Shown here piece by piece: positions 1-35,009 of a DNA stretch of 35,009 bases. The notes below the pieces were generated by a model. It worked only from the letters and a program-made list of their open reading frames with translations. It searched no databases and was not told the origin of the DNA. This DNA is from Actinomycetes bacterium (GTDB lineage Bacteria; Actinomycetota; Acidimicrobiia; Acidimicrobiales; Bog-793): the NCBI GenBank assembly GCA_021796455.1, contig JAKACA010000012.1:1-35009 (forward strand), read 5' to 3'. Made by a program: the position numbers and the translations under genes. Each line of letters opens with the position of its first letter. Position 1 is the first letter of the stretch.

Positions 1-490
1 GGAGAGGATGAAGAGATGGGACAATAGAAACCACCAGCCACATCAACGGCTGGGAGAGCACAGGTCGAGCACCCTAGGTAACGGTGCCGGAGGGTTTGAA
101 TAACGTCTCAGGCTCTCCGCCAAGTAGCGCAACGGGAAGGAGGGGGACCGACGCCCGGAACGTCCCGATGCTGGGCCCGCCCACCCAAGAGCTGGGTGGG
201 TAGCCGGATGTAGGTCCCTCTTTGCCCTTTGCCGGAAGCGGAGGTCGGTGTGCCGGCCCCAGGATCCGGTTCCGCCAGGGTTGCCCGCGGGAGGCGGAGG
301 AGAACGCACCGGTAGAGGAGGTGGAGCCGGCCAGAGAGGAGGCCCGTGTCTTGAGCGCGTGGTGCTGCCGTCGACCAACACCGCTCTGGCAGTAGTGGCC
401 GTGGAGCCGGCCTGCACCAGCCGGTCGGGGCCACCCGCAAGGCGGGACTCAGGTCTGCTGAGTGTGTCGAAACGGTCTCCCTGGCGCCGT

Positions 491-1807
491 TCAGGAGATG
501 AGCAGCACCCAGCCCGCGAGGGCAAGGAGGGTGACGGTGAGAACCGGGACGGTGAGCACGATTCCCTGGCGGAGGTACTGGCCCCAGGTGATCTTGACGC
601 CCTTGGTATCGAGGACATGCAGCCACAGCAGCGTGGCAAGAGAGCCGATCGGGGTGAACTTCGGTCCGAGGTCCGCGCCGACCACGTTCGCGTAGACCAA
701 TGCGGTGTGGGTGACGCCGGTCGTATGAGCGCCGTGGATCGACAGCGCACCGACGAGCGTGGTGGGCAGGTTGTTCATCACCGCGGACAGTGCCGCGGCG
801 CCAAACCCTCCGACGAGGGTGGCTGGAACCACACCGGCGTGGCTCGATGCCCGCAACGCGTCGGAGAAGTAGGCGGTGAGACCGGCGTTGAACAGTCCGT
901 AGACGACGAGGTACATGCCGACCGAGAACACCACTATCCGCCACGGCGCCTCGCGTACCACCGCCGTGCTCGAGAGAGCATCGGACCTGCTCGCGATAGC
1001 GAGGAACACCACCGCAGCAATCGAGGCGGGGATCGAGACCGGGAAGTGCAGCGGCTCAGAGAGAAGATAGCCGGCCAACAGCACCCCGAGCACCACCCAG
1101 CCGGCCCTGAACAGACGAAGGTCGCTGATGGCGCTCGAAGGTACCGGCAGGCCGTCGGTGTCATAGCTAGCAGGCAAGAGGCGGTGGTAGAAGACCACCA
1201 GCACGGCGACGCTCGCGGCGAAAGACACGAGATCGATTGGAGTCATGGTCGCGGCGTAGGTGACGAAACCGATGTGAAAGAAGTTGGCGCTCACGATGTT
1301 GACGAGGTTCGACACCACGAGCGGCAGACTGGTGGTGTCCGCAATGAACCCGGCAGCCATCACGAACGGGAGCGCCTCGCGACGGTCGAAGCCGAGCGCG
1401 CGCATCTGCTGGTAGACGATCGGGGTCAAGATGAGCGCCGCGCCGTCGTTGGCGAAGAACGCGGCGACGACCGCCCCGAGGCCGAGCATGTAGAGCAGCG
1501 CGCGCATCGCACTGCCTCGGGCTCTTCGCAGCATGTGCAGCGCGGCCCATTCGAAGAAACCGATGCGATCGAGCACGAGCGAGATGACGATCACCGCGAC
1601 GAACGTGATCGTCGCGTTCCAGACGATCCCCCACACCGTGGCCACGTTCGCCAGGTGCACGACCCCGAGCGCCAGCGCCACGGCGGCACCCCCGGCCGCG
1701 GACCAGCCGATGGAGAGCCCTTTCGGCTGGGCAATGACCAGAGTCAAGGTGACGACGAAGACCGCGACGGCGACGACCGTCAGGCTTGCGCCGGTCAGCG
1801 TCAGCAC
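491..1807 (-). CDS. arsB: Arsenite efflux/ArsB-type (ion transporter superfamily) permease
   Basis: 438-aa multi-TM ORF with ArsB-like segments (AFFANDGAALILTPIVYQ, ADTTSLPLVVSNLVNIVSANFF, LSAVMNNLPTTLVGALSI, ANVVGADLGPKFTPIGSLATLLWLH). Confidence 0.9.
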   Translation of the reverse strand: MLTLTGASLTVVAVAVFVVTLTLVIAQPKGLSIGWSAAGGAAVALALGVVHLANVATVWGIVWNATITFVAVIVISLVLDRIGFFEWAALHMLRRARGSAMRALLYMLGLGAVVAAFFANDGAALILTPIVYQQMRALGFDRREALPFVMAAGFIADTTSLPLVVSNLVNIVSANFFHIGFVTYAATMTPIDLVSFAASVAVLVVFYHRLLPASYDTDGLPVPSSAISDLRLFRAGWVVLGVLLAGYLLSEPLHFPVSIPASIAAVVFLAIASRSDALSSTAVVREAPWRIVVFSVGMYLVVYGLFNAGLTAYFSDALRASSHAGVVPATLVGGFGAAALSAVMNNLPTTLVGALSIHGAHTTGVTHTALVYANVVGADLGPKFTPIGSLATLLWLHVLDTKGVKITWGQYLRQGIVLTVPVLTVTLLALAGWVLLIS

Positions 1808-2090
1808 AGACGCGCGTCGGTCATGTGCCTCCGGTGCTCGTCGGCACCGAGGGCTCTAGCAACTCGGACGCGTCGCGCGTGCGGCGACAGCCGCCTCTGT
1901 GAACCTGGCGCCCGACAGCTGGGTTGTCCTGGCCCAGTGCCTTGAGCGGTTCCGGCACGGGCCACGGGAGACGAGATTACCCGGGAGCAACGGCCCAGAA
2001 TCCGACCAGGCCGCAGGCAGTCACAGGGACAGGGGGCACTCACTGCCCCATCGGAGAGCTATTGGCCGCGCGAATCGGTAGTTTCGTGAC

Positions 2091-2825
2091 ATGGTCGACA
2101 CCCCCGACACGAACGCCGACTTCTGGAAGTCGGACAAGCAAGTCGCTCACTGGGTCGAGACGGCCGAGGACCGCGAGCGCTGGCGGGCAGGCCAGCGCCG
2201 CCTGATGGCCGATCTCCTCCCCTACGGAGGCGAGGAGGAGTTCACCTTCCTCGACCTCGGCGCCGGAACCGGCGCAGCGGCGTGCGCCGTCCTCGACCGC
2301 TACAGGGGCGCCTCGGCGCTTCTGGCCGACTTCTCGCCTCAGATGATGGAGCAGGGCACCCAGGCTCTCGCCGGCTTCAAGGGCCGCTACACCTACGTGG
2401 AGTTCGACCTCAGCTCGAGAGAGTGGCCCGACGCCATCCCGAGAGGACTGGGAGCCGTTATCAGCTCCCTCAGCGTTCATCACCTGCCCGACGACCGCAA
2501 ACAGGAGTTGTTCGCGGAGATATTGGATCACCTCGCGCCGGGGGGCTGGTACCTCAACTACGACCCCGTCGCCGCCGATGACCCCGTCATCGAAGCCGCC
2601 TGGCAGCGGGCCAACGATCGCCGGGATCCGGTCGAGGCGGCCAAGCGGGCGCACCGCAGCGACGAGGAGCGGCAACGCTACGAGAACCACGTGAGGTACA
2701 TCATCCCGCTCGCTCCCCAGCTCGAGTTCATGCAAAAGGCGCGGTTCGAGGCCATCGACGTGTACTGGAAGCACCTCGACTACGTCATCTATGGCGGCAG
2801 GCGGCCGGCCCATCCCAGTGCCTGA
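2091..2825 (+). CDS. Class I SAM-dependent methyltransferase
   Basis: Motif I FLDLGAGTGAAA and post-motifs (FDLSSREWPDAIPRGLGAVISSLSVHHL) typical of small-molecule methyltransferases; ATG start. Confidence 0.85.
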   Translation: MVDTPDTNADFWKSDKQVAHWVETAEDRERWRAGQRRLMADLLPYGGEEEFTFLDLGAGTGAAACAVLDRYRGASALLADFSPQMMEQGTQALAGFKGRYTYVEFDLSSREWPDAIPRGLGAVISSLSVHHLPDDRKQELFAEILDHLAPGGWYLNYDPVAADDPVIEAAWQRANDRRDPVEAAKRAHRSDEERQRYENHVRYIIPLAPQLEFMQKARFEAIDVYWKHLDYVIYGGRRPAHPSA

Positions 2826-2838
2826 GAGTCGAGCCCCC

Positions 2839-4281
2839 TCATCGGGATCCGTCCGCGGTGCTCGTGGCATGAGCCTTGAGCCTCGCGAGATCGGCACCGT
2901 CGCCGAGCACAATCACGTCGCGAATGGCAAGACCCGGTCCGGCCAGCGCGGCGAGGCTGACCCAAGCCTGCGAGTCTCGCGCCGGCACTGCCGGGGTCAA
3001 CAAGACGAAAGATGACGTCGGGGATCCCGCCCGAATCACGGCCGCCTTGGCGAGCGACCTCCAGAGCGTCTCCAACCGCCTGAGTCCCGGGCGGGTCGAA
3101 GTGAACCCACCTGCGACCTCGAAGAGCCATCTCCCGCCGGAGTGATCGACCGCCGAGAAGCTCACCTCGAGCCCACCTGGCAGCCTCACTGCCTCCCTCA
3201 AGTCCGTGAAACCGCTCTCGGTGATCGTCGCCTCGGCGATCTCCTTTGCCGAGCAACCCTGCCGCAGCGCTCGAGCTAGGAAGTCCTCGTCGGCGACAAT
3301 CTGCGGTGGCTCGGCACCCACCGCGACCTGCACACCGCGCTCGACCATGTCGGGAAGGTGAGCTTGCTCGCCCGCCAACCGCAACCTCGCCGTGGCCGCA
3401 TAGTCGCCGTCTGTCTCATAGCCGGCGAAGTGGCGCCCGGTCCTGACCGCCGCGATAGCGGTCGAGCCAGAGCCGATGAAGGGATCGAGCACCAGGTCGC
3501 CCCGGTAGGTGTAGAGGTGGATCAGGCGCTCGGGAAGGGCGACGGGAAACGGGGCAGGGTGCCCGACGCGCTTGGCGCTCTCGGTGGGAATCTCCCAGAT
3601 GTCGGTAGTCGCCTCCATGAACTCGTCCTTCGACAGAGATGCTTCCGACGGCAGGCCCTGGGCAAATCGCTTGCGAGGTACCAACGCCCGTTCAAAACGA
3701 CCCTTGCTCGCGATGACGATCCGCTCGCTCAGGTCACGGATCACCGGGTTGGCCGGTCGCTGGAAGGAGCCCCAGGCGCATGATCCGGTCGCGCCCCGCC
3801 CCTTCAGCCAGATGACCTCACCCCGAAGCAGCAGGCGCAGACGGTCCTGCAGGATCCAGGTCACGTCACTGGAAAGGGAACGGTAGGGCTTGCGGCCGAG
3901 ATTGGCGACGTTGACGGCGATGCGGCCCCCGGGCTCGAGCTTGCGGACGCACTCGGCGAAGACGTCCTCGAGCATCTGGAGGTAGTCGGCATAAGTGGCG
4001 GGGATGTGCCCCTCGCCGAGCGCGGTCTCGTACTCCTTGCCCGCAAAGTACGGCGGCGAGGTGACGACGAGAGCCACGGACGCGTCCTCGATGAGGGACA
4101 TGTCACGCGCGTCGCCGACAATGATCTCATCGACGGACCTCTTCTTGCCCACGCGGTCGTCGCTCGACAGCTCGGGAGCGGTGAAGCGGCCGTAGAAACC
4201 CGACGCATCGTGGCTCTCCCGCCGCCCTACCCCGAAACTGGAGGTGGAGGTTCCGCGCCGTGCCTGGAAAGCGTCGCTCAC
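2839..4281 (-). CDS. Site-specific DNA methyltransferase (beta-class, SPPY) with extra C-terminal domain
   Basis: Motif IV VVTSPPYF N-terminal to motif I DPFIGSGSTAIAA (beta order); C-terminal ~130 aa not explained by the methyltransferase fold. Confidence 0.85.
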   Translation of the reverse strand: MSDAFQARRGTSTSSFGVGRRESHDASGFYGRFTAPELSSDDRVGKKRSVDEIIVGDARDMSLIEDASVALVVTSPPYFAGKEYETALGEGHIPATYADYLQMLEDVFAECVRKLEPGGRIAVNVANLGRKPYRSLSSDVTWILQDRLRLLLRGEVIWLKGRGATGSCAWGSFQRPANPVIRDLSERIVIASKGRFERALVPRKRFAQGLPSEASLSKDEFMEATTDIWEIPTESAKRVGHPAPFPVALPERLIHLYTYRGDLVLDPFIGSGSTAIAAVRTGRHFAGYETDGDYAATARLRLAGEQAHLPDMVERGVQVAVGAEPPQIVADEDFLARALRQGCSAKEIAEATITESGFTDLREAVRLPGGLEVSFSAVDHSGGRWLFEVAGGFTSTRPGLRRLETLWRSLAKAAVIRAGSPTSSFVLLTPAVPARDSQAWVSLAALAGPGLAIRDVIVLGDGADLARLKAHATSTADGSR

Positions 4282-4356
4282 CGCCTTGATGGTACTTAGG
4301 CGAGGGCAACTCGGCTGGTCCCTCTGGCCTCGCCGGGATTTTGCAATGATTCAGTC

Positions 4357-4653
4357 GTGACACCGCCTCCAACTACAGATCTGGACGAGATCCGCCGCCA
4401 TCTGGACGCAGTCGATCGCAAGCTCGTGGAGGTGCTGCTCGAACGCTCGAAGCTCATCGAAGAGGTGATCGACTTCAAGCGCGCGCACAGCATGGCCGTG
4501 ATCGACCGGGCACGCGAGGACCTGATGCTCGACAAGATCGAGAAGACCGCAAGCTCAGCCGGCCTCGACCCACGCATCGCCCGCCAGGTGCTACGCGCGG
4601 TGATAGATGCCTTCACGCTCCTCGAGGTCGAGCACCTCGGTCCTGATGTCTGA
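4357..4653 (+). CDS. Chorismate mutase, AroQ class
   Basis: 98-aa helical ORF: DEIRRHLDAVDRKLVEVLLERSKLIEEVIDFKR...ARQVLRAVIDAFTLLE. Confidence 0.82.
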   Translation: MTPPPTTDLDEIRRHLDAVDRKLVEVLLERSKLIEEVIDFKRAHSMAVIDRAREDLMLDKIEKTASSAGLDPRIARQVLRAVIDAFTLLEVEHLGPDV

Positions 4654-6271
4654 AACAGCTGCGGGCGACTCGCGAGAAGCGGCCCTGGTCAAGCAAAGCG
4701 CTACCTCGCCCACGGGCGTCCGCCCCAGCGGCAACGTGCTGTTCATCACGCTCGACCAGTGGCGCGGCGACTCCCTCTCGGCTCTGGGACACCGCCTCGT
4801 GCGGACGCCGACGCTGGACCGCCTTGCATCCAGAGGAGTTCTGTTTGCGAACCACTGGGCCAACGCCGCACCCTGCGGCCCGAGCCGGGCCAGCCTCTAC
4901 ACCGGCATGTACCTGCAGAACCACCGCTCAGCCCTCAACGGCACGCCCCTTGACGCCAGGTTCACGAACATCGCGCTGGAAGCTCGCTCTATCGGCTATG
5001 ACCCCGTGCTCTTCGGCTACACCGACACGAGCGTCGATCCGCGGACCGTCCCGCCGGGGGATCCCCGCCTGCACTCCTACGAAGGCGTCCTCCCGGGCTT
5101 TCGCCCGATAGTGAACGATCCCGAGAACGGCACCGTCGGGCGCGAGTGGGTGAGATGGCTGGCCGAGCGAGGACGGGAGATACCGTCAGACCCGAAGCGC
5201 CTCTTCGATCCGGACCTCTCCTACCCCGGTGCCTCCGACCATCCCTCCTCCTGGGCGCCTGCGCTCTTCTCGCGAGAGGAGACCGAGACCGCGTTCCTCA
5301 CGGACAAGCTGCTCGCCTACCTCGAGGAGCACGGCGACAGCCCTTTCTTCGTGCACGCCTCCTACATCCGCCCGCACCCTCCCTATAGGAACCCCGCCGG
5401 CTATCACGACCTGTACTGCCTCGAGGACGTCCCGCCGTTCGTAGCTCATGAGACCCGTGAGGCGGAGGCCGCGATGCACCCGCTCAACGAGGTCCTTCTC
5501 GGGCTGCCCTATCTGGCGGCGCCTGACATCCAAGCCGAGCGCCGCCAGCTGCGCGCCACCTATCACGGCATGCAGCGCGAGGTAGATGACCAGCTCGGCC
5601 GCCTGTTCGACTGGCTCGACTCCTCCGGCCTCTCCACCAATACCCTTGTCGTACTCACAAGCGACCACGGCGAGATGGGAGGCGACCACTGGATCTTCGG
5701 GAAAGCCGGGTACTTCGACGAGAGCTACTCGATCCCTCTCATCGTGGCAGATCCGCGCCCGACGGCCGACGCGACACGCGGCCTCGTAGTACGCGAAGTG
5801 ACCGAGTCCGTGGACGTGCTGCCGACGATCCTTGCCTGGATCGGGGTCGAGATCCCGACCCAGGTCGATGGGTGGCCGCTCACGGCTTTCATCGAGCAGG
5901 GCTCTGCGCCCGAGCACTGGCGGCGCGAAGCCCACTTCGAGTGGGACTTCCGGCACCCGGTGACGAAGCTTGCCGAGAGCTACCTCGGCATTCCCTCAGC
6001 GCACTGCCTGCTCAACGTCATCCGCTCTGAGCGGTACAAGTACGTGCAGTTCGCGGCTGAGGCTGACCTGCTCCCTCCGCTGTTGTTCGATCTCGAAGCC
6101 GACCCCGGACAGCTCACCGACGTCTCCCGATCTCCTGAGCACCGCGACGGCCTCGTGGAGTCGGCTCAGCGGCTGCTGCAGTGGCGAATGAGAAACGACG
6201 AGAGGACGCTCGTGAACCACTTCCTCGATCCACGACGTGGCCTCGTCGTCTCGAGCGACTCCTGGCGCTGA
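4646..6271 (+). CDS. Sulfatase superfamily hydrolase, phosphonate monoester hydrolase-like
   Basis: FITLDQWRGDSLSALGH, formylglycine-type motif CGPSRASLYTG, NHRSALNGTPLDARFTNIALEARSIGYDPVLFGYTDT, SDHGEMGGDHWIFGKAG. ATG at 4646 overlaps the chorismate mutase stop. Confidence 0.85.
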   Translation: MSETAAGDSREAALVKQSATSPTGVRPSGNVLFITLDQWRGDSLSALGHRLVRTPTLDRLASRGVLFANHWANAAPCGPSRASLYTGMYLQNHRSALNGTPLDARFTNIALEARSIGYDPVLFGYTDTSVDPRTVPPGDPRLHSYEGVLPGFRPIVNDPENGTVGREWVRWLAERGREIPSDPKRLFDPDLSYPGASDHPSSWAPALFSREETETAFLTDKLLAYLEEHGDSPFFVHASYIRPHPPYRNPAGYHDLYCLEDVPPFVAHETREAEAAMHPLNEVLLGLPYLAAPDIQAERRQLRATYHGMQREVDDQLGRLFDWLDSSGLSTNTLVVLTSDHGEMGGDHWIFGKAGYFDESYSIPLIVADPRPTADATRGLVVREVTESVDVLPTILAWIGVEIPTQVDGWPLTAFIEQGSAPEHWRREAHFEWDFRHPVTKLAESYLGIPSAHCLLNVIRSERYKYVQFAAEADLLPPLLFDLEADPGQLTDVSRSPEHRDGLVESAQRLLQWRMRNDERTLVNHFLDPRRGLVVSSDSWR

Positions 6272-6305
6272 GGGTGCCCCGCCTGGACCTGACCACGCGA
6301 GGCGG

Positions 6306-6923
6306 CTAGCCCGAGCGAGGCAGTGGCCGCACGGGAGCCCGGCCGGACCGCACGACCTCGTCGATGAGCCCGAAGGCGACCGCATCTGCGGCACTCATAT
6401 AGCGCCCGGCCGCACATGCCTGCGCTATCACCTCCACTGGCCGTCCCGAGGCCGCTGCGAGCCGTTCGTGGTAGCGCGCGTAGCTACGACTGTGATAGGC
6501 GACCAACGACTCCAGCTGGTCCGAGCGACCCTCGATCGCGGCATCGGGGTCCTGCAAACGAAAGGTCGTGTGCTCGGCAGTACGGCGGTGCCCGCATACG
6601 GCCGCGACGAGGGCCGCCACGCCTTCCACGCGGCCGAGACAGGTTACGTGCACAGGCACGCCGAGAGCGTCGATGACGTCGGCGACGGCAAAAGCTGCTT
6701 CGAGCGAACCGCCAGCGCAGTCAAGCTGAATATGGACGGCGTCGTCGCCAGTGGCGTCGAGTGTCATGAGCTGAGCCGCGACACGAGTGGCCCTCGCGTC
6801 ATCGAGCGGTCCGCGCAATACGAGGGTCCGCCGGTCGAACAGGTGGCCCTCGAGCCAGTCGCCTGGCTCCGTCCAGTCGTCCGGGCCTCTCATGTCTCCT
6901 CCTCCGCCGACTTGAGCTTCCAC
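6306..6923 (-). CDS. ClpP-like protein, catalytically degenerate (ClpR-like)
   Basis: ClpP-fold signature (CAGGSLEAAFAVADVIDALG...AAGRYMSAADAVAFGLIDEVV), but the Ser/His/Asp positions are not conserved. Confidence 0.75.
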   Translation of the reverse strand: MEAQVGGGGDMRGPDDWTEPGDWLEGHLFDRRTLVLRGPLDDARATRVAAQLMTLDATGDDAVHIQLDCAGGSLEAAFAVADVIDALGVPVHVTCLGRVEGVAALVAAVCGHRRTAEHTTFRLQDPDAAIEGRSDQLESLVAYHSRSYARYHERLAAASGRPVEVIAQACAAGRYMSAADAVAFGLIDEVVRSGRAPVRPLPRSG

Positions 6924-7165
6924 TCGAGCTCGTGGGACAGCGCCGCCGCATAGCGCTCCAGCGTGGACAGTCGAACGTCGGTTTCCCCGGCCTCGAGGCG
7001 TGCCACCGCGGACTGGGAAGTTCCCATGCGGGCAGCTACCTCCGTCTGGGTGAGTCCGAGGGAGAGGCGGCGCTCTTCCAGCACCGACACCAGCTGGTGT
7101 CGCCGGGCCGCCATCTCCCGAAACCCAGGAAATACCGGCTCACGCCGTCGCTCAGACTTTGTCAT
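6890..7165 (-). CDS. XRE-family helix-turn-helix regulator
   Basis: [48 protein letters not shown]. Its end overlaps the start of the ClpP-like gene. Confidence 0.9.
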
Positions 7166-7174
7166 CTCGCTTTC

Positions 7175-7196
7175 GATATCTTATACTCGAGATATC
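7175..7196. promoter_or_regulatory. Inverted repeat GATATCT-N8-AGATATC in a divergent promoter region (candidate operator)
   Basis: GATATCT TATACTCG AGATATC lies 10 bp upstream of the XRE start codon and ~58 bp upstream of the divergent clpP start. Confidence 0.6.
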
Positions 7197-7253
7197 CTGT
7201 CACCATCATCCACCCAGTCACGAGCCGCCACGTCGCCCGGAGGGGAGCAACCC

Positions 7254-7925
7254 TTGACCAACCAGCGCTATGAGGACCACCGCGACCCGCATCGGGGATC
7301 GATCATCCCCACCGTTTTGGACCAGACGAGCCGAGGCGACCGAGCCTACGACATCTTCTCGCTCTTGCTGCGGGAACGGATCGTGTTTCTTGGCCAGGAA
7401 GTCGACGACCAGATCGCCAACCTCCTCGTCGCTGAGATCCTCTACCTTGAGGCAGAGGATCCCGCCAAGGACATCCACCTCTACATCAACTCTCCCGGTG
7501 GGCTCGGTTATGCCGGCATGGCCATCTACGATGTCATGCAGCACGTTGCCTGCGAAGTCTCGACGATCTGTGTGGGCATGGGCATGTCGGCGGCGGCGAT
7601 GATCCTCGCCGGCGGCGCTGCGGGCAAGCGGTTCGCCTTGCCGAACGCGAAGATCATGATCCACGAGGGGAGCGCCGGCACGCGGGGAGCACCTAGGGAC
7701 ATGGAGATACACCTGCGAGAGGTACTGGCGACCACGCGAAGGATGGTCGAGATCCTCGCCCACCACAGCGGCAAAAGTGTCGCCGAGGTTGCCGCCGACA
7801 TCGAACGCGACCGCTACATGACAGCCGAGGAGGCCCGCGCCTACGGGCTGATCGACGAGATCATCCTCCCCCGTCGCGGAGCATCTGCTACGACGGGCGA
7901 GCCCGAGCTCGCCTCTGTCGGTTAG
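7254..7925 (+). CDS. clpP: ATP-dependent Clp protease proteolytic subunit (catalytic residues present)
   Basis: [17 protein letters not shown] (Ser), KIMIHEG (His), [20 protein letters not shown] (Asp). TTG start inferred after AGGGGAG SD; the 320-aa ORF upstream extension is antisense to the XRE gene. Confidence 0.9.
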
Positions 7926-9357
7926 CGCTACGGCCCGAGATGAGCGCCTTGCCGGCGAGCTCGGGCACCAGATCGGCCGCGTTCACGGTGCCCCAACCAC
8001 TCGCAAGGTCGTACCCCTTGGCGGCGCTGTAGCCGGTCACCACGGCGCTGCCTGTCTTGGTGGGGACACGTACCGAGTTGTTGCCGGCGGTGACGTCGAC
8101 GAGCCCGGGAGCGTGCTCGGCGCCAAGGCGGTACAGCGCCGGGTTCAAGAGACCGAGGCTGTGACCGGCCAGCTCGTCGGCAATCGCGACGATGCCGGCG
8201 AACAGGGGGGCGGCGAGGCTCGTGCCACACGCTCGCACGGACGCGGGGACTTCACCAGGCAGAGCCAGATAGACGGCGACACCGGGCCTGCACGAAGCAT
8301 CCATCGAGATGTCGGGGATGCCGCGATGGTTGCCCACGACCGAGGCAACCGAGTTCTGCCAGCTCGGGCGAGCAAAATCTGCTGACACGCCTCCGCCAGA
8401 AGCACTCGGGACCGAAGTGGCGGTGCCGTGATCGTTCCAGACACGCGGTGCGCCAAGCTGCCGGCCCGAGGATCCAAGAAAGACCTGCGACCCGCCGACG
8501 GCGGTCACGAGGGGGTCGCTCGCCGGCCAGTTGACGACGCGCCGGTCGTAGAAATCACCGCTTGTCGAGGTGGGAGAGGACGCACCCCAGTCGCCCGCAG
8601 CTCCGAGCACCGTCACATCGCGGAGCTTTGCCAGCACGAAGGCTCCCCGCAGCGCCGTCAACGACCGGAGCGTCGGGAACGTCTCCTCGGTCGCGGCGAA
8701 GCTCTGACTGATCACCGACACGTGCTCGTCCTCGATCAGGTACCGCTCGGCGCGAACGATCTGCGCGAACCCCGAAGTCCCCTCCACTTCGTCTACTCCA
8801 GTGAGGGCAAGGTCGATGGCGGCTCCTGGTGCCATGGCATGTGCCCACTCGACATCGAGAGTCGTCTCGGCTGCCCAACTGGCCATCGCCGGGTTGCGTG
8901 AGCTGAACGCGGGCACCCTCCCTGCAGGCTCGACGATCCGAAACGCCGGCGGCGCCGGAATCTTGTAGTTCGCGTCGAACCTCGCCAGCTCGGCGCGGAT
9001 CGTTGGGACGCCGTACACGTCCACTATCCCGATGGTCGCGCCCTTTCCCGTCAGCCCGGCGCGATACAGCGGAGCAAGGTCGTATGCGTCTGTGACCTGC
9101 GCTGGCGTGTAAGGGGCGGCTGCTTCGGGTGCTGACCACCGCAAGAGCGGCACTATGTCCTCACCGGTGACAGACCCGGCCACCCGGCGGGCCAAGAGGC
9201 TGGGCCGGTGGCTGGGGAACTGCGCCACCGGCACGCTGGCAGTGGCGGTGATGAGACCCGCGGTGATGAGTAGCAGACCCGCAGCTGAGCGCCCTGTCGC
9301 CCGGAGGGCACCCACGACGCCGCCAGGTCGCGGGCTTCGCCCCTTCTTGGTGCTCAC
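7888..9357 (-). CDS. S53-family (sedolisin) serine-carboxyl peptidase, secreted
   Basis: TM/signal-like N-terminus, [73 protein letters not shown] start at 9357 inferred. Confidence 0.85.
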
Positions 9358-9475
9358 GCCCAAATGGTGCCAGACGGGAGCCGGCGCCGTAGCCGCTCGG
9401 GGGTATCCTGAGCGCCGTGCTGATCTGATCTGCGGCTTTGCGCTCATTGTCCCGCCGTCCCAGAGGAGATCGCCC

Positions 9476-11143
9476 GTGCCCGAGTCCGCGCACAGCTCGC
9501 CCGCCGTTCTTGCGGCGCAGCGCGTGTCCAAGCATCGAGGTCTCGCCCCGATCCTCGTCGAGGTCGACCTGGTCGTCGGACCCCAGGCCCGTATAGGGGT
9601 CGTGGGGCCCAACGGGGTCGGCAAGACCACCCTGCTGCGCATCCTTGCCGGGCTCGAGACGCCTGACTCAGGCAGGGTGGCACTCAGCCCGCCTGAGGCG
9701 ACTGTCGGTTACCTGGCGCAGGAGACCGAGACGGAAGCGGACGAGACATTCCGCCAGATGCTCCGGCGGCGCACAGGGGTCGCTGCGGCCGAGGCGTCTT
9801 TGGAGGCCGCTGCCCACGACCTCGCCGCAAGAGCTCGCGGCGCCGACGATCGCTATGACGCCGCTCTGCAACGGTACCTAGGTCTCGGTGGGCCGGACAT
9901 CGAGGAGAGGACGGCCACGGCGCTCGCCGAGCTGGGCGTGCCCGACCACCTGCTCGAGCTCCCGGTTGCCTGCCTTTCGGGCGGGCAGCGGGCGCGCGCC
10001 TCACTCGCGGCGCTGCTGCTGTCGCGCTTCGAGCTGTTGCTGCTCGACGAGCCTACGAATGACCTCGACTTAGATGCGCTCGGGCGGCTCGAGCTGTTCC
10101 TCGAGCACCGAGCAAACGGCTTGGTCGTGGTCTCGCACGACCGCGCGTTTCTCGAGCGCATCGTGACGACGGTCGTCGAGATCGACGAGTGGACGCACCG
10201 CGCATCAGAGTTCGGCGGCGGCTGGATTGCCTATGTAGGGGCAAAGGAGACGAACCGCCGGCACGCGGCGCAAGCCTACGAGCGGTACCTCGGCGAGAAC
10301 GAGCGACTGAAGAGCCGCGCTCACGAGCAGCGGCAGTGGTCGCTGCAGGGCGTGGCCAAGGAGAAGAAGCAGCCGCGCGACAACGACAAGGCGCAACGGG
10401 ACTTCCGGGTCAACCGGACAGAGAAGCAGGCCTCCAAGGTCCGCGCGACCGAGAGGGCCCTGGAGCGACTCGAGGTCGTGGAGAGGCCTTACGTGCCCTG
10501 GCAGCTGCATCTCGACCTCGCGAGCACCAAGCGGAGCGGTGATGTCGTCGCGCGCCTTCAAGGCGCGGTGGCTCGGCGGGGAGACTGGATCCTCGGGCCG
10601 GTCGATCTCGAGCTCGCGTGGTCGGATCGCGTAGCTCTTCTCGGTCCAAACGGCAGCGGCAAGACGACACTGCTTTCGGTACTGCTGGGGCGGACCCCCC
10701 TCGACTCGGGCACGCGGTGGCTCGGCCCGTCGGTCGTCGTCGGGGAGCTCGGGCAGGAGCGGCTCCGATTCTCGCCAGCCGGCGAGACGCTACTTCGAGG
10801 CTTCTTGGCGGCCGCCCCACTAACTGCGGCTGAAGCGCGCGCTCTCCTGGCCAAGTTCGGGCTCGGGGCCGAGCACGTCCTACGTGCGGCAGCCTCGCTC
10901 TCTCCCGGTGAACGCACCCGGGCGGAGCTGGCGCTCCTGATGGCCCGCGGCGTCAACTGCCTCGTGCTCGACGAGCCGACGAATCACCTTGACCTCCCGG
11001 CAATCGAGCAGCTGGAGCAAGCCCTCGAGGCGTGGCAGGGCACGCTGCTCCTCGTCACTCACGACCGCCGACTACTCGAGCACGTGCGCCTCACCCTCCG
11101 CGTGGAGCTGCAGGACGGGAAGGTCGCTGCCGTCAGGCCCTGA
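9476..11143 (+). CDS. ABC-F family ATP-binding protein (two ABC domains)
   Basis: Walker A GPNGVGKTTLL and GPNGSGKTTLL; LSGGQRARASLAALLLSRFELLLLDEPTNDLD and LSPGERTRAELALLMARGVNCLVLDEPTNHLD. GTG start at 9476 after GAGGAG. Confidence 0.92.
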   Translation: MPESAHSSPAVLAAQRVSKHRGLAPILVEVDLVVGPQARIGVVGPNGVGKTTLLRILAGLETPDSGRVALSPPEATVGYLAQETETEADETFRQMLRRRTGVAAAEASLEAAAHDLAARARGADDRYDAALQRYLGLGGPDIEERTATALAELGVPDHLLELPVACLSGGQRARASLAALLLSRFELLLLDEPTNDLDLDALGRLELFLEHRANGLVVVSHDRAFLERIVTTVVEIDEWTHRASEFGGGWIAYVGAKETNRRHAAQAYERYLGENERLKSRAHEQRQWSLQGVAKEKKQPRDNDKAQRDFRVNRTEKQASKVRATERALERLEVVERPYVPWQLHLDLASTKRSGDVVARLQGAVARRGDWILGPVDLELAWSDRVALLGPNGSGKTTLLSVLLGRTPLDSGTRWLGPSVVVGELGQERLRFSPAGETLLRGFLAAAPLTAAEARALLAKFGLGAEHVLRAAASLSPGERTRAELALLMARGVNCLVLDEPTNHLDLPAIEQLEQALEAWQGTLLLVTHDRRLLEHVRLTLRVELQDGKVAAVRP

Positions 11144-11148
11144 GCGCC

Positions 11149-11970
11149 TCAGCTGCTCGCCGATCGGGCTAGGGGCTCGCGGACATCTTTGGTGGTGAAA
11201 CGGTTGCCAACCAGACCGCTGGGCTCGATTCGCCGTCCATGGGGCAGCACCATGATCTGTGGCTGCACCTCCGACTGGCTCGGCGGCGAACCGTTTACCT
11301 CGAGGCGCGAAAGGGTCACCGGCGTCATGGCGGGATACGGCACATGCTGGTTGCGGGGCAGCGAAGGATCCTCTTGGATCCACTCGGCCAGCGTCATGTC
11401 GTGGAAGACGCCGCTCGAGGTCGGAGCGGCCTCGGCCCGCCCGTCGGTCACGTCGTCGAGCGAGGCCACCCAACCGCCGGACACCTCGGCTATCTGGGCC
11501 TCGATCTCATCACCCGCGTTCACCGCCATCATGACCTGGGCATGAAAGCCCTGGGCTGGGTCCGACCAGAAAGCCTCGTAGAAGGCCGTCCCCCCGTTGT
11601 AGGCCTCGGTCGTGCCAACCTGGAAGAACTCATGCTTACCGGTACCTTGCACTCCGATCCATGTCGAGGCTCCACCGCCCGACGGTGAGTCGAGAATGGC
11701 CGGGACGCGCCAGGCCGCGCTGATCTGTCTGACTGGCATGTAGGCGATGTACCCGGCGAACGAGCCCAGCTGGGGGGTCGCCGTGTCAGGCGTGATCGCT
11801 GTGCTCCCGAGGCCGGCGCCGCCCACAACCAAGCTCGCGGCCACGGCGACGCAGACTACTGCAGCGATGATCGAGACGGCCCGGCGGCGGCGGGGTTGGG
11901 CAGGCGGGAGGAAGTAGCCGGGGTACGGCGGCATCCAGTAGCCCGGCGGCGGCTCGTAGGGCTCAGTCAT
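11149..11970 (-). CDS. Putative secreted G1-family (eqolisin-like) peptidase
   Basis: Pro-rich N-terminus plus TM anchor, then ISAAWRVPAI...STWIGVQGTG...FFQVGTTEAYNGGTAFYEAFWSDPAQ...AGDEIEAQI...AEWIQEDPS, matching the eqolisin pattern with Q in FFQVGT and E in AEWIQE. Confidence 0.65.
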   Translation of the reverse strand: MTEPYEPPPGYWMPPYPGYFLPPAQPRRRRAVSIIAAVVCVAVAASLVVGGAGLGSTAITPDTATPQLGSFAGYIAYMPVRQISAAWRVPAILDSPSGGGASTWIGVQGTGKHEFFQVGTTEAYNGGTAFYEAFWSDPAQGFHAQVMMAVNAGDEIEAQIAEVSGGWVASLDDVTDGRAEAAPTSSGVFHDMTLAEWIQEDPSLPRNQHVPYPAMTPVTLSRLEVNGSPPSQSEVQPQIMVLPHGRRIEPSGLVGNRFTTKDVREPLARSASS

Positions 11971-12115
11971 CGGGGTGCACCGCACCGCCGCCAGCCAGAG
12001 CGACCACTGCAGGTTCGCACCGCCGGCATTGCACCACGACCACCAGCCTAAAGGCTCCAGCCGGGCGCGCCCTGCGCACGGGCCGGTTGCCTCGCTGTGG
12101 CTCTACGATCTGCAC

Positions 12116-12622
12116 GTGACCGCCGATCTGCCGACAACGTCCCGCTACCCATCTTCGCGCGAGGCGACCGGCATCGAGACCTCGGCCATGTCCGCAGCTC
12201 TGGACGAGGCGCGCCTCGCACTTGGACATGGGGACGTGCCCGTCGGCGCGGTCGTGCTCGTCGGCGACGAGATCGTGGCTCGACGTCACAACGAGCGGGA
12301 GCTTTCTCGCGATCCGACCGCACACGCTGAGGTGCTTGCCCTTCGAGATGCCGCGGCCGCGATCGGCAGCTGGCGGCTCGGAGATGCGACTCTCGTGGTG
12401 ACGCTGGAGCCGTGCGCCATGTGCGCGGGAGCGTGCATCTCGGCCCGGCTCGGTCGCCTCGTCTTCGGCGCCCCCGATACGAAGGCAGGCGCTTGCGGAT
12501 CGCTCTACAACCTCTGCGCAGATCCCAGGCTCAACCATGAGATAGCCCTCATCGGGGGTGTCGCAGCAGACAGGTCGGCGGAGATGGTGGAGGGTTTCTT
12601 TCAAGCGCTGCGGCGGGCCTGA
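12116..12622 (+). CDS. tadA: tRNA-specific adenosine deaminase
   Basis: HAEVLALRDAAAAIGSWRL and TLEPCAMCAGACISARLGRLVFGAPDTKAGACGS zinc deaminase motifs. The start could be GTG 12116 or the downstream ATG (MSAALDEA). Confidence 0.9.
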   Translation: MTADLPTTSRYPSSREATGIETSAMSAALDEARLALGHGDVPVGAVVLVGDEIVARRHNERELSRDPTAHAEVLALRDAAAAIGSWRLGDATLVVTLEPCAMCAGACISARLGRLVFGAPDTKAGACGSLYNLCADPRLNHEIALIGGVAADRSAEMVEGFFQALRRA

Positions 12623-12680
12623 AGCTCTCCCGCGGCGGACCGCAGTGGCACGAGCTCTCCGAGCGCCTAGTGTGTCCCCC

Positions 12681-12765
12681 GGAGGGATGCGAGAGTGGCC
12701 GAATCGGGCGGTCTCGAAAACCGCTGTGTCGCAAGGCACCGTGGGTTCAAATCCCACTCCCTCCG
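12681..12765 (+). tRNA. tRNA-Ser (anticodon CGA)
   Basis: GGAGGGA acceptor pairs with TCCCTCC; anticodon loop CTCGAAA; long variable arm; T-loop GTGGGTTCAAATCCCAC; discriminator G. CCA not encoded. Confidence 0.93.
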
Positions 12766-12832
12766 CCCGGCTCGTCGTGCCTGCAAGCGGCCCGCCGAGC
12801 AAGCTGGGAGCAGGCAGGAGAGTGAGGCCGAC

Positions 12833-13705
12833 ATGAGGCAAGTCGACACCCACGACCTGACCGCGGCCACGCGGGCCAAGGCGCCTCGCCCCGAAGATCA
12901 TGTCATCGTGCTCTTCGGGGCGACGGGCGACCTCGTCAAGCGAAAGATCCTTCCCGGGCTCTACCGGCTGGCACTGAGCGGGCTGCTGCCAGCGCGCTAG
13001 AAGATCATCGGCTCTTCGCCCGCAGCCGTAGCCCTGTCCGACGAGCAATTCCGCCGCCATGCCCGCGACGCGATCTCACAGCTCGCGGGCTCCGCACCCC
13101 TTGGGAGCGCCTGGGATGCCTTCGAGCAGCGACTCTTCTTCGGGGCTGCCGACCCGTTGGACCCCTCGCCTCTGCTCCGCGCGCTGCGGACAGCCGAAGA
13201 GGTCCTAGACGGCGCGCCGAGACGCCTGTACCACTTGGCGGTGCCGCCTCCCGCGTTCGCCTCGGTGATATCGATGCTTGGCGGGCATGACCTGGCAAGA
13301 GACGCTCGGGTGATCGTCGAGAAGCCTTTCGGTGCCGACCTTACCTCTGCCAAGGCGTTGAACCGGAGACTCTCTCGATCGAGGGCCGCGCGGCTTTCTA
13401 CGAAGGCACGGGCGCATTCCGGGACATGATCGCGACCCATCTTTTCCAGGTGCTCGGCTTCCACCAACCGACGCTACGGATGTTCGACTTGGACACCCGG
13501 CACAGCTGGTCGAACGGGGCGGACGAGCTCGTCATCGACGTGGAGGATCCGGGGTCGATAACCTTTGCCTTCCTGGCAAAAGAGCGCGGGCCCGAGATGC
13601 GCCTCGCGAGAGCAGAGATGGAGTTCCGCTACGAAAGCTCCTTCGCGTCGGCCGACAACCTGGAGCCATACGAGCGGTTGATCCTCGACGCCATGTCGAT
13701 GGCTC
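12833..13705 (+). pseudogene. zwf: Glucose-6-phosphate dehydrogenase (zwf) remnant: in-frame stop, frameshift, internal deletions
   Basis: [32 protein letters not shown] then KIIGSS...RRLYHLAVPPPAFASVI...ARVIVEKPFGADLTSAKALN; a frame change then (S)IEGRAAFYEGTGAFRDMIATHLFQVLGF, then ITFAFLAKERGPEMRLARAEMEFRYESSF...YERLILDAM. Confidence 0.88.
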
Positions 13706-13944
13706 CTGGCTTCAGCTGCATCTGCGGCCTCGTCGGGGCGATAGCCCCCTCGGGCAGCTCGGTGGAGGCCTTCAGCTGGATCGGCAGCGGTATACAGGCT
13801 GGAGCAGCAGCAGGAGCGGCCCTCGGCGGTGTTGCCGTCGAGGCACTCGGGACGCGCAGCTCCTTCGTGCTGGCCGCTTGCGGAGCGATCGCCACTGCCA
13901 TCATCGCCCGTCAGCGGTCCGACCGCCGGGGCCGGGTGGGCTGA
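13706..13944 (+). pseudogene. C-terminal remnant of an MFS transporter fused in frame to the zwf remnant
   Basis: LVGAIAPSGSSVEAFSWIGSGIQAGAAAGAALGGVAVEALGTRSSFVLAACGAIATAIIA resembles the last two TM helices of MFS proteins; the rest of the transporter is absent. Junction coordinate approximate. Confidence 0.65.
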
Positions 13945-14866
13945 GCGGCATCCCGGGGAGCGCGCGGCGTTGCTCCAACCACCTCAGAAACCCAGCCGCG
14001 TTCGAGTGAAAGCCGTTCAGGGTCTCGAGCTTCTCGCGCGCCGAGGCGTCAGAGGGGGCGGTGGCGGCTGCAAACCGTGCCTCGAGAGCGGCCGCTATGT
14101 CCTCCCCCCGCCTCCAGGCTCGCTCTGCCTCTCCAGCCCAGGCTTGCAGCCCCTCGGCCGCCTCGGCCAGCAGCTCGCCTGGTGAGAAGGGAGCCACGCC
14201 GTAGTGAGCCAGGGCTATGCCGCTCGGCGCGCTGTCGGCGAAGCGCCGCAACGACGCCATGGCCAGATCCAGGTCGAAGTCAGGTGGCGGCGTGGCGGGT
14301 CGCAGGACGCCGGAGTCGGGCAGGCGCACGCCCGCCGCGTCGCCGGCAAAGAGCAGCCCGCTCGAGCTGTCGAGCAGTCCGAGGTGGTGCTTCGCGTGCC
14401 CGGGGGAGTCGATCGCCCGCAGGCTCCTCCCCCCGCCGAGGTCGATCTCGTCGCCGTCTTCGAGGACGACGATCCGTTCGGCCGGAGTCGGGTCGAGCCG
14501 TCCGTAGAGCGAGTCGAGCAAGGGCCCGTACACGAGCGACGCCGAGGAGAGCAGCCTTGCTGGATCGACGAGATGGCGAGCGCCCTTGGGGTGCACGTAC
14601 ACGGTGGCACGGGGAAAGGTTCTCGCGACATCCCCCACCCCACCTGCATGATCGAGGTGGATGTGGGAGACAGCGACGCCGGCGAGATCGTCCGGACCCA
14701 CTCCTAGCTTGGCAAGCGCACCGAGGAGAACCCCGGCAGAGCTCTGGCTCCCCGTCTCGATGAGAACCGGGCGGTCACCTTCGATGAGGTAGCTGGCGGT
14801 CATCTGGTCCCAGCCACCGAGCAGGGTGTCGATCTCTAGCACGCCCGGGGCAATGCGAACCGTCAC
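13901..14866 (-). CDS. MBL-fold metallo-hydrolase
   Basis: SHIHLDHAGG motif, DSPGHAKHHLG, LFAGDAAG. GTG start at 14866 overlaps the GT2 stop (GTGA). Confidence 0.88.
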   Translation of the reverse strand: MTVRIAPGVLEIDTLLGGWDQMTASYLIEGDRPVLIETGSQSSAGVLLGALAKLGVGPDDLAGVAVSHIHLDHAGGVGDVARTFPRATVYVHPKGARHLVDPARLLSSASLVYGPLLDSLYGRLDPTPAERIVVLEDGDEIDLGGGRSLRAIDSPGHAKHHLGLLDSSSGLLFAGDAAGVRLPDSGVLRPATPPPDFDLDLAMASLRRFADSAPSGIALAHYGVAPFSPGELLAEAAEGLQAWAGEAERAWRRGEDIAAALEARFAAATAPSDASAREKLETLNGFHSNAAGFLRWLEQRRALPGMPLSPPGPGGRTADGR

Positions 14867-15699
14867 CGGCGCTCCCGCAGCCAGGTGCGCGCGATCACCG
14901 AAGCGTAGCGAGGGCCGTAGAGGAGGTTGCTTCCTTTCTTCGACTCGCCCGAGGCCCTCGGATGCCACACTGTCGGCCTCTCTGCTATCCGCCAGCCGCG
15001 CGACGCGGCGCTGATGATGAGCTCGGCCGTCTGGTACTGGTCCTGTTCCAAGAGGACGTCTTTTAGAACGTCGATCCGCAGAGCCCGAAACCCGTTCGAA
15101 GTGTCTGTCAGCTTCTGGTGCGTGAGCCGGTTGATCACCGCGGCAAAGACGAGAACGCCCGTCTTTCTCAGCTGGTCACCGGCGCGCTCACCGGTGTTGT
15201 CGACGCCGAGGCGGCGGCTCGCGATCACGAAGTCGGCCTCGTCGGCTACGACAGGTGCCAACAGCGACGGGATCTCCTGCGGATCGTTCTGGCCGTCCGC
15301 GTCCAGGGTGACCACGTACTTGGCACCCTTGGAGATAGCCAGCTCGTAGCCGAGGCGGAGCGCGACACCGTGGCCGAGGTTGACCGGCAGCTTGGCGAAG
15401 AGCGCGCCGTGCTCGCTGCAGATGTCCTCGGTGCCGTCGTCCCCGCCGTCGATCACCACCAGAGTCGAGGTCCTGAGCCCGTCCACCTCCGCAGGCACGG
15501 CGGCCAGGACGGCGCCGATGTTGTCAGCCTCCAAGAAGGAGGCCACGAGCACCAGCACCGGCGGGAACGCCACGTCCGGGTACCGACTCTCGAAGTCCTG
15601 CCGGGCAAGGTCGGTCCCCAGCCGCTTCATCTCCCGGTAGCGCCGTTCGAAGCGGTCCCGCGGTCCCTTGGCGACCGGGATCAGCTCTGAGACTCCCAT
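14863..15699 (-). CDS. Glycosyltransferase family 2 (DPM-like)
   Basis: VASFLEADNIGAVLAAVP...VVIDGGDDGTEDI...NLGHGVALRLGYELA...VVTLDADGQNDPQEIP. Confidence 0.88.
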   Translation of the reverse strand: MGVSELIPVAKGPRDRFERRYREMKRLGTDLARQDFESRYPDVAFPPVLVLVASFLEADNIGAVLAAVPAEVDGLRTSTLVVIDGGDDGTEDICSEHGALFAKLPVNLGHGVALRLGYELAISKGAKYVVTLDADGQNDPQEIPSLLAPVVADEADFVIASRRLGVDNTGERAGDQLRKTGVLVFAAVINRLTHQKLTDTSNGFRALRIDVLKDVLLEQDQYQTAELIISAASRGWRIAERPTVWHPRASGESKKGSNLLYGPRYASVIARTWLRERR

Positions 15700-16751
15700 C
15701 AGCTCGCGCTCCCCATCTCGATGACGACCTTCACGTCGTCGTTGCCGCGCGCAAGCGCGCTTGCAAACTCCTCAGCCGGCACCTTGCGCGTGATGAGGCG
15801 CCCCAGCCAGTCCCTGTCCGCCTTGGCGAGGGCTTGAGCCGCAGCCTCGTAGTGGCGGCGGTTGGCGTTCACCGACCCGACGACGCATTCGTTCTGCAAG
15901 ACCATGTCCCGGTTCACGAGCCCCGCGTCGATGGACAGCGTCCTGCCACTCGGGGAGACCCCGGTGAGGCAGAGCACCCCACCCGGAGCCAGGTGGTCCA
16001 TGGCGTCGAAGACGAGGGCGCCAACTCCCGTGCACTCGAGGACGATGTCGGGGGAAGAGCATGCGTCCTCTATCTTCCCGGTGTGGTACTCAGCCCCGAT
16101 CGCGGCGACGAGATCGGGCTTGAGACCCGAGGACACCTGGTCGATCACGTGCACCTCGAGGCCGCGCTGCACTCCTATCATGGCGGCAAGAAGCCCTATC
16201 GGGCCAGCTCCGGTGACAACCGCTCTCTCTGGATGCCAGCTCGCACGACCGCCAGCCAGGCTCGCCTGCTCCCAGGCCTTTGCCACCACGCTCGTCGGCT
16301 CCAGGAGGACCCCGAGCAGTCCGAGGCTCGCGTCCACCTTCACGACCGCATCGGCGGTAGCGCGGTAGCGCTCCCGCATGAAACCGTCGAGCGACTTTAT
16401 GCCATGCTCGGTGTAGCGCCCGTTGCGGCAGAAGTCCCACTCGCCTGCAGCACAGCTGTAGCAGGGCACGGGGTCCGGGCGGCGAACGATACCGACGACC
16501 AGATCGCCCGCCGCCAGGCCCGAGCCCTCCGGCGCCTGCGACACGCGACCGATCGACTCGTGCCCGAGCACGAGGCGCTTGTGCCCCGCTGGAGCCCAGC
16601 CGTACTCGCCCCCGGAGATCTCGAGGTCGGTGCCACAGATTCCGACGGCTATCACCTCTACAAGGACTGGACCGTCGGCCTCATGCGGCTCGGCGAGATC
16701 ATCGAGCTGGGCGCTCCCGGCGGTGCCCGGAAGAACGGTAATCGCCTTCAA
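15699..16751 (-). CDS. Zinc-dependent dehydrogenase, glucose 1-dehydrogenase-like
   Basis: VGICGTDLEISGGEYG, LGHESIGRV, CYSCAAGEWDFCRNGRYTEHGIKSLDGFMRERY, LLEPTSVVAKAWEQ, TGAGPIGLLAA. Confidence 0.83.
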   Translation of the reverse strand: MKAITVLPGTAGSAQLDDLAEPHEADGPVLVEVIAVGICGTDLEISGGEYGWAPAGHKRLVLGHESIGRVSQAPEGSGLAAGDLVVGIVRRPDPVPCYSCAAGEWDFCRNGRYTEHGIKSLDGFMRERYRATADAVVKVDASLGLLGVLLEPTSVVAKAWEQASLAGGRASWHPERAVVTGAGPIGLLAAMIGVQRGLEVHVIDQVSSGLKPDLVAAIGAEYHTGKIEDACSSPDIVLECTGVGALVFDAMDHLAPGGVLCLTGVSPSGRTLSIDAGLVNRDMVLQNECVVGSVNANRRHYEAAAQALAKADRDWLGRLITRKVPAEEFASALARGNDDVKVVIEMGSAS

Positions 16752-16823
16752 CGTTGTCTCCTTAGCCTTCGAGGTGGGCGCGTTGTCGCGGCCCGCGATG
16801 CCTCGAGCTCCATCATGGCAGCG

Positions 16824-18770
16824 CTAGCGGCTGAGCCCTAGCCGGTGCCTGTCGTGGCCGAGATGCCTGTGCCGCGTACGCCGCTGGCGCACGGGGACCC
16901 CCTTCAACCGCTCCGCGTGGGTCATGCCGGTGCCGAGATGCTCCTGGGAGAGCCCGACGGCGGTGTTGACAAGCGAGACGTGGGAGAAGGCCTGCGGAAA
17001 ATTGCCAACCTGCCGCTTGGCTATGGGGTCGTACTCCTCAGCCAGCAGCCCGAGGTCGTTGCGCAACGAGATGAGCCTCTCGAAAAGCTCGACCGCCTCG
17101 TCGTGGCGACCGATCAGATGCAGATCGTCGGCCAACCAGAACGAGCACGCGAGAAAGGCGCCCTCGCGTCCGTTGAGACCGTCGACCTTCTCGGAGGCGG
17201 TCGAGTCGTATCGCATCACGAAGCCGTCCTGTGTCAGCTCGCGCTGCACAGCTTCCACAGTTCCGACCACGCGCTCGTCGTCGGGCGGCAAGAAACCCAC
17301 GAGAGGCACCATGAGCACGCTCGCGTCCAGCTCCTTTGACCCGTAGTACTGAGTGAAGGTCTTCCGCTCGGAGTCATACCCCTTCTCGAGAACCTCGGAG
17401 TGGATCTCGTCGCGCAGCGCCCGCCACCTGTCGAGCGGTCCTTCGAGGGCGTACTGCTCGATGTCGCGCACGGCTCTGTCGACTGCCGTCCACGCCATCA
17501 CCTTCGAGTGGGTGAAGTGCCGGCGCGGTCCACGCACCTCCCAGATACCGTCATCGGGCTCCTTCCAGCCCGACTCGAGGAAGTCGAGAATCGCCCGCTC
17601 GAGATCCCAGGCGGGCTCGCTCGAAGGGATCCCGAGGCGCCGGGCCTCGTGCAGCGCTCCGATGACCTCCCCGTAGACGTCGAGCTGGTACTGGCCGGCA
17701 GCGGCGTTGCCGACTCGCACGGGCGTCGAGCCCTCGTAGCCGGGCAGCCAGGGGATCTCGTACTCGAGGAGGTTCCGTTCACCCGCGGGCCCGTACATGA
17801 TCTGCAGCTTGGACGGCTCTCCCGCCACGGCGCGAAGCAACCAGTCGCGCCAGGCTGTCGCCTCTTCGGCATAGCCCGCCGCCATCAAGGAGGAGAGAGT
17901 CAAGGTCGCATCTCGCAGCCAGGAGTACCGGTAGTCCCAGTTACGGCTGCCACCGAGCGACTCGGGTAGCGACGTCGTCGCGGCTGCGATGATCCCGCCA
18001 GTAGGCGCGTAGGTCAAGGCTTTCAAAGTTATTAGAGAGCGGACGACGGGCTCCTGCCACTCGCCGAGCGAGAGCAGGTCCATGTCGGCCCACTCCTGCC
18101 ACTGCCTCGTGGTCAGCTTGACGGCATAAGCGGCGTCAATGGGACGAGGCGCCTTGTCGGTGGAGTGGAAGTAGCTGAGCACGAACGGCACGCTTTGTCC
18201 CTCGCGGACGATGAACTCCGCGACAGTCGACATGTTCTCACCGTGCCCCTGCACCGGGGACCAGAGCGCGAGCCCGTCCGGCCCGGCGATCGCGATGAGC
18301 GTGCCGTCTATCTGACGCACCCAAGGGACCGCAGATCCGTACTCGAACCGGATTGTGAGGTCCATCCTCATCCCGACTGCTCCCTTGGTGCACTCGAGCA
18401 ACCGCACGACCTGGGGAAGCTCGTCGCGCACGATCATGCAGTCGGTGATCCTGACGGTGCCCTCAGGGAGGTCCCACTCGGACTCGAGCACGAGTGAGTC
18501 GCCGACGTAGCGCCGGCGGCTCGCCAAGAGCGGTCTGCCGTGGCCGGGCGTCGGCCCGGCCTTGGGCGCTATGCGCCAGTAGCCGTGCTCCTCGGTGCCA
18601 AGGAGCCGGGCAAAGCACGCGGCCGAGTCGAAGCGTGGCAGGCAGAGCCAGTCGATCGAGCCGTCGCGACCGACGAGAGCCGCCGTCGTCGTGTCGCCGA
18701 TGATTCCGTAGTCTTCAATTCTCAGGGCCACCGCGCCATCATGGCCCAAGGCACGGCCCGGTGTCGCCAT
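16824..18770 (-). CDS. Glycoside hydrolase family 15 (trehalase/glucoamylase-like)
   Basis: RIEDYGIIGDTTTAALVGRDGSIDWLCLPRFDS, GGSRNWDYRYSWLRDATLTL, LPGYEGSTPVRVGNAAAGQYQLDVYGEV. Confidence 0.92.
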   Translation of the reverse strand: MATPGRALGHDGAVALRIEDYGIIGDTTTAALVGRDGSIDWLCLPRFDSAACFARLLGTEEHGYWRIAPKAGPTPGHGRPLLASRRRYVGDSLVLESEWDLPEGTVRITDCMIVRDELPQVVRLLECTKGAVGMRMDLTIRFEYGSAVPWVRQIDGTLIAIAGPDGLALWSPVQGHGENMSTVAEFIVREGQSVPFVLSYFHSTDKAPRPIDAAYAVKLTTRQWQEWADMDLLSLGEWQEPVVRSLITLKALTYAPTGGIIAAATTSLPESLGGSRNWDYRYSWLRDATLTLSSLMAAGYAEEATAWRDWLLRAVAGEPSKLQIMYGPAGERNLLEYEIPWLPGYEGSTPVRVGNAAAGQYQLDVYGEVIGALHEARRLGIPSSEPAWDLERAILDFLESGWKEPDDGIWEVRGPRRHFTHSKVMAWTAVDRAVRDIEQYALEGPLDRWRALRDEIHSEVLEKGYDSERKTFTQYYGSKELDASVLMVPLVGFLPPDDERVVGTVEAVQRELTQDGFVMRYDSTASEKVDGLNGREGAFLACSFWLADDLHLIGRHDEAVELFERLISLRNDLGLLAEEYDPIAKRQVGNFPQAFSHVSLVNTAVGLSQEHLGTGMTHAERLKGVPVRQRRTRHRHLGHDRHRLGLSR

Positions 18771-19952
18771 TCAGCCACCCGATATGCAGGAGCCCGTGCT
18801 CACGACTGTGCCTGCGGCTCTCGCCTCGGCGATGTGCACCCTTTGCAGGACTCCCGGCGACGCGAGGGCGAACCCTATGTTGGCGCTGTTGGCGTCGCGC
18901 GAGAACACGATGCCGATCACCTTGCCGTCGGGCTCGACGAGCGGACCGCCGGAGTTGCCCGGACGCACGAGCGCCTGCAGCTCGTATATCTCGCGCTGGG
19001 TGCTGGCGGTGTCATAGATGTTGGGAGACTCGGGGTCGAAACGGGTCAGCACGCCGGCAGGCTGCGCGTTGAACGGGCCTCCGCCAGGGTAGCCGAGGAC
19101 GACTGCCTTCGTACCGCGCCCGACGTAGCCGCTGTCGAGAGTCAAGGGGGCTGCCGCCAGACCCGGCACCCGGAGCACAGCCAGGTCGAAATTCGGATCG
19201 AAAAAGACAAGCGTGGCGCGAGCCGACTGCACGCCGTCGTACTCGGTGATGTTGTCGGCACCGGCAACCACGTGCGCGTTCGTGACCACCAGTCCCGGAG
19301 CCACCACGAAACCTGACCCCTCTACGACGACGTCTCCACATCCCATGGCGACGATCTGGACGGTGGAGCGACCAACCAGGAGCGATGCCGCGCGCACCTG
19401 CGCCGCATCGGCCACCGTTACCGGTGTCACCGGCGGTGCGATGCCGATGCAGGGGACGGGAAGCCCGGCTTGGTCGAGCAGGCACGCCTTGGCGGCGAGC
19501 GCGCTCGGGAGCTCGGGCATGAGATCGGACATAAAGCGCACAACTCTCGAATTGTCGATCTGGCTGGATATGAGCCGGACCTGGCTGTCAGCGAGGATCG
19601 AGGCGAACAGCCAGATCATCAAGAGGGTGCCGGCCATCGCGATCACTGCTCCGCTTCCGGCGTCGAAAGCGGCCACGCGGTGCCCGCGCAGGTGAGTCCA
19701 CACCTTCATGCCCAGCCGGCGACCGACGTCCCACAGCATCGTGGCGGGAACGAGCAGGGTCAGGAGCGACACGAACGTGCGCACGAAGACGCCGTGTAGA
19801 TAGGGCAGGACGACGATCACAGCCGCGACGCCGACCGCCAGACCGAGCAGTCCCCCGACGAAGGACAGGACCTGGACGACGGCACCGAGCCTGAGCCCGT
19901 GGACAGCCGCCACGAGGACGGCGACCACAACGATGATGTCGAGCGCGTCCAC
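18771..19952 (-). CDS. MarP-like membrane serine protease (CvpA-like TM domain plus trypsin-like protease)
   Basis: N-terminal four-TM CvpA-like region, VTNAHVVAGADN (His), DLAVLRVPG (Asp), RPGNSGGPLV (Ser). GTG start. Confidence 0.87.
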   Translation of the reverse strand: MDALDIIVVVAVLVAAVHGLRLGAVVQVLSFVGGLLGLAVGVAAVIVVLPYLHGVFVRTFVSLLTLLVPATMLWDVGRRLGMKVWTHLRGHRVAAFDAGSGAVIAMAGTLLMIWLFASILADSQVRLISSQIDNSRVVRFMSDLMPELPSALAAKACLLDQAGLPVPCIGIAPPVTPVTVADAAQVRAASLLVGRSTVQIVAMGCGDVVVEGSGFVVAPGLVVTNAHVVAGADNITEYDGVQSARATLVFFDPNFDLAVLRVPGLAAAPLTLDSGYVGRGTKAVVLGYPGGGPFNAQPAGVLTRFDPESPNIYDTASTQREIYELQALVRPGNSGGPLVEPDGKVIGIVFSRDANSANIGFALASPGVLQRVHIAEARAAGTVVSTGSCISGG

Positions 19953-19963
19953 CTCAGGCTTGC

Positions 19964-20083
19964 CTAGTCAACGGTCCCGATCGGCTCGATCCCGAGATCA
20001 CGATAGGTAAGCGGGGCGAAGTACCGGGCTCCCATGCCGGCGAGCCGAGACGCGACCTCGTTTCGGACCGTGTTCGATTCCAT
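19964..20083 (-). CDS. Candidate small ORF, 39 aa, unknown function
   Basis: ATG-TAG ORF MESNTVRNEVASRLAGMGARYFAPLTYRDLGIEPIGTVD, 11 nt upstream of the marP-like start on the same strand; third-position GC ~76%. Below the ORF-track length cutoff. Confidence 0.35.
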   Translation of the reverse strand: MESNTVRNEVASRLAGMGARYFAPLTYRDLGIEPIGTVD

Positions 20084-20149
20084 AGGCGGCCCGAGTGTAG
20101 GTCCCCCTGATCATGGGACGCGGCGCGACCGAACACGGCGCGGCGGCCC

Positions 20150-20998
20150 TTGGCGCGAGATGTGCTCTCTGATCGGCTAAACCGTGTAGCTGTGGTCGGT
20201 ACCGAAGGCGAATCAATTTTCAGCCGTCTCGTGGCCCGGCGCGGCGGTGCGGCACAGGCGCCGCATGATCAAGCGGGGCTGCAAAGGCATGACTTGTACA
20301 TACCTGAGCACCAGCACCGCGACATCTCCGGGGGCGGGCCCAGAGCCGCGGTGTTCGGGATCAGCGACGGTCTCGTCTCCAACACCTCGCTCGTTCTCGG
20401 CATCGCAGGTGCAAGCGCGGCCTCGGGGCTCGTACGTCTCGCCGGGCTTGCCGGGCTGCTCGGTGGGGCGTTCTCCATGGCAGCCGGCGAGTACATCTCA
20501 ATGCGAGCCCAAAGCGAGCTCTTCCAACGCGAGATAGAGATCGAACGGCGGGAGATAGAGCGGCACCCAAAGGGCGAGATGCGCGAGCTCGTGCACCTCT
20601 ACGAGACCCGGGGCATGCCTACCGAGCTCGCGCAGCAGGTGGCCAGCGAGATGATGGCGAACCCCCAGGTAGCGCTCGAGACGCACGCCCGCGAGGAGCT
20701 CGGCATCGACCCGAGCTCCACAGGCAAGCCCCTCCAGGCTGCCTTCTGGTCCTTTTTGACATTTGCCCTCGGTGCCTTCGTACCGCTCCTTCCCTTCCTC
20801 TTCAGCAGCGGATCGACCGCGACGCTCTGGGCGGTCGGAGCGGCGGGGACCTCCGCTCTGGCGGTGGGTGGGCTCCTCTCGATCTTCACCGGCCGCAAGT
20901 GGTGGTTCTCTGCTCTGCGCCAGCTCCTCATCTGCGCGGCCGCGGGAGCCGTCACCTATAGCGTCGGGTCTGCCATCGGAGTCAGCGGGATCGGGTGA
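20150..20998 (+). CDS. VIT1/CCC1 family (iron/manganese) transporter
   Basis: EHQHRDISGGGPRAAVFGISDGLVSNTSLVLGIAGAS, GGAFSMAAGEYISMRAQSELFQREIEIERREI. N-terminal ~50 aa may be over-extended. Confidence 0.88.
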   Translation: MARDVLSDRLNRVAVVGTEGESIFSRLVARRGGAAQAPHDQAGLQRHDLYIPEHQHRDISGGGPRAAVFGISDGLVSNTSLVLGIAGASAASGLVRLAGLAGLLGGAFSMAAGEYISMRAQSELFQREIEIERREIERHPKGEMRELVHLYETRGMPTELAQQVASEMMANPQVALETHAREELGIDPSSTGKPLQAAFWSFLTFALGAFVPLLPFLFSSGSTATLWAVGAAGTSALAVGGLLSIFTGRKWWFSALRQLLICAAAGAVTYSVGSAIGVSGIG

Positions 20999-21564
20999 CT
21001 CCGACCGACCGCCAAGGCGCCGCCCGGGCGAAGCGGCGACGGATCGAGCCGACGCTCTACCTCGTGCGCCATGCGAGGGCCGAGAACCGGGAACGATGGA
21101 ACGAGCCTGACGCCGAGCGGCCACTCACGCGGCGCGGACTCGAGCAGTCTCGCGTCATCGCCGGCCACCTTGGCGACCTTGGCGAGCGCCCATTGTCGCG
21201 AGTGCTCTCCAGTCCGGCAGTGCGCTGCCGCCAGACAGTCGCGCCGCTGGCAGCCGCCGGTGGACTCGAGGTCATCGAGACGCGGTGGCTCGACGAGGGA
21301 TCCGAGCCCAGCTACGCCTTCGAGCAGCTGAGAAAGCTGGCTGTGCGGCTCGACCCGCCATCTGGAGTCGGTGGACCTGTGGCGGCCTGCACCCATGGTG
21401 ACGTCATCTGGGGGATTCTCGAACAGCTGCACGAGCTCGGCATCGATCTCGGGCCGCAACCAGAGGCCCCTAAAGGTGGAGTGTGGATCTTCGCTCTGAC
21501 GCCGGCCGGCGTGAGCAGCGCCACCTTCTACCAACCGGCCGAGGAGAAAAAGGCGAGGGTGTGA
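20995..21564 (+). CDS. Histidine phosphatase family protein (SixA-like)
   Basis: LYLVRHARAENRE...PLTRRGLEQSRVIAGHL...VLSSPAVRCRQT...ACTHGDVIWGIL. GTG start overlaps the VIT stop (GTGA). Confidence 0.87.
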   Translation: MTPTDRQGAARAKRRRIEPTLYLVRHARAENRERWNEPDAERPLTRRGLEQSRVIAGHLGDLGERPLSRVLSSPAVRCRQTVAPLAAAGGLEVIETRWLDEGSEPSYAFEQLRKLAVRLDPPSGVGGPVAACTHGDVIWGILEQLHELGIDLGPQPEAPKGGVWIFALTPAGVSSATFYQPAEEKKARV

Positions 21565-22241
21565 GCGAGCTGCCTGGAGCGACAGGGCCCCTCGCCCTCG
21601 TGGGTGGAGACGAGTGGAAGCCCGGCTGTGAGTTCGACGCCGAGCTGCTGGAACGCTCGGGCCGATCCGAGGTCCTCGTTCTTCCCACAGCTGCCGCCTA
21701 CGAGCATCCCGAGAGGGCCGTCGAGGCCGCGCGGTCCTGGTTCGCGCCCTTCGGTGGGACGGTTCGCGCTCTCATGGTGCTCAGCCATGCCGACGCATGC
21801 CTCGAGGAGAACGCAGCCGCGGTGAGGGAGGCGGGTTTCGTCTACCTGTCGGACGGCTCTCCTTTGCACCTGCGGTCCGTCCTCAAGGGATCGGCGGTGT
21901 TCGAAGCCCTCACGGCAGCCTGGCACGGCGGCACGGTCCTGGCCGGGTCGTCCGCGGGGGCAACCGTCCTCTGCGATCCCATGGTGGACCCGCGGGGAGG
22001 CGCTTACACGGTGGGGCTCGGCCTCGTCGGCCAGCTGGCGGTCGTCCCGCGCCAAAGGGGTGCCGCTGTGGCCTGGCGGACCCTCGAGCTGGCGCCTCCC
22101 GGAGTGCCGCTTGTCGCGATAGACGAGCGTACCGCCCTCATCCGCGAGCCCGACGGCAACTGGATCAAGAGGGGCGCGGGAGACGTGACGGTATACCTGG
22201 ACGGGAAGAAGGGATCGCTCGAGGCCCTCGCGACCCGCTGA
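21561..22241 (+). CDS. Peptidase S51/cyanophycinase-like type 1 glutamine amidotransferase-fold protein
   Basis: GPLALVGGDEWKPGCEFDAELL, EVLVLPTAAAYEHPERA, GTVLAGSSAGATVL (nucleophile Ser). GTG start overlaps the preceding stop. Confidence 0.78.
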   Translation: MSELPGATGPLALVGGDEWKPGCEFDAELLERSGRSEVLVLPTAAAYEHPERAVEAARSWFAPFGGTVRALMVLSHADACLEENAAAVREAGFVYLSDGSPLHLRSVLKGSAVFEALTAAWHGGTVLAGSSAGATVLCDPMVDPRGGAYTVGLGLVGQLAVVPRQRGAAVAWRTLELAPPGVPLVAIDERTALIREPDGNWIKRGAGDVTVYLDGKKGSLEALATR

Positions 22242-22296
22242 GCCCGTCTCTATGACAAGAGCCCGGCCGCGGGGCGTGCCGGGGGGCAAGCCAGTC

Positions 22297-22851
22297 TCAG
22301 TCGGCCTCGGTGATCGTGACAGACTCCATCGTCACCTGCTCACGAGGAACGCCCCCGGGAGTTCCCACCTTGTCGATCAGCGCGAGGACGTCACGGCCGC
22401 TCACGAGCTGCCCAAAGTAAGCATAGAGGGGCGGCAGCCGCACGCCGTCGGGACCCGAGATCACGAAGAACTGGCTGCCGTTCGTGTCCGGGCCGGCATT
22501 TGCCATCGCGAGCGAGCCGATCTGGTACTTGCCAGGGGACGGCAGCTCATCCTCGAAGCGGTAGCCAGGCCCCCCTGCGCCGGTGCCCTCGGGGTCGCCG
22601 CCTTGGACGACGAAACCCGGGATCACGCGATGGAACGCGATCCCGTCGAAGTAGTGGTAGCGCGCGAGAAACACGAAGTTGTTGACTGTCCGCGGAGCCG
22701 CGATGGCGTCAAGAGCAAAGACCATCGTGCCTTTGGAGGTGACGACCTCGGCGCTGTACCGCCTCGACAGATCGATGCCCATTACCGGCTGAGCGTCAAA
22801 CCGCCGTGTCTTTCGCGCAGATCCGTCAGCAGGGGGAAACTCGGTCGGCAC
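22297..22851 (-). CDS. Peptidylprolyl isomerase (cyclophilin type)
   Basis: VNNFVFLARYHYFDGIAFHRVIPGFVVQGGDPEGTGAGGPGY...GSLAMANAGPDTNGSQFFV. Confidence 0.93.
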   Translation of the reverse strand: MPTEFPPADGSARKTRRFDAQPVMGIDLSRRYSAEVVTSKGTMVFALDAIAAPRTVNNFVFLARYHYFDGIAFHRVIPGFVVQGGDPEGTGAGGPGYRFEDELPSPGKYQIGSLAMANAGPDTNGSQFFVISGPDGVRLPPLYAYFGQLVSGRDVLALIDKVGTPGGVPREQVTMESVTITEAD

Positions 22852-22860
22852 TGTGACCTC

Positions 22861-23799
22861 CTAGGCCTTTACCTTCTTGAGGGTGACCTTCAAGACATAC
22901 ACTTTCACCGTCGGAGTCCCCCCCGAGCTGCCGTCAGCGCCGATGGCATCGACGACGCTCATACCGGAGATGACCTTCCCGAAGATGGTGTAGGTCGGCT
23001 CGGAGTTGAGCTGGGTCTGGCCGCCGGGCAGGACCACGAAGAACTGGCTCCCATCGGTGCTGGCGTTTTGCACCTGTGGATTCGAGTTGCTGTTCGCCAT
23101 CACGAAGTCGCCCGGCTCGTAGCAGGCCGCGGTCGCCTTTGTCTTGCACGAGGCGGGCGGGTAGTTGCCTGTGAAGCTGTAGCCCGGGAAGCCGTGAGGC
23201 CCACCGGTGCCTAGCCCTGTCGGGTCCCCACCCTGGATGACGAAACCCGGGATCACGCGGTGGAAGAAGGTCCCGTTGTAGTAGTTCCACTTCGCGAGGA
23301 AGACGAAGTTGTTCACTGCCGCGTACGACTTCGCCGCGTTCATCTTGACGACGAAGGTTCCAAGCGAGGTGTCGAAGGTCGCGTCCCAGACCGAGCTCCT
23401 CGCGATGCAGTCGGGCGGCGCCTTTGTGAACCAGACGATCCGCTTGGTCGTCCCCTTCGCCGGTGGGCAGGAGGGCACGACCGCGACGCTCGTGAGCGGC
23501 AGAGTCGTCGGCGGTGGGAACGTCGTGGTCGTCGTCGACTTCGAAGTGGCAGTCGCTGAGGGCTTGGTCGTGCCGGTCGGTGACTTGGCCGCCTTCTTCG
23601 GGCTGGGGCCGATCTGGATGAGCACGACGATGAGGATGATCCCGGCGGCAACGGCCGCGAGGGTCGCGCCGCGTCTCCTCGTCGAGCGCCTCTTGCGCTG
23701 CTTTTGGATGATTGCCTGCTTCTCAGCGCGCAGCGCTCGCTGACGGGCTCGTTTCTCGGTTGGCACGGCGCGAGAGGCTACCGGCTCTGGACCGTCCAT
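22861..23799 (-). CDS. Membrane-anchored peptidylprolyl isomerase (cyclophilin type)
   Basis: Basic N-terminus plus TM, Thr-rich linker, VNNFVFLAKWNYYNGTFFHRVIPGFVIQGGDPTG...DGSQFFVVLPG. GTG 23766 is an alternative start. Confidence 0.9.
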   Translation of the reverse strand: MDGPEPVASRAVPTEKRARQRALRAEKQAIIQKQRKRRSTRRRGATLAAVAAGIILIVVLIQIGPSPKKAAKSPTGTTKPSATATSKSTTTTTFPPPTTLPLTSVAVVPSCPPAKGTTKRIVWFTKAPPDCIARSSVWDATFDTSLGTFVVKMNAAKSYAAVNNFVFLAKWNYYNGTFFHRVIPGFVIQGGDPTGLGTGGPHGFPGYSFTGNYPPASCKTKATAACYEPGDFVMANSNSNPQVQNASTDGSQFFVVLPGGQTQLNSEPTYTIFGKVISGMSVVDAIGADGSSGGTPTVKVYVLKVTLKKVKA

Positions 23800-23844
23800 G
23801 GGAAAGCGGCCCCGTCAAGACGTGGGACAGCTAGCTTGTCTGCC

Positions 23845-25059
23845 GTGTCCCTCGTCGTGCAGAAGTTCGGCGGCACGTCCGTCGCCGACACCGACCGCAT
23901 CAAAGCGGTCGCCGACCACATTGCCCGTTCGAAGCGGTCGGGCGACAGCATCGTCGTCGTCGTGAGCGCTATGGGCAAGACGACGGACGAGCTGCTGCAC
24001 CTCGCCAACCAGGTCTCCAAGGTCATTCCGGGCCGGGAGATGGACATGTTGTGGACCGCAGGCGAACGAATCTCGATGGCACTTGTGTGCATGGCGCTCG
24101 CGGAGCGAGAGATCCCGGCTGCCTCCTTCACCGGCAGTCAAGCTGGCATCGTCACCGACGAGCTGCACACCCGGGCCAGGATCGTCCAGGTCAAGGGCGA
24201 CCGCATACGCTCGGCGCTCGCAGCCGGGTTGGTACCGGTCGTGGCAGGGTTTCAGGGTGTCTCCACCGCCAATGACGTGACAACGCTCGGCCGGGGCGGA
24301 TCCGACACGACGGCCGTCGCGCTCGCGGCCGCCCTTGGTGCTGATCGGTGCGAGATCTACACCGACGTCTCCGGAGTGTTCTCAGCCGACCCCAGGATCG
24401 TGCCGAGCGCCCGCAAGCTCCCGCGTATCTCCTTCGAGGAGATGCTCGAGATTGCAGCCACCGGGGGCAGGGTGCTGGCCCTGCGCAGTGTCGAATTCGC
24501 CCGCAACCACCACGTCAGCCTGCTCGTTCGTTCGTCGTTCACCTGGGAACCGGGCACTCTTGTCACCGAGGAGGATCCTTCGATGGAGCAACCGGTCGTA
24601 TCGGCCGTCACGAGTGACGCCACGTCCGCCAAGATCACCCTGTCAGGCGTTGCCGACCGCCCGGGAATCGCCGCCGCGCTGTTTCGAGGACTGGCTGATC
24701 GACACGTAAACGTGGACATGATCGTGCAGAACGTCTCCCACGACGGCACGACCGACATCTCCTTTACGGCCCCAAAGGACGACGTCGCTGCCTCACTCGA
24801 GGTTGCCGAGGCGATGCGACCGTCTCTCGGAGCGGTCTCGGTGGTCGCAGACGACGACGTCGCCCAGGTATCCCTCGTCGGAGCGGGCATGAAGACCAAC
24901 CCCGGAGTGACCGCGACGATGTTCGAGACCCTGGCTGGTGCCGGCATAAACATCGAGATGATCTCGACGTCGCCTATCAGGATCTCCTGCATGGTGAGAG
25001 CCGAGGTTGCCGAGCGGGCCGTCCAGGTGCTGCACGCGGCTTTCGCGCTCGACACCTGA
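23845..25059 (+). CDS. lysC: Aspartate kinase
   Basis: VVQKFGGTSVADTDRIKAVA, GRGGSDTTAVALAAALGADRCEIYTDVSGVFSADPRIV, C-terminal ACT domains. GTG start inferred. Confidence 0.95.
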   Translation: MSLVVQKFGGTSVADTDRIKAVADHIARSKRSGDSIVVVVSAMGKTTDELLHLANQVSKVIPGREMDMLWTAGERISMALVCMALAEREIPAASFTGSQAGIVTDELHTRARIVQVKGDRIRSALAAGLVPVVAGFQGVSTANDVTTLGRGGSDTTAVALAAALGADRCEIYTDVSGVFSADPRIVPSARKLPRISFEEMLEIAATGGRVLALRSVEFARNHHVSLLVRSSFTWEPGTLVTEEDPSMEQPVVSAVTSDATSAKITLSGVADRPGIAAALFRGLADRHVNVDMIVQNVSHDGTTDISFTAPKDDVAASLEVAEAMRPSLGAVSVVADDDVAQVSLVGAGMKTNPGVTATMFETLAGAGINIEMISTSPIRISCMVRAEVAERAVQVLHAAFALDT

Positions 25060-25117
25060 GCTCACCTGTGCCGAGCATACGGCCCACCGCCACGAGTCCC
25101 TGGCGGCAGTCCCTTAG

Positions 25118-26149
<1,032 letters not shown>

Positions 26150-26170
26150 GCCGGCGCTGAGCTCGCACGT

Positions 26171-27592
26171 TCATCTCTTCGGATCCCCACGGGCCACCTG
26201 GGCCGAAGGGCCGGCCCCCGATGCCCAGAGAGCCGACAGTGGTGGAGCGAGACCCTCCTCCAGGGGCTCCGGCGGCACCGGCGGCTCCGAGGCGGCTCTT
26301 CGGGGCGGGAACCGGCTGAAGAGAAGCCCGTAAAGGACGGCGTTGACACACTGGAACAAGGCGGCCAGCTCAAAGGGCGCCGCCAGGCTGACTTCGTCGA
26401 ACAGATACCCGGCAAGCACCTGGCTTCCCCCCATCGTCGCCTGGGCGGGCAGGTTCGACAGCGCGGCAACGCTTGCCCGCTCCGCGGGATCTGCCAGATC
26501 CTGGGTGTAGGACTGACGGAGCGGCAGGCCGACACGCTGCACGAGCATGCGGACGACATAGATCGCTCCTGCGAGCAGGAAGCCCGGAGCCAGCACCATC
26601 GGGACGAGGAGCATGCCGGACAAGGCTCTCGTGGCTACGATCGTGCGTACTGTTCCCAGCTGGCGCGCAATACCTGCAGCCGCGAGGCTCGAGACGAGAG
26701 ATCCCAGGTTGACGACGGCAAAGAGCAGGCCGATGGCTTCTGGGCCCGCACCATAGCGGCGGTACAGCCAGTAGCTGACGAAGGGTCCGAAGAGCCCGAT
26801 CGCGACACCGTTGGTGCCGTTTGTCACCCAGAAACGCCATAGAGCCGGCCACGACCGCCGCGGCCAGGAGAGGTGGCGGCCACCTGGCCTGTCCCGAACG
26901 ACTGGGCTCCGACGCCCGTCGAGCCCGAGAGCGATGAGGCCGGCCGCCGCTGCCATGACGGCGGCAAGGAGGAAGGCGGGGCGGTAAGCCGCAGTGACAG
27001 CAGCCGCTGTCATATGCGCGTGAGGGTGGGCCAGACCGGCCAAGGGTCCACCGACGAGAGCTCCGAGCGAGGACGCAAACTGGAGGCGGCCGAACGCCGC
27101 GGACCTCTGCTTGGCCGGCACGGTCTCCGCCACAAGAGCTGACTCCGCGGGTTGATAGGGACCGACCGCCCCTCCACCTGCTCCAGCTCCACGACCGAAG
27201 GTTCCGAGCGCGGCAAAGACGAAGAGCACGACCGTCTCGCGGGAGTACGCGTACGCGACACCAGCAAGAGCCGCCAGCAGCGGCACCACGACCAGGAACG
27301 GCTTGCGACCGACGCGATCGGAGAGCAGCCCGACGGCCGAAGACATGAAAGCCGAAGCGACGGTCACGCCAAGGAAGAGCACACCCAGCTCGAGAGCCGA
27401 AAAACCCTCGCCCGCGAGGTAGAGCGCCGCCACGACGCCCGCGATCGCCCTCGCCGCGCTCATGGCCACCCGAGCCGCGAGGACGATGCTCAGGTTCTTG
27501 TCCACCCACTCCGGCTTCACGAGGCTCACCCAGCGGGCCCGCGTCCGTCCAGGTTGCCCTGACTTGCCGGCCGGAATGTCCACTTGGGCCAT
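26171..27592 (-). CDS. MFS transporter
   Basis: 12-TM-like hydrophobic pattern with GLLSDRVGRKPFLVV; ATG at 27592 has no clear SD. Confidence 0.87.
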   Translation of the reverse strand: MAQVDIPAGKSGQPGRTRARWVSLVKPEWVDKNLSIVLAARVAMSAARAIAGVVAALYLAGEGFSALELGVLFLGVTVASAFMSSAVGLLSDRVGRKPFLVVVPLLAALAGVAYAYSRETVVLFVFAALGTFGRGAGAGGGAVGPYQPAESALVAETVPAKQRSAAFGRLQFASSLGALVGGPLAGLAHPHAHMTAAAVTAAYRPAFLLAAVMAAAAGLIALGLDGRRSPVVRDRPGGRHLSWPRRSWPALWRFWVTNGTNGVAIGLFGPFVSYWLYRRYGAGPEAIGLLFAVVNLGSLVSSLAAAGIARQLGTVRTIVATRALSGMLLVPMVLAPGFLLAGAIYVVRMLVQRVGLPLRQSYTQDLADPAERASVAALSNLPAQATMGGSQVLAGYLFDEVSLAAPFELAALFQCVNAVLYGLLFSRFPPRRAASEPPVPPEPLEEGLAPPLSALWASGAGPSAQVARGDPKR

Positions 27593-27596
27593 ATTA

Positions 27597-27610
27597 TTGC
27601 CTATCGGCAA
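27597..27610. promoter_or_regulatory. Palindrome TTGCC-TATC-GGCAA in the divergent MFS intergenic region
   Basis: Perfect 5-bp arms, 4 bp upstream of the 26171..27592 start codon. Confidence 0.5.
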
Positions 27611-27708
27611 GCAACGATAATGGTCCCGCAGCGCTACGGAGCCGCGCCGTGTCCTCGTGGCGCCTAGATACGAGAGCCCTAGGATGTAGGGAAGGGAGCT
27701 GTCACGAG

Positions 27709-29253
27709 ATGAGCACTGGAGAGACTTCGCCCGCAACGGGAAGGGCACGGACGGGAACCCGGGGGCGACCCGGCCTTGCGCTGGCGGTCGTGATGACCGG
27801 CGTCCTCATAACCGCGGTCGACACCACGATCGTCGTGCTCGCTCTGCCAGAGATCGAGCGGAACCTGCACGTCGCTCTGGCTTCGGTCATCTGGGTGATC
27901 ATCGGCTACCTGTTCGTGATCACCTTGCTAGCCACCCAGGTGGGCCGCCTGGGCGACATGTTCGGGCGAGTCCGGATGTACGAGGCGGGTTTCCTCGTGT
28001 TCATTCTCGGATCGGCTCTGTGCGCCCTGTCGTGGAACGAGTCGTCGATAATCGCCTTCCGCCTGCTCCAGGGCGTCGGTGGCGCCCTCGTCAGCGCGAA
28101 CAGTGGCGCAGTGATCGCCGACATCTTCCCCCCCGAGAGACGTGGACGGGCCTACGGCTTCAACGCGATCGGATGGAGCATCGGTGCGGTCCTCGGAATC
28201 GTGCTCGGCGGTCTGATCGTGACCTACATCTCGTGGCGGTGGATCTTCTGGATCAACGTCCCGATCGGGTTCGGCGCGGTCCTCCTCGCCGTCCGCGTCC
28301 TGCACGACACCGGCGATCGCAAGCAGCACCGCCTCGACCCGGCGGGCATGGTGGCAGCCGGTCTCGGGCTATTCGGGATCCTCTGGGCCGTGACCAAGCT
28401 GGCAACGACCTCCTTGAATGCATCGATCCTCGGCTACCTCATCGGTGGCGTCATCATGCTCGGCGCCTTCTTGCTCATCGAGCGCGCTCAGGACGAACCG
28501 ATGGTCAACCTGTCGCTCTTCAAGATCCCCACGATGTCTCCCTCCCTCCTCGCGGCGCTGTTCCAGGGGCTGGCCACCTACGCGGTGCTCTTCCTCGTGA
28601 TCATGTACCTGCAAGGCCCGCGGGGACTCTCTCCTCTGGACGCTTCGCTGCTTCTCGTCCCCGGATATGTGATCGGCGGTGCTATCGGACCGTTCTCCGG
28701 GCACATGGCAGACAAGCTCGGCCCCGTCATACCCGCCACAGCCGGCCTCGCGATCCAGGTGGTTGCCCTCTTCCTCTACGCGCACCTCGGAATGGCGACC
28801 GGGCTCTGGGTCGTCGTGCTGGCAAGCACTGTCAACGGGATCGGAGCGAGCAGCTTCTTCCCGGCCAACAACGCGGCCGTGATGAAGGCCTCGCCTCGAG
28901 AGATATTCGGCGTGACTTCAGGGATGCTCCGGACCTTTGCGAACGTCGGCATGGTCTTCTCGTTCTCCATGGCGATACTCGTAGCAGCGCGCTCTATACC
29001 GCGGGGCCTTGCCTTTGCCATATTCGTCGGCACGACCAAGCTGCACGGCCGGCTGGCGACAGCCTTTACGACCGGGCTCCACGCTGCTTTCTACGCATCG
29101 ATGGGTTTCCTGGTACTGGCAGCCCTCCTCTCGGCATTGCGCGCGAGAGCGCAGCTCACCGACGCCACTGCTCCCGGTGGGCCTGCCTACAGCCCAGCCG
29201 CTGTCGCCACAGCTCCGCCCAATCCGGAGACTCCACTCGCTTCGCACGAGTAG
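27709..29253 (+). CDS. DHA2-type (EmrB/QacA-like) MFS drug-efflux transporter
   Basis: MTGVLITAVDTTIVVLALPEIERNL, LGDMFGRVRMYEAGFLVFILGSALCALS, GVGGALVSANSGAVIADIFPPERRGRAYGFNAIGWSIGAVLG. SD GAAGGGAG. Confidence 0.92.
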   Translation: MSTGETSPATGRARTGTRGRPGLALAVVMTGVLITAVDTTIVVLALPEIERNLHVALASVIWVIIGYLFVITLLATQVGRLGDMFGRVRMYEAGFLVFILGSALCALSWNESSIIAFRLLQGVGGALVSANSGAVIADIFPPERRGRAYGFNAIGWSIGAVLGIVLGGLIVTYISWRWIFWINVPIGFGAVLLAVRVLHDTGDRKQHRLDPAGMVAAGLGLFGILWAVTKLATTSLNASILGYLIGGVIMLGAFLLIERAQDEPMVNLSLFKIPTMSPSLLAALFQGLATYAVLFLVIMYLQGPRGLSPLDASLLLVPGYVIGGAIGPFSGHMADKLGPVIPATAGLAIQVVALFLYAHLGMATGLWVVVLASTVNGIGASSFFPANNAAVMKASPREIFGVTSGMLRTFANVGMVFSFSMAILVAARSIPRGLAFAIFVGTTKLHGRLATAFTTGLHAAFYASMGFLVLAALLSALRARAQLTDATAPGGPAYSPAAVATAPPNPETPLASHE

Positions 29254-29299
29254 CGCCGCGTCGGCGGGCAAGCGTAGGCCCCGATCGTCTTGTCGGTCG

Positions 29300-30979
29300 T
29301 CAATGCACGAACGGGCTGAAGACCTTTACGCCGACGATCACGACGGCGACTATGACATAAGCCCGAAGGCTGTAGACGCTGGCAGTTCGCAGCAGTGTCT
29401 GGTGGGGGCGCTCGAGGAGTGCCACCGGCGGCATCCTCCAAGTCTTGCGGTCAAGTCCGCTCACCGCCGCGCGCGGGTCAGTCACCTTGCCTGCGGCAAC
29501 GGCCCGCCGCCGCGCCACGATCACGACTGGCGCCACCACTACCGCAATCAGTCCGCCAGCTCCGAAGCACACCTCGGTCAGCTTGACCCCGTTGATCGTC
29601 GAGAACAGCGTCGAGATCGTCAGATCCAGCGACAACACGATCAGGATGCCGACGATCGTCACAGCAAAGAAATTGAGGACCCTGCCGTTTACCCAGGGAC
29701 CGAGAACCGCCGGGTCATTGCACAACAGCACGAGGAAGAGGCTGGCCGAGGGAAGCAGGATGCCCGCGAGCACCTGAACGTATTGGGTGAGCGTGCCCAG
29801 CAGCGCGTTCGATCCGAGGGCAACGACCAGACAGGCAGCAAAGATCTGCAAGGCATATGCGCCATAGAAGACCGGCGCCGTGCGGATCGTGCGGTGAAGG
29901 GAGTGATGCTGGTTGAAGCTGTCCCCGAACGCATAAGAGGTGGAGAGCGAAACAGCACCGGCGCCAACGAGGGCGGCAACGACGAGCATGACAGCGGCGA
30001 GCGCTCCGGCGACTGGCCCGAGCGTGACGGCGACAGCGTGGTTGAACCAGCCTGAGTCGACGTACTTCGCGGCGGGACCGAAGGCCTTGGTGTGGAACAA
30101 CGAAGCGCCCAACACGATCATCCCGGCCGCGGCGACGGTGGTGAGGATGCCTCCCCCGAACGTGTCCATGCGCTCGTAGAAAAGCCAGCGCGGGCTGATG
30201 CGCTTGTCTATGACGTTGGACTGCTGGAAGAACAGCTGCCACGGTGCCACGGTCGTGCCGATGAGCGCGACGATCAGCAGGATCCCCGTACTGCTCACGC
30301 CGCCGGCCATGCCAGGCAGCACCAAGTCTCTCCCTATAGGTCCCCAACGGGGGTGGGCCAGGAGCATCGCGGGGACGAAGACGAAGCTCGCGAGGATGAC
30401 GGCGAACATGAACCGCTCCCACCAGCGGAAGCGACCGGTCGCGGCGATCCCGAAGAGCAAAGCCCCGGCGCCACAGACGCTTAGCAGCTTCGGGACGCCG
30501 AAATAGCCAAGGCCGAAGTAGACGCCGATGAACTCGGTAAGAAGCGTCAAGAAGTTCAAGACAAAGAGGTCGATGACCGAGAATGCAGCCCAGTTGCGAC
30601 CGAAGCGCTCCCTGATGAGGCGGGCGTGCCCGACACCGGTCACAGCCCCGAGGCGCGACACCATCTCCTGGTTGATAAGAAGCACGGGCAGGAGTATGAG
30701 CATGACCCACAAGAGGCTGTAACCGAAGTGCTGTCCGGCCTGGGTGTAGGTCTGTACCCCACCGGCGTCATTGTCTCCGACCATGACGATGATGCCCGGG
30801 CCCATGATCGCGGCGAGGGTGAGCAGCTTGCGACCGAAGGTCTTCCGGGCGTCGTGGTCATGCATCGAGACCGTCCCGAAGGCTCCCTCGATGTCGCCGA
30901 TGTGGGCGGGGTCGATGACGCCCGGAGCAAAGTCGAGGCCTGTTTCGTCAAGTACTGCGGTGGAGTCGTGCAGGGGCAC
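29300..30979 (-). CDS. Nramp-related divalent metal transporter with atypical metal site (NRMT-like)
   Basis: GPGIIVMVGDNDAGGVQTYTQAGQHFGYSLLWVML (TM1) and GTTVAPWQLFFQQSNVID (TM6) align to Nramp TM1 and TM6. GTG start after AAGGAGGTGACC. Confidence 0.88.
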   Translation of the reverse strand: MPLHDSTAVLDETGLDFAPGVIDPAHIGDIEGAFGTVSMHDHDARKTFGRKLLTLAAIMGPGIIVMVGDNDAGGVQTYTQAGQHFGYSLLWVMLILLPVLLINQEMVSRLGAVTGVGHARLIRERFGRNWAAFSVIDLFVLNFLTLLTEFIGVYFGLGYFGVPKLLSVCGAGALLFGIAATGRFRWWERFMFAVILASFVFVPAMLLAHPRWGPIGRDLVLPGMAGGVSSTGILLIVALIGTTVAPWQLFFQQSNVIDKRISPRWLFYERMDTFGGGILTTVAAAGMIVLGASLFHTKAFGPAAKYVDSGWFNHAVAVTLGPVAGALAAVMLVVAALVGAGAVSLSTSYAFGDSFNQHHSLHRTIRTAPVFYGAYALQIFAACLVVALGSNALLGTLTQYVQVLAGILLPSASLFLVLLCNDPAVLGPWVNGRVLNFFAVTIVGILIVLSLDLTISTLFSTINGVKLTEVCFGAGGLIAVVVAPVVIVARRRAVAAGKVTDPRAAVSGLDRKTWRMPPVALLERPHQTLLRTASVYSLRAYVIVAVVIVGVKVFSPFVH

Positions 30980-31218
30980 GGGGTCACCTCCTTGTTGGGC
31001 AGGTGAGGCAAGAACGCCGAGGCGCCTTAGGCAACGAGTTAGATGGGGTCACGGTCACCTGCCGACGCAGGCACCGTTAGATCAAGCTGGGAGTACCGCC
31101 AGGGATGACAGCCGCCCGTGCGCGCTCGCCGCCCGCGCGCGCCGCCTGCCGAGCGGGCAATACCGTCCAAAGCCGCCCAGGAGGGCGAAAGCGACGGAGT
31201 GTGAAACCAGTCGGCCCC

Positions 31219-31275
31219 TCAGCCGACTCGGGGACTGGGAGGTTCGCTACTTCGCTTGCACTTTGTGCGGGACAT
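31219..31275 (-). CDS. Candidate 18-aa leader peptide upstream of the Nramp-related gene
   Basis: AAGGAGGTGACCGCT-ATG; peptide MSRTKCKRSSEPPSPRVG; same SD string as the downstream transporter. Confidence 0.5.
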   Translation of the reverse strand: MSRTKCKRSSEPPSPRVG

Positions 31276-31360
31276 AGCGGTCACCTCCTTCTGCCGGCTT
31301 CTCGTAGCTACATCATAGCGCGCCGGTCCCGAGTGCTCGCCCGAGGCCCCGCGTTCACTG

Positions 31361-31408
31361 CCTGATCCCGCGATCCCCTGATCCCGCGAGCCCCTGATCC
31401 CGCTGCAG
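31361..31408. repeat. 16-bp tandem repeat, ~2.7 copies
   Basis: CCTGATCCCGCGATCC / CCTGATCCCGCGAGCC / CCTGATCCCGCTGCAG. Confidence 0.85.
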
Positions 31409-31508
31409 CGCCCAACGGGCGTAACGGCCCTGCCGATCAGCTATCGTGATCGTTCTACGGCTCGAGCAGCGGGGGAGCCACCGGCACCCAGTCGAAGTGG
31501 AGTAGCTC

Positions 31509-32969
31509 ATGTTCGGTACCAGGATCTGGTCAAAGCTCGTGCTCGGTGTCGGCGGTCCGATCATCGCAGCAACTCTGCTGCTTGCCGGCACCCAAGCTGC
31601 CGCTTTCGGGGCCAGCGCCCTGCCGGTGGTGCTCTCCTTCGGTGCCTCGAGAACCAGCATCCCCAATAGGGGCGGCACGATCGTTCTCAATGCGAGGCTC
31701 CAGTATGCCTCCAACTGCGAGATAAGTTCCTCCGTGCACTTAAGGGGGTTCCCGATCAAGTTCTCGTGCAAGTCCGAGATCGTAAGGAAGAGGGTGACGC
31801 TGCCGACCAACAAGGGCGAGAACCCAGTTGCCTTCACCTTCGGCCTGACGGTCAAGAATGCGGCCGGCAGCACCAAGGCGACCAACACCGTCGTGACGGA
31901 GGGAGTTGGCCCACCCCCCATCTCTTTCACGACCCCGATCGGGAGCTCGCTCAAGACTGTCGTGTTCCCTGACGAAGGCGTCTTCGTCGCCGACGACCCG
32001 CTCATCGTCGTGGTCCACAACAACAGCAACAAGACACAGGTCATCTCGAGCGTCACCATCGGAGCCGTGGGAGACCAGAGCGACTTCATCCTCAACAGGA
32101 ACAACTGCGGCGACATCACCCCGCATGCCGACTGCTCGCTTGCTGTCCAGTTCGAACCCACGGGAGCGGGCACCCGGACCGGAGCCGTGGACATCGTCGA
32201 CTCGAGCTGGGGCACTTCGGGCACCACCACCGCCCTCGGACTGCGTGGAACCGGCGTGTGGGCGACCGCGACGGTTGCGAACGCGAATATCAAGCACGGC
32301 GTCCTCAGCTTCCCACGTCAGGGCGTGCTCACCCCGAGCCCGTACCAGTACGTGACGCTCTTGAACGTCGGAAGGGTGCCGCTCTATATCAACTCCATCG
32401 CCGACGCAGGCGGCGAGGCTGCAGACTTCAACTCGAACGCACTACCGATCACCTCGAACTGCCCGCAGATCGTGAGCGTCGGCAAGAGCTGCACGATAGG
32501 AGTCGCATTCGTCCCGACGGGTGCTGGCGACAGGTCGTCCAACGTCGTGATCGATGACAACACTCTCGGGACCCAGACACAGCTCGAGGTGCAAGGTACG
32601 GGCGTGTACTCAACAGACACGCTGTCCGTCAACGGGGAGACCCCCCAACCGAGTCCTATCTCGTTCGACTTCGGGTCGACTTCTCCAACTGGAAGCGGCG
32701 TGCACGCAACTCTCACGATCAAGAACACGAGCGCAGTGACTCTGGCATTCGGCTCGATCAGCTGGACAGGCATCGACCCAAGCGCTTTCTCTGCCTCCCC
32801 AACAGGTGCCTGCGCCAGTCCAGGCGTCCAGCTGGCGACCGGCCAGTCCTGCAGCTTCCCGATCGCCTTCAACCCCCAGGCGCAGGGGACGCTGTCAGCG
32901 ACGCTTCACATCGGGGACAACTCGCCTGACGGAGGCGAGATCATCAATCTCGTTGGGACAGGGTCCTAG
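31509..32969 (+). CDS. Secreted protein with choice-of-anchor-D/ASH-like Ig-fold repeats
   Basis: Signal-like N-terminus; repeated GNNGSxxxxL-type segments: CGDITPHADCSLAVQFEPTGAGTRTGAVDI, CPQIVSVGKSCTIGVAFVPTGAGDRSSNVVI, GVQLATGQSCSFPIAFNPQAQGTLSATLHI. Confidence 0.8.
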   Translation: MFGTRIWSKLVLGVGGPIIAATLLLAGTQAAAFGASALPVVLSFGASRTSIPNRGGTIVLNARLQYASNCEISSSVHLRGFPIKFSCKSEIVRKRVTLPTNKGENPVAFTFGLTVKNAAGSTKATNTVVTEGVGPPPISFTTPIGSSLKTVVFPDEGVFVADDPLIVVVHNNSNKTQVISSVTIGAVGDQSDFILNRNNCGDITPHADCSLAVQFEPTGAGTRTGAVDIVDSSWGTSGTTTALGLRGTGVWATATVANANIKHGVLSFPRQGVLTPSPYQYVTLLNVGRVPLYINSIADAGGEAADFNSNALPITSNCPQIVSVGKSCTIGVAFVPTGAGDRSSNVVIDDNTLGTQTQLEVQGTGVYSTDTLSVNGETPQPSPISFDFGSTSPTGSGVHATLTIKNTSAVTLAFGSISWTGIDPSAFSASPTGACASPGVQLATGQSCSFPIAFNPQAQGTLSATLHIGDNSPDGGEIINLVGTGS

Positions 32970-33114
32970 CAGTCCCGTCTGGCGATCGGCTGTGGTCACA
33001 GGGGCTGCCACCTGCAGTAGCCCATGCCCGTAAGAGCCGGCACACGAGGCAAGCGCGGCCGACTCCGGTAAACGGCGTCGTGGCGGGGACTCACTTCTTC
33101 GGCGACGCAGCCGC

Positions 33115-33131
33115 GACCCAGATTCTGGGTC
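33115..33131. repeat. 17-bp perfect palindrome GACCCAG-ATT-CTGGGTC
   Basis: 7-bp arms, 3-bp centre, ~50 bp upstream of the ClC start. Confidence 0.6.
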
Positions 33132-33180
33132 ATCGGTGTGCCGGCGGCTGACGCCCTCGCTCTTGCAGAAGGATAGGGGG

Positions 33181-34695
33181 GTGACGAACCGCTCAGGGCG
33201 TGCAGCGTTGCCGAAGGCGCGGGATCTGCGCGAGGTCTCGCCGGCTGGTGCGGCTCGTGCGGATGGTGCGGCTGACCGGCAACGCGACGCTCCCGCGCGC
33301 AGAGGCACTCCGATCCCCGGAGACTCGAGCGACGCCGACGCCGGCAGCGGCAGCGGCAGCGGCAGCGGCAGCGGCAGCCCCATACAACCCAACGTTCCGG
33401 TCTCGTGGAGCCACACTGGAGGTTCCCCCCGCTTTTGGATACTCGTAGTCCTTACCGGTGTCGGAGCCGGACTGGGTGCCATCGTCCTGATGGGCATCCT
33501 CCATGACGTCCAGCACCTCGCATACGGCTACGAACGGGGCTCGTTCGAGTCCGGCGTTGCTCACGCAGCGCGCTTCAGGCCCGTTGTGGCGATGACGGCA
33601 GGCGGGATCATCATGGCAACCTCCTGGTATCTTCTGCGCCGAATCGCCCACGGTGAACGAAGCCTCTCAGACGCCATCTGGCATCACGCGGGAAGGCTGC
33701 CGTTCGTCTCGACCGTGACCAACGGAGTCCTGCAGATGATCGCTGTCGCGTTCGGAGCCACCCTGGGCCGGGAAGGAGCCCCAAAGGAAGTCGGGGCAGC
33801 GATCGCCAGCACACTGGCCAACTTCTTCAGGCTGAACGACACCCAGCGAAAGGTTCTCGTGGCGTGTGGAGCTGGCGCCGGCATGTCCGCCGTCTATAAC
33901 GTGCCACTCGGAGGTGCGCTCTTCGGGGCCGAAGTCCTCCTCGGCACGGTGAGCCTGCCCGCGGTCACTCCGGCTATAGCCACTTCAGCGGTTGCCACTG
34001 CGGTGTCCTGGTTGGCCCTGCCCAACCACCCGACTTATCAGTTACCCGCCTTGCCGGTGAACGGATCCGAGCTCCTATGGGCTGTGTTGTTCGGACCGGT
34101 GGCAGGATTGGTGACCGCGTGGTACGTGCAGTCGATCTCGTGGGCCAAGAAGAAACTCGCGGATGGCTGGGTACGCTCCGTCGCATTGGTGGCCGTGTTC
34201 GCGGCAACTGGCGCCGTGGCCATGCGGTGGCCGGGAGTCCTCGGAAACGGCAAGGACGTCACCCAACTTGCCTTCACCGGCGCGCTTGGGGTCGGTTTGG
34301 TAGCGGCGCTGTTGATCCTGCGGCCCATTGCCACCTCGGCATTCCTGAGGGCAGGGGCTGTAGGTGGCTTGTTCACACCAACCCTGACTGCCGGAGTGCT
34401 CCTCGGGAGCCTCGCCGGCCATGGCTGGGAAGCCCTTACCGGCATCCACGCTCCGATCCCGGTCTATGCAGCGATCGGTGGGACCGCTCTTCTCGCCGCG
34501 ACTATGCAGGCTCCGCTCGCGGCCGTGGTGCTCATGTTGGAGCTGACTGGCACCGGAATCTCCCTGATAGTCCCCATGCTGGTGGCGCTGACGGGCGCGA
34601 TGCTCGTGGCTCGGATGTTCGACGACCGTTCCATCTACTCGGTCTCGCGGGCCCGAACCATCCGTCACTTCGGAGCGAGGAGGACGGGGCCATAG
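33181..34695 (+). CDS. ClC-family chloride channel/exchanger
   Basis: GATLGREGAPKEVGAAIAS, CGAGAGMSAVYNVPLGGALFGAEVLLG, GAVGGLFTPTLTAGVLLG. GTG start at 33181 inferred. Confidence 0.88.
   Translation: MTNRSGRAALPKARDLREVSPAGAARADGAADRQRDAPARRGTPIPGDSSDADAGSGSGSGSGSGSPIQPNVPVSWSHTGGSPRFWILVVLTGVGAGLGAIVLMGILHDVQHLAYGYERGSFESGVAHAARFRPVVAMTAGGIIMATSWYLLRRIAHGERSLSDAIWHHAGRLPFVSTVTNGVLQMIAVAFGATLGREGAPKEVGAAIASTLANFFRLNDTQRKVLVACGAGAGMSAVYNVPLGGALFGAEVLLGTVSLPAVTPAIATSAVATAVSWLALPNHPTYQLPALPVNGSELLWAVLFGPVAGLVTAWYVQSISWAKKKLADGWVRSVALVAVFAATGAVAMRWPGVLGNGKDVTQLAFTGALGVGLVAALLILRPIATSAFLRAGAVGGLFTPTLTAGVLLGSLAGHGWEALTGIHAPIPVYAAIGGTALLAATMQAPLAAVVLMLELTGTGISLIVPMLVALTGAMLVARMFDDRSIYSVSRARTIRHFGARRTGP
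33343..33378 (+). repeat. (GGCAGC)6 hexanucleotide microsatellite encoding a (Gly-Ser)n linker
   Basis: Six exact GGCAGC units read directly, inside the ClC N-terminus. Confidence 0.95.
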
Positions 34696-35008
34696 AGAAA
34701 TCGTGTATCACAACTATGCCACGATCGAGCAGACGCAACTCTTCGGTAAGCGGCCAGCCGTCAAAGCCATAGGCATCCAAGAAGTGCAGCGGCAGCTCAA
34801 ACTTGCCGAGAGTCCGTTCCACCAAGCTGCGGGAATCGCAGTATTCACCTGAGGCATTCGTCAACAAGCGTATGCGTCGCTCGGTCGGCTCGGCCGCAAC
34901 GCGGTCAAGATCGCAGCCCATAACGGGAAGATCTGGATAAGTGCGCGCCAGGTAGGAAGTCGTATCGCCCGAGAAGCATCCAGGCTCGATTATGCCGCCG
35001 CAGTCGTA
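34532..35008 (-). CDS. Partial class I methyltransferase-like ORF, 5' end outside window
   Basis: Frame is open to the window edge: YDCGGIIEPGCFSGDTTSYLARTYPDLPVMGCDLDR...LPLHFLDAYGFDGWPLTEELRLLDRGIVVIHDFSMA. The last ~55 aa are antisense to ClC. Confidence 0.5.
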   Translation of the reverse strand, partial: YDCGGIIEPGCFSGDTTSYLARTYPDLPVMGCDLDRVAAEPTERRIRLLTNASGEYCDSRSLVERTLGKFELPLHFLDAYGFDGWPLTEELRLLDRGIVVIHDFSMAPSSSLRSDGWFGPARPSRWNGRRTSEPRASRPSAPPAWGLSGRFRCQSAPT

Positions 35009-35009
35009 G

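Follow-up and report, generated by a model that had tools for sequence, protein, structure and literature searches.

In E. coli and Salmonella, the gene of the Mg2+ importer MgtA is preceded by the short ORF mgtL. The MgtL peptide is completed when Mg2+ is ample, whereas at low Mg2+ ribosomes drop off at the EPDP stretch, the RNA is changed and Rho-dependent termination is prevented (PMC11282234). MgtQ is an 8-residue ORF located between mgtC and mgtB in Salmonella. The ribosome is destabilized at its early Asp and Glu codons, which frees the ribosome-binding site of mgtB from a stem (PMC8092293). In the mgtC leader of Salmonella, mgtP responds to charged tRNA-Pro (PMC8092293). In Mycobacterium tuberculosis, the M-box leader combines a translational expression platform with Rho, and its small upstream ORF uORF2 (Rv1805A) is strongly expressed (PMC12810186). 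The NRMT proteins (Nramp-related Mg2+ transporters) were first recognized through M-boxes upstream of their genes (PMC4072509).

Here we analyzed the leader of an Nramp-related transporter gene in an actinobacterial DNA stretch of 35,009 nt (the window). The original prediction, made from the sequence of the window, had described this leader as structured, with an 18-codon ORF proposed as part of a leader-peptide-coupled switch. The ORF, both Shine-Dalgarno (SD) strings, three hairpins, a pair of ATCTAAC heptamers within the leader, and the 240-nt distance on the minus strand between the leader stop and the transporter GTG at 30979 were all located where it had placed them, base for base. The features of the locus are as follows (asterisks in peptide sequences denote stop codons):

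31219..31275, minus strand: leader ORF MSRTKCKRSSEPPSPRVG*, 18 codons, with ATG at 31275 and TGA ending at 31219; a member of a conserved family of in-frame short ORFs
31279..31290, minus strand: SD sequence of the leader (SD1), AAGGAGGTGACC, read from the sequence
30982..30993, minus strand: SD sequence of the transporter (SD2), a second copy of the string AAGGAGGTGACC, before the GTG at 30979
31234..31245, minus strand: core block Glu-Pro-Pro-Ser (GAA CCT CCC AGT), the family motif
31236-31234, minus strand: AGT, the fixed Ser codon of the family (AGT in all 40 leaders of the set in which the codon was left free)
31209..31228, minus strand: hairpin 1, AGTCGGC-TGAGGG-GCCGACT, predicted by folding across the leader stop codon; the local form of the helix between the 3' half of the ORF and the downstream RNA
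31163..31197, minus strand: hairpin 2, CCGTC...GACGG, predicted by folding; conservation not found
31051..31077, minus strand: hairpin 3, ACGGT...ACCGT, predicted by folding; conservation not found
31312..31317, minus strand: -10-like element TATGAT of a putative promoter, 42 nt upstream of the leader start
29300..30979, minus strand: NRMT-type transporter gene, 559 amino acids (Pfam Nramp, 9e-69; best PDB relative 7qia)

The best structural relative of the window transporter, 7qia, which we take to be EleNRMT, a Mg2+-type Nramp, scored 188 bits, and other Nramp structures scored 59 bits or less. The transporter also scored under the NCBIfam cut-offs for MntH. By these two criteria, together with the M-boxes found before its paralogues, the transporter is closer in sequence to the NRMT branch than to the MntH-type Nramp proteins. 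A second NRMT is encoded in the same genome (L041, G000:C116; 54% identical), with neither the leader nor an M-box in the stretches examined. At this locus and its sister loci, the NRMT gene directly follows a CBS/MgtE_N-like gene, an arrangement common to many NRMT copies, and the two genes likely form a two-gene Mg2+ module.

The M-box (ykoK, RF00380) was not detected in the window leader by a permissive Rfam covariance-model search, nor was it found in the window genome. The Mn2+ riboswitch yybP-ykoY was absent even among the permissive matches to the window leader, and Rfam as a whole gave no convincing match to it. Both riboswitches, which the original prediction had singled out for checking, are thereby excluded for this leader. 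The same search recovered M-boxes upstream of NRMT copies in sister genomes at 109-138 bits, so the method works on these sequences. Among 122 NRMT upstream regions, 59 carried the leader (loose scan, see below), 20 carried an M-box (sequence signature), and none carried both (Fisher p 4e-7; the loci are related by descent, so this and the other p values of the family statistics are optimistic). The M-box signature was borne out by Rfam at all nine loci run, none of the leader loci examined with Rfam had an M-box, and ten leader-bearing genomes had no M-box anywhere. Many NRMT copies, including the paralogue in the window genome, carry neither element.

A second recurring NRMT leader was also observed. 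It consists of GGAG(G)AGCNC followed by CTG AGC GCC GAC... (MSADRGTPHQP.., MSTDGWLPDQL.., MHADSGSP..), its CTG start is apparently invariant, and it occurs alone or downstream of an M-box (loci L004-L009, L014, L015, L017-L019, L021, L022, L025, L026, L029, L030, L043, L048, L050, L056, L061, L064, L068, L073, L074, L076, L084 and L091). This arrangement resembles the M-box-plus-uORF layout of M. tuberculosis.

The conservation of the leader ORF was examined in the 122 unique NRMT upstream regions, which come from one order (taken as Acidimicrobiales, since the named relatives of the transporter are from MAGs labelled Acidimicrobiales, Acidimicrobiaceae or Actinobacteria). The strict motif test called for an SD sequence followed by an ORF 7-45 codons long whose first 18 residues include [EDKNRQ]P[PHR]S; the Ser codon was left free. 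Forty regions were positive, compared to a mean of 0.28 (maximum 3) for dinucleotide shuffles and 0 for reverse complements, which places the 18-codon ORF beyond chance. The Ser codon of the motif was AGT in 40/40 of these leaders, against a background of 2.9% AGT among the Ser codons of the transporter genes at leader loci. The looser scan, in which CTG starts were allowed and AGT or AAT was required, yielded the 59 leaders mentioned above. By construction of the scans, every family member has an SD sequence.

When no frame was imposed, 43 motifs shared the frame of an SD-spaced ATG, GTG or TTG, and 8 did not. Among these eight, seven belong to the family f23, which has an apparent CTG start (CTG AAA CCC CCT AGT ACC, MKPPST) and for which the scan had chosen a start further upstream; the eighth is L061. 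The spacing between start and motif differs among loci, always by whole codons. Substitutions at third codon positions exceeded those at first and second positions in three of six groups, and the remaining three were flat or reversed. The first proline of the motif (Pro1) is encoded by all four Pro codons, with a leaning of the Pro codons to CCY and CCA, and is followed by P, R, H or S, while Pro1 itself and the AGT codon are constant. Since proline is retained as a residue and serine as a codon, both the peptide and the nucleotide sequence appear to be constrained. In 17 of the 59 leaders, R, H or S stands in place of the second proline, which does not fit the consecutive prolines of a polyproline (EF-P-dependent) stall leader, and an acidic residue precedes Pro1 in only 27 of the 59. 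Rare codons (AGT, CCT, CCA, AAA, GAA) cluster in the motif block.

The window ORF, an SD-led ORF of 7-45 codons with an in-frame P-[PHR]-S(AGT) before a Mg2+ transporter gene, belongs by sequence to this leader-peptide family, whose core is Glu/Gln/Lys-Pro-Pro-Ser with AGT as the Ser codon. Profile models miss the window leader, which has a longer N-terminal spacing; its placement therefore relies on motif, frame, SD sequence, AGT codon and orthologues of like layout. The orthologues of the window transporter at 77-78% identity carry the leaders MSRSQRRGEPPSPLACR (L142) and MSSEPHSSQPPQPRPGVSKRFS (L141 and L002). A DNA search with the window leader returned only short low-complexity matches, and the leader DNA is not conserved in the orthologues. 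In the orthologous leaders, the ORF and its motif are retained, but no conservation was found for hairpins 2 and 3 or for the ATCTAAC pair. No prior description of the motif or of leader peptides of actinobacterial corA, mgtE or NRMT genes was found in the open-access literature, and the family is apparently undescribed.

The family was also found upstream of other transporter genes. From the leaders, a sequence-only model was constructed and searched against 345 genomes of the class. It identified the same leader (MKSGEPPST.., MPASEPPST.., MRRRSDPPSP..) before genes with MgtE_N/CBS domains (PRC/MgtE_N/CBS), and MKSQPPSTYR* upstream of a CorA gene (Pfam 6.5e-57). In the phylum, a second model and an exact pattern revealed MRSEPPSRRPRGAAPSHTR* before an MgtE gene, and MSSSQPPSPR* and MSGEPPSRRPRS* each before a CorA gene. 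In the family f114, an exact pattern occurred in 19 of 151 genomes and the reversed-pattern control in none; all 19 matches encode MSSQPPSTS* or near variants of 9-13 residues, and all are upstream of corA. The occurrence of three unrelated kinds of transporter behind one leader is the strongest reason for linking it to Mg2+. This conservation before NRMT, MgtE_N/CBS, MgtE and CorA genes strongly supports the predicted leader-peptide-coupled switch on a Mg2+-type transporter, for which EPPSP had been considered the telling stretch. Among 20 NRMT operons without the leader at NRMT, none was found to have it before the CBS-type gene. In the order around G846, there was no further match to the model, which also misses the leader of G846 itself, so this blank result says little.

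Several other matches were recorded in these searches. The variant leader MSTGEHPSSCSS.. at L190 (G465:C62), with the order H-P-S and the AGT retained, lies upstream of an ABC transporter permease gene, which is a possible further target of the family. At L249 (G837), a hydrophobic ORF of 28 residues, MSRYVAPLSFTLAAVWVAVVFVLAGGGH*, comes after the leader MRDSDPPSRGRAVRQPR* and may encode a small membrane protein. At L202, L211, L212 and L215, which belong to two unrelated lineages, the block (e.g., GTG AAG TCG GAA CCT CCC AGT AGC) forms the extreme N-terminus of proteins resembling YbeY. The ybeY gene is often upstream of corC, and corC is linked to Mg2+; the block in these proteins could be either chance or an in-gene form of the element. 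The weak profile-model matches L187, L196-L198, L200, L201, L213, L214, L216 and L217 were judged to be chance, as were the pattern matches L245 and L248.

The full 329-nt window leader folded no better than its shuffles (z -0.77). In contrast, the segment with the ORF (31305-31204) had a folding z of -2.4, with 3 of 200 shuffles equally good, and hairpin 2 (segment 31218-31155; z -1.2) and hairpin 3 (z -1.7) were weak. The claim of a structured leader is thus sustained for the ORF segment but not for the leader as a whole. Because the leader DNA is not conserved in the orthologues, comparison lends no support to hairpins 2 and 3 or to the repeated heptamer; as proposed parts of the switch, they are neither conserved nor clearly above chance. 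In the predicted window fold, GGAGGU of SD1 pairs with ACCUCC of the Glu-Pro-Pro codons, a hairpin spans the stop codon, and SD2 forms a local pairing with the CACCU immediately 5' of it.

A single structural signal was general in the family, a helix between the 3' half of the ORF and the RNA just after it (mean z -1.0 at 49 loci, compared to -0.17 at random positions in the same loci, p 9e-5, and -0.08 in leaderless intergenic regions, p 6e-6). The position of this helix is conserved, and the sequences of its arms differ among families yet remain complementary (ACCTCCGGAT/ATCCGGAGGT in L104, CGCCCCCG/CGGGGGCG in L100, CGCGTCCGGCCC/GGGCCGGACGCG in L131 and CCCCGGCGTC/GACGCCGGGG in L143). In the window alone, this helix was not significant. 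SD2 tended only slightly to be sequestered across these loci (mean z -0.38). No clear enrichment was seen for base pairing between SD1 and the motif or between either SD and the interior, and a general anti-SD was not found. Two candidate explanations were rejected. Pairing of SD1 with the EPP codons as the cause of the conserved CC-CC bases was discarded, as it is not enriched in the family. The idea that SD1 and SD2, sharing one string, compete for a single anti-SD, on the lines of the M. tuberculosis M-box model, was also dismissed: SD pairing was weak, and the identity of the two SD strings, which had been noted at the window locus, did not prove to be a general feature (permutation p 0.10 across the family).

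A TAnnnT element was present upstream of the leader start at 37 of 44 loci (20 expected), most often at a distance of 41-50 nt, and no -35 consensus was found upstream of the leaders. With such a -10-like element, the leader ORF would be the first feature of the mRNA. No intrinsic terminator was found in the window leader, which leaves translation or Rho as the means of any attenuation. At L118, L119, L125, L129, L130 and other f23 loci, an upstream mini-ORF ends with [VL][QL]RG[STP]F*, and its TGA overlaps the proposed CTG start (CTGA), which suggests translational coupling of the mini-ORF and the MKPPST leader.

We propose, with a probability of about 0.6, that the translated leader ORF is a cis-acting, translation-dependent regulator of Mg2+ uptake, similar to MgtL and MgtQ but apparently not a member of either group, because its motif can do without an acidic residue and keeps AGT as its one Ser codon. 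This proposal draws on sequence conservation and on analogy. Located at the transcript's 5' end, the short ORF would act in cis on the Mg2+ transporter gene, with the Pro-(Pro/His/Arg)-Ser(AGU) block as its working part; this block mostly lies early, in the first 4-14 codons. Ribosomes loaded at the leader SD would pause or drop off at this block to an extent set by cellular Mg2+. After an early stop, the 3' half of the ORF would be available for pairing with the RNA that immediately follows it, and a full run would melt this helix. The folding choice may then determine access to the ribosome-binding site of the transporter, Rho-dependent termination, or both. On the model of MgtL and MgtQ, the transporter would be turned on when translation of the leader is aborted early at low Mg2+. 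Since Pro1 and AGU are constant and the acidic residue and the second proline are replaceable, we infer that the block acts as a slow, Mg2+-sensitive Pro-x-Ser(AGU) decoding step. A bolder version, which we put forward tentatively and consider possible rather than probable, is that of a phylum-wide Mg2+ sensor. Here the ribosome itself would sense Mg2+, as decoding of AGU after a prolyl residue would fail at low Mg2+, in a codon-specific manner and not via acidic residues, in units as small as nine codons (MSSQPPSTS*).

The leader shares with MgtL a short ORF before a Mg2+ importer gene, a putative Pro-containing trouble spot in the first codons and, as proposed, the refolding of downstream RNA, and those family members with EPPS also have an acidic residue before Pro. 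The two differ in the motif (EPDP in MgtL, [EQKNRD]P[PHR]S here); the new family has no acidic requirement, and its Ser codon is fixed as AGU. There is also no homology or synteny between them, and they occur in different phyla before different transporter families. MgtQ is likewise a very short ORF, similar in size to the 9-residue corA leaders, and the logic by which its early abortion frees the ribosome-binding site of the next gene is the one proposed here. Unlike the new leaders, MgtQ is driven by Asp2 and Glu5, is intergenic and lacks a conserved Pro-x-Ser(AGU). The M-box regulates the same gene families from upstream, including NRMT copies in sister genomes, but is a structured aptamer without a peptide, is absent from the window and the leader loci, and is mutually exclusive with the leader. 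Rv1805A, too, is a small upstream ORF of an actinobacterial Mg2+ leader, and it is conserved and has an invariant proline (PMC12810186). However, it lies behind an M-box and is reported as mycobacteria-specific (PMC12810186); it is set beside the new family by description only.

The fixed AGT, despite the six codons available for serine, and the leaning of the Pro codons to CCY and CCA reveal a constraint at the nucleotide level. The conserved block could accordingly be an RNA or DNA element, e.g., a small aptamer or a protein-binding site composed of GGAGG and CCNCNNAGUACC, with the ORF incidental or secondary, and at some loci SD1 can indeed pair with the CC-rich codons. We regard this as unlikely: the distance between start and motif shifts by whole codons from ATG, GTG or TTG starts (43 in frame), Pro1 takes all four codons, residue 2 varies among P, H, R and S, there is no enrichment of SD1:motif pairing, and Rfam gives no match. 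The grouping of the rare codons AGT, CCT, CCA, AAA and GAA in the block would also suit classical attenuation by the supply of charged tRNA, in which the leader reports proline or serine (via the rare AGU) instead of Mg2+, with the tRNA-Pro response of Salmonella mgtP as a precedent (PMC8092293). This is quite unlikely, as one or two Pro codons and a single invariant AGU are far below what amino-acid attenuators contain, and the targets are Mg2+ transporters of three families whose leader alternates with the M-box.

We consider it improbable that the products of these ORFs are functional small proteins and not regulatory leaders. Their N-terminal residues are conserved, and Rv1805A shows that such an ORF can be strongly expressed in M. 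tuberculosis (PMC12810186), but the residues after the motif are unrelated among families, many peptides have only 9-13 residues, and a codon is fixed. A chance ORF among ordinary hairpins in a GC-rich intergenic region is hardly credible. The full leader lacks DNA conservation and folds like its shuffles, yet this explanation is already contradicted by the 40 positive regions against 0.28 expected, by AGT in 40/40 and by the empty reversed-pattern control.

With the leader ORF as a translation-dependent regulator, the translating ribosome would probably adjust Mg2+ uptake where the M-box is absent. In the open-access literature, we found no explanation for how Mg2+ uptake is tuned in Actinobacteria without an M-box, and this leader may offer one. 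One leader family on NRMT, MgtE-type and CorA genes provides a ready list of genes that are likely co-regulated, and it supports Mg2+ as the substrate of the leader-bearing NRMT copies. With 9-18 codons and one fixed codon, these leaders would constitute a minimal system for asking how the ribosome measures Mg2+.
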